This document shows, in pieces, positions 1 through 64,000 of a DNA stretch of 64,000 bases (position 1 is its first letter; each line of letters begins with the position of its first letter). The notes below the pieces were generated by a model. It worked only from the letters and a program-made list of their open reading frames with translations. It was not told where the DNA came from and ran no database searches. The DNA is taken from positions 930,001 to 994,000 of the forward strand of contig NZ_JAERQG010000002.1 of the NCBI RefSeq assembly GCF_016734805.1, in the 5' to 3' direction. The DNA is from Marivirga atlantica (GTDB lineage: Bacteria > Bacteroidota > Bacteroidia > Cytophagales > Cyclobacteriaceae). A program made the position numbers and the translations under genes.

Positions 1-1028
1 TGGCGGACTTTACTAATGATTTTATTTACGAAGAGAATATTCATGCGCTATATGCTATATATAATACAGAGTGGGATAAAATAAGCTTTCAGGCTGGTTT
101 GAGAGCAGAATATACAGATATCAGCACTGATTTTGGTGAAAGTGGAGATAGCCTTTTATTAGATAGAGATCCGTATGCCAACTTATTCCCAAGCGTATTC
201 TTAACCTACAAATTGAGCAAGCTAACCGATGTTCAGGCAAGTTATAGTAGGAGGTTTGACAGACCAGGTTTTAGAAGTTTGAACCCATTTTCAAATTTTG
301 GAGATAACACCAATATTAGAATAGGTAACCCTAATTTGAATCCTGAATTTACTGATTCATATGAATTAGGTGTTATGAACAACTTTAAAAATGCCAGTTT
401 GTATGCAGGCATTTATTACCGTTATACGGATGGTTTGATTGAAAGAGTCAATACTTTAATTGACAGTGTGATATATAGACAGCCTCAGAATATTGGCTTT
501 AGAAATGCCATTGGTTTAGAAAACACCTATTCGCACGATTTAAATGATTGGTGGCGTTTAAATGCTAATGTCAACGTGTTCTATCAAGAAACAGATGGAG
601 AAACAATAGATGATGAAGGTAGGTTGGTTGACTTGTATGCTCAAACCTTTACAATGAGTTCCAGATTAACATCACAGATGACTTTTTGGGATGATTTAAC
701 CTTTCAGTTAAGTGGATTCTATCGAGCACCAGAAAGGGAGCCCCAGCGTTACAGAAAGGCTTTTTATATGATGGATTTAGGGCTGAGTAAAGAAATTTTC
801 AATAATAAAGGGACAATTTCATTAAGTGTGCGAGATTTGTTTAATTCAAGAAAATGGAGAACAATTACCAGCGGTAGTAGCTCTGATGGCTCAAGCTTTG
901 AATATGATTCAGAATTCCAATGGAGAACGCGAACCTTCAGACTTACATTAGACTATAGATTGAACAGTAAAAAACAACGAGGTAGAAGTGAAGGGGGCAG
1001 AGGAGATAATAACGATGGAGATATTTAA
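1..1028 (+). CDS. C-terminal part of an outer-membrane beta-barrel (TonB-dependent receptor-like) protein, partial
   Basis: The reading frame is open from base 3 and runs to a TAA at 1026-1028, so this is the 3' part of a gene that begins before the window. The apparent start at 99 is an internal TTG. The protein is made of alternating aromatic/polar beta strands with Asn/Asp-rich turns (ADFTNDF.., SYSRRFDRPGFRSLNPF, RIGNPNLNPEFTDSYELG). That pattern is characteristic of the C-terminal barrel of the Bacteroidota OMP_b-brl_3 / TonB-dependent receptor group. The last strands end in a basic, Gly/Asp-rich tail rather than a terminal aromatic residue. Substrate cannot be inferred because the plug domain lies outside the window. 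The family call is good; a transport role is inferred. Confidence 0.8.
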   Translation, partial: ADFTNDFIYEENIHALYAIYNTEWDKISFQAGLRAEYTDISTDFGESGDSLLLDRDPYANLFPSVFLTYKLSKLTDVQASYSRRFDRPGFRSLNPFSNFGDNTNIRIGNPNLNPEFTDSYELGVMNNFKNASLYAGIYYRYTDGLIERVNTLIDSVIYRQPQNIGFRNAIGLENTYSHDLNDWWRLNANVNVFYQETDGETIDDEGRLVDLYAQTFTMSSRLTSQMTFWDDLTFQLSGFYRAPEREPQRYRKAFYMMDLGLSKEIFNNKGTISLSVRDLFNSRKWRTITSGSSSDGSSFEYDSEFQWRTRTFRLTLDYRLNSKKQRGRSEGGRGDNNDGDI

Positions 1029-1046
1029 TAAAAATTTAGATAGGGG

Positions 1047-1077
1047 TTAGTATTAAAAGAATTAAGTCGTACTTTTG
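1047..1077 (+). promoter_or_regulatory. Bacteroidota-type promoter for the gene at 1200
   Basis: TACTTTTG at 1070-1077 is an exact match to the TAnnTTTG -7 element of Bacteroidota sigma-ABfr promoters. A TTAG at 1047-1050, one base off the TTTG -33 element, lies 19 nt upstream. Transcription would begin near 1084, leaving a leader of about 115 nt. Confidence 0.55.
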
Positions 1078-1086
1078 CACCCAATT

Positions 1087-1168
1087 AGCAGCCGTAAGAA
1101 TTTTATTGCACTTTACATTAGGTTTTTGGTTATAATCTTTAAGATGCTTCATTATTTGAGCGGCTGCT
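1087..1168 (+). other. Possible structured leader closed by an 8-bp inverted repeat
   Basis: AGCAGCCG at 1087-1094 is exactly complementary to CGGCTGCT at 1161-1168. The arms lie just after the predicted transcription start and about 30 nt before the ATG at 1200, so they could close an 80-nt folded domain in the leader. No known riboswitch family is recognised. Confidence 0.3.
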
Positions 1169-1199
1169 TTCTTAACCAATCAAAATTCCACTCAATAGC

Positions 1200-1904
1200 A
1201 TGCTAAAATCCTTGGCAATTCCTTACGAATGGAAAATCATTAATAAATTCTTAGAAGAAGTAAACTGTCGAAATGAAATAAGTTCAGTTGAATTTACTAT
1301 AAAGGACTTCAATGATACTATTAAATTAGAAGATACTTTAGAGGAATTTGGCTTAAACTCTTCTGATTTGGTAGGTAAAACGCTCAAGTTTAATACTATA
1401 TATCTTTTTGAATTCCAAAAGTATCTTATTTACGAACCAACTTTTCATTTTAATAAGTATCGCTTAATTACTTTACGCGATGAATTATATCATAATTATT
1501 CACCTTTTGATATTCAGAAGCATCGAAATTATTGCCGAACCAAAGAACAGGAGGCTCTAAAATCTGGTCTTAAGTCTGAAATATGGACCTTAAAGGAAGG
1601 AGAGGAGCTATTAGGGACTTCAGAAGAAGCAGGATATTTTGGAGGTAAGGGTTCGAGTGGTTGGAAGTATATTGCTATAGCGAATTACTTACTGGATATT
1701 TATTCATACGATAAAAATTTTGCTTTTCACCGTTTCAGCCCTTTTGACACTTTAATGGTTGATGGAAAATTAATTCAATTCCAGACTTTATTGCTTTCTA
1801 GCGAACCTAAACACAAAGAGGCTATTCAAAAATATATGGTAAGAAAACTTGATATACCTGTAGAAAAGCTGGAATCTGATGTTTTCATATCAAATAAACC
1901 ATAA
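1200..1904 (+). CDS. Hypothetical protein, 234 aa
   Basis: I do not recognise this family. The protein is soluble-looking, with no signal peptide or membrane segment, and is rich in Lys, Glu and aromatic residues. It has a short Gly-rich stretch (GYFGGKGSSGWKY) at about residues 148-160. It starts at the first ATG after a convincing promoter and leader. The gene stands alone between the receptor fragment and the SDR gene, on the same strand as both. Function unknown. Confidence 0.6.
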   Translation: MLKSLAIPYEWKIINKFLEEVNCRNEISSVEFTIKDFNDTIKLEDTLEEFGLNSSDLVGKTLKFNTIYLFEFQKYLIYEPTFHFNKYRLITLRDELYHNYSPFDIQKHRNYCRTKEQEALKSGLKSEIWTLKEGEELLGTSEEAGYFGGKGSSGWKYIAIANYLLDIYSYDKNFAFHRFSPFDTLMVDGKLIQFQTLLLSSEPKHKEAIQKYMVRKLDIPVEKLESDVFISNKP

Positions 1905-1963
1905 AAATTAAACTCTGTGGGCATAGTTGAGTTGGTAAGTTTAAACAAATAATCAATTTAAAT

Positions 1964-2677
1964 ATGCAGAATATTAGTAATAAAGTAGCATTAATAACTG
2001 GTGGAAGTAAAGGAATAGGCTACGGTATAGCTGAAGCATTGGTTAACAAAGGTGTGAAAGTTGCCATAACCAGTAGATCACAAAGTTCTGCCGATGAAGC
2101 AGCAAAATCCTTGGGTGGTCCAGATAAGGTGCTAGCTTTGGAAGCTGATGTCAGAAGTTTCGAAAGCCAGCAGTCATGCGTGACTAAAATTATTGAAAAA
2201 TGGGGCCAGTTAGATTATGTGATTGCCAATGCTGGTTTAGGGCACTTTGCAAGTGTAGCAGATTTGTCTGCTGACCAATGGAATGAGGTTATAGATACAA
2301 ATCTTACAGGACCATTTTATACAATTAAATCTTCTCTTGAGGCTTTAAAAAAGTCTAAAGGATATTTTATTACCATTTCTAGCTTAGCTGGAACTAACTT
2401 TTTTCCTGGCGGATCAGCTTACAATGCCAGTAAATTTGGTTTAACAGGTTTTACTCAGGCGGTAATGCTTGATTTACGTCATGAGGGTATAAATGTAAGT
2501 ACCATAATGCCTGGCTCAGTGGCTACTCACTTTAATAACCATGAACCTAATGAAGCTGATGCATGGAAGATTCAGCCAGAGGATTTGGGTAAGATGGTGG
2601 TAGATTTGTTTGAAATGGATTCAAGAACACTACCTAGTAAAATTGAAGTGCGACCAAGTCAACCTCCTAAAAAATAA
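1964..2677 (+). CDS. Short-chain dehydrogenase/reductase (SDR)
   Basis: A 237-residue classical SDR, the usual length. It has the nucleotide-binding TGGSKGIGYG near residue 13, the NAG motif (IANAGLG) near 90, a catalytic Ser in the ISSLAG segment near 138, and YNASK (YxxxK) near 153. It is therefore an NAD(P)-dependent oxidoreductase with a Rossmann fold, cytoplasmic. A basic TSRSQSS after the second strand suggests NADPH preference (inference). The substrate cannot be told from sequence; the closest style is 3-oxoacyl-ACP reductase or sepiapterin-type SDRs. Monocistronic, ending at a bidirectional terminator. Confidence 0.9.
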   Translation: MQNISNKVALITGGSKGIGYGIAEALVNKGVKVAITSRSQSSADEAAKSLGGPDKVLALEADVRSFESQQSCVTKIIEKWGQLDYVIANAGLGHFASVADLSADQWNEVIDTNLTGPFYTIKSSLEALKKSKGYFITISSLAGTNFFPGGSAYNASKFGLTGFTQAVMLDLRHEGINVSTIMPGSVATHFNNHEPNEADAWKIQPEDLGKMVVDLFEMDSRTLPSKIEVRPSQPPKK

Positions 2678-2756
2678 TGATTTGAAATTATTCATGTTGT
2701 TATCAGTTATGTCAGGTATAATAGCTTTAGCATAACATGAATTGTCGTAAATAAAA

Positions 2757-2783
2757 AAGGTCAGATGGAGGGCATCTGACCTT
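2757..2783. terminator. Bidirectional rho-independent terminator
   Basis: An 11-bp perfect stem (AAGGTCAGATG at 2757-2767 and its complement at 2773-2783) with a 5-nt loop is flanked by an A-run on the left and a T-rich run on the right. It can stop the SDR gene on the plus strand and the converging metallopeptidase gene on the minus strand. Confidence 0.85.
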
Positions 2784-2806
2784 AAATTTTTTAGTTGGTT
2801 ACTAAA

Positions 2807-3658
2807 TTAATATAAATACTCAAGAGCAGTTACATCATAGTTACCAAACTCACCATCTTCACCTGAGCCAAAGCAAGCTAACATGATAGAGTTAGGATCA
2901 ATTCCAGTTGGAGTTCCAGGAACATGGATAGCACCAACGCCACCATCACCTTCATTTCCACCCGATCCACAAGAATAAGATCTGTCAAAATAATCAGTAT
3001 GTCTTAAACCTACAGAGTGACCCATTTCGTGAGTAATTACGTGCTCAACTACATTAGTGTCATAGTTGCTAGTTCCAGAGTTAATTCTGATGAATTTGTT
3101 AGGACGACCACCGCTAGGGAAACCAGCGCTACCGCCACCGCCACCAGATACTCTATAAACAACCATGTCATATGAGTTGTAGTTAGTACCAAATGTTAAA
3201 GTGAAGTTTAAGCTTGTATTGATTCTGTTATAATTAGCAACAGCCCACTGCAAAGCAGTTTGCATTTTAGAATCCAAGCCATTTGCATTGTTGCCAGTGT
3301 AGCCTATTACACGAATAGTTCTTCCCTGGCTAACAAGGTTGTTAGTACGATACTGCTCACCATTCAATCCTTTGTGAGCGATATCACTATCTAACATTTC
3401 TTCCATTTGTTTTGCAGAAATAGCTATATCCCCCTCCAGCATATAAAACTTTTCTACTTCACCCGTTAAAGGGTTATCGATCTGATCAACATACATGTCA
3501 CTGGCATCAAAACCAAGTTCAACGAACTTGTCTCTAATGTCATCATTGATCGTATTAAGATCGACATTCAGTTCTTCATCTTGTTGACAAGAACTCATTA
3601 CTACTGTGCTTGCTATGATTGCCAAAACAATCATCAAGCGATTTTTAAAATTACACAT
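2807..3658 (-). CDS. HEIGH-type (M57-like) zinc metallopeptidase lipoprotein
   Basis: A 283-residue protein with an N-terminal lipoprotein signal whose lipid-bearing Cys is probably C24 (..VVMSSCQQDE). The zinc site is HEMGHSVGLRHTD, with H210, E211, H214 and H220, the HExxHxxGxxH pattern of metzincins. The flanking DYFDRS and EGDGGVGA..PGTPTG blocks match the Bacteroidota HEIGH/M57 peptidase group. It is probably anchored to a membrane and faces the periplasm or the cell surface. It has a close paralogue at 6854-7711 with identical metal-ligand numbering, and lies divergent from the subtilase at 3803. Substrate unknown. Confidence 0.85.
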   Translation of the reverse strand: MCNFKNRLMIVLAIIASTVVMSSCQQDEELNVDLNTINDDIRDKFVELGFDASDMYVDQIDNPLTGEVEKFYMLEGDIAISAKQMEEMLDSDIAHKGLNGEQYRTNNLVSQGRTIRVIGYTGNNANGLDSKMQTALQWAVANYNRINTSLNFTLTFGTNYNSYDMVVYRVSGGGGGSAGFPSGGRPNKFIRINSGTSNYDTNVVEHVITHEMGHSVGLRHTDYFDRSYSCGSGGNEGDGGVGAIHVPGTPTGIDPNSIMLACFGSGEDGEFGNYDVTALEYLY

Positions 3659-3802
3659 ATTACAGTAAGTTTTTGGTTAGATTCGAATAATATTATTTTC
3701 TTTACAAAAGCGAAAATAAACGATAACATTTTTTTAAACATTATTGAATAAATGCAATTTATTTTCGTTATAGTTTAAAAAATATAACATAGTGTGCTAT
3801 AA

Positions 3803-6691
3803 ATGGCGAATTATATTAATACAATATTAAATAACGTACAAAGTAAAATAGTGATATTTATCTTAGTAATTTTATATTTTATCAACTACGATATTAGTTA
3901 TTGTAACGCTCAAACCGTAAAATCTAATCTTAAATGGTCACAATTCATTGAAAAGTCCTCTGATCTGCAAAAAACAACAAAAAGCACACAGTTTTATCTG
4001 CTATTTAATGAAAATGCTGGGGTAAGTTCTTTAGCCCAAATTCAAGAAAAATTTGTGGTTATCAGAAGGTTAGATGAACAAAACTTTATCGTAAAATTAA
4101 AAGACGCCTATAGTGATCAGTCAGTTGGTTATAGATTTTACCCAGCTAATAATTTATGGAAGTTGAATGAACAACTATTGCAGCAATACAATGATCCTCA
4201 AATTAAGACCTTTCAGAATGACTTTCTTATTTATGTAAATAATGAATCTGATGATTTGTCAAAGTCTCATAATTTAAAGAGGATAGCCTATAACGTATAT
4301 AAATATAGAGGGCGATTGACAAGAGTGACATTAGAAGAACTCTTAGCCAATAATAACATTGAAGCTATTACAATTGAAAGTTTACTACCTAAGGGTGAAG
4401 CTACAGTATTGGATCTCAACCTTAATCCTAATAGAATCAATACTGTTCATAATTTATATCCTTACCTAACTGGTGAGAACGAACTCATAAGCATTCAAGA
4501 ATCCTTTTATGATACTGATGATATAGATTTAAAAGGACGTTATGTCGATAGTGGTTTAGAAAGTGAATTTTCTGAGAACCACGCCACACAAATGGCAACT
4601 ATAATTGCAGGAAATGGCAATTCCTTTGTTACAGGGAGGGGAGTAGCAACCAATGTTAATCATTCATCGGTGAGCTTTGCCGATATTGCTCCTCAAACTG
4701 ATGCTTACTACAATGAAAATGACGTTCAGTTACAGAATCATTCTTATGGAACTGCAATAGAACCTTTTTATGGGGTATTGGCTCAAAGCTATGATAAAAG
4801 TGCTTTTAACAATAAAACTTTACTTCATATTCAGTCCTCAGGTAATAGCGGATTGGAAGAGTCTGAAGAAGGTCAATATGCCGGATTGCCAGGGTTTGCT
4901 AACCTTACTGGTAACTATAAAAATGCGAAAAACACCTTAGCTGTTGCTTCAGTGGATACTACTGGGAATCATGTACCTTATAGCAGTTCAGGCCCTGCTT
5001 TTGATGGGCGAATTAAACCAGAATTGAGTACTTATAGTATAGCAGGTACTTCTAATTCTGCTGCAATGGTTTCAGGAACAGGTATTTTAATGCAGCAGCA
5101 ATTTAAAATGCTTTATGATTCAGCAATGCCCTCAGCTTTAGCTAAAGCTATTTTAATTAATTCGGCTGACGATGTAGGAACCTTAGGTCCTGATTTTAAA
5201 ACTGGTTATGGGCAACTAAATGCATTAGCTGCAATCGAAACAATCAAAAATCAGCATTTTATTTCTGGGGTGATTTCTTCTCAGTCTTCCGCTTTCAGCC
5301 AGTCTATTCAAATACCAAATAATGCTATTAACGTAAAGGTTACTTTGGTTTGGAATGATGTTCCAGCCAATCCAAATGACGCTATTGCCTTAATAAATGA
5401 CTTAGATTTATCTGTCTCTGTAAGTGGTGATGAACATTTACCATTTATACTTGATTCATCACCAAATGAAACTTCATTAAATAAGGCAGCTATAACAGGC
5501 CAGGATCATTTAAATAACGTTGAACAAGTTTTTATAAATAATCCTTCGGGAGAAGAAGTAATCATAGAAGTGACTCCTTATGATATTAGCTCGACAGAGC
5601 AAAAATTTTACATAGCTTATCAATATGATATTGCAGATAGTTTTAGATGGACCAGTCCAACTTCAACAGATAACATTCCATATAATGGTGAAACCACAAG
5701 TCATTTGCGCTGGGAGAATTCTTATGATATCTCTACAGGTCAATTATACTACAGGCTGACTGGCACTAGTGACAATCAATGGAAACTAGTCAGCGAAACT
5801 GTTGATTTACGTTCTGAGAATTTCAGGTGGAATAATCCTGAAATCAATGAGTTGGCACAGTTAAAAATGGAAATAGGTAATGATGAATTTATTTCGGATA
5901 CTTTCTCTATTTCAGTACCCACCAGGTTGAGTGTTAGCTTTAACTGTGAAGATTCTCTTGCTGTGAGTTGGAATAGCTTCCAGTCCGTTGACTATTATAA
6001 GTTAAGTAATATTCAAAATGATCAACCTCGGGTGTTATACGAACAAGCTGATACAAGTATTACAATTCAAAAAGCTGTTTTATCCTCAAATTTTCTGCGT
6101 CTAACCCCCTATATTAATGGTAAATCATTAATAAGTAGTTTTACCGTAGACTATGACTTGCAAGGAGCTTTCTGCTATATCAATAATTTATACACCTATG
6201 TTGAGCAGGACTCGGGTGTTTTTATTTATTCTGAATTAGGAGGTATAAATAACATCTCAGAAGTTATTATGCAGAAAGAGGTCGGTAATTCATGGCAAGA
6301 TGTGATTGCTGAAGTACCTAAAGAAGAGGTTGTAAAACTATTGGATGAGAATCCTGATAATGGATTAAATAATTATCGACTCCTTATTAATTTTATCAAT
6401 GGCGAGCAGATAATAAGTGATAAACTCAATGCCTTTTTTGTTAAAGATGAGGACTTCCTTGTATTCCCCAACCCAGTTAATTCAGATCAGGATATAAGAG
6501 TATTTGGGAAGTCGGTTCGTCAAATTCATGAATTTAGGCTTACAACAATATATGGAAAAGAAGTACTTCATTACAATTTTGATGATGATCGTTTATTTAT
6601 TGAAAGGCCTCAGGTAGATGCAGGCCTGTATCTTTATCAGATTATTAAAAATGGAGAGCTAGTAGCTTCAGGAAAGCTCTTGTTTTATTAA
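3803..6691 (+). CDS. Subtilase-family (S8) secreted protease with C-terminal T9SS sorting domain
   Basis: 962 residues. An N-terminal hydrophobic segment (about 15-36) serves as signal peptide. A subtilisin-like domain spans roughly 220-480: His in ENHATQMA (H260), the oxyanion Asn in QSSGNSG, and the Ser nucleophile in GTSNSAAM (S417). The place expected for the catalytic Asp (usually WDxG) reads IQESF, giving E233. Beta-rich modules follow, and residues about 885-962 form a type A T9SS sorting domain (VFPNPV.., then GLYLYQI.. and a terminal basic/aromatic strand). It is predicted to cross the outer membrane by T9SS and be surface-attached or released. The Asp-to-Glu change may alter activity. 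Confidence 0.85.
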   Translation: MANYINTILNNVQSKIVIFILVILYFINYDISYCNAQTVKSNLKWSQFIEKSSDLQKTTKSTQFYLLFNENAGVSSLAQIQEKFVVIRRLDEQNFIVKLKDAYSDQSVGYRFYPANNLWKLNEQLLQQYNDPQIKTFQNDFLIYVNNESDDLSKSHNLKRIAYNVYKYRGRLTRVTLEELLANNNIEAITIESLLPKGEATVLDLNLNPNRINTVHNLYPYLTGENELISIQESFYDTDDIDLKGRYVDSGLESEFSENHATQMATIIAGNGNSFVTGRGVATNVNHSSVSFADIAPQTDAYYNENDVQLQNHSYGTAIEPFYGVLAQSYDKSAFNNKTLLHIQSSGNSGLEESEEGQYAGLPGFANLTGNYKNAKNTLAVASVDTTGNHVPYSSSGPAFDGRIKPELSTYSIAGTSNSAAMVSGTGILMQQQFKMLYDSAMPSALAKAILINSADDVGTLGPDFKTGYGQLNALAAIETIKNQHFISGVISSQSSAFSQSIQIPNNAINVKVTLVWNDVPANPNDAIALINDLDLSVSVSGDEHLPFILDSSPNETSLNKAAITGQDHLNNVEQVFINNPSGEEVIIEVTPYDISSTEQKFYIAYQYDIADSFRWTSPTSTDNIPYNGETTSHLRWENSYDISTGQLYYRLTGTSDNQWKLVSETVDLRSENFRWNNPEINELAQLKMEIGNDEFISDTFSISVPTRLSVSFNCEDSLAVSWNSFQSVDYYKLSNIQNDQPRVLYEQADTSITIQKAVLSSNFLRLTPYINGKSLISSFTVDYDLQGAFCYINNLYTYVEQDSGVFIYSELGGINNISEVIMQKEVGNSWQDVIAEVPKEEVVKLLDENPDNGLNNYRLLINFINGEQIISDKLNAFFVKDEDFLVFPNPVNSDQDIRVFGKSVRQIHEFRLTTIYGKEVLHYNFDDDRLFIERPQVDAGLYLYQIIKNGELVASGKLLFY

Positions 6692-6853
6692 AATACATCT
6701 GTATACTTTTATTGTAGATATTCAGATTAATGTTGTACTTATTGAATAATATAGCCAATTAAATACTGCGGTATATTTATTCTTCAGAATTTAATTAGGA
6801 ATTCCAATCTGCTTGCCACATATTCGAGCTTATAACCAAAAAACATAATAATC

Positions 6854-7711
6854 ATGTTAAGTAATTTTAAAAGATTTATTACAGTATTAGCTCTTGGTGG
6901 CTTTGTATTAGCAGGTTGCCAGCAAGATGAAACTGCAACTATTGATAATTTGGCAGTTGATGACGTAACTATCCAGAAGATCAAAAATCTTGGCTTCGAT
7001 GTTACTAATCAAGCACCAACTAAATTTGAAGATGGTTACTTAGTTGAAGGTGATATTTACCTAACGGATAAAAATATTGCTGAAATGTCTAAGCCTAATC
7101 ACTTACCTGTTGCTGAACAGTACTCAACAGATAATTTGGTTTGCGGACCAAGAGAAATTACCGTTTTTGCTCAAGAGGAAGATGCAAGCAGTAAAGGTCC
7201 TAATAAGGGTGCTTATAGTCCTGCTATGATTGCTGGTCTTGATGAAGCAATTAGTAGATATAATGCTGAAGGTTTAACTTTAACCTTTAGAAGAGTTTCT
7301 AACCAAAATCAAGCGGACATTGTAATGACTCGTCTTAACAAAAGAGATGAAAGAAGAGGCGTGTTAGGTTCTGCTGGTTTCCCAACTTCAGGTTGTGATC
7401 CTTATGGAGAAATCAAAATGAGTGGAGTGTTAGAATCATCTTATGGTCTTTCTACTGATGGTATTGCTACTATAATTGCTCACGAAATGGGACACTGCAT
7501 TGGTTTCCGTCACACAGATTATTTTGACAGATCGATCTCTTGTGGTGGAGCTACTTCAAACGAAGGTGATGGTGGTGTAGGTGCTAATCACATCCCAGGT
7601 ACACCAACTGGTGCTTCTGCAAGCAAAGCTTCTTGGATGTTAGCTTGTACTGATGGCTCTAACAGACCATTCAACAACGATGACAGAACTGCTTTAGATT
7701 ACTTATACTAA
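6854..7711 (+). CDS. HEIGH-type (M57-like) zinc metallopeptidase lipoprotein, paralogue of 2807-3658
   Basis: A 285-residue lipoprotein with a textbook lipobox (FVLAGC, lipid Cys C22). The zinc-binding HEMGHCIGFRHTD carries H210, E211, H214 and H220, exactly the positions of the paralogue at 2807. The DYFDRS and EGDGGVGA motifs and a C-terminal ..ALDYLY are shared as well. An extra Cys pair (C97 and C181) could form a disulfide, which would suit an extracytoplasmic location. It sits 162 nt after the T9SS subtilase, so the two metallopeptidases bracket that protease. It ends at a strong terminator. Substrate unknown. Confidence 0.87.
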   Translation: MLSNFKRFITVLALGGFVLAGCQQDETATIDNLAVDDVTIQKIKNLGFDVTNQAPTKFEDGYLVEGDIYLTDKNIAEMSKPNHLPVAEQYSTDNLVCGPREITVFAQEEDASSKGPNKGAYSPAMIAGLDEAISRYNAEGLTLTFRRVSNQNQADIVMTRLNKRDERRGVLGSAGFPTSGCDPYGEIKMSGVLESSYGLSTDGIATIIAHEMGHCIGFRHTDYFDRSISCGGATSNEGDGGVGANHIPGTPTGASASKASWMLACTDGSNRPFNNDDRTALDYLY

Positions 7712-7735
7712 TCTGTAGTATTTTATTTATTTTAG

Positions 7736-7760
7736 AAGGCGACTTATGGTCGCCTTTTTT
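7736..7760 (+). terminator. Rho-independent terminator
   Basis: Stem AAGGCGAC (7736-7743) / GTCGCCTT (7749-7756), 5-nt loop, followed by a T-run. It ends the metallopeptidase transcript. Confidence 0.85.
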
Positions 7761-7803
7761 ATTGTCTATTTTTCTATAATCTATGATTAATCAAAGTAAT
7801 ACT

Positions 7804-7811
7804 TACCTTTG
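7804..7811 (+). promoter_or_regulatory. -7 promoter element for the DEAD-box gene at 7844
   Basis: TACCTTTG matches the Bacteroidota TAnnTTTG -7 element exactly. No good -33 element is visible. Transcription would begin near 7818, only about 26 nt before the TTG start. Confidence 0.5.
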
Positions 7812-7843
7812 ATAATTAGAATCTAAAACCATAAATCAAAATT

Positions 7844-9055
7844 TTGAAGTTTACCGAATTTAATTTTCATGATACCTTAGTAGAAGGTCTAAGCATGATG
7901 AATTTTAAGGATGCTACTCCAGTACAACAGCAAGCAATTCCTATTATTCTGCAAAACAAAGATATTATTGCCTGCGCACAAACCGGTACTGGTAAAACAG
8001 CGGCTTTCGTGTTGCCAGTATTACATAAAATAGCTTCTTCTAAACCTTCTAAAGAAGTTAACACAGTAATTATTGCTCCAACCAGAGAGTTGGCCCAGCA
8101 AATTGACCAGCAGATAGAAGGCTTTTCATACTTTACAAATGCCAGCTCAATAGCTATTTATGGTGGTGGTGATGGGGCAGCTTGGGAGCAGCAAAAGAAA
8201 GCCATAAGAGAAGGTGTTGATATTATTACGGCAACACCCGGTAGACTCATTGCCTTATTAAATAGCGAAGCTACCAATTTGGGTAATGTAAAGCACCTCA
8301 TACTAGATGAGGCTGACAGAATGCTTGACATGGGTTTCGCAGACGATATAAAAAGGATTGTAAAGCAATTGCCAAAAGAGAGACAGACCATCCTGTTTTC
8401 TGCTACCATGCCTCCAAAGATTAAGAAACTGGCAAATGAGATACTTAATGATCCTGAAGAGGTGATGCTATCTATTTCTAAGCCGGCAGAAGCTATTTCT
8501 CAGAAAGCTTTTATGACCTACGACAATCAGAAAATTCCATTAACAAAGTTTTTGTTAGGATCAGGCAGATATGAAACAGCTATCATTTTTGCCTCAACTA
8601 AAGATAAGGTAAAGGAACTATCAAAGGAGTTAAATGAATTGCCTCTTCAAATTAAATCTTTCCATAGTGATTTGGATCAGTCCGAAAGGGAGGAAATCAT
8701 GAGAAATTTCAGGGCAAAAAAGCTACAAGTACTAGTAGGTACAGATATCATTTCAAGAGGAATAGATGTTGAAAATATTAGCTTGGTAATTAACTATGAT
8801 GTGCCTGGAGATGCCGAAGATTATGTGCACCGAGTGGGTAGAACAGCACGTGCAGCAACTAAAGGTGAGGCAATAACTTTTATAAACGAAAAGGATGTTG
8901 AGAAATTCACTCGAATAGAAGAGCTTATCGAAAGAGAGGTTTCAAAAACAACAAGTTTGCCAAGTAGGTTAGGAGAAGGGCCTAAGTATGAGCTTAACAA
9001 AAGGAAACATTCAGGAGGGAATCGTAAGAAGCCCTTTAAAAAGAAATATAAATAA
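7844..9055 (+). CDS. DEAD-box ATP-dependent RNA helicase
   Basis: A 403-residue superfamily 2 RNA helicase. In order: Q motif (ATPVQQQAIP, with the upstream Phe in FNF), motif I AQTGTGKT (45-52), PTRELA, TPGR, DEAD, SAT, then the second RecA domain with GTDIISRGIDVE and HRVGRTAR. The tail is basic (KRKHSGGNRKKPFKKKYK) and likely binds RNA. I chose the TTG at 7844 because the conserved Q-motif Phe lies upstream of the first ATG. It unwinds RNA duplexes in ribosome assembly or mRNA decay; the exact target is not known. It is followed 15 nt later by a second DEAD-box gene, so the two are probably co-transcribed. Confidence 0.93.
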   Translation: MKFTEFNFHDTLVEGLSMMNFKDATPVQQQAIPIILQNKDIIACAQTGTGKTAAFVLPVLHKIASSKPSKEVNTVIIAPTRELAQQIDQQIEGFSYFTNASSIAIYGGGDGAAWEQQKKAIREGVDIITATPGRLIALLNSEATNLGNVKHLILDEADRMLDMGFADDIKRIVKQLPKERQTILFSATMPPKIKKLANEILNDPEEVMLSISKPAEAISQKAFMTYDNQKIPLTKFLLGSGRYETAIIFASTKDKVKELSKELNELPLQIKSFHSDLDQSEREEIMRNFRAKKLQVLVGTDIISRGIDVENISLVINYDVPGDAEDYVHRVGRTARAATKGEAITFINEKDVEKFTRIEELIEREVSKTTSLPSRLGEGPKYELNKRKHSGGNRKKPFKKKYK

Positions 9056-9070
9056 CTAGTAAATTAGAAA

Positions 9071-10186
9071 ATGTCATTCAAAGAATTGGGCGTTTCAGCT
9101 GACTTGATAAAAGGGCTGAATGAATTAAATATTAAAGAGCCTACCGGAATTCAGGCAGAAGTAATTCCGTTTTTACTTCAAAACAAGTCTGACTTAGTTG
9201 CACAGGCACAAACTGGTACTGGAAAAACGGCTGCTTTTGGTTTACCACTTCTTGAGAATATTAGGCCTCAAGACAAATACATACAGGCTGTGGTAATAGC
9301 ACCAACCAGAGAGCTTGCTCAACAGATTAATAAGCAGCTTTTTAAATTTACTAAATACACTGAAAAAGTCTTTACAGAATGTGTTTTTGGTGGTGAGAAA
9401 ATAGAGAAACAGATTCAAGCGCTTAGAAAACCTACCCATATTGTTGTGGCAACACCCGGCCGTTTGGCAGACTTAATAAGAAGAAAGGATATTGACATTC
9501 GTCAGGCTAAAACTGTAGTGATTGATGAAGCTGATGAAATGCTCAGTATGGGCTTCAAAAAAGACCTGGAATTTATTCTTGCTACTATGAAGCAAGAAAA
9601 GCAGATTTGGCTCTTTTCCGCTACCATCCCACAGCAAATAAAAAACCTGATCAAAACATTTCTGCAGCCCGATGCCAATCATATTCAGGTAAGAGGTAAT
9701 CAGTTGGTGAACGAAAAAATTGAGCATCAATTCGTATTGTGTGAAAAGTCAGATAAAATCAATGTACTGCTTTACTTTCTGCAAACTCAGAAAAAGGAGA
9801 GAGGCATCATATTTTGTAATACCAAAGCTTCTGCTAGAGGCTTGTATGATCAGCTGTCAGCCAGAAAATTAGAGGTAGGCATTATTGAAGGTGATATGAA
9901 TCAAAAGGAGCGAGAAAAGATGCTTCGTTCATTCACAACCAAAAAGCTTCAAATGCTTATTGCTACCGATGTAGCCGCAAGAGGAATTGATGTAGCTAAT
10001 TTAGCATATGTGGTCCATTATGAGATTCCTAAGCAAATTGATTACTACATCCATAGAAGTGGACGAACAGCCCGAGCAGGTAATAGAGGTATAAGCATGG
10101 CACTTGTTACTAAGTATGACATGGAATTAATCAAGAAAATAGAGAATGAGGTGGGCGTGAAACTGAAAAAAGTACCTTATGCTTAA
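9071..10186 (+). CDS. DEAD-box ATP-dependent RNA helicase, minimal core
   Basis: 371 residues, essentially only the two RecA-like domains of a DEAD-box helicase. It shows motif I AQTGTGKT, PTRELAQQ, TPGR, DEADEM, SATIP, then ATDVAARGIDV and HRSGRTARAG. The core looks like DeaD/CshA helicases, but the C-terminal RNA-recognition extension of those proteins is absent, so specificity must come from elsewhere. It starts at ATG 9071, 15 nt after the preceding helicase. Its last 8 nt overlap the next gene, suggesting a three-gene operon with the TPR lipoprotein. Confidence 0.92.
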   Translation: MSFKELGVSADLIKGLNELNIKEPTGIQAEVIPFLLQNKSDLVAQAQTGTGKTAAFGLPLLENIRPQDKYIQAVVIAPTRELAQQINKQLFKFTKYTEKVFTECVFGGEKIEKQIQALRKPTHIVVATPGRLADLIRRKDIDIRQAKTVVIDEADEMLSMGFKKDLEFILATMKQEKQIWLFSATIPQQIKNLIKTFLQPDANHIQVRGNQLVNEKIEHQFVLCEKSDKINVLLYFLQTQKKERGIIFCNTKASARGLYDQLSARKLEVGIIEGDMNQKEREKMLRSFTTKKLQMLIATDVAARGIDVANLAYVVHYEIPKQIDYYIHRSGRTARAGNRGISMALVTKYDMELIKKIENEVGVKLKKVPYA

Positions 10187-11216
10187 ATCAAGTTCAAGTC
10201 TTTTTTTTCTTGTTTCCATTTCTTTCATGCTGGTATTTGTATCGTGTGCTTCAAAGGAAGAAAGACAACAGAAACTGATTAACAAGAGCTTTAATTTGGT
10301 AGCTGAAGGGCAGACTCCAAAGGCAATCAAGTATATCGATGAGGCTATTGAATTGGATGAGAAAAATCCGGTAGCCTGGAATGCTAAAGGCATTATATTA
10401 TACAAAAATGGGAATATCTATGAGGCTATTCATGCCTACGATGAAGCTGTTAAATTAAATCCGGACTATACGAGAGCTTATTATAATAGGAGTAATGCCT
10501 TTTATGATGCCGGTGAATATTACAGAGCGCTTGATGATCTTGAGCCAGCACTTAAGAAGTATGAAGATTCATCATTTGTTTATTTGGCAAAAGGATTAGC
10601 TCAAGTAGGCTTAAAACAATATGAAACAGCCAAACTAAGCTTTAACGAAGCAGCCTCCTTAGACCCAGATAATGCAGAGATTTTCACCAATCTGGCTAGT
10701 GTTTATTACTTTCAGGATAGTTTGGAAATATCAGAGCAATTGGTTGAAAAGGCAATCGCGCTAAATAATGAAGAAGCCAATGCATGGAATTTGTTGGCTC
10801 TTGTGCAAACTGATCAAAAAGCGTTAGAAGAAGCATTGAATAGTGCCAATAGAGCCATCTCTCTTAATAAATTTCAGCCTTACTTTTTAAACAATAGGGG
10901 ATATATACATACCTTGATAGGTGATTTTGAAAAAGCTCAATCAGATTTAAGACAGAGTATATCGATTGATGAACGTAATCCTTATGTCTATAGAAACTTA
11001 GGAGTGCTGGCCTTGAAGAAGGGAGAATTTTCAGAGGCTGAAAGACAACTTGAAGCGGCATTAAATAAAAAGAAAGATTTGCCTCTCGCCAACTTTTATC
11101 TGGGAGAGCTTTACCTTAAGCAGAATAACCAAAGTAAAGCGTGTAGGTATTTTAACTTATCAGCTGAGCTTGGGGAGGCCGAAGGTCAAAATGCTCTTTC
11201 TATTTATTGTAAATAA
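10179..11216 (+). CDS. TPR-repeat lipoprotein
   Basis: 345 residues with an N-terminal lipoprotein signal (VFVSC, lipid Cys C23). At least seven tetratricopeptide repeats follow (AWNAKGIILYKNGNIYEAI, AYYNRSNAFYDAGEYYRALDD, IFTNLASVYYF and so on). It probably acts as a protein-interaction scaffold on the inner or outer membrane facing the periplasm. The start overlaps the end of the DEAD-box gene by 8 nt, so translation is likely coupled. No enzymatic motif is visible. A specific role cannot be assigned. Confidence 0.85.
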   Translation: MLKSSSSLFFLVSISFMLVFVSCASKEERQQKLINKSFNLVAEGQTPKAIKYIDEAIELDEKNPVAWNAKGIILYKNGNIYEAIHAYDEAVKLNPDYTRAYYNRSNAFYDAGEYYRALDDLEPALKKYEDSSFVYLAKGLAQVGLKQYETAKLSFNEAASLDPDNAEIFTNLASVYYFQDSLEISEQLVEKAIALNNEEANAWNLLALVQTDQKALEEALNSANRAISLNKFQPYFLNNRGYIHTLIGDFEKAQSDLRQSISIDERNPYVYRNLGVLALKKGEFSEAERQLEAALNKKKDLPLANFYLGELYLKQNNQSKACRYFNLSAELGEAEGQNALSIYCK

Positions 11217-11299
11217 AATAGTATCCTAGCGTTTTGATCAAATATAAACAACATCGGTTTACTTTAGCGGTAATCCTTCACATAAGCCAATAAATTTAT

Positions 11300-11307
11300 T
11301 ATTTTTG
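11300..11307 (+). promoter_or_regulatory. -7 promoter element for ffh
   Basis: TATTTTTG fits TAnnTTTG; the following GCAG is also common after this element. It lies 33 nt before the ffh ATG. No convincing -33 element is seen. Confidence 0.45.
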
Positions 11308-11339
11308 CAGCCTGATTCACGATTTTAGTATATAGAAAT

Positions 11340-12671
11340 ATGTTTGATAATCTTAGTTATAAATTAGACCGCGCCTTCAAAACCTTAAAGGGGCAGGGCC
11401 AAATTACAGAAGTTAACGTTGCTACAACTGTTAAAGAAATACGCAGAGCATTGGTTGATGCCGATGTAAACTTTAAAGTAGCAAAAGAAGTAACTGATAA
11501 AATAAAAGAAGAGGCTTTAGGTCGTGATGTATTAATTGCTGTTTCTCCGGGCCAGCTTTTAACTAAGATCACTCAGGAGGAGCTTGCTAAATTAATGGGT
11601 GGTGAGCAGGAGGATATTACGATATCAGGTTCACCGGCAACTATCTTGATTTCTGGTTTGCAAGGTTCTGGTAAAACTACTTTTAGTGGTAAGCTGGCCA
11701 ACAGACTTAAAGGACAAGGCAAGCAGGTTTTACTAGCTGCTTGTGATATTTACAGACCGGCAGCAATTGATCAGCTTAAAGTATTAGGTGAGCAAATTGG
11801 TGTTGAGGTTTATGCTGAACCAGAGAATAAAAATGCCCTTGAAATTGCTAATAATGCCTTAAAATTCGCCAAAGATAATGGCAAAAGTGTAGTTATAGTG
11901 GATACCGCAGGTCGTTTGGCGGTAGACGAGCAAATGATGGATGAAATAGCCTCATTGAAAAAAGGCCTTAATCCTTCAGAAACGCTGTTTGTTGTAGATT
12001 CAATGACAGGTCAGGATGCGGTAAACACTGCTAAGACCTTCAATGAAAGACTTGATTTTGATGGTGTTGTTCTAACAAAGTTAGATGGTGATACACGAGG
12101 TGGTGCAGCCCTTTCTATCAGAAACGTGGTGGACAAACCAATCAAGTTTGTAAGTACTGGCGAAAAGATGGAAGCCATAGACCTTTTCTATCCTGACAGG
12201 ATGGCTCAAAGGATTCTAGGTATGGGTGATGTGGTTTCCTTAGTTGAGAAAGCACAAGCGACTTTCGATGAAGAAGAAGCCAGCAGACTTTCTAAAAAGA
12301 TAAGAAAGAATCAGTTTGATTTTGAGGATTTCTTGTCTCAGCTACAGCAGATCAAGAAAATGGGTAACATAAAAGATTTGTTGGGCATGCTACCAGGTAT
12401 GGGCAAGCAAATTAAAGACTTAGATATTGATGATGATGCTTTTAAGCCTGTTGAAGCTATCATTAGATCAATGACACCGGAAGAGCGTCACAATCCTGAG
12501 TTAATGAATGGAAGCAGGAAAAAGCGAATTGCTACAGGTAGCGGTACTTCTGTTCAAGAAATTAATAATCTCCTCAAGCAGTTTAAGGATATGCGCAAAA
12601 TGATGAAAACCATGAATAAGCTTAGTGGTAGCAAGAGAGGCCTAGCCGGTTTCAATCCTTTTGGCAAATAA
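11340..12671 (+). CDS. ffh: Signal recognition particle protein Ffh (SRP54)
   Basis: 443 residues, the normal length. The N domain covers about 1-90. The GTPase G domain has P-loop GLQGSGKT (106-113), DTAGR (188-192) and TKLDGD (246-251). The Met-rich M domain runs from about 300 to 443 (MGNIKDLLGMLPGMGKQ, MRKMMKTMNKL) and binds 4.5S RNA and signal sequences. It delivers nascent membrane and secreted proteins to FtsY and SecYEG. Monocistronic, between its own promoter and a strong terminator. Confidence 0.98.
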   Translation: MFDNLSYKLDRAFKTLKGQGQITEVNVATTVKEIRRALVDADVNFKVAKEVTDKIKEEALGRDVLIAVSPGQLLTKITQEELAKLMGGEQEDITISGSPATILISGLQGSGKTTFSGKLANRLKGQGKQVLLAACDIYRPAAIDQLKVLGEQIGVEVYAEPENKNALEIANNALKFAKDNGKSVVIVDTAGRLAVDEQMMDEIASLKKGLNPSETLFVVDSMTGQDAVNTAKTFNERLDFDGVVLTKLDGDTRGGAALSIRNVVDKPIKFVSTGEKMEAIDLFYPDRMAQRILGMGDVVSLVEKAQATFDEEEASRLSKKIRKNQFDFEDFLSQLQQIKKMGNIKDLLGMLPGMGKQIKDLDIDDDAFKPVEAIIRSMTPEERHNPELMNGSRKKRIATGSGTSVQEINNLLKQFKDMRKMMKTMNKLSGSKRGLAGFNPFGK

Positions 12672-12696
12672 AACATAGTTCACTCGTTAATAACTT

Positions 12697-12724
12697 AAGC
12701 CTTCTAATAAGAAGGCTTTTTTAT
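12697..12724 (+). terminator. Rho-independent terminator of ffh
   Basis: Perfect 9-bp stem AAGCCTTCT/AGAAGGCTT with a 4-nt AATA loop, followed by a T-rich run. Confidence 0.9.
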
Positions 12725-12939
12725 TTTAACATTAATTCTGAGTAAAGTTCAATTATTCTTAAAATTTCAATACTACTGTATAAATAATTGCAGTTTATCT
12801 TGTTTGTCAGATTTATTTTTCATTAAATTAACACTTCAGTTACAAAAAGCTAAGTATCTGATTATGTGTAAGTTTAAAGATTTAATAATTAATAGAACGA
12901 ATTAAATCTTTTATTGTGTTTTTTTAATAAACAATTTGT

Positions 12940-14253
12940 GTGAGGAAAATAATATTTTACTCTATTGTATTAACTATTATTAGCAGCCTCTCGCTTTTAG
13001 GATTCCATTATTCTGAAAGTGAGTTTGTTAACCAAAACCCATCAAAGTCAAAAACTTTATGGGCTTCGTCTGTGACAGCTAATAATACAGCTTCGCTATT
13101 TTCGGAAGATGATGGCTTTAGTCTGTTTATATGGACTGCATTAGGGTTCGGTATTTTTGGTACTGCATTCGGTTTTATCAATTTAGGTTCCAAGCGCATT
13201 AAAATGCATAACCAATACTTAGAAAGTATGGTGAAGGATAGAACCAAAATTCTCGAGAAAAAACATCAGGAATTATTAGCACAAAACGAAGATTATAAAG
13301 CTGCTCTTTCGCTCATCAAAGAACAAAAAGAGGAAATTGAGGCTGCTCAACAAGATTTATTAATAAAGAATAAAGAAAATAGAGAAGCATTAGAAGAGAT
13401 TCAATCTCAAAATGAGCTTTTAGATCTTGAGCGAAATAGGGTGAATGAAGCCAAACGCATTATTCAGGAGCAAAATAGAAAGCTCTTAAATATTGCCAGA
13501 AACCTTGATCAACAAGTTCAAGAGAGAACAGAAGAGCTATCTATATCAAACAGATTACTTCAAGAGAAAAATAAGGAGCTAGATGATTTTATTTATAAAT
13601 CGGCTCATGATTTAAGAGGCCCGATTGCCCGCTTTAAAGGCCTTAGTCATTTGATTAACATGGAATATCGTAATGGTGATGACATTACAGACCATTTGAT
13701 CCACTTACAGCAATCAGCTGATCAAATGGATACAATGCTTACCAGGTTAAGTAATGTATATGAAATAACGGCACGACCTATCTCCAGGCAGAAGGTAACT
13801 ATTGATGATATTCTGGATACTGTTTTCACGAGGTTAAAGTATGAGGAGCCATATTCTCATTTAGATATAGAGGTTAATTCAGAAGTAAAAGATCATATTT
13901 TGATAGACCCATCACTAGCGCATTTAATTCTTAAGAATTTGATTGCTAATTCAATAAGGTTTTATGATCCTTTGAAGCTGAAAAAGTGGGTAAAAATTGA
14001 TATTCGTGTGGTTGATGATTATTTAAAAATTCAAGTTGCTGACAACGGAATAGGTATTAAGCATGAACAACAGCAGAAAATTTTTGATTTGTTTTTCGTT
14101 GGTTCAGAACTACCAAAAGGGCCAGGTCTTGGGCTTTACATCTGTAAGCTTGTTACTAAAAAATTGAATGGAAGCATTATCCTCAATTACTCAAATGCGG
14201 AAAAAGAAACCATGTTTGAAGCAAATATTCCGCTGGGAAAAGAATTATTCTAA
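12940..14253 (+). CDS. Membrane sensor histidine kinase with long coiled coil
   Basis: 437 residues from a GTG start at 12940. A first hydrophobic segment (about 1-22) and a second (about 63-85, FIWTALGFGIFGTAFGF) bracket a short periplasmic loop. A long coiled coil (about 90-210) leads to the dimerisation/phosphoacceptor helix KSAHDLRGPI with H223. The ATPase domain has an N box (NLIANSIRF), DNGIGI and GPGLGLYICK. It therefore has all parts of a class I histidine kinase. No response regulator is adjacent, so the partner is unknown. It converges on crtY and overlaps its end by 4 nt. Confidence 0.9.
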   Translation: MRKIIFYSIVLTIISSLSLLGFHYSESEFVNQNPSKSKTLWASSVTANNTASLFSEDDGFSLFIWTALGFGIFGTAFGFINLGSKRIKMHNQYLESMVKDRTKILEKKHQELLAQNEDYKAALSLIKEQKEEIEAAQQDLLIKNKENREALEEIQSQNELLDLERNRVNEAKRIIQEQNRKLLNIARNLDQQVQERTEELSISNRLLQEKNKELDDFIYKSAHDLRGPIARFKGLSHLINMEYRNGDDITDHLIHLQQSADQMDTMLTRLSNVYEITARPISRQKVTIDDILDTVFTRLKYEEPYSHLDIEVNSEVKDHILIDPSLAHLILKNLIANSIRFYDPLKLKKWVKIDIRVVDDYLKIQVADNGIGIKHEQQQKIFDLFFVGSELPKGPGLGLYICKLVTKKLNGSIILNYSNAEKETMFEANIPLGKELF

Positions 14254-15428
14254 TCCAACAGAGAGGCCCAAACTCCCTTTATAAAAGGCCAGGTAGGTAC
14301 TGATCTCATAATCTTTAAGTCTTCCCAAATAGTAGTTTCTTCATCTAAGAATTTGAAAAGCAGTTTTAAATCATTTTTATATAAAGCATTAAATACTGCT
14401 AAACCTTCAGACTTTTGGCTGGCTATTACATTAATTAACACTTTATCATAGAATTGATGCCTTTTTGAAATAGGATACTTAAAATTATCCGTTCCTCTTT
14501 TCAATTGGTTCACAATGTGAGTAGCATGCTTAAGATTTCTTAAAAATGAATACCCCGTACTAGCTTTAACCACACCACCTAAAGTACCTATAGGGATCAC
14601 ATTGTTGATTCTATCAATTTTAATCTTTGTGGACATCGGAATCTTATTGTACTCTTCAGCCTCGATTTCGTAATCATCACCAAATTCAGTCTTAATATAG
14701 GACAAGAGCATTTCTTCATAAGCTGTTCTTTCAAGAAGCTTGTTACTAAATAAAGTATACTCAACTAAAGCGGTGTTCTCAGAAAAAGGTAATACATACA
14801 TAAAACTTAATCCTCCTTGCTGCTGAGGTATAGTCATATCCATATATGTAAATTGATTAGGTTTAAATCTGTCTTCTTTAAATCTGATTTTATAACCTAA
14901 AAAGTGTTGCCATAGAAAGAAATCTGATTTGTCCTTATCTGAAAGAAGAGTGCTTAACTCATCAGAAAAAAAATGTGATTTAAAGAAATAGTGTGTATAT
15001 GCTATTGATGCAGAACTGGTGAATACTTCCTTTTTATGTGGCTCATCCTCTATGATTGTGTCTTTTAACCATTCAATATTGGCAACATCTTTTAGCTTGT
15101 TTTTTACATAATTGTAATAATCGATACCTTCAATGTTGTAGTAAGTGTAAGGCAGTAAATCTTCAGTGCGGTTATGGCTATTGGATTTGATAAGGGCATT
15201 ATCCCAACTGTTTTTTATAGGTAAATAAGTTAACTTAGGTAATTTTTTATTCCAGAATGACCAGGTTCTATCATTTTCGGATTTGTCGCTTGGGTCAATC
15301 AAAAGCAGCGTATGCTTCTCAAGCAATCCAGATTCATATAATTTAAGGGCTAATGTTAAGCCTGAAAGACCAGCCCCTCCAATTATATAATCATATTTCT
15401 TGTTTATAGGTATGTTTGAATACTTCAA
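14250..15428 (-). CDS. crtY: Lycopene cyclase (CrtY family)
   Basis: 392 residues, typical of CrtY-type lycopene beta-cyclases. It starts with a dinucleotide-binding segment (YIIGGAGLSGLTLALKLYESG), followed by the conserved DRTWSFW block near residue 55. The mid-domain has the FLWQHFLGYKI and MDMTIPQ segments and the C-terminal half has GGVVKASTGYSFLRN. These are family hallmarks. The enzyme cyclises the ends of lycopene to beta-ionone rings at the membrane, giving beta-carotene-type pigments. No other carotenoid gene is present in the window. It converges with the histidine kinase at 12940. Confidence 0.93.
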   Translation of the reverse strand: MKYSNIPINKKYDYIIGGAGLSGLTLALKLYESGLLEKHTLLLIDPSDKSENDRTWSFWNKKLPKLTYLPIKNSWDNALIKSNSHNRTEDLLPYTYYNIEGIDYYNYVKNKLKDVANIEWLKDTIIEDEPHKKEVFTSSASIAYTHYFFKSHFFSDELSTLLSDKDKSDFFLWQHFLGYKIRFKEDRFKPNQFTYMDMTIPQQQGGLSFMYVLPFSENTALVEYTLFSNKLLERTAYEEMLLSYIKTEFGDDYEIEAEEYNKIPMSTKIKIDRINNVIPIGTLGGVVKASTGYSFLRNLKHATHIVNQLKRGTDNFKYPISKRHQFYDKVLINVIASQKSEGLAVFNALYKNDLKLLFKFLDEETTIWEDLKIMRSVPTWPFIKGVWASLLD

Positions 15429-15644
15429 TGAAAGAGGTGTTAAATTTAACGATGACTTTAAAACATTAACTGAATCGAACCATAAAAGTAAAATTTAATC
15501 TGATTGTTTCATCTTATATTAGTAGAGTTAGAAATCAGGTTTTAATGAATTTTTTTTAAGCTACCCATGTTATACAGCCTTAAAATTTGCGAATTAGTCA
15601 AAATATAGACTATTTGCGCTGATTATTACAACAACAATAGGGTT

Positions 15645-16979
15645 TTGCAATTTAATTTAAAGAAGACTTACATTACTATTGCGGTTTTAGCGCTCACTTT
15701 TTTAGGAGCAGCTTTTTATACAACATCAGAGGTTGCGTTTATTCAACAGGGTGATGCAAGCTCTCTTAATCAACTCGATTTTCTTGATTTAGAACCAGTT
15801 AGTCCTGCTCCCAAAATGGATTCTGCTGATATAAATCCGGAGTTCGATGGCCAGGTTGAGAAGTTTATGAAAAGGTGGTCTATCAAAGGAGCTTCTGTAG
15901 CTGTACTGAAAGATAACCAGTTGATTTACTCCAAGGGGTATGGGTTTGCAAATGAGACTACGGGGGAAGAATTACAGACCTACCATATGATGCGTATTGC
16001 CAGTGCTTCAAAGCTTATTACAGCTGTTGGGATTATGAAGTTGGTAGAAGATGGAAAGCTAGACCTAAACGAAAAAGTATTTGGTAAATCAGGTATTTTA
16101 TCCAGCTATTCGGAAATCAAAGATAAAAAGCATCAAGAAATAACGGTTAGTCATCTGCTTAATCATAGAGGTGGTTGGAGTTGGAGAGATGGAGACTTTA
16201 TGTTTCAGGCGGAAAGAATTAAAAGAATAATGGAATTATCTGGACCGCCAACTGCTCATGACATCGTAGATTTTGTGTTACAAAAAAGGAGACTGCGGTA
16301 TAGGCCAGGAACTCAATATGCTTATTCAAATTTTGGCTATATGATATTGGGTGAAATCATTGAACAAAAGACCGGGCAAACGTATGAAAACTATATAAAT
16401 GAGAATATACTGGAGCCAAATGGTATAAAGGGTATGCGAATCGCAGGCAATTATGAGTGGGATAGAAAGCCTTTTGAAGTTCATTATTATGATTATCCTT
16501 CAGCCTATAAATATCCTTCATTTGATGGTAATTACCCAGAGTGCCCAAAACCGTATGGTGGTAACGATGTAAAAACACTAGGAGCAGCCGGAGGATGGAT
16601 AGCCAATGCCACACAACTGGTAAAGATTGCTTCTCTTATCGACCCTACTAATAAGTATGGAGGTATTCTAAATAAAGAGAGTATAAAGCTAATGACCGGA
16701 GGTAACAGCTATTTAGATGCCTATGGTTGGAAAGGAACAAGAGGAGATAATTGGTGGCGAACCGGAACGCTGTCTGGTACTTCATGTTTTCTTTACCGGA
16801 AAAGCAATGGCTTCACTTATGCTGTAATTTTAAATTCAAGTGTTTGGATGGGACATCGATTTAATAAATACATTAAATATATGATGGATAAAGCTATCAA
16901 ATCACTCGATACAGAAAATCCTAATGATTTTCTTTGGCAAAACCGTCCCGAAAAAAGTATCTTACCACTTGCGGTATAA
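15645..16979 (+). CDS. Secreted beta-lactamase-like serine hydrolase
   Basis: 444 residues from a TTG start, with an N-terminal signal or anchor helix (TYITIAVLALTFLGAAFY). The fold is that of class C beta-lactamases and DD-peptidases: SASK at 120-123 (nucleophile S120, K123), YSN in QYAYSNFGY, and a third-motif candidate in WWRTGTLSG. Such proteins range from esterases to D-amino-acid peptidases, so the substrate is open. It is the first of three intact members in this window, with a degraded fourth at about 41.4 kb. It lies divergent from crtY. Confidence 0.87.
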   Translation: MQFNLKKTYITIAVLALTFLGAAFYTTSEVAFIQQGDASSLNQLDFLDLEPVSPAPKMDSADINPEFDGQVEKFMKRWSIKGASVAVLKDNQLIYSKGYGFANETTGEELQTYHMMRIASASKLITAVGIMKLVEDGKLDLNEKVFGKSGILSSYSEIKDKKHQEITVSHLLNHRGGWSWRDGDFMFQAERIKRIMELSGPPTAHDIVDFVLQKRRLRYRPGTQYAYSNFGYMILGEIIEQKTGQTYENYINENILEPNGIKGMRIAGNYEWDRKPFEVHYYDYPSAYKYPSFDGNYPECPKPYGGNDVKTLGAAGGWIANATQLVKIASLIDPTNKYGGILNKESIKLMTGGNSYLDAYGWKGTRGDNWWRTGTLSGTSCFLYRKSNGFTYAVILNSSVWMGHRFNKYIKYMMDKAIKSLDTENPNDFLWQNRPEKSILPLAV

Positions 16980-17079
16980 CCATTCATCAAAATTTACGAA
17001 CACAAGCAAGGGCTTTTTACGTTATTAGGTAGAAATTCCTTTTGAAAGGATTGTCGACAAGTCATAATAAAGATATAAT

Positions 17080-19122
17080 ATGAAGAAATTTTTGATATAC
17101 AGTTTGGTCTTTTTGTTTGGTTTCAATGCCTTCTCTCAGGTTGAAACAGAAGAAGTAGCTAAACTTTCACCTACCAAAGAAGAGTCAATGGAAGCGCGCT
17201 TAGTAGCGGGTTTGTTATCACAATATCACTATGAAAAGACAGCAATTGACGATCAATTGTCCAAAATAATTTTTGATTCATACATCAAAACGCTGGATGC
17301 CAATAAGCAATATTTCTTAAAAGAGGATATTGAATATTTGAGCCGCTTTGAAGACAGGTTAGATGATCATATAAAACTTGGTTATTTACTATCAGCTTAT
17401 GAGATTTTCAATACATTTCGCGAACGATTTGTAGAACGTATTGAATTTGTAGCCAATGAATTGGATTTCAATTTTGATTACACCACTGACGAATACATAG
17501 TTATTGATAGCGATTCTTTGGATTGGGCAGCTAATGAAGAAGCCTTGAATGAAAGATGGAGGAAAGTGATTAAAAGCCAAGCCTTAGAGTTAAAATTGGA
17601 TGGAGAAGCAGATACAGCCATAGCATCAGAGTTAATAGAACGATATGAAAGACTAACTAATACTATATCAGAGTATGAAGGTAGAGATGTTTTTCAGCTA
17701 TATATGAATACATTTGCCGAAAGCTTTGATCCACATACTAATTATTTCTCGCCTATTACATCTGAGAACTTTCAAATTAGAATGAGCCAATCACTTGAAG
17801 GTATTGGAGCTACCTTAACAACTCAAAATGATTATACAAGAGTAGCTTCGGTAGTACCTGGAGGACCTGCGTTTGAATCCAAACTTATTAACACGGATGA
17901 TAAAATACTGGCTGTAGCCCAAGGCGTAAAAGGTGAATTTGTAAATGTAATTGGTTGGAGATTAGATGATGTTGTTCAGTTAATAAGAGGGCCTAAGGGA
18001 ACAATTGTAAGATTAAAAATCGTGAAAGCCGGTAAGTCTCCAACAACCAGTATTGCAGAAGAAATAACTATAGTAAGAGATAAAATTAAGTTGGATAATC
18101 AAGTTCCTATCGGTGAAGTGAGAGAAGTATACAGAGATGGAATAAAATACAATGTTGGCATCATAACAATTCCATCATTTTATTTGGAGTTTGAAGCATA
18201 TCAAAATGGAGAAGAGTATGGAAGTACAACCAACGATGTGCAGAAAATCTTGTCTGACTTTGAATCTCAGAACATAGATGGTATTGTTATAGATTTAAGA
18301 AGTAATGGCGGAGGATCATTGCAAGAGGCCATTGACTTAAGTGGTTTATTTATTGAAAAGGGTCCTGTGGTACAAATTAGAAATACTGATGGTACAGTAG
18401 AAGTTGGGGAAGACAAAGATCCTGCTATGGTTTATAATGGACCAATGACCATTTTAACGAACAGATTTAGTGCATCAGCTTCTGAAATCTTCTCTGGAGC
18501 TATGAAAGATTATAATAGGGGAGTATTGGTAGGTGAAACTACCTTCGGAAAAGGTACAGTACAAAACCTTATTTCTCTAAACCAATTTGTTCCAAAAGTT
18601 GAAGATAAGCTCGGACAGGTAAAACTAACTTTAGCTAAATACTACAGAGTAAATGGTAGCAGCACGCAGCATAAAGGTGTTACACCTGATGTAAAACTTC
18701 CTTCTCCTTTTGAGGCTGAGAATTTTGGAGAGAGTTCTTATGAAAGAGCATTAGAATGGGATGAGATTGATGGCACTGATTATCAGCAAACTAATTTTAT
18801 AACAGATGATATAAGGTCTAAGTTAAAAGCCAAGCATGAAGAACGTTTAGCTGAGGCCCCTTATCTCAAAAATCTGGCGCAGGATGTTGAGGAATCATTG
18901 GTGAATCAGCAAAAACATATCTTGAGTCTCAATTATGAGCAAAGAAAGAAAGAGAATGATGAAGCATTGAAGAAACATAATGAAGAGCGTGCGATGAATG
19001 AGTCCTTGAAGGAGAGTGATGGAGAGGATAAAAAAATCAATTCTGATTCAGAAATTTCAGATCCTTATTTGAGAGAATCAATTGTAGTATTGGCTGATTT
19101 GATAGCTATGGGAATAGGCTAA
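17080..19122 (+). CDS. prc: C-terminal (tail-specific) processing protease Prc/Tsp, S41 family
   Basis: 680 residues with signal peptide (1-20). An N-terminal helical region (about 30-230, including a DPHTNYFSP block) is followed by a PDZ domain (about 235-320) that binds C-terminal tails. The S41 domain shows VIDLRSNGGGSL, nucleophile S466 in FSASASEIF and general base K491 in TFGKGTVQ. The 25-residue Ser-Lys spacing matches E. coli Prc. A charged coiled C-terminal part completes the Tsp-type architecture. It degrades or trims periplasmic proteins marked by nonpolar C-termini. Single-gene unit followed by a strong terminator. Confidence 0.95.
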   Translation: MKKFLIYSLVFLFGFNAFSQVETEEVAKLSPTKEESMEARLVAGLLSQYHYEKTAIDDQLSKIIFDSYIKTLDANKQYFLKEDIEYLSRFEDRLDDHIKLGYLLSAYEIFNTFRERFVERIEFVANELDFNFDYTTDEYIVIDSDSLDWAANEEALNERWRKVIKSQALELKLDGEADTAIASELIERYERLTNTISEYEGRDVFQLYMNTFAESFDPHTNYFSPITSENFQIRMSQSLEGIGATLTTQNDYTRVASVVPGGPAFESKLINTDDKILAVAQGVKGEFVNVIGWRLDDVVQLIRGPKGTIVRLKIVKAGKSPTTSIAEEITIVRDKIKLDNQVPIGEVREVYRDGIKYNVGIITIPSFYLEFEAYQNGEEYGSTTNDVQKILSDFESQNIDGIVIDLRSNGGGSLQEAIDLSGLFIEKGPVVQIRNTDGTVEVGEDKDPAMVYNGPMTILTNRFSASASEIFSGAMKDYNRGVLVGETTFGKGTVQNLISLNQFVPKVEDKLGQVKLTLAKYYRVNGSSTQHKGVTPDVKLPSPFEAENFGESSYERALEWDEIDGTDYQQTNFITDDIRSKLKAKHEERLAEAPYLKNLAQDVEESLVNQQKHILSLNYEQRKKENDEALKKHNEERAMNESLKESDGEDKKINSDSEISDPYLRESIVVLADLIAMGIG

Positions 19123-19161
19123 AATTAAAACATATTAATAGCAGTAATCCTGTTAAAATAT

Positions 19162-19197
19162 AAAGTCTCATGCACTATGTGCTTGAGACTTTTTTTA
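19162..19197 (+). terminator. Rho-independent terminator of prc
   Basis: Stem AAAGTCTCA (19162-19170) / TGAGACTTT (19184-19192), extended inside by GCAC/GTGC around a short loop, followed by a T-run. Confidence 0.88.
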
Positions 19198-19249
19198 ATT
19201 AATAACGAGCTGTTCAATAGTTGATTATAAGATTATAATCGCTAAATAC

Positions 19250-19591
19250 TCAATATAGCCACTGAAGAAATCCATTTAGAATGGATAATATAATACTGAA
19301 GAAAAAGGCCCACCAGAAGCTCTTAACAGCGAATCCTTTTAAGAGCTTATCAACCAGCATAATCATTAGCGCATTTATAACTAGCAGGAATAAGCCAAGT
19401 GTTATAATAGTAATAGGTATGGTTAGAAAAACGAGCACTGGCTTTACTACTGCATTTACTATACCCAGAAGAATCGCGACTAAGATAGACTGACCAAAGC
19501 TTGAAACTTTTACGCCACTTAATATTTTAGCTGTTACAAAAACAGCGATAGCTGAAAGAATAAGCCGGATAATAAATTCTGTTAAATCCAT
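19250..19591 (-). CDS. Small membrane protein, phage holin family 4 type
   Basis: 113 residues, four predicted membrane helices with short loops. The segments VKPVLVFLTIPITIITLGLF and a closing FFFSIILSILNGFLQWLY are typical of the phage_holin_4_2 family. Despite the name, these are widespread chromosomal proteins in non-phage contexts, and nothing phage-like lies nearby. Function unknown. Single gene, minus strand, converging on prc. Confidence 0.82.
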   Translation of the reverse strand: MDLTEFIIRLILSAIAVFVTAKILSGVKVSSFGQSILVAILLGIVNAVVKPVLVFLTIPITIITLGLFLLVINALMIMLVDKLLKGFAVKSFWWAFFFSIILSILNGFLQWLY

Positions 19592-19911
19592 AGTTTTGTT
19601 TTTTATGAATATACAGAATTAAGAGCTTATTGTTTTTACTACAATCAACAAAAGCTTATTCTCATAACATAAATTATAACCTATGTATATCCTGACTTTT
19701 TAATTATAGGTTCTAATATCTCCTTTTTCTTAACGCTCTGTATGTTTTGAGGAATGATAAATGTCAGTTTACCAATTATTTATACAATACTTCTAATTAT
19801 TGAGTAAGGTGTATGGATAGTCTTCTGATTTTATTAATATATTTAAAAACCCTCAATTAAATTTATCCTATTAAGTTTATAACTTAGCTCTAGCTTAACC
19901 AAACCACAGCC
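19592..19911. other. Intergenic region, 320 bp
   Basis: A very AT-rich gap between the divergent holin-like gene and the macroglobulin gene. A TAACTTAG near 19880-19888, one base off the -7 consensus, may serve the macroglobulin operon. I see no RNA gene, repeat or ORF in it. Confidence 0.5.
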
Positions 19912-22900
19912 ATGTTTAAAAAACTGCTTTATCCATTCGCTTTAATTATTCTATTATCAGCTTGTTCTAAAAATGAGCCAAATAACAGTGAACAGCCCTC
20001 AAATCTTGGACAGTTTGCGGAATACTTGAATAGCGTAAGCTCAGGGATTATCTCTAAAACTGATCCCATAATTATCACTTTTAATAATGATGTTGCAGGG
20101 ATTGAAGCTGGTAGTGAGGCATCAGCAAAGTTGTTTAACATAAGTCCTAAGGTAAAGGTTAAAGCCAACTGGCAATCTAAGTCTGTATTGATGCTTGAAC
20201 CTGAAGAACACCTGGAAAGTGGTAAAACCTATCAGGTTACTATTCACTTGTCTCAGCTGTTTGAGTTAGACGATGAATTCCCGAAGGAATTTACCTTCCC
20301 TATTCAAACTATTCCTTTAAGTTATGCCGTAGAATTTGATAAGCTATTGAATGCAAATGATGAAGATTACACCATCGTTCAATATAAGGGAAGTATTAAG
20401 ACTTCTGATTGGGTAGATAATGATGCCGTTGAAAAAATGTTAGCGGCCAATTTCAAAGGAGAATCTTTAGAAATTAGCTATGAGCATGGTCCTAAACAGA
20501 AAACCCACACTTTTTTTATCAAAGGAATAAAGAGACAAAAAGATGATAGTGAGTTAAATGTAAGTTGGAATGGAGAACCACTAAAAATCAATGATGAAGG
20601 AAATACAGTACTTGAAATCCCTTCTAAGGATAGTTTTAAAGTACTTTCAGCTCAAGTTGAGCGCGAAGGAGCACCTTATATCAGTGTGGTCTTTTCTGAT
20701 CCTATTAATCCTAACCAGGTATTAGAGGATGGCTTGCAGGTGAAAGGTTATAATATCAGGACTACTGTAGACCAAAATACCCTTAAAATTTATGCACTAG
20801 GTAAAGATTTCAGTGGTAAGCTTAATCTTAACGTTTTGACTAACCTAAAAAACAGAAGAGGGCTCGGATTGGACAAAGCTGCTTCATTTGAGCTACAGGT
20901 GTCTACTTATAAACCGCAGGTGAAATCAGTAGCCGGAGATGGCTATATCATTCCCTCCAGTAATAAATTGGTGCTACCACTTCAGGTAGTAGGTGTAAAG
21001 GCCCTTGAAGTAACAGTAGTTAGAATATTCCCTAATAACATCCATCAGTATTTACAAAATAACAATTTAGGAGGCGATTATAACCTCAGAAGAGTGGGAA
21101 GACCAATCGTGAAAAAGATAATTCCTTTGATTAAAGCAGGAATTACTGATTATTATTCATGGAGCAATATCTCACTTGATCTTAATGACATTTTTAGAGC
21201 TGAGCCTGGTGCTATTTACCAGGTAGATGTTGACTTCAATATGGACATGGCGGTTTATAACTGTCAGGGAATGGATGCTGATGAGCAAATTGAAGAAATA
21301 TCGGAAGACCCAAGAACTCTTGATTGGGACGATACCTACAACGATTATTACTACTACGATTACGATTGGAGCCAACGAGAGAATCCGTGTCACAGTATGT
21401 ATTACAGGCAGGGAAGAGGTGTTGAACAAATTCTTTTTGCATCCGATATCGGATTGACGGCTAAATTGGCTGAAAACCAAAAAATACACATGCTTACCAC
21501 TGATCTTGTTGATTCAAAGCCATTAACTGATGCTAATATTCAGGTTTTCGATTATCAAAATCAATTAATCAACGAAGGTAAATCTGATAAAAATGGTTTG
21601 GTTCAACTTGATATGTTTAGAACCCCGTTTCTGGCTGTAGCTGAAAAGGATGGTCAAAAGGCCTACTTAAAACTTCAGGATGGAGATGCTTTATCATTGA
21701 GTAATTTTGATGTGGCTGGTGCAGCTGCCAAAGAGGGACTTAAAGGATTTGTTTATGGCGAAAGAGGCGTTTGGAGACCAGGAGATACTTTACATCTTAA
21801 CTTTGTACTGGAAGATCAATTTAAGAAGATTGCCCAGGGCACTCCTGTGTTCATGGAGTTACTGACCCCTCAAGGCCAACTTTTTGCTACTATTAAGCCG
21901 CAGCAAAAGAAAGGTCCTATCTATTATTTTGAGCCTCATACAGATAAAGAATCACCTACAGGCAACTGGTTATGCAGGGTGCATGCTGGTGGTGCTACCT
22001 TCACTAAAAACCTTAAGATTGAGACAGTTAAGCCGAATCGTCTCAAAATAGATTTAACATTTGATGATGAAATCCTGAAGAGAGGTGAAGGAAATTATGC
22101 TGATTTGGCTGTACGTTGGTTACATGGTGCTACAGCAAGAAACTTGGATGCTAAGTTTGAAATGAGTGTTTCAGAAGCCAACACGAAGTTCGATAACTTC
22201 TTAGCTTATGAATTTGATGACCAGGCCAAAGATTTTTACAGCGCCAAGAAAGTTATTTTTGATAGTAAAATAGATAATCAGGGCAATGCGCGTTTTCCAA
22301 TAAAGGTGGAAAACACAGAGCAAGCACCTGGTATGTTGAATCTTCGATTAAGTGGAAAAGTTTTCGAAGAAGGTGGTGATTTCAGCATAGGTAGTGCTGC
22401 TGTCAGGTATTCTCCCTATAAGAGTTATGTAGGTATTAATGTACCATCAACTGAGGAGAATAGCCGTGTACCACTTATGTATACTTCAAAGGATAATACC
22501 ATTCAGTTTGCCGCAGTAAATCAGGAAGGTGAACCGCTGGCTAATAAAAATATAAAAATTGAGCTTTATAAGTTAAACTGGCGCTGGTGGTGGGATTACG
22601 GTAATGACAATGTGAGCAATTATGTCAGCAGAAGCTACAATAAGCCTGTATCAACTTATTCTGTTTCCACAGATCAGGATGGTAAAGCCAGTAAAACACT
22701 CAACATTAATAATAATGAATGGGGCAGGTATTACATCAGAGTAAAGGACAAAGAATCTGGTCATACAAGTGGTCAGGTAGCTTATTTCAGAAGATCAGAT
22801 TGGTATGGTACCATGGCTAAGTCAATGGGCGGAGCAGATTTGTTAAACTTCAACTTAAGTGCTGACAAAGGAAAAACAGGTGAAAAGGTTCAAGTAATTA

Positions 22901-25437
22901 TTCCTGGTGGCAAAGAAGGACATGCCTACATTTCACTGGAAACGGGTAAGGCTGTTATTCAGGAACACTATATTCCTTTAGAAGATGAGCAAACTGTTTT
23001 TGAGTTTGAGCTTACCGAAGAAATGACTCCAAATGTTTACGTTCATGTAGCTGTTATTCAACCACATGAACAGCTTTATAATGACTTGCCTATAAGACTT
23101 TATGGCGTAAGAAACATTATGGTAGAAGATGCAGGAACCAAGCTTTTACCTGAACTAAAGATTGCCAAGAATGCCCAACCTGGAGAGACTATTCAATTTG
23201 AAGTGAGTGAAAAGAACAATCAGCCAATGGCCTACACGGTTGCCTTGGTAGATGAAGGTTTGCTGGGATTAACCAACTACAAAACACCACAGCCTTGGGA
23301 TCATTTTTATGAGAGAGAAGCTTTAGGTGTAAAAACCTGGGATTTATTTGAAGACGTAATGAGTTCTTTTACAGGTAAGTATGGCAAGCTCTTAGCAGTA
23401 GGTGGTGATGAAGCCGGGCCGCTGGAAGAAAAGAGTGAAAGCAGGTTTAAGCCTGTGGTAGGCTTTATGGGGCCTTATTATGTAGAGGCTGGCAAACAAA
23501 AGCAGCATCAATTTACCATTCCTCAGTATAGAGGAGAGTTAAGAGTGATGCTTATTGCGGCCAATGAAGCAGGTCAATATGGAGCAGCAGACGCTTCATT
23601 AGCCATAAACCAACCGCTAATGATGTTAGCTACACTTCCTCGAGTGATGGGACCAGGAGAAACTACACAAATGCCTGTTACCATATTTGTAAGAGATCCT
23701 TCAATTACAAAAGCAACTATTACAGTCAATACTACAGGTCAGCTTACTGCGGTGGGTACAAAATCCAAAACAGTAAGCCTAAATAGCAATGCCGAAACCA
23801 TCGTTTATTTCCCTATTGAAGCAGTTAATGCCTTGGGCAATGGTAAAGTTCAAATTAAGGCTACTTCAGGAAAGCATCAAGCTGTTTATGATGTAGCCAT
23901 GCAGGTAAGACCTTCCAATCCAATGATGCTGGCTATGGAAGATCAACTGCTGGAAAAAGGAAAAAGCTGGAACTTAGCTTATAAACCGCTAGGCATGACT
24001 GCTACTAATGAGGCTACAGTAGAACTATCAACCTTACCAGCACTTAACTTAGAGCAGCGAACTGACTACCTTATCAGGTATCCTCATGGATGTGTGGAGC
24101 AGACTACCTCATCGGTTTTTGCACAACTGTTTCTTCCTGATTTATTGCCAATTGAGTCGTCCAGAAAGTTTGAAATTCAGAATAATATCAACGCAGCTAT
24201 TAACCGATTGCGTAATTTCCAGGTTTCGGATGGTGGCTTTGCTTATTGGCCGGGCATGTTAACAGCAAATGAATGGGGTACCAATTACGCAGGTCATTTT
24301 CTTTTAATGGCTAAGAAAAAGGGCTATCAAGTTCCTAATGACATGATTCAAAACTTTGTATCCTTTCAAAAGCGCTTGGCTAATGAATGGACGGGTTCAT
24401 CTTCCGGCTATCGAAGGTCGGATCTCGTTCAGGCATATCGTTTATTCTCTCTGGCCTTACATGGTTCTCCGGCTATGTCGGCCATGAACAGAATGCGCGA
24501 AAGAAACGATTTAAGCGTTCAGGCCAGATGGATGCTTGCTAATGCCTATGCTCAGGCAGGTCATACCGATGTAGGCTTGAAGATGGTAGAGAATGCCACC
24601 AAAACGATTGAAGCTTATAGAGAATTGGGAGGTACTTTTGGCTCTTCTGTAAGAGATCAAGCCATTATTTTAGAAACCTTGGTAAAGCTTGGTAAGCGTA
24701 AAGAGGCCTTTGAAATGCTTAATCAATTAGCTGAGAAACTAGGTGATGCCGATCAGTGGTTAAGTACACAAACTACAGCCTATTGTCTTATTGCTGTAGC
24801 TGCCTACACGGAAGATTTCCCTTCCAGTGCTAGCCTGCAGGCCAATTTAAGCATTGATGGAGAAGATCATTTAATGCAAACCAATGGTTATTTCACGCAA
24901 TATTTGATTGAGCAGCCAGATGCTGGTGCGGATTTGAGCATCACAAACAAGATAGATGCACCTATCTATGCACGCTTGATCCGTCAGGGTATTCCTTTGG
25001 AAGGAGTGGAGCTTCCAGATGATAGTCACCTTAAAATTGATGTGAAATACTATGATGCGAATGACAATGAAATGAATGTGGAAAACATTACGCAAGGAAC
25101 AGACTTCAAAGCAATTGTAACAGTTTCAAACCCTGGCAGTAGAGGCAATTTGGAGCAACTGGCACTCACCCAAATATTCCCTTCAGGTTGGGAAATATTG
25201 AATAGCCGCATAACGGGAGGAAGTGAAAGCAAAGATGGCGCAACTTATAAAGACATCAGAGATGATAGGGTACTTACATATTTCGATCTGAATGTTGGTA
25301 AAAGTAAAAGGTTTGAGGTGAATCTGAATGCCGCCTATCAAGGGAAATATTACCTACCAGCTGTACAGGCAGAAGCCATGTATGATAAAAGCATATTTGC
25401 CTCAGTAAGAGGTAAATGGGTGAATGTAGTGAAGTGA
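19912..25437 (+). CDS. Alpha-2-macroglobulin family lipoprotein (bacterial MG protein)
   Basis: 1841 residues. Lipoprotein signal with lipid Cys C18 (LLSACSK). The N-terminal half holds MG beta-sandwich domains and the bait region. The thioester motif is intact: GCVEQ with C1394. A helical thioester domain follows (RTDYLIRYPHGCVEQ, then FRLFSLALHGSPAM and similar). Like YfhM of E. coli, it should trap and covalently bind attacking proteases in the periplasm. Its stop is 19 nt before pbpC, the standard pairing in which the protein guards the cell wall after a breach. Length is within the range of the larger bacterial forms. Confidence 0.95.
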   Translation: MFKKLLYPFALIILLSACSKNEPNNSEQPSNLGQFAEYLNSVSSGIISKTDPIIITFNNDVAGIEAGSEASAKLFNISPKVKVKANWQSKSVLMLEPEEHLESGKTYQVTIHLSQLFELDDEFPKEFTFPIQTIPLSYAVEFDKLLNANDEDYTIVQYKGSIKTSDWVDNDAVEKMLAANFKGESLEISYEHGPKQKTHTFFIKGIKRQKDDSELNVSWNGEPLKINDEGNTVLEIPSKDSFKVLSAQVEREGAPYISVVFSDPINPNQVLEDGLQVKGYNIRTTVDQNTLKIYALGKDFSGKLNLNVLTNLKNRRGLGLDKAASFELQVSTYKPQVKSVAGDGYIIPSSNKLVLPLQVVGVKALEVTVVRIFPNNIHQYLQNNNLGGDYNLRRVGRPIVKKIIPLIKAGITDYYSWSNISLDLNDIFRAEPGAIYQVDVDFNMDMAVYNCQGMDADEQIEEISEDPRTLDWDDTYNDYYYYDYDWSQRENPCHSMYYRQGRGVEQILFASDIGLTAKLAENQKIHMLTTDLVDSKPLTDANIQVFDYQNQLINEGKSDKNGLVQLDMFRTPFLAVAEKDGQKAYLKLQDGDALSLSNFDVAGAAAKEGLKGFVYGERGVWRPGDTLHLNFVLEDQFKKIAQGTPVFMELLTPQGQLFATIKPQQKKGPIYYFEPHTDKESPTGNWLCRVHAGGATFTKNLKIETVKPNRLKIDLTFDDEILKRGEGNYADLAVRWLHGATARNLDAKFEMSVSEANTKFDNFLAYEFDDQAKDFYSAKKVIFDSKIDNQGNARFPIKVENTEQAPGMLNLRLSGKVFEEGGDFSIGSAAVRYSPYKSYVGINVPSTEENSRVPLMYTSKDNTIQFAAVNQEGEPLANKNIKIELYKLNWRWWWDYGNDNVSNYVSRSYNKPVSTYSVSTDQDGKASKTLNINNNEWGRYYIRVKDKESGHTSGQVAYFRRSDWYGTMAKSMGGADLLNFNLSADKGKTGEKVQVIIPGGKEGHAYISLETGKAVIQEHYIPLEDEQTVFEFELTEEMTPNVYVHVAVIQPHEQLYNDLPIRLYGVRNIMVEDAGTKLLPELKIAKNAQPGETIQFEVSEKNNQPMAYTVALVDEGLLGLTNYKTPQPWDHFYEREALGVKTWDLFEDVMSSFTGKYGKLLAVGGDEAGPLEEKSESRFKPVVGFMGPYYVEAGKQKQHQFTIPQYRGELRVMLIAANEAGQYGAADASLAINQPLMMLATLPRVMGPGETTQMPVTIFVRDPSITKATITVNTTGQLTAVGTKSKTVSLNSNAETIVYFPIEAVNALGNGKVQIKATSGKHQAVYDVAMQVRPSNPMMLAMEDQLLEKGKSWNLAYKPLGMTATNEATVELSTLPALNLEQRTDYLIRYPHGCVEQTTSSVFAQLFLPDLLPIESSRKFEIQNNINAAINRLRNFQVSDGGFAYWPGMLTANEWGTNYAGHFLLMAKKKGYQVPNDMIQNFVSFQKRLANEWTGSSSGYRRSDLVQAYRLFSLALHGSPAMSAMNRMRERNDLSVQARWMLANAYAQAGHTDVGLKMVENATKTIEAYRELGGTFGSSVRDQAIILETLVKLGKRKEAFEMLNQLAEKLGDADQWLSTQTTAYCLIAVAAYTEDFPSSASLQANLSIDGEDHLMQTNGYFTQYLIEQPDAGADLSITNKIDAPIYARLIRQGIPLEGVELPDDSHLKIDVKYYDANDNEMNVENITQGTDFKAIVTVSNPGSRGNLEQLALTQIFPSGWEILNSRITGGSESKDGATYKDIRDDRVLTYFDLNVGKSKRFEVNLNAAYQGKYYLPAVQAEAMYDKSIFASVRGKWVNVVK

Positions 25438-25456
25438 TTTTTAGTAGCTTTCGTTC

Positions 25457-27769
25457 TTGAAACTACTTCTGAAACACAAATACAGCATTATAGCAGTAAG
25501 TATCTTAATTACTGCTATAATGCTTCTATTCTGGCCTTTACCAAAACGTATTGTCAATCGGCCATTATCCACAGTTTTACTTGCGGAAGATGGTCAATTG
25601 TTGGGAGCTGTTTTAGCTGCAGATGAGCAATGGCGGTTTCCTGAAGTTGATAGTTTACCTTATAGATACAAAAAAGCTCTTATCACTTTTGAGGATGCCT
25701 ATTTTTATCAGCATCCTGGTATCAATCCGATAGCTTTAGCAAAAGCATTTTGGGCCAATATAAAAGCCGGAAAGGTGGTTAGAGGTGGAAGCAGCTTGAG
25801 CATGCAGTTAGCACGTATGGCTTATGACAATCAGCCTAGAACCATCATTCAGAAACTCAAAGAGATGGTAATGGCTTTGAGGTTGGAAGCTCAATTAAGC
25901 AAAGAAGAAATTCTTAAACTTTACACCACTTATGCACCCTTCGGAAGCAACATAGAAGGGATACAGGCTGCCAGTTATCGCTATTTCGGTAGAGCACCAC
26001 ATGCCTTGTCATGGGCTGAGGCAGCCTTATTGGCCGTTCTGCCTAATCAACCTGCAATGTTATTTCCCGGCAGCAATAACGATCAGCTTATTGAAAAACG
26101 AAACCGTTTATTATCAAAGCTGTTAGCCGAAGCAATCATTGATTCAACTAGCTATCAATTGGCTATAATTGAAGATATTCCTGAAGAGCAGATTAGTTTT
26201 CCGAAACAGACACAGCATCTGTTGTACAACAGACATCAGCATGCAAGTGGTAAGATTCATCATTCAACGATTAATGAGCGATTGCAAAATAGGGCAGGAG
26301 ACCTGCTAAATCAGTATGTGCAGAAACTCAAGGCCAATCAAATCCACAATGCTGCAGCACTGATTGTTGACTGGCAGAAGCAGGAAGTAAAAGCCTATAT
26401 AGGGAATGCTAATTCAGGAGCTTCGCATGGAGAGGATGTAGACATCATTCGTTCGGTTAGAAGCCCGGGAAGTCTGCTAAAACCTATTTTGTATGCAAAT
26501 GCTTTGAATGAAGGGCTCATTAGTCCCAAGCAATTGTTGACCGATATCCCTATCTTTTATGAAGGTTTTAGCCCCAAGAATTTTGACCATCAATATTATG
26601 GTGCGGTAAAAGCTGATGATGCGCTGGCGCGTTCTTTAAATATTCCATTTGTAAACTTATTGAGAGATTTTGGTGTAGCACCTTTTTACGATCGCCTGAA
26701 GAGCATGGGCTTCGAGAATTTAAAGAATGATCCCTCTCATTACGGTCTGAGTTTGATACTAGGAGGAGCTGAAATAAGTCCTTGGGAAATAGCTTATATG
26801 TATATGCAAATAGCCAGAGGTGCTTCAGAAAACACTATCAATGAAGATGTTCAACTATCAATAAATCAGAAACTTAAGTCCAGTGAGTTAAACATTTCAA
26901 GTGGTGCTTCATGGTTAACACTGCAGGCCATGAAAGAGCTTCAGCGACCGGGTGAAGAATTTGGTTGGGAGCGCTTTACTTCCTCTCAGGAAATAGCCTG
27001 GAAAACCGGTACTAGTTTCGGTTTTAGAGATGCCTGGGCAGTAGGTATCAACCAGCGCTATTTGGCGGTGGTTTGGACAGGTAATGCAGATGGAGAAGGT
27101 CGTCCTGGCTTAGTGGGTGTGAGAACTGCAGCTCCTTTATTATTTCAGTTAATGGATTTGGTTGCTGATGATGGCGCGCAAGACTTTCATATGCCTTTAA
27201 AGGCTCTTAAGTCAACCAAGTTGTGCGCTGAGAGTGGTTACCTTGCTACTCAAGCCTGTGAAGCAATAAACTATGCCTACATCAATAATAGCAAAAAGCT
27301 ACTAAAGACTTGTCCTTATCATGAAAGGCTATTCCTCAATGAAAGTGAGCAGTATAGGGTAAACGCTTCTTGCTATCCGATGTACAAAGCAAAAGAGCGA
27401 TCCTATTTAGTGTTACCGCCCGCTGTGGCTTATTTCTACAAGCCACATCATGCCAACTTCAAAGAAATACCTAAATGGTTGCCTGACTGCCAATCAGCCT
27501 CACAGCCGATGGAAATGATCTACCCAAGAAACTTTACCAATATATTCATCCCAAGAGAATTAGATGGGAAGGAGGGTAGCGCTATTTTTGAATTAGCCCA
27601 TCAGAATAAAGCGGCCAAAGTATTCTGGTATGTTGATGGTGATTATGTTGGCCAAACTGAGGAAACACATCAAATAGCTATACAATCGAGTATTGGAAGC
27701 CATGAAATGTACGTGGTGGATGAATCAGGTAATTATCTGAGTGTTGCATTTAATGTGATTAAGCGATAA
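25457..27769 (+). CDS. pbpC: Penicillin-binding protein 1C
   Basis: 770 residues from a TTG start, needed to include the N-terminal anchor helix (KHKYSIIAVSILITAIMLLFW). The GT51 glycosyltransferase domain follows (FEDAYFYQHPGI with the catalytic Glu; GGSSLSMQLARM). The transpeptidase domain has SLLK at 339-342 (S339 nucleophile) and KTGT in AWKTGTSFGFRDAW. The C-terminal beta domain (about 680-770) is the BiPBP_C module specific to PBP1C. It polymerises and crosslinks peptidoglycan outside the inner membrane. Operon with the macroglobulin gene. Confidence 0.95.
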   Translation: MKLLLKHKYSIIAVSILITAIMLLFWPLPKRIVNRPLSTVLLAEDGQLLGAVLAADEQWRFPEVDSLPYRYKKALITFEDAYFYQHPGINPIALAKAFWANIKAGKVVRGGSSLSMQLARMAYDNQPRTIIQKLKEMVMALRLEAQLSKEEILKLYTTYAPFGSNIEGIQAASYRYFGRAPHALSWAEAALLAVLPNQPAMLFPGSNNDQLIEKRNRLLSKLLAEAIIDSTSYQLAIIEDIPEEQISFPKQTQHLLYNRHQHASGKIHHSTINERLQNRAGDLLNQYVQKLKANQIHNAAALIVDWQKQEVKAYIGNANSGASHGEDVDIIRSVRSPGSLLKPILYANALNEGLISPKQLLTDIPIFYEGFSPKNFDHQYYGAVKADDALARSLNIPFVNLLRDFGVAPFYDRLKSMGFENLKNDPSHYGLSLILGGAEISPWEIAYMYMQIARGASENTINEDVQLSINQKLKSSELNISSGASWLTLQAMKELQRPGEEFGWERFTSSQEIAWKTGTSFGFRDAWAVGINQRYLAVVWTGNADGEGRPGLVGVRTAAPLLFQLMDLVADDGAQDFHMPLKALKSTKLCAESGYLATQACEAINYAYINNSKKLLKTCPYHERLFLNESEQYRVNASCYPMYKAKERSYLVLPPAVAYFYKPHHANFKEIPKWLPDCQSASQPMEMIYPRNFTNIFIPRELDGKEGSAIFELAHQNKAAKVFWYVDGDYVGQTEETHQIAIQSSIGSHEMYVVDESGNYLSVAFNVIKR

Positions 27770-27780
27770 AACATAGGCAT

Positions 27781-27820
27781 AAAAAAAGGGAATACAAATC
27801 AATGCATTCCCCTTACCTTT
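27781..27820. terminator. Probable bidirectional terminator between pbpC and csp
   Basis: GGGAAT (27788-27793) pairs with ATTCCC (27806-27811), with A-run on the left and T-rich sequence on the right, so it can work for both converging units. Confidence 0.6.
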
Positions 27821-27836
27821 TTATAAAAGCTATTAA

Positions 27837-28031
27837 TTAGTCGATAACTTCAACGTTAACGGCATTAAGACCTTTTCTTCCTTGCTCAACTTCGAATTGA
27901 ACTTTGTCATTTTCTTGAATTTCGTCAATAAGACCAGTTTCGTGAACAAATACATCTTCACTTGAATCTGACGGCTTAATAAAACCAAAACCTTTGGTGT
28001 TATTAAAGAATTTTACTACTCCTTCTTTCAT
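27837..28031 (-). CDS. Cold-shock domain protein (CspA family)
   Basis: 64 residues, a complete single cold-shock domain. RNP1 is KGFGFIKP and RNP2 is DVFVHE; the rest of the five-stranded OB fold is conserved. It binds single-stranded RNA and DNA and acts as an RNA chaperone or antiterminator. It lies 46 nt after rhlE, on the same strand, and that gene lies 31 nt after a fatty-acid desaturase. The grouping suggests a joint cold response (inference). Confidence 0.95.
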   Translation of the reverse strand: MKEGVVKFFNNTKGFGFIKPSDSSEDVFVHETGLIDEIQENDKVQFEVEQGRKGLNAVNVEVID

Positions 28032-28077
28032 TATATTATTGTTTGTATTAATTATTTACTTTTTAAATGGGCTTTGC

Positions 28078-29292
28078 TTAATCTACAAAGGTGAAAGCCT
28101 TACCTAATTTACCCGCTCTTCCGGTTCTACCGATACGGTGAACATAACTATCAAAACTTAATGGTAATTGATAATTGATTACATGACTGATGTTTGAAAC
28201 ATCAATACCTCTGGCAGCTACATCTGTAGCAACCAAAACTCTTACTTTGCCAGCTTTAAACTTGTCTAAAGCGCGGTTTCTATAATTCTGTGATTTATTT
28301 CCGTGAATCTGATCGGCTGATATATCTACATTGTTGAGCTGCTTACTTAACTTATCAGCTTGTCTTTTAGTTTCCGTAAAGATAAGTACTTTTTCAAAGT
28401 CTGCATCATACATCATGTCAGTAAGCAATTTAAATTTATCAGCTCCCTGAGGTACTCTGATAATATCTTGCTCTACACGCTCACTGGCGGAAGTTCCGGC
28501 ATTAACTTTTACTTCTACAGGATTTTTTAACATGCTGTCAATCAAGCTTTTCTGACTGTTATCTACAGTAGCAGAAAATAGGATAGTTTGCTTACGCTGT
28601 GGCATCAGATCGACCATCTTTTTGATGTCTCTTTTGAAACCCATATCCAACATTCGATCGAACTCATCTAGTATCAGGTTAGAGATATCAGCTAGCTGAA
28701 GATCTCCTCTGTTGGCCAAATCAATTAACCTACCTGGTGTACCGATTATTAAATCCTTTCTTCTTCTCAACTGCGCTACGTCCTTCTGCACATTGGTACC
28801 ACCAATAAAGCATGCAGAATGTATATTAAGTCCATCAGCAAGGGCTAAAAACTCTTGTTCCACCTGAACGGCTAATTCCCTTGTAGGTACTACCACTAAA
28901 GTTTTAAACGACTTAGGCTGCTCAAGTAAACGGTCAATCATCGGTATTAAAAAAGCTCCGGTTTTACCGGTACCAGTATTCGCAATACCTATTAAATCTT
29001 TTCCGGCTTTTAAATGAGCCAAAGTTTCTTCCTGAATTTGCGTAGGAAATACAAAACCTTTCTTTAGCAAATTAGCTTTCAGGTTAATATTTATCGGTAA
29101 TTGCTCGTATGATTGATTCGGTATAAAATCCTGTTCTTCAGTAAGTTGAACAGATTTATTAATCAATTGCTTAGGGTCTAAAGTAGAAACCCTTTTATTC
29201 TTCTTATTGCCATTATTTGGCTTATTTGAACGGTATCTGCCAGCAGCATTGGCTGGTTTGTTGTTCGATTTTCTTCTATTTATAACTTGCAT
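28078..29292 (-). CDS. rhlE: DEAD-box RNA helicase, RhlE-like
   Basis: 404 residues. A basic, Asn-rich N-terminal extension (about 1-45) precedes the Q motif, ANTGTGKTGAF, PTRELAVQ, TPGR, DEFD in place of DEAD (ILDEFDRM), SAT, then ATDVAARGIDVSN and HRIGRTGRAG. The protein ends shortly after motif VI, with no C-terminal extension. The DEFD variant of motif II changes the third residue only and keeps the Asp-Glu pair that coordinates Mg-ATP. Same strand and close spacing to csp downstream and desaturase upstream suggest one operon. Likely role is RNA remodelling at low temperature or in ribosome assembly. Confidence 0.9.
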   Translation of the reverse strand: MQVINRRKSNNKPANAAGRYRSNKPNNGNKKNKRVSTLDPKQLINKSVQLTEEQDFIPNQSYEQLPININLKANLLKKGFVFPTQIQEETLAHLKAGKDLIGIANTGTGKTGAFLIPMIDRLLEQPKSFKTLVVVPTRELAVQVEQEFLALADGLNIHSACFIGGTNVQKDVAQLRRRKDLIIGTPGRLIDLANRGDLQLADISNLILDEFDRMLDMGFKRDIKKMVDLMPQRKQTILFSATVDNSQKSLIDSMLKNPVEVKVNAGTSASERVEQDIIRVPQGADKFKLLTDMMYDADFEKVLIFTETKRQADKLSKQLNNVDISADQIHGNKSQNYRNRALDKFKAGKVRVLVATDVAARGIDVSNISHVINYQLPLSFDSYVHRIGRTGRAGKLGKAFTFVD

Positions 29293-29323
29293 TCTTATTG
29301 CTTTAATTAATAAGTACTCCGGC

Positions 29324-30310
29324 TTAAGCTACTGCTGTTACCATTTCCTTTTTGCCTAAGTCACGGAGCATTCTTGTATGATCCGCTATGGCTGTTAAAA
29401 AATCTTTCCTGGTGTGATAGGGCAGGCCAAACTCTTCAGCGGTCTGCTTTACTATTACTGATAAATCACGATAGTGCACGTGTGAAATATTTGGCAATAG
29501 ATGATGTTCTATCTGATAATTAAGCCCGCCAATCAGCCAGGAAAACCACCTGTTTTTGGGAGAAAAATTTGTTGTTGTACTTAGTTGATGTAATGACCAG
29601 TTGTTCTCTAAAAGTCCAGCCTCATCAGGAACAGGAAATTCAGAAGAAGGCATTACATGTGCTATTTGAAAAATGATACTCAAGCATAAGCCTGTAATAA
29701 ATTGCATACACAGATGTGCTAGCAAAATCAGCCAAAATGATTGTGGTATAAAAAGCGCTGGTAAAACGAGTGTATATGAAAAGAAGATAATTTTCCAGAG
29801 AATGGTTTTCAAAATTTCATTTCGTACTTCATTTTTCTTGTTCAGAAAGCCCATATTGTAATAGCGTGAGATCTTGCTGAAATCCTTTACGGTAGTCCAT
29901 ATGATGGTTACCAGACAGTAAAAAGGCCATACATATACATGCTGAAATTGATGAAACCAACGATGTTTGCTGTTAGGGGAGAACCTCAGTACGCCCGGTA
30001 CATTAATGTCGTCATCGGCTTCAGGCACATTGGTATAAGTATGATGTAATACGTTGTGTTGAATTTTCCAGATAGAAGCACTTGCGCCAATTAAATTAAT
30101 GGAATAGCCCATCAGCTTGTTAAGCTGCTTATTTTTAGTGAAGGAACCATGCAAGGCATCATGCATAATACCCATGCCAATACCGGCCATACCAAAACCA
30201 CTTATAATATAAAGTGCAAATAATAGGTAAGGACTGGAAACTTGAAAAATACATAGTGCCAATAGGGGACCGAAGAACAGGCTCACCATAAAAATGCTTT
30301 TATAAAGCAT
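29324..30310 (-). CDS. Membrane fatty-acid desaturase
   Basis: 328 residues from the first ATG. It has the three His boxes of membrane desaturases: HDALHGS, HNVLHHTYTN and QIEHHLLPNISHVHY. Four or more membrane helices lie between them. It introduces double bonds into acyl lipids with a di-iron centre, which fluidises membranes. The frame stays open for 40 further codons upstream (to 30430) and these look coding (KINFNAEIDN.., FGETP), matching the usual N-terminal part of this family. That stretch contains no ATG, GTG or TTG, so the true start may be an ATT at 30425-30427, or the start has been lost. Heads the desaturase-rhlE-csp cluster. Confidence 0.9.
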   Translation of the reverse strand: MLYKSIFMVSLFFGPLLALCIFQVSSPYLLFALYIISGFGMAGIGMGIMHDALHGSFTKNKQLNKLMGYSINLIGASASIWKIQHNVLHHTYTNVPEADDDINVPGVLRFSPNSKHRWFHQFQHVYVWPFYCLVTIIWTTVKDFSKISRYYNMGFLNKKNEVRNEILKTILWKIIFFSYTLVLPALFIPQSFWLILLAHLCMQFITGLCLSIIFQIAHVMPSSEFPVPDEAGLLENNWSLHQLSTTTNFSPKNRWFSWLIGGLNYQIEHHLLPNISHVHYRDLSVIVKQTAEEFGLPYHTRKDFLTAIADHTRMLRDLGKKEMVTAVA

Positions 30311-30430
30311 TGGTGTTTCACCGAAACGGGTAATGTTGTTGTTTTTAAAATGGGCGTTTACGCGTTGTCTTAATGTGGACTGGAATTCGTTGTCGATTTC
30401 CGCGTTAAAATTAATTTTCTTAATAATAAG

Positions 30431-30844
30431 TGCTTATAATATTCAAATTTCGCTTGTGAGAAGCATATCCGGTTAAACCGAAAGTAACTACTCATTTGTT
30501 TTATTGAGCGAGAATAATGAAGAAATCTTTGTCAGGGAGGTCTTGCAGATTCACTTTAAAAAGATCCACTATACAAATATGGACTTTAACTCAGCCAGCT
30601 TGCCAATTGCAAACTTTAAACTAACAGGGCTGAACTTTTAAGGAAACATCAATGATGAGAAACAATAAAAAACGACTCTCTTAGTAACTAATACTGTGCA
30701 AAGGTATGCTTAATAAAATTAGTAACCTACAAGCTTACCAAATGATTCTTATTTATTATTGAGTGATGCTTCTAAAAGCTGATCACAAGCAAATGAACAA
30801 TGTTTTTGTCCGCTTGTTGCTACAACATATTTTAATTAAAAATC
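30431..30844. other. Intergenic region, 414 bp, between divergent genes
   Basis: Apart from the minus-strand -7 element at 30699-30706 and the long leader it implies, I see no ORF, repeat or RNA gene. It must also hold the promoter of the barrel-protein gene at 30845, which I could not pinpoint. Confidence 0.5.
30699..30706 (-). promoter_or_regulatory. -7 promoter element for the desaturase-rhlE-csp cluster
   Basis: On the minus strand this reads TACCTTTG followed by CA, an exact TAnnTTTG element. Transcription would start near 30692 and give a leader of roughly 265 nt to the possible ATT start, or 380 nt to the first ATG. A TTG about 23 nt upstream is a weak -33 candidate. Confidence 0.5.
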
Positions 30845-31597
30845 ATGAACTACTTTTTAAGAATCACCATATTATCACTTTTCATCATTTCATCAAGCCA
30901 GGCACAGGTCAATATTACAGCAGAAAGTGGAGCTGCTTTTAATGGCTATAATGATGTGCAGTATCCGAATGGAGATACCGATAGGGGAAGTAGATTTTCA
31001 CTCACAGATGATTTTGAACCTACGCAGCTCGCTATTTACGCACGTTTTGAATTGAGCTGGACTATCAGCCAAAAACATACTATTGAATTAACAGCAGCAC
31101 CGCTGGCTTTTGAATACGAGAAATCAAACCCAAGACCAATTGAGTTTGGAGACAACATATATGGTGCGAATACGGCTGACATTACGGCCCGATATGAATT
31201 CAATACATACAGGGCATCATACCGCTATAGGTTTATTGATACTGATAAATGGCAGCTTGCTGCAGGGGCTACGGTTTTAATTCGTGATGCGCGCATTGCG
31301 GTAAGCGATGATAATACAAATGATGAAACCACAAACTTAGGCGCAGTTCCATTACTGAGCTTTGACGTGCAATATAATTGCTCAGAGCATTTAGACTTTC
31401 TTTTAAAAGGTGATGCGCTGGCTGCACCGCAAGGACGAGCCGAAGATGTGCTGCTTGGACTTCGTTATCATTTCATTCCTGAGAAACTAAAGCTTCGTGC
31501 CGGTTACAGAATCATTGAAGGCGGAGCCGACAACAGCCAGGTATATAATTTCTCTTTAATTCACTTTGCTTCAGTAGGGCTTAGCTATCAGTTTTAA
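30845..31597 (+). CDS. Putative outer-membrane beta-barrel protein, 250 aa
   Basis: N-terminal signal peptide (about 1-20, ending SSQAQ) and then a run of amphipathic strands with aromatic girdles (FARFELSWTISQKHTIELTAAP, YRASYRYRFI, LKLRAGYRIIEGG). It closes with SVGLSYQF, whose terminal Phe is the classical signal for insertion by the BAM complex. It is probably a small eight- to twelve-stranded barrel. No family is recognised and the substrate is unknown. Single gene, divergent from the desaturase cluster. Confidence 0.7.
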   Translation: MNYFLRITILSLFIISSSQAQVNITAESGAAFNGYNDVQYPNGDTDRGSRFSLTDDFEPTQLAIYARFELSWTISQKHTIELTAAPLAFEYEKSNPRPIEFGDNIYGANTADITARYEFNTYRASYRYRFIDTDKWQLAAGATVLIRDARIAVSDDNTNDETTNLGAVPLLSFDVQYNCSEHLDFLLKGDALAAPQGRAEDVLLGLRYHFIPEKLKLRAGYRIIEGGADNSQVYNFSLIHFASVGLSYQF

Positions 31598-32233
31598 CTG
31601 TAGTTATCAGATTACTTGATAATGTCATAGAAACAGAAGGGTGAGGTATGAGATTTAGTAACTTAACATAATATAAATTATATAACATAATTAGGAATTT
31701 GTGTCCAGACGTGCAGCGGATGGTTAACATAAAATTAGTTTTGCAACATAGTTCGATAACGGGGCTAGTGCGCTACATCATCCGCATCGTTCTATTTTTC
31801 GTTATCCGTACGATTGGTCAGTTTGATTTCAAATACGCGATTCTCAGCGATTAGGAATTTGCTTGTAAAACACTTGCTTATCAACGCTTTGTTTTAGCAC
31901 AGCACACCACCAATTCGTCATTCCGGAAGTAGCGCAGCGGATATCCGAAATCTCTTAAAAGCCATTATCGGAATCTGAATAGCTCACGAGTCATTTGGCT
32001 TTCATCAGTGTTCGCATTGACGCTCAGGCCGCTTGGGCTCATACTTTTCCCTTGATGAAAAGTATTCAAAAAACCTGGCCAAATCGAGTTTACGAGATTC
32101 ACGAAAGGTTGTGCGGCATGCCATGTGCGTATGAGTAAAAGAATCACCTATCAGCCGCACAAAAGCCAACCCACGCCCGGGTATTTTGGCTGGCCAACGC
32201 TCAATTGATTCTACTTAACATAATAATTGCGAC
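31598..32233. other. Gene-free 636-bp region with direct and inverted repeats beside the defence island
   Basis: No convincing ORF; the 60-codon minus-strand frame at 31965-32147 has no recognisable features. It contains ACTTAACATAAT at both ends (31661-31672 and 32213-32224), ATTAGGAATTTG twice (31690-31701 and 31850-31861), an inverted pair GATAACG/CGTTATC at about 31754-31806, and a 9-bp hairpin at 32041-32065. It looks less AT-rich than its flanks. It abuts the end of the defence operon, so it may be a boundary, recombination remnant or dispersed repeat. Confidence 0.45.
32041..32065. repeat. Perfect 9-bp inverted repeat with 7-nt loop
   Basis: ATACTTTTC (32041-32049) and GAAAAGTAT (32057-32065) enclose CCTTGAT. 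No T-run follows, so it is not a standard terminator; it may belong to a dispersed intergenic repeat. Confidence 0.5.
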
Positions 32234-32896
32234 TTAAAGAGGACGCTTTGCAATCACATCCTTTATCAATTTTCTTAAATTCTTACGCTCCCATTTTGGT
32301 AGAGATAAATCATTCATTCGGTGCACAGCCCTTTTAACAACCCCGTGATTATCAATTTTATCCAATTTAGCTTTCTTAATTGCTAAATGTGGCCTCCATA
32401 AGTCACAGATCAGTATGGTCATAAAACCTTTTGGACTTACTGCTTGTACAAAATAATTGTCAATCGTTCTTATATTATTCTCATAAGGATCAAGTTGTGG
32501 ATGTAAAATTCTGTAATGGTTTGTATCATAAGGAAATGCCGTAATTAATCTATAACCAGCTTTAAGTGAATACTTTGTGTGTTTACTGGTATTGCATGTC
32601 TTACAAGATAAAACAAGATTTCGAGGTTCTAACATCCATAAGTATTGATGGTCTTTATGAATGATATGTTCAAGATCATCGTGTTTGCCATCATATTCAA
32701 TATCCATCCTACAATACGCGCACATCCCCTTCTGTTCGGTGCTGTAAAATTTTCGTAATTCAGCTTTTACAGTAGCGTAATTTGACCAGTCAACAGAAGA
32801 TGATAAAGGTTTCTTTTTGACCTCTTTATGTATGAGTAATTTGAGGCTTGTTGCAGGCCTAATAATTCCGGTATATCTATTATCTCTATCAAGCAT
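32234..32896 (-). CDS. HNH endonuclease, Septu PtuB-like (TIGR02646-like)
   Basis: 220 residues with a zinc-bound HNH core: CAYC (C59, C62), EH at 76-77, N93 in PRNLVLSC, and CKTCN (C98, C101, N102). The arrangement is that of the HNH partner of Septu systems and of retron-associated HNH proteins. No reverse transcriptase is present here. Its start overlaps the end of the ATPase gene by 8 nt, so translation is probably coupled and the two proteins likely form a complex in which the ATPase controls the nuclease. It is the last gene of the six-gene defence operon. The Septu assignment rests on architecture, not on a search. Confidence 0.8.
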   Translation of the reverse strand: MLDRDNRYTGIIRPATSLKLLIHKEVKKKPLSSSVDWSNYATVKAELRKFYSTEQKGMCAYCRMDIEYDGKHDDLEHIIHKDHQYLWMLEPRNLVLSCKTCNTSKHTKYSLKAGYRLITAFPYDTNHYRILHPQLDPYENNIRTIDNYFVQAVSPKGFMTILICDLWRPHLAIKKAKLDKIDNHGVVKRAVHRMNDLSLPKWERKNLRKLIKDVIAKRPL

Positions 32897-34457
32897 TATC
32901 TAATTTTTTAAATAATGCCTCTACGATCTCACTCATTGGATCTTCAACACTCAGGTTCAGGTTTAAGGATCTTAAATATTGAATTTTTTGTTTTATCTCT
33001 TCGTTACTTGAATCTTCATCCGCCATCAACTCTAAAATGTCTGATAACAGATTATTCAAGTAGTAATTTCTCGATGTTGCTACATTGAAAACATCAAAAA
33101 GTACCTGCTCAGCTGACCAACCAAAAGTTTCTGGCTGGCTCAGAGATTCAGCTCTTAATTTTCCATCATCCAGTTTCATAGAAATTATTGAAGAGCTTTC
33201 TTTTTCCAAATCAGATACTATAAAATGTGAGTGAGAAGCTATTAGAAAATGACATCCATACTCTTCTTTGAACATCTGTTTAAGCAAATGGACATATTTC
33301 ATTTGCCAATTTGGGTGCAAACTGATTTCTGGTTCATCAATTAGAATGAGACTATCATCTTTAATATTGGCCAAGATTCCAAGCAGCGACATGACAATAT
33401 GGTTTTCACCGGCACTAGTTTGGCTAAGGCTCATTGATTTACCTGATTTGACCACCTCAATTCTGTCCATAACAAGAACATCTAGATCATCTAAGTCTTC
33501 AATGAGCTCTAAATCTCGGTTATCTATATTTCTTTCGATAAGGTCAACAATAAACCATCGTGCTGGTGATCGTTTTTTGTGCAGGAGAACATTTGAAAGT
33601 CGATCCATAAAATTCATGATCCTTTCAAGCCTCTCAGGGTTTTCTTTAACTAATTGATCATACTTCCACTTTCCCCATGGTTCTGTTTTTCTTCTTTCTT
33701 GATAGTTGTTGAAAAAATTATCTAAATCAGTACGAGTTACATTACCCGAAAAAAACACTTCCTTATACTTAGTAGAATACCTGATTTTTAGGTGCTTTTC
33801 AAAGTTTAAGAAATCACTCAGTACTCTTTCAATATTCCTTAAGAACCCTTCTTTTTGAGCAGCTTTATACAAGTATCCAGCAGTATTTCGCTCAAATGAT
33901 TTGGTCGAAGCTATTTGTGCACTTCGCTTTACTCCCATGTACTGGTAAAAATCACCTTCAATGCTCTTTTTAAATCTGAACCTGTCATTCAATTGTGTTG
34001 AACTTGCTAAAGCTTGTGATGGCAGTTCTAATTCGGCAACATCAATTTGATTTGACTTGACAATTGGTTCAAGGGGTAACTTGTCGTTAAATAATTTCTC
34101 GTCAGCAGATAAGTTTTTGAAGTAATAAATGCCATGCACATCCTTTCTGTCAATGCTTTTATGTAGCATCATCAGCATCTTGCTTGAAACTATGTCGTAG
34201 GTATTTTTTCCAAGAGAGTATTTAATGTGAAAGGTATAAGGAATACGATCTCGCTTTTTATCAGAATTTTGGATTTGATAGATTTCATCAAAGAGGTCGG
34301 TAATAGTACGTAAAAGGAAACTTTTCCCAGTGCCATTCATCCCGATTATTACACTCGAAAATGGTTCTTTTGATTTGCTATCAATAGGAGCAAATTCCAT
34401 TTCTAATGATCCGAGCTGAGGGTGCCCTCCTACTTTGAAACTATGTAGTCTAAACAT
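32889..34457 (-). CDS. AAA/ABC-type ATPase, Septu PtuA-like
   Basis: 522 residues. Walker A is GMNGTGKS (39-46), a signature-like SQTSAGENHIV lies in the second half, and Walker B is LILIDEPEISLHP with D374-E375. It ends with the SHSHFIVSD switch/H-loop segment. This is the SMC/OLD-like ATPase layout, with the middle region (about 130-300) predicted helical. Paired with the overlapping HNH gene it fits PtuA of Septu, an anti-phage system in which the ATPase senses infection and releases nuclease activity. It follows the ExK protein by 11 nt in the same operon as HsdR and HsdM. Confidence 0.82.
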   Translation of the reverse strand: MFRLHSFKVGGHPQLGSLEMEFAPIDSKSKEPFSSVIIGMNGTGKSFLLRTITDLFDEIYQIQNSDKKRDRIPYTFHIKYSLGKNTYDIVSSKMLMMLHKSIDRKDVHGIYYFKNLSADEKLFNDKLPLEPIVKSNQIDVAELELPSQALASSTQLNDRFRFKKSIEGDFYQYMGVKRSAQIASTKSFERNTAGYLYKAAQKEGFLRNIERVLSDFLNFEKHLKIRYSTKYKEVFFSGNVTRTDLDNFFNNYQERRKTEPWGKWKYDQLVKENPERLERIMNFMDRLSNVLLHKKRSPARWFIVDLIERNIDNRDLELIEDLDDLDVLVMDRIEVVKSGKSMSLSQTSAGENHIVMSLLGILANIKDDSLILIDEPEISLHPNWQMKYVHLLKQMFKEEYGCHFLIASHSHFIVSDLEKESSSIISMKLDDGKLRAESLSQPETFGWSAEQVLFDVFNVATSRNYYLNNLLSDILELMADEDSSNEEIKQKIQYLRSLNLNLSVEDPMSEIVEALFKKLDNA

Positions 34458-34468
34458 CCATTTTCATT

Positions 34469-35176
34469 TTATGACAGTAAAAGGCTTCTAACTAAACGTA
34501 CCAAGTTTCGCACTACCGGATCATCAGCTCCCTTATAGTATCGAGCATCTTCCTCAACGGACTTCCTCATAAATAGCTGATTCCTTCCCTGAAACTCTAA
34601 ATCTTCTTCGGTTTCATCGTCATCTACCTTATCTAAGAGCAGAATAAAGTCTATGAATGGATAAAATGTTGGCAGTGGATCACGTTTTGAATCAAAATAG
34701 GTTTTTGTTGAGGAATCATAATCATAGCCGCAACGATTCATAATTGTCTTCTTTTCCAGATCAGCTTTGTACCCAAACATCCCACAAACAACCTCAGGAT
34801 TCGATGCTTTAATTCTTTTTGCTTCAGCATTGAAATCATTCAAGTATGTTCCTGTCATTGTGCTTTTAACTTCGATGACCATAAGACAATCTTCAGGATT
34901 GACTATCACATTCCCGCGATTTCCTAAATCAATAGTTTCAGCAAACTTCTTCACTAGCAAAATGTCTGCTTGACCACTTTGTTCCTCTTCACCGAGATTG
35001 ACAAACCCACGTTTCAGATGATCTTGACAATTTTGAATAGTCTTGGTTAGGTACTGAATGATGAAATCTTCACGAACCTCTCCCCTTGTCAAACTATGTT
35101 TGATTATTTCAGATACTTCATGCTGTGCAAGAAGTAGATTTTGGCTGTAGTGATGATATTGTTCAAATGACTCCAT
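34469..35176 (-). CDS. Small nuclease-fold protein (DUF6602-like) in a defence operon
   Basis: 235 residues. The central segment has the pattern of a PD-(D/E)xK nuclease: an acidic residue in GEVREDF (E35), GQADILLV (D71) and VIEVKST (E102, K104). The N-terminal HHYSQNLLLAQHEVSEIIKHSLTRGE block and overall layout resemble the DUF6602 group. It lies 1 nt from the end of the HsdM-S gene and 11 nt before the ATPase. It could be an extra DNA-cleaving subunit or a regulator that uses the fold only for binding. Catalysis is inferred from three residues. Confidence 0.6.
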   Translation of the reverse strand: MESFEQYHHYSQNLLLAQHEVSEIIKHSLTRGEVREDFIIQYLTKTIQNCQDHLKRGFVNLGEEEQSGQADILLVKKFAETIDLGNRGNVIVNPEDCLMVIEVKSTMTGTYLNDFNAEAKRIKASNPEVVCGMFGYKADLEKKTIMNRCGYDYDSSTKTYFDSKRDPLPTFYPFIDFILLLDKVDDDETEEDLEFQGRNQLFMRKSVEEDARYYKGADDPVVRNLVRLVRSLLLS

Positions 35177-35177
35177 A

Positions 35178-37127
35178 TCAAACAGTTTCCCAAGCGGTGT
35201 TCACGGTACTAAGAATATTTTCTTCTTTCAGTTTAATATCATGCTTAAGCTGAGAAATTTCAGATTGATAATTTTCCACTCTTTCTACTATTTCATTTTG
35301 AATATCAATGGGAGGCACAGGTATTTCTAGGTTTCTTACGAATGTAAGATTTGCCATTCTAAACTTACCCTCTCCTAAACTCATAAAATGAGAGTATAAA
35401 TTCTTAAGAGCTAGAAATAGAAACTTTTTATTAAGACTTTTTTCATCTAATGGATATAATCCAGCTACATTTTGATTTGTACATGAATCAAAAGTTAGAT
35501 ACCCTGTTTTACCGATCGTTGCACCAACAAGTGCGATTAACGAAGTTCCTTTTTTGAAAAGCTTGGTCGAAGAATTATTCAAACCATCTTCGGTTATAAA
35601 CTCTTCCGATGCTGTTACATAGCTGTTTTTGCAAACACTGGACCCTACCCATGGAATGTCTCCGCCCCAGTAGGAAGGCTCTTTTCTACTGGGTGTACCT
35701 CCGGCTTGCACTGAACAAATTTGTGAGAGCTTTTTGAGTGGATACTTTGTGTTGACGACATTCTTTATTTTATATATTTCTCCACTTAAATTGCATTCGT
35801 TGTTTGCTAGGACTTTTTCTTTTGCGATTGTAAAAGCTAAATCTGATTCTATTTCACCCTCAATCAAATAATTACGGATAGCATTTGTTGCTTTTTTTAT
35901 TTGACTGCCTTCTATCGCTGTTCTTTGGGCACCTAAACTAAATCCATCATTATCTAGTTTTACAAATAGAATTTTTTCATTATTTTTTGCTCTTTCTTTA
36001 TCTAATAAAATTATTGATGTTTTTACGCCACTATATGGGTTAAATACACCTGCAGGTAAGCTTATTACAGCATAGAGAGAGTCATGAATAAGCATTTTTC
36101 TCAACTCCCTATAAGCTCTACCACTTTGATAGATAACTCCTTCTGGAACGATGATTCCTGCTTTTCCTTTAGGGTTTAAGTGCTCAGCAATGTAATCCAC
36201 AAATAGCACCTCACTTCGATTACTATCAATAGTGAATTTTTTATGTGGTCTAATTCCACCTTTCGGACTCATGAACGGTGGATTAGCAAGAATAACATCA
36301 AAACTTTCATTCCATCTATCTTCACTGCTCAACGTGTCATACTCGTGAATATGTGGGTCGGAGAATCCGTGTAAGTACAAATTCACCAAACTTAAACGAA
36401 CCATATCTGGCGAAATGTCATAGCCCACGAAGTTTCGTATCAGCTTTTTTCGCTCATCTGGTGTGAGTTCGTTGTTGTTCTTTTTTTTGATGTGTTTAAA
36501 TGCAGAAATCAAAAAACCCGCTGTACCACAAGCAGGGTCAAGAATGGTGTCATCTTTTCCAGGGTCAACGATTGCCACCAAGAAATCAATAATGTGTCTT
36601 GGGGTACGAAATTGACCTGCATCTCCTTGCGATCCCATTACAGATAGCAAGTACTCAAAGGCATCACCTAGCTTTTCGCTATGTGTATATTCAAACCCAT
36701 CAATCGTTTTCAGAAAGAGCTTGAGTGTTTCTGGATCGCGATATGGTAGATATGCATTATTGAAAATGTCCCGAAATAATTGAGGAATATTAGGGTTAAG
36801 CTCCATTCCTTCAATTGCCTCAGAATACAGCTGAAGCATTTCCGAAGCGGTTACTTTAGAATCAAAAAGCTTATCCCAACTGTATTTTTCAAACTCTATG
36901 GTTTTGTTTTTTGAGGGGTCATTTGGAAATTCAGGGTCAGGCACTTCATAGTTGGAAAAGAATTTAGCCTGCCCTCCTAGCTCAATGGCTTCTTGATCCA
37001 TGTCGTTCATGAACTTGTAAATCAGGCCAATGGTGATCTGTTCTATTTGAGCCTTAGGGTCAGGTAGCTTACCAACCAGGATATCCCTGCAATCGTCTAT
37101 TTGTCTCTTTGTTGCTGTGTCTAGCAT
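35178..37127 (-). CDS. hsdM: Type I methyltransferase HsdM fused to a single HsdS half
   Basis: 649 residues. An HsdM N-terminal helical domain (about 1-160) is followed by the N6-adenine methyltransferase fold with motif I LDPACGTAGFL (196-206) and catalytic NPPF (282-285). From about residue 450 the protein turns into one target-recognition domain of HsdS type (PLKKLSQICSVQAGGTPSRK.., IPWVGSS.., LALVGATIGKTG-like block) and ends in a coiled helix (ENYQSEISQLKHDIKLKEEN). No separate hsdS gene exists here. A dimer would supply the two half sites. It precedes the ExK gene by 1 nt and follows hsdR by 9 nt. Confidence 0.88.
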   Translation of the reverse strand: MLDTATKRQIDDCRDILVGKLPDPKAQIEQITIGLIYKFMNDMDQEAIELGGQAKFFSNYEVPDPEFPNDPSKNKTIEFEKYSWDKLFDSKVTASEMLQLYSEAIEGMELNPNIPQLFRDIFNNAYLPYRDPETLKLFLKTIDGFEYTHSEKLGDAFEYLLSVMGSQGDAGQFRTPRHIIDFLVAIVDPGKDDTILDPACGTAGFLISAFKHIKKKNNNELTPDERKKLIRNFVGYDISPDMVRLSLVNLYLHGFSDPHIHEYDTLSSEDRWNESFDVILANPPFMSPKGGIRPHKKFTIDSNRSEVLFVDYIAEHLNPKGKAGIIVPEGVIYQSGRAYRELRKMLIHDSLYAVISLPAGVFNPYSGVKTSIILLDKERAKNNEKILFVKLDNDGFSLGAQRTAIEGSQIKKATNAIRNYLIEGEIESDLAFTIAKEKVLANNECNLSGEIYKIKNVVNTKYPLKKLSQICSVQAGGTPSRKEPSYWGGDIPWVGSSVCKNSYVTASEEFITEDGLNNSSTKLFKKGTSLIALVGATIGKTGYLTFDSCTNQNVAGLYPLDEKSLNKKFLFLALKNLYSHFMSLGEGKFRMANLTFVRNLEIPVPPIDIQNEIVERVENYQSEISQLKHDIKLKEENILSTVNTAWETV

Positions 37128-37136
37128 ATTTCTTAA

Positions 37137-39665
37137 TTAAGCAGCAAAACGCTCTAAATCAATGTAATCTTTAATGTAAACTGGTATTACCTCACGATAC
37201 TTGCTAGCTACTGCCTTGAACTGTGATATAGTAAGCGCTGGATGCGTTTGTAATGCATGGAAATCTTTTGTTTCGATGATTTGCCGTATATCTTGATCAA
37301 CAATGTAGGCCTTGAAGAAATACTTTAAGGCTCTCAAGTTGACGTCTTCTTCTGGAGGATAAATTGAGATAAACTTGTCAAACTCTTCTTCTAGCAAATC
37401 ATCTTTTGATTTGAAATTTGGTATAATCCCAAATATCTTCTCAACAACTTCACGTATACTGACCTTTCGGTCGATTTTGGCTGCTTTTCGCAGCTTATCC
37501 AAATTGAAATATTCTTCTGGTTTGTCAAATATTTCTTGCTGAATGTGGCTTACTACTTGTTCCCAGTTGCCAAGCTCAACGTTCTTCTTAATGATGTCGT
37601 CCATTATGATTCGATCTTCAAACTTTTTGAAGAGCTCTCGATCGATGCGCATTCCCTCATATCCGATTTGCTGCTCATTAACCATTAGTAAGGGATCTGG
37701 ATTGTAGTTTGTGTATTTATCTAAATCCACACTACCGCCACCTACTTCACCAGCACCTTTTTTGGGTTTAGGTAATTTTAATTTTTCATCATAATCGAAC
37801 TTTTCTTCGAAGTATTCACAATTGGCAAAGAAGTCAAACAACTTAAACACCTCTTTCTCTTCACGTTTTGTTTCTTCTTCGTTCAATTCATTTTTATAAG
37901 TAAACTCGAAAGTATTCTTTCTCGTACCTCTCCCCTTTATCTGTACGAAATCAGCCGGACTAAAAATTGGTCGCATCATACATATATTTAGCAAATCAGG
38001 ACAATCATAGCCTGTGGTCATCATTCCTACTGTGACGCAAACTCGTGTTTTACAGGACTTATAGCCTTCTAACCATGTTGTTTTTCCGCTGAGATTGTTA
38101 TTTGTAAAGTTGATGGTCATTTGCTGAGCATCTCCGACTTGAGAAGTCACTTGAACTGCAAAGTCAGAATTGTACTTTCGTGGAAAAAGCTGCTCTGCAA
38201 AATCATTCAATATCTCAGTCAGCTTTCTTGCATGGTTTTGACTGACTGCAAATATGATCGTCTTCCCAACTTCACCTGTAATAGGATCTCGAAGAGCGTT
38301 TTCTAAAAATGTCTGACAAAACACTGTGTTTGTTTTCTCAGAAAAGAACTTCTTTTCGAAATCTCTTGAAACAAATGTTTCAGTTTCCTCTCCTTCTTCA
38401 GTTGGTACAATCACAGCATAACCTTCATCCGAAAGCAATTGTGTTGTTATTTCAGTTCTGGCATCAAGCACACTCGGGTTAATTAGAAATCCGTCTTTTA
38501 CTCCATCCAGAAGCGAATAGCGATATGTTGGATCACCACCTTCACATCCAAAAGTAGAATATGTATCACGCAGCATTCTACGCTCGATTTCTCTAGGATC
38601 ATTGTCCTTAACCTTATCAGGATCAACTCCTTTTAAGTAATCCTTTGGAGTAGCGGTCAATCCTAATTTGTAACCATGGAAATATTCAAAAACAGCTCTT
38701 GCATTTCCTGAAATTGATCGATGGGCTTCATCAGAGATAAGCAAATCAAAATCTGTAGGTGAAAACTCATAACGATACTTGTCATTATGCATTAATGACT
38801 GAATAGTAGTAACAACTATTTCTGCCTTACGCCAGTCACCTTTATGTTCCTTGTAAATGAATGTGCTATAATCTGGCTTCAGATAATTGGTAAATGCTTT
38901 CCATGCTTGGTCTTCCAGTTCAAGTCGATCTACTAAGAATAGTACACGCCTGGCATTTTCAGTTCTTAGAAATAGTCGAATTACAGCCGCAGAAGTCAGC
39001 GTTTTACCTGTTCCGGTTGCCATCTCAAAAAGAAACCGATCTTTCCCAGCGGCCACTGCCTTTTGTAAATGCTCTATTGCTTTTGACTGATAATGTCTAA
39101 GAAACCGTAACCCATTTGACCAAATAAAATCTTTGCTGTCTTGAATGCTTCCATTCCATTTGGGTTTTTCAGCATAATCAGGCATTTGAACAGCGACAAT
39201 ATAATCGCTTGATACTGTTTCAGTTGCTAAAGAAGTACGATCAGGATTCCATGACTTAATGGCTCCAATTTCATCGGGAGAAGGAAACTTATAAATTGGT
39301 TTAGGATTTCCTTTAGCAGTATCCCAGAAATAATGAACTATCCCATTAGAAAGGATAACGTATTGAGCGCCAACTGTCTTGGCATATTTTCTTGCTTGTT
39401 CCTTCGCCACTAAAGGATGAAGACTCTCTTTCTTTGCCTCAAGTACACAGATTGGCTTATTGTCAGAATCAACGAGCAAGAAGTCAAGTGAACCATTCTT
39501 AACGTTTTCATAATCATTCCCCCATGCATCAACTTCTGCTTGAGTAATCTTCACATGATTCTCCAATAAGATATTGGCAGGTCCTTCGTCTGTATCGAAA
39601 AACCGCCATCCAGCTTCCTCCAAGAGGTTGTTTATCCTTATGCGTGCATGAGCTTCATTTTTCAT
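37137..39665 (-). CDS. hsdR: Type I restriction enzyme R subunit (HsdR)
   Basis: 842 residues. The N-terminal nuclease domain carries LDFLLVDSDNKPICVLEAKKE, the D...ExK site at about residues 60-79. The SF2 motor follows with Walker A MATGTGKT, LLISDEAHRS, LTATPKD and, in the second RecA domain, QIKGRGTRKN. A helical C-terminal part (about 650-842) would dock the methyltransferase. It translocates and cuts DNA lacking the cognate methylation. It overlaps the end of the XRE gene by 11 nt and is followed 9 nt later by the HsdM-S fusion. Confidence 0.93.
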   Translation of the reverse strand: MKNEAHARIRINNLLEEAGWRFFDTDEGPANILLENHVKITQAEVDAWGNDYENVKNGSLDFLLVDSDNKPICVLEAKKESLHPLVAKEQARKYAKTVGAQYVILSNGIVHYFWDTAKGNPKPIYKFPSPDEIGAIKSWNPDRTSLATETVSSDYIVAVQMPDYAEKPKWNGSIQDSKDFIWSNGLRFLRHYQSKAIEHLQKAVAAGKDRFLFEMATGTGKTLTSAAVIRLFLRTENARRVLFLVDRLELEDQAWKAFTNYLKPDYSTFIYKEHKGDWRKAEIVVTTIQSLMHNDKYRYEFSPTDFDLLISDEAHRSISGNARAVFEYFHGYKLGLTATPKDYLKGVDPDKVKDNDPREIERRMLRDTYSTFGCEGGDPTYRYSLLDGVKDGFLINPSVLDARTEITTQLLSDEGYAVIVPTEEGEETETFVSRDFEKKFFSEKTNTVFCQTFLENALRDPITGEVGKTIIFAVSQNHARKLTEILNDFAEQLFPRKYNSDFAVQVTSQVGDAQQMTINFTNNNLSGKTTWLEGYKSCKTRVCVTVGMMTTGYDCPDLLNICMMRPIFSPADFVQIKGRGTRKNTFEFTYKNELNEEETKREEKEVFKLFDFFANCEYFEEKFDYDEKLKLPKPKKGAGEVGGGSVDLDKYTNYNPDPLLMVNEQQIGYEGMRIDRELFKKFEDRIIMDDIIKKNVELGNWEQVVSHIQQEIFDKPEEYFNLDKLRKAAKIDRKVSIREVVEKIFGIIPNFKSKDDLLEEEFDKFISIYPPEEDVNLRALKYFFKAYIVDQDIRQIIETKDFHALQTHPALTISQFKAVASKYREVIPVYIKDYIDLERFAA

Positions 39666-39861
39666 CTTTACTACTGACTAATAGTTCTTTTGCGTCTACA
39701 TCTAATATTTCGGCAATCTTGTAGAGATCTTCAATACTCGGCTGTCTTCGATTTTGCACATAGCTATTTACCATGTTATAGCTTTTCTTAAGCTTATCGG
39801 CTAGCCAAGTTTGCTTGATTCCCTTGGACTCAAGGATTTCTTTAATCCTGTTCATTAACAC
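39655..39861 (-). CDS. XRE-family helix-turn-helix regulator (controller-like)
   Basis: 68 residues, essentially a single lambda-repressor-type HTH: IKQTWLADKLKKSYNMVNSYVQNRRQPSIEDLYKIAEIL. Size and position are those of controller (C) proteins that delay expression of restriction genes until methylation is established. First gene of the six-gene defence operon, overlapping hsdR by 11 nt. I see no clear palindromic C box upstream, so autoregulation is inferred from family only. Confidence 0.82.
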   Translation of the reverse strand: MLMNRIKEILESKGIKQTWLADKLKKSYNMVNSYVQNRRQPSIEDLYKIAEILDVDAKELLVSSKDEK

Positions 39862-40033
39862 TTCAATTATTGGAAATCGAATATAATGAAATGAAATAGA
39901 ATTATCTTATTGGATGAGATGTATATATGAAATACAACATTTAGTAGTATTAAGAAGGTTATGTTATTATTCCCAAAAATTCTTAAGATTTTATCAATTA
40001 AGAGATAAGAATACATCCAAATCAAAAAGAGTA

Positions 40034-41194
40034 TTAGCCACCAAAAAAGAGCTTTAACTTATCTGAGGTAGTTATAACACTATTATAAGCTTGTTTGTAA
40101 GTCTCCTTTGTCTCTTCAAGAGTTACTCTCATGGTTTCAAAGTCACTCCTATCATTATCAGTGATACAAGGGTAATCATCGGATTCATTTTGTTGATATT
40201 TCTCAACAACTCGAATAAATGATGTATAATAACTCAGACCTTCAAATAATAAATTCTCATAACTTTGTATATAGCTATTCAGGAGCAAAAATTTAATTTC
40301 TAATTTTTTTATTTCGGAAGATCTACTGATTAAATAATCAAGTGTTTCTCCATCAGCAAACTGTGAGAAATACTCTGCTCTTGCAGTTTCCATGGGATCG
40401 TCTTCTCCGTTAATTTTAAATTGTGCAAATTCATCATAGCTATGTGAATAGTCGATATGCGTAGAAAGTATAGTAAAAATACTATATCCCTCTTCTTTAA
40501 GATTCATAGAAGACGCGGCTAAATATTTAATAGTATTATCTATTGATCTCAGATCTGTTTTGAAATTCATTGTGTAATCGATTACGCATGTCATATTTTC
40601 AATCGCTTCTTGCCTATCTTTATTTTTTGAAAATATTCCTCCGATTAAAGAGTATGCAATAGAAATATATGGATTTGAAATCTCTATGTCAGGAAGTTCT
40701 ATCCTGGATTTAAACTTTCCTCCCTTAATCCTTTCCAAATTATTTTCAAATGAATCATAGTTAGTTGGGTTAGCATTTTGAGCAAAATCGCTATATATTT
40801 CTAAAGTTCGATACAGTACTTCTAGTTTACCTGCTTCTTGAATTATTTTTTGTGTTATGGCAATTGCGGTTTTATACTTGAGCTTATAGGCTGAAAGATC
40901 TTTGCTATATCTGTCTTGTTTACTATCATTGATAGCTGCAATTGCTTGTCGCAGTTCATTAAAACTATTTACATTTTCTAATTCCTTCGCTAAATCCAGC
41001 TCTTGAACTACAATAACATTTTCAGATTCCTGAGAACTCGCATCGTAAATCTGGTTAGCCTCTTTAATAATATTATTAATTTTTTCAGTATCAAAACCTT
41101 CTATTTTAGTGGAATCTTCCAAATTGTCATCTTGGCTAAAAATCGAATTAAGCTTTAAAATAAATATAATAGCTAATAGAAAATATTTTGACAT
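40034..41194 (-). CDS. Hypothetical secreted protein, 386 aa
   Basis: I do not recognise a family. The N-terminus is a clear signal peptide (YFLLAIIFILKLNSIFSQ, cleaved near residue 20). The rest is predicted helical, with many Asp, Glu, Lys and Asn and several heptad-like stretches. No catalytic motif is visible. It lies upstream of the defence operon on the same strand, separated by 172 nt, so it is probably a separate transcript. Whether it belongs to the island is unclear. Confidence 0.6.
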   Translation of the reverse strand: MSKYFLLAIIFILKLNSIFSQDDNLEDSTKIEGFDTEKINNIIKEANQIYDASSQESENVIVVQELDLAKELENVNSFNELRQAIAAINDSKQDRYSKDLSAYKLKYKTAIAITQKIIQEAGKLEVLYRTLEIYSDFAQNANPTNYDSFENNLERIKGGKFKSRIELPDIEISNPYISIAYSLIGGIFSKNKDRQEAIENMTCVIDYTMNFKTDLRSIDNTIKYLAASSMNLKEEGYSIFTILSTHIDYSHSYDEFAQFKINGEDDPMETARAEYFSQFADGETLDYLISRSSEIKKLEIKFLLLNSYIQSYENLLFEGLSYYTSFIRVVEKYQQNESDDYPCITDNDRSDFETMRVTLEETKETYKQAYNSVITTSDKLKLFFGG

Positions 41195-41359
41195 ATTTAT
41201 TGAAGTAAGTTACATGAGTGAAATTCATTACAAAATAGATCAATGTAAATACCCAACCTTGGGCATTTTTCGTTTGAAAGGCCGATAAGATGCAGATAAT
41301 CTTTCATCAAATTAATACTACCTTCTCCCCTTCCTCACAAACTAAATAGTCACTCCGAT

Positions 41360-41449
41360 AATAAACACCTACCCAAGAATTAAGAGACCAATTAAAAGAG
41401 GCATGTTGCATTCCATCACTACATGGTCAGCAATGCCAGCTTTCCAGAA
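41360..41449 (-). pseudogene. Remnant of the 3' end of a beta-lactamase-like hydrolase gene
   Basis: The minus strand encodes FWKAGIADHVVMECNMPLL, which matches FWKAGITDRVVMERNMPFL in the hydrolase at 43420-44667 at 15 of 19 positions. It then reaches a TAG where the intact gene has a Tyr codon in its last membrane helix. No upstream part of the gene remains. It is therefore a decayed copy, about 2 kb from its intact relative and next to the end of the accessory region. Confidence 0.75.
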
Positions 41450-41551
41450 CACTCGGGGTTGAGAGTTTTCTATTATGCATCTATTTGCTTGCTCCCTAAT
41501 TTATCATCAATATATTATCTTGCGAACATTTTCAGAAAATATCATCTACAC

Positions 41552-42094
41552 ATGAGACGAAAAATACCGGAATCAACGCTACCAAAACTCAACCGCTCGC
41601 AAATGATTACTGCTGAAGGATTGCAAAAACTAAAGGAAGAGCATGATCATTTATGGAGAGTTGTCCGTCCGGATGTTACAGCCAAGGTGTCCTGGGCAGC
41701 CAGTTTGGGCGATCGCTCTGAAAATGCCGATTACCACTACAACAAAAAGCGCCTCCGAGAAATTGATAGTCGCATTCGGTATTTGCGCAAATGCATAGAT
41801 AACTTTAAAGTAGTACAGTACCACCCACATCAAGAAGGTAAAGTGATGTTTGGTGCCTGGGTGGAAATTGAAAATAGTGAAAAAGGATTTAAAAGGCGCT
41901 TACGCATTGTAGGCTATGAGGAGCTTATTGGCAATAAAGATTATATTTCTATGGACTCTCCTATTGCCAAAGCACTTTTAAACAAAGAGACAGGTGATGA
42001 AGCAATCGTAAAAACCCCTGCTGGTGAATTCCATTGGCAGATACTTAAGATTGAGTATGAAAAAGGTGATGCTACTGACGATAGAAGAATTTAG
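41552..42094 (+). CDS. greB: Transcription elongation factor GreB family protein
   Basis: 180 residues from the ATG at 41552. The longer frame back to 41423 runs across the hydrolase remnant and is not part of the gene. The N-terminal coiled coil has the acidic-tip region ASLGDRSENADYHYNKKRLREIDSRIRYL, and the C-terminal FKBP-like domain includes YISMDSPIAKALLNKETGDE. It stimulates transcript cleavage by stalled RNA polymerase. Standing alone on the plus strand, followed by the serpin gene. Confidence 0.9.
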   Translation: MRRKIPESTLPKLNRSQMITAEGLQKLKEEHDHLWRVVRPDVTAKVSWAASLGDRSENADYHYNKKRLREIDSRIRYLRKCIDNFKVVQYHPHQEGKVMFGAWVEIENSEKGFKRRLRIVGYEELIGNKDYISMDSPIAKALLNKETGDEAIVKTPAGEFHWQILKIEYEKGDATDDRRI

Positions 42095-42182
42095 GAATTA
42101 TCCATTTACAGAATTTAACGACTAGAGTCCAACTCAATAGTTAAATAATGTGTCTGTAACCCGAATCCATTAATTAAATCTT

Positions 42183-43400
42183 ATGTCTAAGCAGCTTTCA
42201 ATTGTCCTTTTATTCATTTCCTTATTTACTTTTTCAACTTCCTGTGATGAAGCTACTCAAGCCAATTTGCCTGAGCCAATAGTAAGGCCGCTATCTGCCA
42301 GTGAAGCTGAGATTGCCAGCTCAGCTAACAACTTCACCTTTGATCTAATGGCAGAAATTGAGAATGAACAGCCCAATGAAAATTATTTCATTTCTTCCTT
42401 TAGTGTCAATACAGCTCTTTCCATGCTTTTGAATGGTGCTGATCAGACTAGCCAGGATGAATTTATGGAAGTTTTAGGTTTAAGTGGATTATCAGTGGAG
42501 CAAATGAATGAATCTTACCGCTCTCTGGTGGAATATATTTACGGATTAGATAATTCTGTAAGCTTAAATGTAGCGAACTCCAATTGGTATTCAGATCAAT
42601 TTACCATTAAACAGGATTTTGCCGATGTTTTAACTACTCATTATCAGGCCGATATATTTGAACGTAATTTTGGAAGTGAAGCGACCCTAAATGAATTGAA
42701 TGGCTGGATAGAAGAGGAAACTAATGGCAAAATTAAAAATGCACTGGAGTCTATTAGTCCTGATGAAGTCATGTTTTTAATCAATGCCATCTATTTTAAA
42801 GCCAACTGGACGAGCCAATTTGACCCGGATGCTACCAATGAAACCACCTTTCTCTTAGCGAATGGTCAATCGGTTGAAGTGCCTACCATGACAGCAAAAG
42901 TGAAACACTGGATGGCCTATGATGAAACTTTAAAAGCTCAGATCATTGAGCTTCCTTATGGAAATGAAAATTACGCCTTCACTATGATTATGCCTGATAG
43001 TCCTTCAGATATTAATGGGCTTGCAGCAAAAATTGATGTAAATACGCTAAATAATACGCTGGCTGATTCCACTACTTATGTTAGAGAGCTGTACCTTCCT
43101 AAGTTTCAACTTGAATTTAAGTCTAATTTAAAAAATGTTCTTGTAAATATGGGAATGCCATTGGGAGGCTTAAATAATTTATTTAAGGAAGAGCGACCAT
43201 TAGCGATCAGTAAGGTGATCCATCAATCTTTTTTAGAAGTGAATGAAGAAGGATCAGAGGCTGCTGCCGTTACCATTATAGGAATAGAAACCACCTCTGT
43301 TTCTCCTTCCACCAGAGTGAATCAACCTTTTATTTTCCTCATAAGAGAGAGAAATAGTGGCACCATCCTATTTTCCGGTAAATTATTGGATCCAAGATAA
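42183..43400 (+). CDS. Serpin-family protease inhibitor, lipoprotein
   Basis: 405 residues with a lipoprotein signal (lipid Cys C21, TSCDEA). The full serpin fold is visible: FISSFSVNTALSMLLNGAD, NWYSDQF, LINAIYFKANW, and the reactive loop EVNEEGSEAAAVTIIG followed by the closing FIFLIRERNSGTILFSGKL. The loop hinge keeps small residues (GSEAAA), the sign of an inhibitory serpin. By counting from the hinge, the scissile bond falls in the ETTSVS region. It probably protects the cell against a foreign or self serine protease in the periplasm or at the surface. Confidence 0.93.
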   Translation: MSKQLSIVLLFISLFTFSTSCDEATQANLPEPIVRPLSASEAEIASSANNFTFDLMAEIENEQPNENYFISSFSVNTALSMLLNGADQTSQDEFMEVLGLSGLSVEQMNESYRSLVEYIYGLDNSVSLNVANSNWYSDQFTIKQDFADVLTTHYQADIFERNFGSEATLNELNGWIEEETNGKIKNALESISPDEVMFLINAIYFKANWTSQFDPDATNETTFLLANGQSVEVPTMTAKVKHWMAYDETLKAQIIELPYGNENYAFTMIMPDSPSDINGLAAKIDVNTLNNTLADSTTYVRELYLPKFQLEFKSNLKNVLVNMGMPLGGLNNLFKEERPLAISKVIHQSFLEVNEEGSEAAAVTIIGIETTSVSPSTRVNQPFIFLIRERNSGTILFSGKLLDPR

Positions 43401-43410
43401 AGAAACGCAG

Positions 43411-43444
43411 AAGGAAGCATCATCCTTGAGAGGATTGCTTCCTT
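43411..43444. terminator. Bidirectional terminator between serpin and hydrolase genes
   Basis: AAGGAAGCA (43411-43419) pairs with TGCTTCCTT (43436-43444), with an inner ATCC/GGAT stem. T-rich sequence follows on the plus strand. It overlaps the last codons of the converging hydrolase gene. Confidence 0.7.
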
Positions 43445-44667
43445 TTATTTGTATTTTTCTTAATCAGGAAAAAGCTTATCCCTATAATTAGATAGCCTAC
43501 TCCTAAAAGGATGGCCAAAAAAGGCATATTTCTTTCCATCACAACACGGTCGGTAATGCCTGCTTTCCAGAACATCCATTCATCGGCCAACTCAGAGGCG
43601 GTGTAAAAACTGCCCATTCTAATGAGGATGATTCCATCATGTGATTTCATATCTATCCTGGCGGCTGTATTCAAGGCAGCAATGCCTCCTACTCCATCAT
43701 GACCTATGATTTTTGAAGCTTTATCTGATTGGCTATAAAAATCAGGACCTAGACCATATACAGCTATGTTATGAATATAGGTCTGAGGCGCTAGCATCAG
43801 GTCAAGCGTTTCTTGCGATAAAACAGGATTAGTCTCGAGATGCGCCTGTATAAATGTGCTAAGATCTTCCACGCTTGTAAACAGTCCACCAGCTGCGAGC
43901 GGTACATCTCTATGAGGTTTAGTAAGCTGATGATTCTCATCGTAGAGCTGTGCTAATTTTAAGTCCGACCTATCATCTATGGAAAAAGTAGAATGAGTCA
44001 TTTGCAGAGGTTCAAAAACAGTCTGCTCCATATAATCCGCGAAGGATTGCTGTGATACTTCTTCTATTACAAGCTGCAAAATGGCATAGCCAATATTGGA
44101 ATAAGCATATTGTGAACCCGGCTCAAAATAAATAAAATCATCGCCTTTATAGCGAGTGAGTAGGTCTGTTATCTGCTGCACTTCCTTGGCTTGTGGATTA
44201 AACTGATCTGTTTCTATATCACAAATTATTCCGGATGAATGCGATAAGAGCCTGCGAATGGTTACTTTATTATTCTCATAGTTACTTTTAGGTAAATGCC
44301 ATTTGTTAAGATATTGATCGACAGCTGCGTCTAGTTCCAGCTTTCCATCCTGCACTAATTTCATCACGCCCCAGGCCGTTACCCATTTGCTAATGGAAGC
44401 TACAGGAAAAACAGTTTGGCTGTCCACCACTTCATCAAGCGAATAAAAGTCCTTTGCCGCTACTTTTCCATCTTCAATTAATACGATTGCCTGGCTGCCT
44501 ACAAATTCTTTCTCAGGATATGCTTTAACTGCTTCAATAAAAGCTTCAGGAGAATCATCTGAACTGATGGAACGCAGCAGATAGCCCTTGATAAAGCCCA
44601 TTACCACGAAAACAGTCCATGCTAGTATCAGCAGCGTTATAACGCCAATAGTTTTTAATTTGCTCAT
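43420..44667 (-). CDS. Membrane-anchored beta-lactamase-like serine hydrolase
   Basis: 415 residues. A membrane helix at each end (about 7-29 and about 383-405) encloses a class C beta-lactamase-type domain. SISK lies at 91-94 (S91 nucleophile, K94), YSN in YAYSNIGY and HDG in IIGHDGVGG. The domain lies on the outer face of the inner membrane. It follows an AraC-type regulator gene (44784) on the same strand. An inverted copy of this two-gene unit lies at 46014-48331, and a remnant of a third copy of this hydrolase at about 41.4 kb. Substrate unknown. Confidence 0.88.
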   Translation of the reverse strand: MSKLKTIGVITLLILAWTVFVVMGFIKGYLLRSISSDDSPEAFIEAVKAYPEKEFVGSQAIVLIEDGKVAAKDFYSLDEVVDSQTVFPVASISKWVTAWGVMKLVQDGKLELDAAVDQYLNKWHLPKSNYENNKVTIRRLLSHSSGIICDIETDQFNPQAKEVQQITDLLTRYKGDDFIYFEPGSQYAYSNIGYAILQLVIEEVSQQSFADYMEQTVFEPLQMTHSTFSIDDRSDLKLAQLYDENHQLTKPHRDVPLAAGGLFTSVEDLSTFIQAHLETNPVLSQETLDLMLAPQTYIHNIAVYGLGPDFYSQSDKASKIIGHDGVGGIAALNTAARIDMKSHDGIILIRMGSFYTASELADEWMFWKAGITDRVVMERNMPFLAILLGVGYLIIGISFFLIKKNTNKRKQSSQG

Positions 44668-44783
44668 TTGTTCGGTTTAATTCGTTGTTGATTTACTTTC
44701 CGACAAATGAATGTGATAGCGTTTAATTGGTGGTTCGATTATCCGAAAGTCGAACCATTTAATACAAAAAAGTCTGTTTTTAA

Positions 44784-45830
44784 CTAAGAAGTAGTTTTTC
44801 TAAAGCTTGAAGGTGTTTGTGAAGTACTTTTCTTAAAAGCGGTATTAAAGGAAGATTTAGAATTAAAGCCCACCTCATACATAATCTGCTGAATGGTCAA
44901 CTCAGTTTCCAGAAGCAACTTTTTAGAATCTTCAATGCGGTAATCGTTAATGAAATCAAAAAAATGCTTACCTATTTTCTGGTTAATTAAATAGGATAAT
45001 CTTTTAGCGGGAATATCGGTTTTAGTGGATAGATCTTGAAGTGTCAGCGTTTCTTCAAGATAAGGTTTCTGAGTTTCCATATATTGATAAAGTGCATCAA
45101 TATCTTCTTCAAGTTGAGCGCCATTTTCGATGGTCTTATTAGCAATACTAGATTTTTCATTCACACGAGTGAATAATTCCGGATTGCGCATGGTATTGAG
45201 CACAAACCAGGAGGCCGCTGCCAAGCCAAATAAAGCGATGCTTAAATTCAGTAATGGGAATCTTTGAAATTCATTAAAAGCTTCAAAAACACCTCTGAAG
45301 AGCACAATTGAATTACCGATCAGAAATAGAATAGTAATGGTCATTAACCATTTATAGGTTTCACTTTGCAGCGAATGAAATTTAAGGTGAATGTGCTTGT
45401 ATTTACGTATTACTAAGATAATAACTACTATATAAGCATAGTACTGCACCTGAATAGTAATGATATAGACTATTTCCAATTGCTGAGAAACTCCCAAGCC
45501 TATGAATACTACTGTAAAGATTAAGGCAGGTACAACATGCCACAATGATTTTAAACTTATATTGAAATCATTAAAACAAGTTTTCTTCACATAGAGATAG
45601 AAAAGTGGCATTTGAACCAACGCCAGCCCTAAGCGAATCTGGTTGATTATGGAATTGCTCCTATAGAAATCTCCTAAAAACTGCCCTGATAGATCGATGG
45701 AAGTTAGCAGCAGAAAAAGAGCAAACAGCTTGTTCCCTACCCTCTTTTCAGACTTATGAATGACTAAGAAGACAGCCAGAAGCATGAATAAGAAAACACT
45801 GATTATGCTGACAATGGAGACTTCATTCAT
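44784..45830 (-). CDS. AraC-family regulator with N-terminal membrane domain
   Basis: 348 residues. Six or seven hydrophobic segments fill about 1-220; the C-terminal third is an AraC/XylS DNA-binding domain with two HTH units (LQDLSTKTDIPAKRLSYLINQ and IQQIMYEVGFNSKSSFNTAFKK). Such proteins may sense a signal at the membrane and bind DNA directly. The paralogue at 46014 lies head-to-head, 183 nt away. The gene sits 116 nt upstream of the hydrolase at 43420, its likely target or partner. Confidence 0.88.
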   Translation of the reverse strand: MNEVSIVSIISVFLFMLLAVFLVIHKSEKRVGNKLFALFLLLTSIDLSGQFLGDFYRSNSIINQIRLGLALVQMPLFYLYVKKTCFNDFNISLKSLWHVVPALIFTVVFIGLGVSQQLEIVYIITIQVQYYAYIVVIILVIRKYKHIHLKFHSLQSETYKWLMTITILFLIGNSIVLFRGVFEAFNEFQRFPLLNLSIALFGLAAASWFVLNTMRNPELFTRVNEKSSIANKTIENGAQLEEDIDALYQYMETQKPYLEETLTLQDLSTKTDIPAKRLSYLINQKIGKHFFDFINDYRIEDSKKLLLETELTIQQIMYEVGFNSKSSFNTAFKKSTSQTPSSFRKTTS

Positions 45831-46013
45831 ATTGCAATGATAATAGGTTAGTCAGCAATTTTTCAGCTTCACGCTCATATTTCTGCCGGATGTTTTTAAG
45901 CTTGTATTTTAATGCACTTTAATAATTAGCATTTATTAGCGGAATCAATTATTTTCCAAGCTGATTTTAGCGGCTATCTACAATTTAGCTGATGCTTTTA
46001 AGAAAATTTATTC

Positions 46014-47147
46014 ATGTATTCCAATCTGCTTTTTGTTGTTGTAGTCATTTCCATTTTTGTTTCCTTACTCCTGGCAGTTTTTCTATTTTCGCTTAAATCG
46101 CCCAACAAGCAAAGCAACTACCTATTTGCAAGCTTTTTGCTGCTTACAGTAATTGATGTGAGTGGATATTTCATAACTTCTGCTGATGGTTTAATGTCTG
46201 ATTTAGCCATGGTACGTAACCTGGTTATATTTCTACAACTGCCTACTTTATACCTGTATGTATTATCGGCCTGTTATTCTGATTTTAGGCTGAGGCCAAA
46301 ACATCTGCTACATGCTATTCCCTTTTTGGTAGTTAACCTGATTTTTTTGCCACGCTTTTATCTGCAGGATGATGCTGGAAAAATTGAACTGCTTTCCAAT
46401 TTTAAAGAAGCATTTGAAGTACAATCAAATCATGTATTGCTGCATCTACAAGTTTTCATTTACCTCATACTTATCTTTTTGGTGATCACCAGAGCAAAAA
46501 GGCTCTACCTGGAAAACAAGGCTGGAAGGAATTTGCAAGCCTATAACTGGTTATTTCAATTAGCTGTAGCCATTTCCCTATTCTACACAATGGCTCTACT
46601 CAAAAACATATTAAAATTCTCGAGCTACGACCATATCTCCTACCTATTTCGTGTGGCACTTTATGTATTCCAATTAGGTATTATCTGCTGGTATTTATTG
46701 AAATCTTTAAAACATCCCGAGCTATTCAGAAATGTTGATGCCAAACTTAAGTTGGTATCGTCCATTATGAAAGAGGATTATGGTAATCTACGAAATGCTG
46801 ATAAGCTTGATGATGTACGCATTCGGCAACTGCATGATTATATGATGCAGGAACAACCCTACCTTAATCCCTCAATTAGCATGCAAGAACTTGCCGATGG
46901 AATAGCCCTACCTGTTCGGGAATTATCGGTTTTGATCAACCATAAAATTGGCAGTCACTTCTTTGATTACATTAATTCCTATAGAATCAAAAAAGCCACC
47001 GAGTTGTTGTGCGATCCTCATAAAAAAGCGTTTACCGTTCTTGAAATTTTATATGAAGTTGGTTTTAACTCGAAGTCATCCTTCAATATTGCTTTTAAAA
47101 AACATACAGGCACCACACCAACGGCTTATAGAGCAAATTGCTCTTAA
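46014..47147 (+). CDS. AraC-family regulator with N-terminal membrane domain, paralogue
   Basis: 377 residues with the same layout as the divergent gene: about seven membrane helices, then the two-HTH AraC domain (MQELADGIALPVRELSVLINHKIGSHFFDYIN.., LEILYEVGFNSKSSFNIAFKKHTG). The VGFNSKSSFN block is identical in both paralogues. It precedes a beta-lactamase-like gene by 125 nt on the same strand, mirroring the other pair. The two regulators share a 183-nt intergenic control region. Confidence 0.88.
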   Translation: MYSNLLFVVVVISIFVSLLLAVFLFSLKSPNKQSNYLFASFLLLTVIDVSGYFITSADGLMSDLAMVRNLVIFLQLPTLYLYVLSACYSDFRLRPKHLLHAIPFLVVNLIFLPRFYLQDDAGKIELLSNFKEAFEVQSNHVLLHLQVFIYLILIFLVITRAKRLYLENKAGRNLQAYNWLFQLAVAISLFYTMALLKNILKFSSYDHISYLFRVALYVFQLGIICWYLLKSLKHPELFRNVDAKLKLVSSIMKEDYGNLRNADKLDDVRIRQLHDYMMQEQPYLNPSISMQELADGIALPVRELSVLINHKIGSHFFDYINSYRIKKATELLCDPHKKAFTVLEILYEVGFNSKSSFNIAFKKHTGTTPTAYRANCS

Positions 47148-47272
47148 TCAATTTCTTGCAAAAAGTCGAACGTTCTATTTTTTACAAATGTGTTCGACAT
47201 TTCGTTCTCGGTCGATTGTAAATGTCTTGAGATGCAGATTTGTATCATCATTAAATCAAAAAAATAAACACG

Positions 47273-48331
47273 ATGAAAACTGCATTAACAATTATTGCCC
47301 TTTTACTATTAACCAACACAGTTGCACAAGCTCAAGGTACCAAAGAACGTATAGATTCTATTGTGAACAGCTTCTACAAGGCCAATCCTGAAGTAAGCAT
47401 AAGTGTGGGCTTTTTTCAGGATGGAGAAGAGTTCTATACTTCCTATGGTAATTTAAGTAGAGATGTGAGTGAAGCTGTTAATAAACATACACTCTTCGAG
47501 ATTGCTTCAATTACTAAAATTATGACGTCAAACCTGATAGCTCAGGCTGTATTAGAAGGAAAACTAGAGCTAGATGAATATATAGATAAATACCTGCCAA
47601 CAATCTACAAACTCAATAAAAACCTTCGGCATAAAATCAGTATTTCTGACCTTGCCTCTCATCAATCTGGTTTGCCTGATGTTGACTTTGTAGAGCTAAT
47701 AGAAAAAGACCCGCAGCAGCCTACCAAAATAGTAGATCAGCAAATGCTTACCAGCATGATTAATAACTGTAATAGTTTAAAAGACTATGGCACCTATAGA
47801 TATTCAACTGTAGGTTATACCCTGCTAGGTCAAATTTTAGAGCAAATATATGGTGTTAGCTACGAAGTGCTTTTGAATAAACTTATTTTTCAGCCACTGG
47901 CCATGGAAAGTAGCTTCACCAGTGAATTTGATGTAGTCAATACAGCCCAAGGTTATAACGGAGAAGGTGGAAAACAGGAGCTTTTTTTATGGAATGTTTT
48001 GGGGCCTTCAGGCTTAGTGAAGTCAAGCACATCAGATATGTTGAATTATTTAAGGGCTATTTTAGATGAGAACAGCATTATAGGTAAGGCAGCTAAGCTA
48101 ACAGAAGTGCCTTACTATTCAGAGGAAAATGAAGCGGTTGGCTTGGGGACTAATATATACTTCGAAGCGGATCAAACAATTTACCTCAAATCCGGTGACT
48201 CAATGGGACAATCTTCCATGCTTTGCTATAATAGAGAAGCCAATTGGGGAATTCTTTTCTTCATTAACCAGAACAATTCTAAAATGCGCAATGAAATGCT
48301 CAACACCATTTTTGAGCATGTATTGAAATAG
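47273..48331 (+). CDS. Secreted beta-lactamase-like serine hydrolase
   Basis: 352 residues with signal peptide (cleaved after AQAQ near 21). The nucleophile motif is SITK at 79-82. The second motif reads YST (RYSTVGY) instead of the usual YxN, and a KSG in LKSGDSMGQ may be the third. It lacks the two membrane anchors of the relative at 43420. It is downstream of the AraC-type gene and ends at a terminator at 48361. The altered second motif could change activity. Substrate unknown. Confidence 0.87.
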   Translation: MKTALTIIALLLLTNTVAQAQGTKERIDSIVNSFYKANPEVSISVGFFQDGEEFYTSYGNLSRDVSEAVNKHTLFEIASITKIMTSNLIAQAVLEGKLELDEYIDKYLPTIYKLNKNLRHKISISDLASHQSGLPDVDFVELIEKDPQQPTKIVDQQMLTSMINNCNSLKDYGTYRYSTVGYTLLGQILEQIYGVSYEVLLNKLIFQPLAMESSFTSEFDVVNTAQGYNGEGGKQELFLWNVLGPSGLVKSSTSDMLNYLRAILDENSIIGKAAKLTEVPYYSEENEAVGLGTNIYFEADQTIYLKSGDSMGQSSMLCYNREANWGILFFINQNNSKMRNEMLNTIFEHVLK

Positions 48332-48360
48332 CATAAAATATCATGAACATTATAATGATA

Positions 48361-48391
48361 GAAACTCCATCAACCACCTGATAGAGTTTTT
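48361..48391 (+). terminator. Rho-independent terminator
   Basis: AAACTC (48362-48367) pairs with GAGTTT (48384-48389), extended by ATCA/TGAT after a one-base mismatch, followed by a T-run. Confidence 0.65.
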
Positions 48392-48439
48392 ATCATGTTG
48401 ATAACCAGTTGTAAGAGTAGTTTTTAACATTCTTAATGT

Positions 48440-48838
48440 CTACCTCCAGGCCCCAATAATTAATCCCATAATGGTAAGTGCTACTATGCTGTAGCCTGCA
48501 TTGATCAGAAATAGCTTCAATGACCTTCTTTCGAACAGATAATGTGTACCTATAAAGGTGGCTACCCAACCGAAACCTGCTAAAAATCCATAGAAAGCGC
48601 CCATAGAGAAATCAGCATCAGGTCCTAAAAACATGGCCAGGTTAATAGCCGAAATTAAACCAAGCACAAAGGCTATTCCGAAGATCTTGGCCATATTGCC
48701 ATTTTTTAAATCCTCTTCAGTGAAGCCATTTTCACGCATCCAGGCTTTGCCAAAACCTACAGGTGAATACCAAATACCTCCAATGAGAAAAGTAGAAATG
48801 GCGGCAACTAAAATTGCCCAATAGTTTAAAGTTTCCAT
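48440..48838 (-). CDS. DUF1761 membrane protein
   Basis: 132 residues, four membrane helices. The starting WAILVAAISTFLIGGIWYSPVGFGKAWMRENGF and ENGFTEEDLKNGNMAKIFG are the hallmark of the DUF1761 family. Function unknown. Single gene, divergent from the LytS-type kinase at 48921. Confidence 0.88.
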   Translation of the reverse strand: METLNYWAILVAAISTFLIGGIWYSPVGFGKAWMRENGFTEEDLKNGNMAKIFGIAFVLGLISAINLAMFLGPDADFSMGAFYGFLAGFGWVATFIGTHYLFERRSLKLFLINAGYSIVALTIMGLIIGAWR

Positions 48839-48920
48839 AGTTCTTAAATGTTAGTGTAAGCGTTATTTTTTTTGATAATGAAATTAAATTACAAACTTTA
48901 TCGACACGAAAATTGGTAAA

Positions 48921-50021
48921 ATGCCCGAAACGGAAATACTAGCGGACAAAACGGAAAAAAATCTGACCAAAGCAGAAGTTCAGTTGAACGATGGTAAATT
49001 CATGTTCATTGGGGTGGTGTCATTCGGTTTGCTGATTCCCAATGTGGCAGGCCTATTTGGTGATTTAGGCTTTGGAAGTCCCTTATACTGGTTGGGCTAT
49101 ATATATTTTATCGGACTCTCCTATTTGATTTGGCAGGGTAACAGATACCTCCTATTCAGAACCCGTAAGCGATTTACCTGGTTCGATAAACCTATGGAGA
49201 AACTGATTCTGCTCTTCATGAATAACATCTTTTATACAGCCCCATTAACCATTGCCTGGCTATGTGCATGGTATGCGATGGCTGGTTTCCCCAAAACAGA
49301 TTGGAATGCTATCGAGATTGTTGTGTTTATCAATGTGATATGTGTGCTTTTTGTAACCCATGTGTATGAAACCGTTTTTCTGGTTAAAGAAAAGGAAAGT
49401 GAAACGATCAAAAATGAGCAACTACAAAGAGCTACAGCCGAGGCAGAACTAGCCGTGCTCAAAAATCAGGTTGATCCGCATTTTATGTTTAACTCTCTGA
49501 ATACGCTTTCCTATTTGGTGAAATCAGATCAGAACAAGGCATTACTCTTTACCGAAAACCTTGCTGAAGTGTACCGCTATATTTTAATGCAGAAGGATTA
49601 TCAATATGTGCTGTTGGAAGATGAGCTAGCCTTTACCCAGCAATATATTGACTTACTCCACCTCAGGTTTGGGAGTGCACTGAAGATTAATAATGCGATC
49701 AGCAGTACAGCCAAAAAGGATTACCTCATACCTCCTACTTCGGTATTTGTGGCCTTTGAAAACGCTGTAAAACATAACGTGATTAGCGAAAATAGTCCCC
49801 TCATGATGGAATTGTACATAGATGACAACAGACTATATGTGATCAATGATTTACGTGAGAAGGGGAACAAGCAGTCATCATCAAAGATTGGCTTGAAAAA
49901 TCTTAACGAGCGGTTTCAGCTGGTGACGAAACATGGTATTGATGCCTATCAGGAAAATAATAAATTTATAGTGAGTTTACCCTTAACACCTCTTACAGAC
50001 AATGAAGGTTATCATAATTGA
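48921..50021 (+). CDS. LytS/YehU-type sensor histidine kinase
   Basis: 366 residues. Four membrane helices (about 25-165), a short linker helix, then the His_kinase domain with the phosphoacceptor in VDPHFMFNSLNTLSYLV (H187). A HATPase follows (VFVAFENAVKHNV, IGLKNLNERF). It is the kinase of a LytS/LytR pair: the next gene overlaps it by 20 nt and encodes a LytTR response regulator. The signal is unknown. Confidence 0.93.
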   Translation: MPETEILADKTEKNLTKAEVQLNDGKFMFIGVVSFGLLIPNVAGLFGDLGFGSPLYWLGYIYFIGLSYLIWQGNRYLLFRTRKRFTWFDKPMEKLILLFMNNIFYTAPLTIAWLCAWYAMAGFPKTDWNAIEIVVFINVICVLFVTHVYETVFLVKEKESETIKNEQLQRATAEAELAVLKNQVDPHFMFNSLNTLSYLVKSDQNKALLFTENLAEVYRYILMQKDYQYVLLEDELAFTQQYIDLLHLRFGSALKINNAISSTAKKDYLIPPTSVFVAFENAVKHNVISENSPLMMELYIDDNRLYVINDLREKGNKQSSSKIGLKNLNERFQLVTKHGIDAYQENNKFIVSLPLTPLTDNEGYHN

Positions 50022-50742
50022 AGATGAGCTACCCGCGCAGGCCAAATTAGCAGAGATGCTAAAATCGATCGATGCATCTATTGAAGTTGTGGCTATACTG
50101 GAAAGTGTAAAAGACACGCTCACTTGGCTGAAAAATAATCCTGAGCCAGAATTAGCTTTTGTTGACATTCAGCTATCGGATGACCACTCTTTCGAGATCT
50201 TTAAACAGCATCCTATTAAGTTTCCTATTGTGTTTACCACAGCATTTGATAAATACCTACTGCAGTCATTTGAGTTTAACTCAATCGATTATTTACTAAA
50301 ACCGATCACGGAAGAGAAGCTCAGAAGAAGTCTCGATAAAGTAAAAACCTTGCAAGATCACTTTGTGCAGGGTAATCTACAGAAGATTTTGAATCATATA
50401 CAAGCACCGCAAAACAATAGAATACTGGCTAAGAAAGGAAATGAATTTGTAGCCCTCAACATGAATGACATAGCCTATTTTGATACCCAGCATAAAGTGG
50501 TGTTTGCTACAGACTTTTCCGGACGCAGATTGATGGTAGATAAAACCATTACTGAGCTAGAGCAACTGGTAGATGAGTCCAACTTTTTCAGACTCAACAG
50601 GAAATACCTTTGTGCTCTTGCTGCCATAGAAAAATTTAAATCTGAGAACGGAAAGATTAACGTCCAACTGCAGCCTGAAACCAAAGAGACTGTTTATGTA
50701 AGTAAGGAAAATGCACCAGCTTTTAGAGATTGGATAGCTTAG
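50002..50742 (+). CDS. LytTR-family response regulator
   Basis: 246 residues. Receiver domain (1-120) with D55 in ELAFVDIQL, acidic pair IIEDE at the start and Lys in LLKPI. The C-terminal LytTR DNA-binding domain runs from about 135 to 240 (AKKGNEFVALNMNDIAYFDTQ, FFRLNRKYL). Overlaps the kinase gene by 20 nt, so the pair is translationally coupled. Targets are unknown; a stand-alone receiver follows 49 nt later. Confidence 0.94.
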   Translation: MKVIIIEDELPAQAKLAEMLKSIDASIEVVAILESVKDTLTWLKNNPEPELAFVDIQLSDDHSFEIFKQHPIKFPIVFTTAFDKYLLQSFEFNSIDYLLKPITEEKLRRSLDKVKTLQDHFVQGNLQKILNHIQAPQNNRILAKKGNEFVALNMNDIAYFDTQHKVVFATDFSGRRLMVDKTITELEQLVDESNFFRLNRKYLCALAAIEKFKSENGKINVQLQPETKETVYVSKENAPAFRDWIA

Positions 50743-50791
50743 TTTTTAAAAAATACATAAATTCCGCTTTCTTAATGATTAATTTAAGCCG

Positions 50792-51148
50792 ATGACCGAT
50801 ATAAAATACATAATCCTTGATGATGATAAGTCTTACAGCTTATTGCTGCAAAAAACCATTGAAACTGAATTCCCTGAATTGCAACATATTAGCACAAAGG
50901 ACAATACACTGGAAGGCTTAATTGATATTCAGCGTCAGCAACCTGATTTACTGTTTCTGGATCATTACATCGATGGTTTGGATGGCTTTGATGTACTGGA
51001 CCTGATGAAGCATTTACCCAAAACAATTATGATTTCATCTGAAAAAGTGGACACCGATAAGTTGGCGCAATACCCTAATGTGATCGGCTTTATAGAGAAG
51101 CCTGTGAGTGCGGAACAGCTGAAAAAACTTCTAGTTAAAATGAGTTAA
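50792..51148 (+). CDS. Stand-alone receiver (CheY-like) protein
   Basis: 118 residues, a receiver domain only. Acidic residues in ILDDDKS, phosphoacceptor D57 in LLFLDHYIDG, Thr/Ser position in TIMISSEK and Lys in FIEKPVS. No output domain is present. Placed after the kinase and LytTR genes on the same strand, it may compete for phosphate or act through protein contacts. Converges with the barrel gene at 51168 with 19 nt between them. Confidence 0.9.
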   Translation: MTDIKYIILDDDKSYSLLLQKTIETEFPELQHISTKDNTLEGLIDIQRQQPDLLFLDHYIDGLDGFDVLDLMKHLPKTIMISSEKVDTDKLAQYPNVIGFIEKPVSAEQLKKLLVKMS

Positions 51149-51167
51149 GTATTTAATAAACAGTTGT

Positions 51168-52307
51168 TTAAAAAGACTCACCTATAAAAAAGTAGAAGCC
51201 GGGACCATCCTCGGAAAAAGCTACATCAAAACGGGTAAAGATATCTTTATTCTTGAATAATAGGAACCTTACACCTGCACCACCTGCCACTTTCAGGTTT
51301 CGGATATCAAGCGCATTGGTAGAGCTCGCCACCGTACCCGCACTTAAAAAAGCAGCAGCACCCCATCTTTCAGTAAAACTAAATGGCAAAAAGCGGTATT
51401 CAACCTGACCGGCTGCATAGGCATTGTCTCTGTATCTACCGGTATAATAACCTCGCATCAAATTTTCGCCTCCCATCAAGGCCAATTGATTAAAAGGAGC
51501 ATTACCATCTACGGCAGTGTAAAATAGCTGACTGGCAAATACCTGATTATCTGTTATAGGTACATAATACCTTGCATCCAGAAAATAGCTGGTAAACTCA
51601 AAGTCACTGCCCCAGGCATTATCATAGCGTAAAAAGCCAGTTTCTCCGAAAAAACCTTTACGGACATTTAACACATTATGTCTGTCATCATAAACCAGTC
51701 CGATACCAAAGCCAATATTGGTATTGTCTCTGGCTCCGTTTGGCAAGTCAAAGTTATCTTGTTCTAAAGACTCAAATGATACTTGTGACAAACGCTGGAA
51801 GTCACTTTCCAAGCCTATATAAAAACTTCCTATTACCTGTCTTAAAACACGTTCTCTTATGGCAATGCTATTAGCATTCACTACTGCCAACTCCTCTCCG
51901 CTTACGTTCGGACCAATTCCGTAATAAATCAAAGGAAACCTTTGTATCCGGGCTTTTCCTAGGAAGAACCATTTGCTTGCATCAGAATATAAGGCATGAT
52001 CCAGCCATAGGCCATATTGCTTTTCAAGTGTGATAAAGGTAAAAGCATTGATTTCGCTTAGTCTGTTAGAAGTATCCCTATTGGCATAGTAAACATACAA
52101 AGCACTGATGCCGAATTCCCATTTCGTTTCAGGCGCATAGGCAACTGTAGGATAAGCAATAAATTTTGGTCTTTCAGTTGAGGTAGTGTCAAAAAATACG
52201 GAGTTCACGACTTTTCTCACAAGACCAACTTGCTCCTGAGCAGTAGCATTATTGATAGAAAGTAATATGGTTAATAGGAATATTGTAAAGCTCAGCCTTT
52301 TGTGCAT
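51168..52307 (-). CDS. D15/BamA-like outer-membrane barrel protein
   Basis: 379 residues from the ATG at 52307. Starting there places a clean signal peptide (HKRLSFTIFLLTILLSINNATAQ) at the N-terminus; the upstream ATG at 52355 would add 16 residues in front of it, so I reject it. The C-terminal half carries the surface-antigen (Omp85) barrel: FGIGLVYDDRHNVLNVRKGFFGE, LMGGENLMRGYYTGRYRDN, and a terminal YFFIGESF. POTRA domains are absent, so this is not BamA itself but a small relative. Function unknown; perhaps lipid or protein export. Confidence 0.85.
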   Translation of the reverse strand: MHKRLSFTIFLLTILLSINNATAQEQVGLVRKVVNSVFFDTTSTERPKFIAYPTVAYAPETKWEFGISALYVYYANRDTSNRLSEINAFTFITLEKQYGLWLDHALYSDASKWFFLGKARIQRFPLIYYGIGPNVSGEELAVVNANSIAIRERVLRQVIGSFYIGLESDFQRLSQVSFESLEQDNFDLPNGARDNTNIGFGIGLVYDDRHNVLNVRKGFFGETGFLRYDNAWGSDFEFTSYFLDARYYVPITDNQVFASQLFYTAVDGNAPFNQLALMGGENLMRGYYTGRYRDNAYAAGQVEYRFLPFSFTERWGAAAFLSAGTVASSTNALDIRNLKVAGGAGVRFLLFKNKDIFTRFDVAFSEDGPGFYFFIGESF

Positions 52308-52373
52308 GATCTGTTTTTGAAAATGTTTTAAGATAGACAAGCAAGATATACACACTATTCTGATATTTGTTTC

Positions 52374-53240
52374 TCATACATCAACAATTTCCTTAAGTAA
52401 AGCCTGCTGACTCGCATAAATCACACCCAGCTTATTCATAAAAGTGGTATCAGGATCGTTGAGATGCAGCTTCTCTCCTTTTGCATTGGTTACGCCTAAA
52501 CCGAGTTCTTCAAAGAAAAGCCTGGTGGCGGCAAAGTCCCAGATGCTACCACCGCCTTGTTGCGGCTTGGGAAATTTGAAATAACAGGCATGCGAGTGTT
52601 GCATCACCGCTAAGGCATTTCGAACGGCTCCATAGCCTTGATGATACATTACCTTTTCCAGTTGGTGACTAGCTGCCCATTCCTTTAATCCTTGCGTGAG
52701 TTGCTGATATGCTGCTTTTGACTGCATGCTTTTATCCATATAGACATGGAGTCTGTTGTCTGCTTCTCGCTCGGTTGATTGAAAGGGCTGTTCATTTACG
52801 AAAACGCGACTGCTCTTTATGGCATGGTAGCAAAGTTTCTGATCAGGTACATACACCACACCTATAACCGGATCGCCAGCCTTGGAAACTAATGCTATGG
52901 AAACTGCATAACCACTTCGCTTTTGGGTAAATGCCAAAGTGCCATCCATCGGGTCTATGCACCAGAAATAGTCTTTTTGCAGGCGTGATTGATCATCTGG
53001 TGCTTCTTCGGTGAGTAGGCCCAAATCATATAGGGTAATTGTAGGCAATAAATGCTTTAAGATGATTTCCTGTGCTTTGAAATCTACTTCGGTAACTACC
53101 TGAGAAGCCTTGGAATGTCCAGCTTCCTTTTGCTTTTGCTCATAGCTTTGGTCAAAGCAGGATTGGATATAAGCTCCTGCTTCAATAGCGGCTGCTTTGG
53201 CAGTTTCGCATAGTGTTTTTAAGACTTCTTTGCTTAGCAT
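52374..53240 (-). CDS. Inositol monophosphatase family protein (CysQ-like)
   Basis: 288 residues. The Mg-binding phosphatase motifs are present: a Glu pair in LGLLTEEAP (E78-E79), DPMDGT at 96-101 and WDFAATRLFFEELG near the C-terminus. The family includes inositol monophosphatase and the 3'(2'),5'-bisphosphate nucleotidase CysQ. The early E/D spacing and length fit CysQ, which recycles PAP. Substrate is not certain. Minus strand, 66 nt upstream of the start of the barrel gene, possibly co-transcribed. Confidence 0.86.
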   Translation of the reverse strand: MLSKEVLKTLCETAKAAAIEAGAYIQSCFDQSYEQKQKEAGHSKASQVVTEVDFKAQEIILKHLLPTITLYDLGLLTEEAPDDQSRLQKDYFWCIDPMDGTLAFTQKRSGYAVSIALVSKAGDPVIGVVYVPDQKLCYHAIKSSRVFVNEQPFQSTEREADNRLHVYMDKSMQSKAAYQQLTQGLKEWAASHQLEKVMYHQGYGAVRNALAVMQHSHACYFKFPKPQQGGGSIWDFAATRLFFEELGLGVTNAKGEKLHLNDPDTTFMNKLGVIYASQQALLKEIVDV

Positions 53241-53364
53241 GGGGCTAATTTAAGCTTATTCAAAATAGCAATAGCGAGCTTGCATTAATAAATGATCTAT
53301 AAGGGATCAGATTTCTTAATTTCCTTTTTGCTTGATCAAAAAGAAAGAAACTATAAAGTCGGTT

Positions 53365-53493
53365 ATTCAATCCCCCTAGCCCCCTTCTCCAAGGGGGAAC
53401 AGCTAAATAAGAAAAGTTACTAATTGTTATAAAGCACAATGTATAGTGCAAAATTTAAACTCCCCCTTTCGTAAAGGGGGATAAAGGGGGATT
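53365..53493. repeat. MITE-like repeat, copy 1
   Basis: Begins ATTCAATCCCCCTAGCCCCC, closes with AAAGGGGGATAAAGGGGGAT. The two ends are imperfect inverted repeats of about 30 bp. The interior differs from copies 2 and 3 but the length, about 130 bp, is similar. Confidence 0.7.
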
Positions 53494-53560
53494 TCTTATC
53501 ATGTTTACTATTTGATGAACCAAAAAGGAAACCAATAACAGAAATAAGAGAATGCCACAT

Positions 53561-53576
53561 CCCGATAGTTATCGGG
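53561..53576. repeat. REP-like palindrome CCCGATA-GT-TATCGGG
   Basis: A 7-bp inverted repeat with 2-nt centre, flanked by GCCACAT on the left and GATTCGCAAT on the right. A second copy with the same flanks lies at 54725-54740. Confidence 0.6.
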
Positions 53577-53672
53577 ATTCGCAATAAGCGTGTAAGAGTG
53601 TTTGTCGCTCGTACTCGCGACTCATATTTCGTAGTCTAATCTTAATACAAGCTACTTGATACTTAATACAAT

Positions 53673-54662
53673 TTAATTCAACTCCTTCAGCACTTCTTGC
53701 GTAAGTCTTTCACTATATCCATGCATTTTCCAGTGGCTAGGACTCCAGCCATCGAGGAAACGGTAGAAGTCGGCCCAGGCGTATTTGTATAAATGGCTCC
53801 ACTCCTGCTTGAGCGACAGAAAATCAATGTCATGAGAAGACTTCTCTAAAGCCGCCTCAAGTGTGCTAAAATAATACGTAAGTAATTCCTCTTCATATTG
53901 CTCGCATTCATCTTCATCAAAACAACTGCTGATGAAATAGGCCACATCCTTCATGCCGCAGCCCTTGCCGACATACTGAAAATCGACAGCAGCTACCTGA
54001 TGGCTTTTATCAAAACAGAAGTTGGCCAGCTTGGCATCGCCATGGACCAGTGTTTGGTAATTGGCTGAGTTTAATTTTTGATCAATGGCTGTGGCTGCCT
54101 GCTGCAAAGGGATATTCTGCATTTTGACTAATTCATCCGGGCGAGTATCTAAATGCCAATAGGTGCCTATTTCCCATAAGCCTTTGGGTGTGGTGTGCAT
54201 GAAGTTAGCATGGAAACATGCCAGCCAACTCAGGCAGTTTTTAGCGGCTGCTATAGAGACTGTTTCTGGGCTAAGTCTTTCATTAAAACCTAAAGCGTTG
54301 AGGTCTTCCATAATCAGCAGACGTTCATTACCGGAAACTTCAGCATGTAGCAGCTGCGGGACTTTACAGTCTTCATTTGTTAGCTGTGCATAATGCTGGT
54401 ACCAGGCCGTTTCTACTTCATAAGATTTGAGCTTCCGTTGGTGCGATAAATCCGTATTCCAGCCTTTGGGGTGCTTGTTGGCCTCAGGTAGTTGAATATG
54501 CTTCACAATTACACTTTTGTGCTTCCCTCCTGCTAAATGATAACGCTTTATAGCGCCATAGCCACTCCACAAGGTTTGCACATGTTCTATACTTGTAATG
54601 GCAGTGGATTGGGTGGTTTGGAGGATGAGGCGTTCTGAAAAAGACATTTTCAAAACTGTCAA
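53673..54662 (-). CDS. Phosphotransferase of the aminoglycoside/ecdysteroid kinase-like fold
   Basis: 329 residues. The kinase-like catalytic loop is [14 protein letters not shown] (Asp of HGD as base, Asn binding metal), followed by the [21 protein letters not shown] metal-binding Asp segment. A C-terminal [19 protein letters not shown] segment is typical of the DUF1679/EcKinase-like group. It likely phosphorylates a small molecule with ATP in the cytoplasm; substrate unknown. The gene lies between MITE-like repeats on both sides, so it may have been moved or be prone to rearrangement. Confidence 0.82.
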
Positions 54663-54724
54663 TTTTAATTAAAAGCAGCAAGTTTCAGTTTTCAATTTAT
54701 GTTGAGGGCTTGAGATTGCCACAT

Positions 54725-54740
54725 CCCGATAGCTATCGGG
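54725..54740. repeat. REP-like perfect palindrome CCCGATAGCTATCGGG
   Basis: Sixteen-base perfect palindrome, flanked by GCCACAT and GATTCACAAT. It is the second copy of the element at 53561 and directly precedes MITE-like copy 2. Confidence 0.65.
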
Positions 54741-54756
54741 ATTCACAATGACAAAT

Positions 54757-54897
54757 ATTCAATCCCCCTAACCCCCTTCTCCAAGGGGGAACGATTAATT
54801 TAGGGAGAACCATTTAAGAACTTTAACTCACAAAGTCATCATAATCATACCAAAATCAAACTCCCCCTTTCTAAAGGGGGGGGCAAATGGGGATTTC
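54757..54897. repeat. MITE-like repeat, copy 2
   Basis: About 140 bp with inverted C/G-run ends. Its interior (54792-54865) is nearly identical to that of copy 3 (54983-55056), so the two arose by a recent duplication. Confidence 0.75.
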
Positions 54898-54947
54898 TTA
54901 TCGTGTTTACTATTTGATTAAGTAAAAAGAAGATATAAATGGAATTC

Positions 54948-55088
54948 CTCAATCCCCCTAACCCCCTTCTCCAAGGGGGAACGATTAATTTAGGGAGAAC
55001 CATTTAAGAACTTTAACTCACAAAGACATCGTAATCATACCAAAATCAAACTCCCCCTTTCGTAAAGGGGGATCAAGGGGGATTTCTT
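54948..55088. repeat. MITE-like repeat, copy 3
   Basis: Same ends and interior as copy 2; the right end reads AAAGGGGGATCAAGGGGGAT. Confidence 0.75.
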
Positions 55089-55136
55089 AGGTATCTCATT
55101 TTTGAATAAGCAAAATGGGAAACTTCAAAGACGAAT

Positions 55137-55267
55137 ATTCAATCCCCCTAGCCCCCTTCTCCAAGGGGGAATCATTAGACAATCAGAAAAGGTATTAATA
55201 GTCTAGCGAACAAAGTTTTTATGTTAAAATCAAACTCCCCCTTTCTAATGGGGATCAAGGGGGATTT
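55137..55267. repeat. MITE-like repeat, copy 4
   Basis: Same C/G-run ends, but the interior is diverged and the right terminal stem is partly decayed (CTTTCTAATGGGGATCAAGG). Confidence 0.7.
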
Positions 55268-55298
55268 GAAGATGGCTAACTTTAGTTAGCATGTGAAA

Positions 55299-55499
55299 AT
55301 ATGCGTAATGGTTTTTAAGCACGCATATATGCGTACCCAATTATTGCCACGCATATATGCGTGCCTCATTTCTGTTACGCATATATGCGCACTCCTAAAA
55401 TGTAATATGCGTGATTGAAATTTTTTACCACGCATAATTTATTTTACAAAAACAGTATGCGCATACTTTTATTTGGTAAATAGCAAAAAAGCCATGCGT
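55299..55499. promoter_or_regulatory. Cluster of ACGCATATATGCGT palindromes, probable operator array
   Basis: Full sites lie at 55321-55334, 55349-55362 (extended to 16 bp by a C/G pair) and, with one mismatch, 55377-55390. Half sites or variants occur at 55299-55306, 55405-55412, 55430-55435 and 55494-55499, and a related palindrome AGTATGCGCATACT at 55454-55467. The first two full sites are 28 bp apart and the third is again 28 bp on, so all three lie on similar helical faces. The array ends 68 bp before the XRE gene, which suggests binding by that protein. Confidence 0.7.
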
Positions 55500-55540
55500 A
55501 AATTTTGCTATTGGCATAGTGGTTGATTGTCGCTAAGCAT

Positions 55541-55557
55541 ATGTTAAACCTTAAAAT
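55541..55557 (+). promoter_or_regulatory. Shared leader motif before the XRE gene
   Basis: ATGTTAAACCTTAAAAT ends exactly 9 nt before the ATG at 55567. Nearly the same 17-mer ends exactly 9 nt before the ATG at 55818. The equal spacing suggests a translation-level or RNA-binding site. Confidence 0.5.
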
Positions 55558-55566
55558 GTATGTGAT

Positions 55567-55779
55567 ATGAAAGCGAAAGAAACAAGTGCAAGGGTATTTC
55601 AATTCGTTCGACAATACCGCAAGATCAGCCAGAAACAACTGGCCATTAAACTCAATGTGAACCAATCGACCATCTCAAAAATAGAAAAAGGACTTCACTT
55701 CCCCAGTGCCATGGTTTTAAAACGACTGGAGCAATATACCAACAAAAGCATGAGCGACTTAATGACGCTATCACGCTAA
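55567..55779 (+). CDS. XRE-family helix-turn-helix regulator, 70 aa
   Basis: A single HTH_3 domain: RKISQKQLAIKLNVNQSTISKIEKGLHFPSAMVLKRLEQY. No other domain. The palindrome array just upstream is its obvious candidate operator, implying autoregulation. It is followed 38 nt later by a coiled-coil protein gene with an identical leader motif, so the two are probably one transcript ended by the terminator at 56254. Its role with respect to the defence island at 56.5-63.1 kb is unknown. Confidence 0.85.
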   Translation: MKAKETSARVFQFVRQYRKISQKQLAIKLNVNQSTISKIEKGLHFPSAMVLKRLEQYTNKSMSDLMTLSR

Positions 55780-55791
55780 AGAATTGAATAC

Positions 55792-55808
55792 ATGTTAAAC
55801 CTTTAAAT
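55792..55808 (+). promoter_or_regulatory. Shared leader motif before the coiled-coil gene
   Basis: ATGTTAAACCTTTAAAT, one base different from the motif at 55541-55557 and at the same 9-nt distance from the next start codon. Confidence 0.5.
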
Positions 55809-55817
55809 AGACACAAA

Positions 55818-56231
55818 ATGAAAACGTTAGAGCAAATGACAAACGAGCAGCTGACTTATCTGAAGCAGAAATGGTCGGCAGAGGCAAAAGAGTTGGATAG
55901 AGACATTGTACGATCAGAAGTACGCTTGACTAGCAGGCTATCCAGACAGGAAATGGACCAAAGCGAAATTGATGCTTTGAAGGTGGACTTAGCCAACGCA
56001 GAAAGTCTGTTGACGCACCTAGTGAACACTAGTGCCCCACAAGAGATGATTGACAAACAGCGTGCCCTGGTAGATAAGATTATGATAGAAGTAGAGACTG
56101 AATCGAAAGGCAGAAATGTGCTGACTGATGAAGAAGCCTATTTACAGCAGGTGGGCATTGATGAGTTGAAATTGCAAAAGCAATACCGCGAAGATAAAAT
56201 CACTGAAATAGACACAATACTTGCGGCATAG
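55818..56231 (+). CDS. Hypothetical coiled-coil protein, 137 aa
   Basis: I recognise no family. The protein is almost wholly predicted helical, with heptad-like spacing throughout (EQLTYLKQKWSAEAKELDRD.., LKVDLANAESLLTHLV.., DELKLQKQYREDKITEID). No Cys, membrane segment or signal peptide. It shares a leader motif and probably a transcript with the XRE gene. It might bind that regulator or be a structural partner (inference). Confidence 0.65.
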   Translation: MKTLEQMTNEQLTYLKQKWSAEAKELDRDIVRSEVRLTSRLSRQEMDQSEIDALKVDLANAESLLTHLVNTSAPQEMIDKQRALVDKIMIEVETESKGRNVLTDEEAYLQQVGIDELKLQKQYREDKITEIDTILAA

Positions 56232-56253
56232 TACATGGCAGTTATATCGGTTT

Positions 56254-56290
56254 AAAGCCCTCTGAACTAATAGTTTGAAGGGCTTTTTTT
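56254..56290 (+). terminator. Rho-independent terminator of the XRE/coiled-coil unit
   Basis: AAAGCCCT (56254-56261) pairs with AGGGCTTT (56279-56286), 17-nt loop, followed by a T-run. Confidence 0.8.
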
Positions 56291-56487
56291 ATGAATTAGA
56301 ATTGGTTTTCTAAAGTGGGTCATCCTGTAGGGATCTAATCAGTATGATGTTAAAATTCCTAAGGTTAGGTACGCATTACGTAGAGGTATAACTATTTTAC
56401 TAAATTACCTGGTTAATGGTTAGGACCACATTAGATGAAGTAGTTTGAAGGTTGGTTTTATAAATAGAGAAATGTTAGTTTAGAGAA

Positions 56488-57042
56488 TTATTTCTTGTTA
56501 AAGGTTTTGTCTAATTCCTTATATAATGTTAATGCGTTATGAAATTCATATTTGATCTTTTCATATAAGTGATTGGCTATTATACGTACAGAAGCTCTTT
56601 CTTCGGTTGTTAATTGAGGGTAAGCAAATTCTCCTTCACCCAAATGTTTTCGAATTCTTGTCCACCTATCAAAGAATTTATCTTTTTCATTATTCTCTTT
56701 ACATATGAATGATAAATGATCTTCCCATGAAGTATATGTTTTATCTTCCTTCTTAGTTCTTGAATTACATTTTGCGCAAACAGGAACTACATTTCCAGGG
56801 TGGTGTAATCCATATTCGGATCGATTGAACATAATCAAGTGCTCCATTTGTAATTTTATTCCTGTAGCACTACAATATGCACATTCATTTTTGAAAATAT
56901 TGTGTTTAATCTTTTCCCAATCTCTCTTTCCTCTTCCACTGCCAGTGTTGAAACTGCTTCCCAAATAATGTTCACCCAAACTAGTTAAAAATGCCCTAAC
57001 TGCGGTATTAGCAGCATCCGCTGGTGTGTTATAAATTGACAT
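56488..57042 (-). CDS. HNH endonuclease of a restriction-modification operon
   Basis: 184 residues. Zinc-bound HNH core: CAYC (C54, C57), EH at 67-68, the HHPGNVVPVC segment (H80, H81, N84, C89) and C92-N93. The remainder is helical. Its start overlaps the end of the cytosine methyltransferase gene by 14 nt, so it is the likely restriction partner of that enzyme. It is last in the four-gene operon that also encodes the GHKL and receiver-like proteins. The recognition sequence is unknown. Confidence 0.85.
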   Translation of the reverse strand: MSIYNTPADAANTAVRAFLTSLGEHYLGSSFNTGSGRGKRDWEKIKHNIFKNECAYCSATGIKLQMEHLIMFNRSEYGLHHPGNVVPVCAKCNSRTKKEDKTYTSWEDHLSFICKENNEKDKFFDRWTRIRKHLGEGEFAYPQLTTEERASVRIIANHLYEKIKYEFHNALTLYKELDKTFNKK

Positions 57043-58198
57043 TCTCTGAGAGGGAAAAGTTAGTAAGTGTTCTTCTTATTTCTGTAGCAATCAGCTCTGC
57101 AATTGCAGTTGGAACACCATTACTAATTAGTTTAAATTTTGGTGTAAGAGGCATAGAACTTGGTAAGATATATTCGTCTGGTACAGTTTGGAGCCTTAAC
57201 CCTTCTCTCACAGTAAGCCTTCTGGCTTTTGTAGGATGAAGATGAACCTCATTATTTCCATAAGCTACAGTTGGACTATATCTAAATCTATGTAGTCTTT
57301 TAAATGACTTCCTATTTGTATCACCCTCTTCAATTTCATAAAACCTAGATGATTTTGGCGAAAAATGCTCATTTTGATTTGGAAAGTCATTATTTAATCC
57401 TGAAAAAGCATGTTCCACACATAATTCAGCATGTCCGTTTAAATGATGTGTGGATGTTTGGTCACCAAAACTCCATTTTTTTGGCCAACCAAACCTTTTA
57501 GGTTCTATATATTTAGGTTTAGGCCATCTAAATATTAACTGATTATCTTCCGAAGACTTTAAAACCAGATTATTTTTCTCTAGCTTATATCCCCTTCTTT
57601 TTAATGATCTAACTATTTGATTTTTAAAAGCAACAAGTGCTATTCTTGGTCTGTCTTGCGGGTAACCATATTCCAATACATTAAGTAAATCATGCCATAC
57701 AGTGTATCCACTTTTTTCAATGTCCTTAACAAAAGCATTAAAAGATTCTCTGTGCTTTTTAGTTTTGTATAGTCCTTCTACATTTTCAAAAAATAGGAAA
57801 TCAGGTTTTATAGATTTTACAATTTTAAAATAACTATATATCAGACGTCCTCTTTCACCTTCTATTCCACCATTTTTTCCACCAATAGAATAATCCTGAC
57901 AAGGTGGCCCTCCAATAATACCGGTTATACCCGAATGTTCTTTTCTTAATCTAATTTGTTCTTTTCGACAAGATGCATCAACAGCTCTTGATATTTCTTT
58001 ATGAGCAATCACTTTACTTCGAATGTAATAATTGTCAGATTTTTCGAAATACTTTTTCAATCCAAAATTATATGCCTCTATAAAATGAGGTTCTATTTCA
58101 ACAGCTTCTTTTATTTGGAAACCCTGATTGATAAAACCTAAATCAAGAAATCCACCCCCAGAAAAAAGTGATAATATATCAAATACCTGGTTTTTCAT
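57029..58198 (-). CDS. DNA (cytosine-5-)-methyltransferase
   Basis: 389 residues with all main C5-MTase motifs: I (LSLFSGGGFLDLGF, 9-22), IV GGPPCQDYS with catalytic C100, VI ENV (138-140) and VIII QDRPR (181-185). A variable target-recognition region follows and the C-terminal motif X includes SNGVP. It methylates a specific cytosine and so protects host DNA, or marks it for the HNH enzyme. It overlaps the 766-residue gene upstream by 20 nt and the HNH gene downstream by 14 nt. Confidence 0.95.
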   Translation of the reverse strand: MKNQVFDILSLFSGGGFLDLGFINQGFQIKEAVEIEPHFIEAYNFGLKKYFEKSDNYYIRSKVIAHKEISRAVDASCRKEQIRLRKEHSGITGIIGGPPCQDYSIGGKNGGIEGERGRLIYSYFKIVKSIKPDFLFFENVEGLYKTKKHRESFNAFVKDIEKSGYTVWHDLLNVLEYGYPQDRPRIALVAFKNQIVRSLKRRGYKLEKNNLVLKSSEDNQLIFRWPKPKYIEPKRFGWPKKWSFGDQTSTHHLNGHAELCVEHAFSGLNNDFPNQNEHFSPKSSRFYEIEEGDTNRKSFKRLHRFRYSPTVAYGNNEVHLHPTKARRLTVREGLRLQTVPDEYILPSSMPLTPKFKLISNGVPTAIAELIATEIRRTLTNFSLSENVNL

Positions 58199-60479
58199 AT
58201 TTATTTTTTTTTAGAACTCCTTTGATAAGCTGAATTTTTAAACTTTTATCAAATATTATGACTCCCATTTTTAGCTCCTCAATTGTTAATTTTTTAGTAG
58301 CATATCCTTGATCATTTAAAAAAGATTTTATTTCACCACTATCTATTATTTGAAAATTAGGGTTATTATTTGGTTTTACTTCTCCAAACAAATCATTGAA
58401 ACTAAATTCGGTTTTTTGGAGATATTTACCATCATCAATTCGATATTTGTGATTTAAATGATATTCTACGTGAGACTCTTTAATCAACTTATAATGAGTA
58501 ATACCATCCAAAGAAAACTTATCCTCGATGTTAAATGATAAAAGATCTTGATAGTCTATAAGAGCTGCTTGAACATCAGATAATCTGAAAAACTCCTTAC
58601 CCTTTGCAGACCATAAGTCAAAGTTTTTTAACTCTCTTGTGGAATCATCGTCTCCGGGAAGCTTGAATCTTAAAGTAACTTTTCTTATCAGTTCAGGAGT
58701 GTTATCAATAAGATTTAAGTCAATTCTCCCTTTATTATTAAGATAATTATTGTATAGAGAATCATAGTATCTTCCCTTTAATCTACAGACTCTTTTTATA
58801 TTGTAACTAAACTTATCATTTACCTTTTTAACTTTTGTTATTGGAAAATCAATAGGGTCATTAAATGCCATCGAACTAAGCAACTCATCAATGTTAATTT
58901 CTGCCAATTTCTGATACCCTATTTTTAGATTCTGATAATATCTATCCTTATTTTGGGGTAGAATTAATTTGATATCATTTTCCAATTCCTCGTAAGGATT
59001 TATAATGCAATTGCCTTCATCATTAAACATGCACAAGTCTAAAACTGAAAAGTCAGCATAGAATAAATTAGGAGTAGAAATTTCAATTTGAATAGTTTTG
59101 TAATTATTATCTGAAATGTCAAAAAAATTATTTATAAATACGAATTTGTTTCCTCCGCTTAATCTTACTTCATATTTTTCACTTGCAATTTCTTGAGATA
59201 ACTCTATTTTAAACAACTCAGCAAGTTTGGCCTTTCTGGTATTGTCTTTTCTTAATAAAGTATCGCATAGTTGTCCTAGAATCATATAGTATGAACCATC
59301 TATTTGCCAAATATCTCCTGGAGCAATCGGTAAATATTTTTTATTTACATTATAATCAAAAATCTCAAAAGTATTTATCTTCAAGAGTTCATCTCCTATT
59401 TCTGATGTTTTTGGATGATCATCCAAATAATTTTGTCTAAAAAAGGCTGATAATCCGGCAATGAATTTAAAATCTTCAACTTCATGATCATCAAATTTCT
59501 TTCGCTCAGCTAATTCAAACCAATATTTTGCTGCATCATAAGGAGGTATACCTTCACTATGTGATTCTTGTATAATATGTTTAATGTTCTTTTGATTCTT
59601 TAAGACTAAAGTAAAAGCTTCTTCAGTGCTAACATTTTTTTTATTTCGTATAGAATTGAATACTTCGGCAAATGCAGACTGAGCAAGACTTTTGGTCATT
59701 TTTTCAATAACACGTTCTGATCCTTTAGTAATTTCTTCGATAAAAAAATCTTCATATTCTAAGAGTTCTTTTTCAACAGAATCTGGTCTACTTGTATATA
59801 AACAAGCAATAAATCTCAATTCGGGATTATCTTTGAATTCACCTACTAAATCATCAATAATAAAATCTTTTCCAACTTCATTTGCACTACCAGTACTTAA
59901 TGATTTATCAATTATAGCTAAACAGAAATTGCTATTAGTCCTTTTTACACTTTTCTGAATATCTTTGTAAAAAGGCTCTTTATCTGCTCCAGGTGTTTGT
60001 TTGTAGTATAAAATTTCAACTTCCTCTATTTTCTTTAATTCAGTAAGTAATTCGTTATAATGAGTTTCATTTATACTTAAATAAATTCCATATTTAGCAA
60101 AACATGCCTTTATAGATTGGGTTTCACCATCCTCTTCTATTAATCTCTCAAATTCATCATAGACTTCATTTTGTAATAATTCTTCTTTTCCTAGTTTCTT
60201 TAAGAATCTTGCTAAATGTCCTCCAGGCAGAAAATTCTGAACATCTTCACTATTAACAAGAAGTGGGTTAAATTTCTCATCAAAATCTATTATTGCTTTA
60301 CCAAGTGAACTAAAGCTAAGGGTATCCAACTCTTCAATAATAGATTTTTTTACACGATCCTCCGATAAGCAAAATTCAATCAATAATTTAATAGGGTCGT
60401 CTATATAAGTAATCTCATCTTCGATTATTATAATAGTATATGCTTTAAGACTCTTTATGAGATCATTTAACTTACTCAT
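58179..60479 (-). CDS. Large protein with a split receiver-like domain, defence operon
   Basis: 766 residues, no known full-length family that I recognise. A receiver-like pattern is visible: hydrophobic strand with acidic residues TIIIIEDE (15-22), FCLAIIDKSL with D191, ACLYTS with T229/S230, and EEITKGS with K252. Between the first two lies an unusual insertion of about 150 residues. The remaining 500 residues are mixed alpha/beta without recognised motifs. It overlaps the GHKL kinase-like gene upstream by 8 nt, so a kinase-receiver pairing is plausible (inference). It also overlaps the methyltransferase gene by 20 nt. Confidence 0.6.
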   Translation of the reverse strand: MSKLNDLIKSLKAYTIIIIEDEITYIDDPIKLLIEFCLSEDRVKKSIIEELDTLSFSSLGKAIIDFDEKFNPLLVNSEDVQNFLPGGHLARFLKKLGKEELLQNEVYDEFERLIEEDGETQSIKACFAKYGIYLSINETHYNELLTELKKIEEVEILYYKQTPGADKEPFYKDIQKSVKRTNSNFCLAIIDKSLSTGSANEVGKDFIIDDLVGEFKDNPELRFIACLYTSRPDSVEKELLEYEDFFIEEITKGSERVIEKMTKSLAQSAFAEVFNSIRNKKNVSTEEAFTLVLKNQKNIKHIIQESHSEGIPPYDAAKYWFELAERKKFDDHEVEDFKFIAGLSAFFRQNYLDDHPKTSEIGDELLKINTFEIFDYNVNKKYLPIAPGDIWQIDGSYYMILGQLCDTLLRKDNTRKAKLAELFKIELSQEIASEKYEVRLSGGNKFVFINNFFDISDNNYKTIQIEISTPNLFYADFSVLDLCMFNDEGNCIINPYEELENDIKLILPQNKDRYYQNLKIGYQKLAEINIDELLSSMAFNDPIDFPITKVKKVNDKFSYNIKRVCRLKGRYYDSLYNNYLNNKGRIDLNLIDNTPELIRKVTLRFKLPGDDDSTRELKNFDLWSAKGKEFFRLSDVQAALIDYQDLLSFNIEDKFSLDGITHYKLIKESHVEYHLNHKYRIDDGKYLQKTEFSFNDLFGEVKPNNNPNFQIIDSGEIKSFLNDQGYATKKLTIEELKMGVIIFDKSLKIQLIKGVLKKNKYEKPGI

Positions 60480-63129
60480 CTTCCTCTAAACTATTTTGCA
60501 TCCTTAACTCGAAAATATAACGATTACCATAAATATTCGTGATTGGAAGAAGCTCTATTTCTCCTCCAAAAGACTTTAAAAATTGTCGAACTATATACAA
60601 TCCCATGCCTCTTCCACCATTCTCGCGTCCTGATACAAGTTCATTAAAAAGAGTATGCTGATATTTTTCTAACACACCTATTCCTGTATCTTCAAGCTGT
60701 ATTGTATTGGAAGAAGTTGTTTTTATAGTGATTTTATCACCTCCGCTTTGGATATATATGTTGTCTTTTTTTGCTAATTTTTGACGTTGCCTAATCCAGT
60801 AAATTGAATTGTCAATTAGATTATAAAATACATGCAAAAGCGCTCCTTTTGGTACTTCCCAAGTATTGCTGACAGAACTTATATCAACATCCACTTTGTG
60901 TCTATTTAATCTAAATTTGAATCTTTCTACAATAATTGCTAATTCCTCTTTGACATCTGTAGGTATTAAAGCTCTATTTCCTTCATTAGTAATAAAAGTT
61001 TTTTCTAAGAAGGAATAAAATTTATCTAAATCACCCATACGTTTATACAGGTGATTAAACTTGTTTTTTATTGGAAGGAAATGAGAGTTATTGATTTTAA
61101 AATCTTCATTATCTAGCAAATGATTTTCAATCATATTAAAATGCTCATCGTATTTTTCTGATTCTTCTTCAGAACTACTCAATAAAGAGTGCAGTTCATG
61201 AGTAATGATTTCAGTTACCAGCCCATTTGCCATAAGTTTATAATTGTTATAGGCCTCAGTTTTAATCCTTATTTGATGTTGTTTTGTAGCTTCAAGTAAT
61301 TGATTTGCGCTTTTTAATGACCATTGTGTATCATTGAGATTTTTCTCAAAATTAAGAGTTGCTGGTTCAAGTTTTTCAAAAACCTTTTTAACAGATTTAA
61401 TTTTATCATCTGTATCTAAATCGATGTTGTCTTTAATTGCTGAAATTGCTTCTTGAATTGCTGCTAAATTCTTTTTTGCTGCAGAAAGTATTTCTTTAGA
61501 TTTATCTACCTCATCTTGTATCTGCTCATCTGTATTTTCAGGCAACCAACCTTCAAGATCCAAAAAATTCTTAGTTAATTCAACAGCTGTCTTAGTATAA
61601 CCTGGAGAGAAAATTTCAAGAATTTCACTCAATACAATTTGAAGTGAATCAGCGTAAACATTTTGAGTTAAATGTTCTCTAGAGCTGGTTTCATATATAT
61701 AGTTTTGTTTAGGATCATTAATATTTATAAATCCAATTACATTACCTAGTTCAAAACGATAAAATTGTTGCCCAGTAGTCCTCTTTTGTTGGAGTTCTAA
61801 CCAGTCATTATTCTTATTACCTATCGTAGCTACTCTATATCCATTCCTATATAGTTTTATGCCATTATTTGCATCAAGAAATGGCCTAATATCATAATTC
61901 ACACCTATTGAATCTTTTATATAGTTATTATCAACAGCCGACCTCCTAGCCATGCTCATTAATGTATTGTCTCTCTTATATGTGTGAATTTCTCCTTTTA
62001 TAGGAGCGATTTTTATAAGTAAATTTTCAAAATCTTCAGGAAAAATACGATTATTTTTTTCAGCTTTTTTCTTCCAATTCTTAATAAGTTCTGAAAGAAA
62101 AAATACCTCTCTAAGATTTTTAGAATAGTGATCTTTATATTTTAATAGAAAATTTTTGTACTCTTTGGAATTTTTTTTCCAATCTTGATAAAGAACTTTA
62201 CCTAATTCGCGATGATGAATTCGTTCTACAAACCAAGGACGTAATTTCATCTCTAAGTTAAATTTCAAATCTTTTGGAATTCCTTCTTTATCCAAAACTA
62301 GCTCTGTATTAAACGAATGAATTGACTCTGCTACGTTTAACGCATGGTAATTAAAGTCTAAAATAATTCCCACACTATCAGCCGATAATTCCAAATTAAT
62401 TGAACTCTTTTTTTGTTCAAACGGTGAATACAAAAAGCTGAGAGCAGATTGTAATTCATCCTTTACAAAAAGTGAATTACCGAGTGACCTTCCTTTATTA
62501 CCAAATAAATCTTCAATTTCGAATACTTCTCTTTGCTCATAATATTTGTCAATCTGAACTGGATTATCCTCGGTTCCTAAAAGCCATAACCTTGTATAAG
62601 AACTATTAGTAGTTCTATTTGATACCCATTCTGGGGCATCAAATTCATCATTGTAAATAAAATCTTTCCAAGAAACTTTAACAATGTTGACAATGGTACT
62701 ATTTTCAGTTGAAGTTTCTACAATTAAAGTTGGGGCAATTCTTTGAGCCGCAAGTCTACCTATACCCTTATCTCCTAAAACAATTTCATCTCCGTCTTTA
62801 GCTTTTTCTCTTTGTTCTTTTTTAACAGTAGAACCTACTTCAAAAAAACCTTCTTGAAGTTTTTTATAATTCATCCCAACACCATCGTCTTCAACAATGA
62901 TCAAACCATTTAGGCTAGTATTATTAAATATTTCATAAAGAACCTCAGGAATAGGTTGTGTTAACCTGGCCTTATCTATTCGATCAAATCCTGATAAAAA
63001 TTGAATACTTACGTTTGACGCTTTTGCGTCATATGAATTTTTAATTAGTTCAGTAATTGCAACTTCGTCTGTGGTAATCAATTCATACCCTAAATGCCTA
63101 ATTATTCGAGGATTATAAGTAAATTTCAT
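60472..63129 (-). CDS. Double GHKL ATPase: MORC/Hsp90-like N-terminus and histidine-kinase-like C-terminus
   Basis: 885 residues. N-terminal GHKL domain: ELIKNSYDA (27-35, N31), DDGVGM (81-86) and GDKGIGRLA (119-127), of the Hsp90/MutL/MORC kind. The middle part (about 520-630) is coiled coil. Near the end comes a DHp-like helix with THELHSLL, then a second ATPase: FYNLIDNSIYW, LEDTGIGV and NGGRGMGLYIVRQFL. The C-terminal part therefore looks like an active histidine kinase. No membrane segment is present, so it is a cytoplasmic sensor. First gene of the tightly overlapping four-gene operon. It may sense infection or DNA state and signal to the receiver-like protein (inference). Confidence 0.8.
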   Translation of the reverse strand: MKFTYNPRIIRHLGYELITTDEVAITELIKNSYDAKASNVSIQFLSGFDRIDKARLTQPIPEVLYEIFNNTSLNGLIIVEDDGVGMNYKKLQEGFFEVGSTVKKEQREKAKDGDEIVLGDKGIGRLAAQRIAPTLIVETSTENSTIVNIVKVSWKDFIYNDEFDAPEWVSNRTTNSSYTRLWLLGTEDNPVQIDKYYEQREVFEIEDLFGNKGRSLGNSLFVKDELQSALSFLYSPFEQKKSSINLELSADSVGIILDFNYHALNVAESIHSFNTELVLDKEGIPKDLKFNLEMKLRPWFVERIHHRELGKVLYQDWKKNSKEYKNFLLKYKDHYSKNLREVFFLSELIKNWKKKAEKNNRIFPEDFENLLIKIAPIKGEIHTYKRDNTLMSMARRSAVDNNYIKDSIGVNYDIRPFLDANNGIKLYRNGYRVATIGNKNNDWLELQQKRTTGQQFYRFELGNVIGFININDPKQNYIYETSSREHLTQNVYADSLQIVLSEILEIFSPGYTKTAVELTKNFLDLEGWLPENTDEQIQDEVDKSKEILSAAKKNLAAIQEAISAIKDNIDLDTDDKIKSVKKVFEKLEPATLNFEKNLNDTQWSLKSANQLLEATKQHQIRIKTEAYNNYKLMANGLVTEIITHELHSLLSSSEEESEKYDEHFNMIENHLLDNEDFKINNSHFLPIKNKFNHLYKRMGDLDKFYSFLEKTFITNEGNRALIPTDVKEELAIIVERFKFRLNRHKVDVDISSVSNTWEVPKGALLHVFYNLIDNSIYWIRQRQKLAKKDNIYIQSGGDKITIKTTSSNTIQLEDTGIGVLEKYQHTLFNELVSGRENGGRGMGLYIVRQFLKSFGGEIELLPITNIYGNRYIFELRMQNSLEEDE

Positions 63130-63423
63130 TGGCTCTATCTTATTATTATATTTTTCTTCAGATAAATTTCATTCAACTGATGCTCAATATAGCGACAGAT
63201 ATTCAATAGACCGTATGCTAAAGCTTTTAGAAATCAGTTTTACAGGCATGTTTTTTAGGTTTTAGTTGAACTTATTTAATATGTAAGATAAAGGAAATTA
63301 GTAAATTTGTATAAGCTACATCCTTAATTTTCTATAAATTAAAGCTTTTCTTCGTTGAACGTATCAACTAAACTCAATTGCTAACAATAAACTCTAAACT
63401 ATCTCTGTTGTTAAGCTGTGTAA

Positions 63424-63840
63424 TCATTCCAATTTAGGTGGTTTCCTTAAGGCTTTCTTTTCGCCATGGAGCTTTTTAGCTTTTAACCTTTTCTTGATAG
63501 CCGATTTGCTCGGCTTAGTTGCCTTGCGTTCTTTCTGCTTTTCAAAGGCTTTCTTAACCAGTCTATCCAGTTTTTTAAAAGCAATGGTTTTGTTTTTAAG
63601 CTGTGAGCGTTGGCTATCCACCGCAATTAGTAAGTCACCAGCATTAGTCAATCTTTTCCCTAAGCTTGCTTGCAGTTGTTCTCGCTGTTCTTGCTTGAGT
63701 ACTTTAGAATCAATTACATTCCATTTGAGGATTACCTTTGTCTCTACCTTGTTTACGTGCTGTCCGCCCGGCCCGCCACTGCGAGCTGTCTGAATCACTA
63801 CTTCTTTCCGAATAGCCGTTAAGGATGGCCTTGCTACCAT
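63424..63840 (-). CDS. arfB: Alternative ribosome-rescue peptidyl-tRNA hydrolase ArfB
   Basis: 138 residues. The GGQ catalytic motif sits in SGGPGGQHVNKVETKV near residue 25, as in class I release factors, and the C-terminal tail is very basic (KKRLKAKKLHGEKKALRKPPK), which in ArfB enters the empty mRNA channel. It frees stalled ribosomes by hydrolysing peptidyl-tRNA. Length is normal. Single gene, divergent from the fragment at 63893. Confidence 0.95.
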   Translation of the reverse strand: MVARPSLTAIRKEVVIQTARSGGPGGQHVNKVETKVILKWNVIDSKVLKQEQREQLQASLGKRLTNAGDLLIAVDSQRSQLKNKTIAFKKLDRLVKKAFEKQKERKATKPSKSAIKKRLKAKKLHGEKKALRKPPKLE

Positions 63841-63892
63841 AAATCTAACTTTTGATTTACTAACAGCGAGTTCATTTAGTTGTTCCTAGCAT

Positions 63893-64000
63893 ATGAAAAA
63901 GAAGTGCTTATCAATCCTCAAAGAAGAACTCTCCTTTTATCAGCCAGGAAAAACCAAAACTTTCTATGGCAAGTACTTCCATCCAGAAAGTGATTTTGAG
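63893..64000 (+). CDS. N-terminal fragment of an unidentified gene
   Basis: The ATG at 63893 opens a frame that runs to the edge of the window (36 codons). The peptide starts KKKCLSILKEELSFYQPGK and continues with an aromatic-rich stretch. Too little is present to name it. It is divergent from arfB, with 52 nt between start codons. Confidence 0.45.
   Translation, partial: MKKKCLSILKEELSFYQPGKTKTFYGKYFHPESDFE

Follow-up and report, generated by a model that had tools for sequence, protein, structure and literature searches.

The closest described relatives of the locus analyzed here were reported in 2021, when an R-M-associated, two-component-like pair, HEF_HK/Response_reg_2, was presented (PMC8011034). 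In the accessible text of that article, a protein combining HATPase_c_3, a kinase region, and HATPase_c has a receiver-like protein as its neighbor, genes for C5 methylase and HNH/Vsr lie close by, the kinase is predicted to be soluble, and the domains are speculated to join signaling cascades controlling R-M systems. HEF_HK is also named in the accessible part of PMC10663231. An earlier family, paraMORC (PMC2292703, 2008), is characterized by an N-terminal GHKL ATPase and by operons with methylase, Vsr, and HNH genes, and DNA looping was proposed for its members. As far as the accessible text goes, these proteins consist of GHKL and S5 domains with other C-terminal parts, none with a histidine-kinase core, and the word "receiver" does not occur in the main text. 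Among the matches listed by a literature search whose scope excluded subscription journals and bioRxiv, only PMC8011034 describes the kinase-receiver pair; the accessible portions of PMC12137116 (a GHKL-nuclease Shedu protein), PMC7824862 (a divergent, NAD-enzyme-linked receiver), and PMC12839542 do not.

Here, we examine a four-gene operon within a 64-kb window, i.e., the whole stretch of DNA that was analyzed. An initial annotation presented it as the best candidate for an undescribed system in the window, a claim that is not supported because systems of this kind appeared in PMC8011034.

Results

The operon comprises the following genes.

60472..63129, minus strand: gene 1, double-GHKL histidine kinase, 885 aa
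58179..60479, minus strand: gene 2, receiver-effector protein, 766 aa
57029..58198, minus strand: gene 3, C5 cytosine DNA methyltransferase, 389 aa
56488..57042, minus strand: gene 4, small HNH nuclease, 184 aa

The ORF coordinates bear out the annotated layout of four minus-strand genes overlapping by 8 nt (gene 1/gene 2), 20 nt (gene 2/gene 3), and 14 nt (gene 3/gene 4), and all residues singled out earlier are present, namely, N31 and the THELH His (H644) in gene 1, D191 in gene 2, and C100 (PPCQ) in gene 3. The fixed stoichiometry once read into the overlaps does not follow from them. Distribution of the operon is patchy and its G+C content is low: at 30.3% versus 37.0% in the rest of the window, and with gene 2 found in none of the nine congeneric genomes searched, the operon looks horizontally acquired. 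Its two flanking genes are some 50 to 60 kb apart in two congeners (G395 and G396), a spacing that defeated the insertion-site comparison. Homologues of genes 1 to 3 lie side by side also in other phyla, which argues that the arrangement is not due to chance.

Two Pfam domains were found in gene 1, HATPase_c_3 (residues 22-151, E 2e-16) and HATPase_c (residues 763-876, E 6e-14). Together with alignments and a family profile, these matches delimit three parts.

Residues 22-151: GHL/MORC-type N-terminal ATPase, with E27, N31, D34, D81, G83, G85, and K121
Middle region followed by a DHp helix: phospho-acceptor H644, placed by alignments and the family profile
Residues 763-876: C-terminal kinase ATPase domain, with N770, N774, D814, G816, G818, G841, and G843

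H644, N770, N774, and D814 are kept in all 97 aligned kinases, a count that includes duplicates (one locus entered twice as L032/L081, and L076/L077 likewise). E27, N31, D81, and K121 of the N-terminal ATPase are present in 95 to 97 of the 97, a conservation that follows in part from the use of those motifs in the scan for relatives. The same alignment reveals a conserved stretch at about 423-486, after the GHKL domain. When the kinase-family profile was compared with solved DHp+CA histidine kinases (E 8.6e-38), the H644 column aligned to their acceptor His, so that gene 1 displays both the DHp acceptor His and the CA domain of two-component kinases. An N-terminal GHKL domain with catalytic motifs is a feature it has in common with paraMORC proteins. 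Pfam, profile, and residue matches thus support the annotated combination, in which gene 1 unites the core of a histidine kinase with a MutL/MORC-type ATPase.

No Pfam family matches gene 2 at E up to 1, and in this it departs from the effectors of Detocs. Detocs brings a two-component architecture to phage defense, with effectors that carry an ATP-cleaving nucleosidase domain. The predicted organization of gene 2 is as follows.

Receiver domain: E20-D21-E22, D191, T229, and K252, with a helical insert separating strands 1 and 2
Residues 257-373: helical linker
Residues ~380-585: C-terminal domain with a GDIW...Q-x-CD-x3-R motif (G388, D389, Q403, C405, D406, R410)
Residues 585-766: tail, poorly predicted in the model

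Residues and strand order reveal the acidic pair, Asp, Thr/Ser, and Lys expected of a two-component receiver. D191 and K252 are invariant in 76/76 receiver proteins in one MAFFT alignment of very divergent sequences; one relative has E-N-D as its acidic run, and one of the 76 proteins matches the Pfam inactive-receiver family. Profiles also link the gene 2 family to a sister group that matches solved response regulators. A structural model from six sequences was poor (pLDDT 56), whereas one from 24 was usable (pLDDT 78, pTM 0.70). Foldseek retrieved no match to this model in the PDB or among viral models at E up to 0.001, receivers included, so the receiver call is based on residues, strand order, and the transitive profile link. 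A further profile comparison (A3 versus A2) was discarded because the window protein was in both. Gene 2 is accordingly assigned, from its sequence features, as a receiver with a phospho-acceptor Asp and a conserved Lys, as first annotated.

Beyond the receiver, N379, D389, Q403, and C405 are invariant across 24 sequences. The C-terminal motif occurs in 45 of the 66 receiver proteins of 340 aa or more versus 3/396 control ORFs, and a looser version in 53/66 versus 32/396, with the pattern having been composed after inspection of the same proteins. An HMM of 24 long receivers ranked receiver proteins in its top nine places once training sequences and their copies were removed. The domain matched no solved structure, and a sequence search of solved structures with gene 2 yielded nothing convincing. 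Single-protein searches with gene 2 retrieved only the window itself from 395 genomes of the phylum, and no relative from plasmids or, within a reach limited to close relatives, from viral contigs; its relatives were reached only via the kinase scan. Beside such kinases in three plasmid records, the receiver partner is annotated as "cytochrome P450" in one case and as "hypothetical protein" in the other two, and we confirmed the motif there.

Gene 3 is a C5 methylase with its catalytic motifs (PF00145, E 5e-55; TIGR00675; PPCQ with C100; ENV at 138), as in type II R-M systems, and is 38 to 39% identical to the methylases of four assessable close relatives. Gene 4 scores just below the Pfam cut-off for HNH (20.9 versus 21.4 bits), matches further HNH profiles, and carries C54-x2-C57, E67-H68, and C89-x2-C92-N93; it is a putative accessory or restriction nuclease. 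A phmmer search of ORFs from 80 related loci (the best 80 of at least 558 relatives) gave one weak match to it (L113, E 9e-4), and its sole plasmid match is from Vibrio, with no R-M gene annotated in the surrounding stretch.

The four-gene unit originally proposed is not supported. Kinase, receiver, and C5 methylase occur together in 4/4 assessable close relatives, with the methylase switching sides relative to the pair, whereas the window's HNH occurs in none of the four, one of which carries a different HNH family. Hence, the HNH adjoins the methylase here in a pairing that relatives do not keep.

To chart the wider family, we scanned for kinases (at least 587 candidates and at least 558 relatives) and examined the best 80 by likeness to gene 1; three of these loci (L117, L127, and L137) are without a long kinase ORF, leaving 77. 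Among these loci, drawn from the best 80 of at least 558 relatives, 62/77 carry a modification gene no more than three genes from the pair, and modification genes account for 86 of 410 ORFs near the pair versus 2/473 further away. The labels were assigned by jackhmmer, for which nine proteins of the window and related loci served as probes. The chemistries are unrelated: C5, N6/N4, Eco57I type, and SspBCD. The proposed tie between the pair and DNA modification is thereby upheld, and it is not universal. Fifteen of the 77 loci (best 80 of at least 558 relatives) have no labeled modification gene within three genes; in six cyanobacterial loci, its place is taken by a gene encoding some 338 aa, the single scanned example of which is MBL-fold, and AbiE genes are present at one locus.

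In the same sample (best 80 of at least 558 relatives), the gene beside the kinase fits the receiver start pattern at 72/77 loci versus 64/313 control ORFs; of the five that fail, one (L100) has its start miscalled, and the others (L090, L098, L129, and L145) are receiver-like by eye. A smaller set of 20 regions gave, by eye, a receiver-like next gene for 18/19 double-GHKL genes, the one without being L047. Rare adjacency or loss of the kinase and receiver residues would have told against the pair; it recurs and the residues are kept (97/97 kinases and 76/76 receivers), so the pair stands. Kinase clades follow modification type, with 12 changes on the tree versus a shuffled mean of 42.9 and none of 200 shuffles as low; this is a quick tree with long branches (L128, L112, and L096) and hand-set partner labels for the cyanobacterial loci, L096, L107, and L123. 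Set A6 and the tree exclude L077, a near copy of L076, and L100.

The window holds the same ensemble as HEF_HK/Response_reg_2 loci, a HATPase_c_3/DHp His/HATPase_c protein with an adjoining Asp/Lys receiver and a C5 methylase nearby, but neither PF19191 (HEF_HK) against gene 1 nor PF19192 (Response_reg_2) against gene 2 gave a match at E up to 1. PF19192 did not match the window's genome in a search in which no control genome matched either, and it exceeded its cut-off in 8/395 genomes of the phylum. Wider samples yielded, at E up to 0.01, matches of PF19191 to 7/56 kinases and of PF19192 to 2/76 receivers; set A7 consists of the window kinase and 55 of the 77 kinases. As judged from these profile matches, the family is wider than PF19191/PF19192.

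The same kind of pair lies near relatives of the phosphorothioation proteins SspB, SspC, or SspD (PADLOC models) at other loci, where the window carries a C5 methylase instead: 12/77 loci (best 80 of at least 558 relatives) have one within four genes. Known Ssp systems restrict DNA through SspE or SspFGH. Within the subset of Ssp loci scanned, SspF, G, or H genes adjoin the pair in L097, L105, L123, and L145, which makes it too simple to call the pair the restriction enzyme, and we toned down the idea that it replaces one. L113 and L115 resemble these loci by gene size only. This Ssp link is seen here, whereas "phosphorothio," "SspB," and "SspC" do not occur in the main text of PMC8011034.

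Discussion

We read the operon as a mobile DNA-modification system whose decision module is a cytoplasmic phosphorelay and in which restriction is gated by modification status, and assign this reading a probability of about 0.5. The methylase would mark host DNA, and the N-terminal ATPase, like MutL/MORC DNA clamps, would sense the state of DNA, in the simplest case that it is unmodified or invading. Dimerization driven by ATP would then alter H644 autophosphorylation, and phosphate would move from H644 to D191. The phosphorylated receiver would switch its C-terminal domain and, in the window operon, the HNH nuclease, with attack on unmodified DNA or on the infected cell as the outcome.

It seems somewhat unlikely to us that the pair only regulates the methylase (and HNH), adjusting level or activity to the state of DNA or nucleotides, and takes no part in restriction itself. 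Such a role would be in line with the signaling cascades speculated upon in the accessible text of PMC8011034, with the coexistence of pairs and SspF/G/H restriction genes, and with the 10/21 N6/N4 loci whose same-strand run (gaps up to 150 bases) is methylase-kinase-receiver alone and holds no nuclease gene. Against it, Pfam found no DNA-binding family in gene 2 or the other receiver proteins scanned, and the invariant polar residues N379, D389, Q403, and C405 resemble a binding or catalytic site more than a helix-turn-helix. The output is probably at the protein level rather than transcriptional.

It is improbable that gene 1 is only a MutL/MORC-like ATP-driven DNA clamp in a restriction complex, as in the paraMORC proposal, with its kinase half and the receiver as relics or scaffolds. 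The GHL catalytic motifs of its N-terminal domain fit such a role, as do a weak match to GHKL profiles of restriction enzymes, BbrUII/HgiDII among them (53.8 bits, far below that model's cut-off), and the looping proposed in the accessible text of PMC2292703. Relics, however, are not expected to retain exactly the phosphotransfer residues, and H644/N770/N774/D814 and D191/K252 are invariant in such divergent proteins. An ordinary type II R-M pair of C5 methylase and HNH that caught two unrelated genes in its operon, to which the 14-nt overlap of these two genes would lend itself, is already weakened and very improbable, as the methylase recurs with kinase and receiver rather than with the window's HNH, and the neighborhood of the pair shows a strong enrichment in modification genes.

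The phosphorelay-gated reading may also extend to the family. One plug-in immune module would then be common to C5, N6/N4, Eco57I-type, and SspBCD systems, with the kinase reading the mark and a phospho-receiver, through an effector domain not recognized before (GD...C[DN] motif), firing restriction or suicide; we consider this tentative generalization possible but rather doubtful. Were it true, restriction in all of them would be gated by a His-Asp phosphorelay.

To conclude, in our sample of the best 80 of at least 558 relatives, only a small part of the kinase-receiver family is captured by the two Pfam models published so far, and its receiver partner has a conserved domain without a match among solved structures. 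If our reading is true, a phosphate signal that can be switched would decide on attack against unmodified DNA, instead of this being left to a constitutive nuclease, and the same decision module would serve DNA marks of unrelated chemistry.

The operon and its close relatives

The operon consists of four minus-strand open reading frames (ORFs), and their coordinates bear out the sizes and the 8-, 20- and 14-nt overlaps reported in the initial annotation.

60472-63129, minus strand: gene 1, double-GHKL histidine kinase (885 aa)
58179-60479, minus strand: gene 2, receiver protein (766 aa)
57029-58198, minus strand: gene 3, C5 methylase (389 aa)
56488-57042, minus strand: gene 4, small HNH nuclease (184 aa)

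Pfam places HATPase_c_3 in the N-terminal region and HATPase_c at the C terminus of gene 1, and identifies gene 3 as a C5 methylase; the HNH score of gene 4 lies slightly under the cut-off. Gene 2 has no Pfam match, and PADLOC, NCBIfam and PHROGs return chance-level models only. Since the G+C content of the operon is 30.3% (37.0% for the remaining window) and gene 2 was found in none of nine congeneric genomes searched, the operon is likely a horizontally acquired cassette. Among 395 genomes of the phylum, no relative of gene 2 was detectable except gene 2 itself. A 137-aa plus-strand ORF with no Pfam match above cut-off (55818-56231) adjoins the operon.

Scanning 84,980 species genomes (the number in the collection's description) with a kinase alignment yielded at least 587 candidates and at least 558 relatives, the best 80 of which were kept. 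Among these 80, the five kinases closest to gene 1 belong to Mucilaginibacter (47% identity), a Lentisphaeria MAG (39%), an Intestinibacillus MAG and another MAG (35% each), and Enterococcus (33%); the sixth is only 27% identical. A gene 2 homologue follows the kinase in all five (phmmer E 5.9e-21 to 4.5e-95). One contig ends at the pair, and counts of methylase and HNH genes rest on the remaining four. In 4/4, the pair adjoins a C5 methylase that shares 38-39% identity with gene 3; Mucilaginibacter has it 3' of the receiver, the order seen in the window, and the remaining three have it 5' of the kinase. A homologue of the window HNH occurs in 0/4, and phmmer with this HNH across all 80 loci gave a single weak match (L113, E 9e-4). 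Therefore, the recurring unit is kinase, receiver and methylase, with interchangeable extra genes. The latter comprise a 359-aa protein without clear family and a Vsr gene in Mucilaginibacter, an HNH_2 protein in one MAG, and ParA-like or DUF5677 genes in the rest.

Linkage to DNA modification

In 77 of the best 80 loci (of at least 558), a long double-GHKL gene is followed by a gene on the same strand. This next gene fits the receiver start pattern in 72/77 loci (64/313 control ORFs), and four of the five exceptions resemble receivers by eye. Within three genes of the pair, DNA-modification genes account for 86/410 ORFs, versus 2/473 further off (Fisher P 1.5e-28); at least one lies within that distance in 62/77 loci, and directly 5' of the kinase in 48. 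A first-pass classification with a four-gene radius gave 25 C5, 21 N6/N4, 12 Ssp phosphorothioation, 5 Eco57I-type and 14 other loci, the last including two with Eco57I/N6 methylases (L096, L107) and one with an SspG gene (L123). Two arrangements recur as follows (L-numbers denote related loci in other genomes).

L083:3733-13351, also L088, L097, L111, L115, L140, L143, L145, L146: relatives of SspB, SspC and SspD, then directly kinase and receiver (SspB unlabelled in L088; SspF-type genes follow in L097 and L145)
L124:8998-12735, also L103, L121, L130, L133, L144: cyanobacterial, "other" class; kinase, short receiver of ~233 aa, gene of ~338 aa

PADLOC named SspB, SspC and SspD in L083, the Ssp locus scanned. 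The cyanobacterial ~338-aa gene has a metallo-beta-lactamase fold in L124, the one copy scanned, and no modification gene is labelled near any of these six pairs.

A quick tree of the kinases intermixes organisms of many phyla, and partner type changes on it 12 times, versus a shuffled mean of 42.9 (0/200 shuffles as low). The window kinase falls in a clade of six, of which five have a C5 methylase and one lies on a contig that ends; this clade adjoins a 19-member N6/N4 clade.

Other neighbors were also observed. AbiEi/AbiEii toxin-antitoxin genes lie directly 5' of the pair in L136:886-5405, another locus of the "other" class, and AbiE genes adjoin it on the opposite strand in L177, a Rhizorhabdus plasmid. 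A conserved ~250-aa gene separates receiver and Eco57I-type methylase in L118:12256-14906, L116, L139, L147 and L148, and the Ssp locus L140 also carries it, 3' of the receiver. Pfam scans covered two copies, those of L118 and L140, and found no family in either. A 975-aa protein with HNH, STAND-like ATPase and TPR regions directly follows the pair near Ssp genes (L113:13498-16422). In L044:12259-12891, a 210-aa gene follows the receiver, where some other C5 loci carry Vsr; by eye, we take it to resemble an endonuclease III/MutY-type glycosylase.

Domains of the kinase and receiver

Both ATPase domains were found by Pfam in 56/56 kinases scanned. A profile of these 56 finds histidine-kinase cores among PDB structures (LvrB, E 8.6e-38; 3a0r, 1.4e-37; FixL chimera, 6.9e-35), and the H644 column aligns with the HE-motif histidine of these cores. 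H644, N770, N774, D814, G841 and G843 do not vary across 97 double-GHKL proteins, a count in which two loci appear twice. In the N-terminal ATPase, glutamate E27 lies four residues ahead of the N-box asparagine N31, a feature of GHL ATPases (for example MutL and Hsp90) that is not known from histidine kinases. E27, N31, D81 and K121 are kept in 95-97 of the 97 sequences, a conservation partly built in, as the scan patterns were drawn from the same motifs.

Gene 2 and its orthologues share an acidic run, E20-D21-E22, after strand 1 (E-N-D in one orthologue); D191 follows strand 3, K252 follows strand 5, and position 229 is T or S. In an alignment of 76 receiver proteins of all partner types, only D191, K252 and the start Met are invariant. 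Pfam matches are few: Response_reg in 8/76 (best 5e-10), Response_reg_2 weakly in 2/76, and iREC, an inactive-receiver family, in 1/76. Eight shorter receivers, taken as a set, match response regulators of solved structure (E from 1.6e-9 among natural proteins); hhalign links this set to the gene 2 orthologues (probability 87%, E 4e-6), with matching positions for D191, K252 and the C-terminal motif. The AlphaFold model of gene 2 residues 1-600 (pLDDT 78, pTM 0.70) predicts strands in receiver order and, between strands 1 and 2, a helical insert; Foldseek searches returned no receiver and nothing significant, which counts against certainty of the assignment.

C-terminal to the receiver lies an output domain in which N379, G388, D389, Q403 and C405 are invariant across 24 long receivers; the polar ones among them point to a site for catalysis or ligand binding. 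Two motif patterns, both composed after viewing the same proteins, occur in 45/66 receivers of at least 340 aa versus 3/396 control ORFs (G-[DN]-[ILVM]-[FYLWVI]...C-[DN]) and in 53/66 versus 32/396 (looser form). With the training sequences and two duplicates of these excluded, the top nine hits of an output-domain HMM are receiver proteins (116 to 9.9 bits, E 1e-34 to 0.04), and the tenth is a non-receiver. Neither sequence nor fold comparison matched the domain to a solved structure. In L176:8560-10356, on a Hymenobacter plasmid, the gene after the kinase is annotated "cytochrome P450"; its matches to the receiver (97 bits) and output-domain (161 bits) HMMs mark this label as an annotation error.

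A proposed role and its relation to known systems

The simplest account, to which we assign a probability of roughly 0.5, makes the pair a decoder of DNA state that serves a modification system: DNA would be read by the ATPase half of the kinase, the kinase half would phosphorylate the receiver, and the output would come from the receiver's C-terminal domain, in the window alongside the HNH nuclease. Methylase, kinase and receiver are alone in the same-strand run in 10/21 N6/N4 loci (counting run members only), and this lack of a constant nuclease suggests that the pair has an effector role of its own; that it is instead a regulator is a possible, more tentative reading. A kinase serving as a pure DNA clamp is unlikely, and an ordinary restriction-modification pair with passenger genes is quite improbable. 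The coexistence of SspFGH with the pair (SspF, SspG or SspH adjoin it in L097, L105, L123 and L145, by PADLOC) shows that the pair need not be the sole cutter.

The system had been put forward as undescribed, which is wrong because PMC8011034 describes the same kind of pair. According to that source, HEF_HK/Response_reg_2 pairs are 91.6% linked over 644 regions, the regions are enriched for type II restriction-modification genes and C5 methylases, HNH_2 and Vsr are often close, and kinship to paraMORCs (background in PMC2292703) is proposed. By analogy, the window operon would work like these pairs, but it fails both Pfam profiles and is thus not filed under those two families; HEF_HK is matched by 7/56 kinases scanned. 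The Ssp link is seen in the present loci, whereas phosphorothio, SspB and SspC do not occur in the main text of PMC8011034. As judged on a limited literature search, our data add to what is in print the breadth of the family, its link to Ssp, a common C-terminal domain and a clade-by-chemistry pattern.
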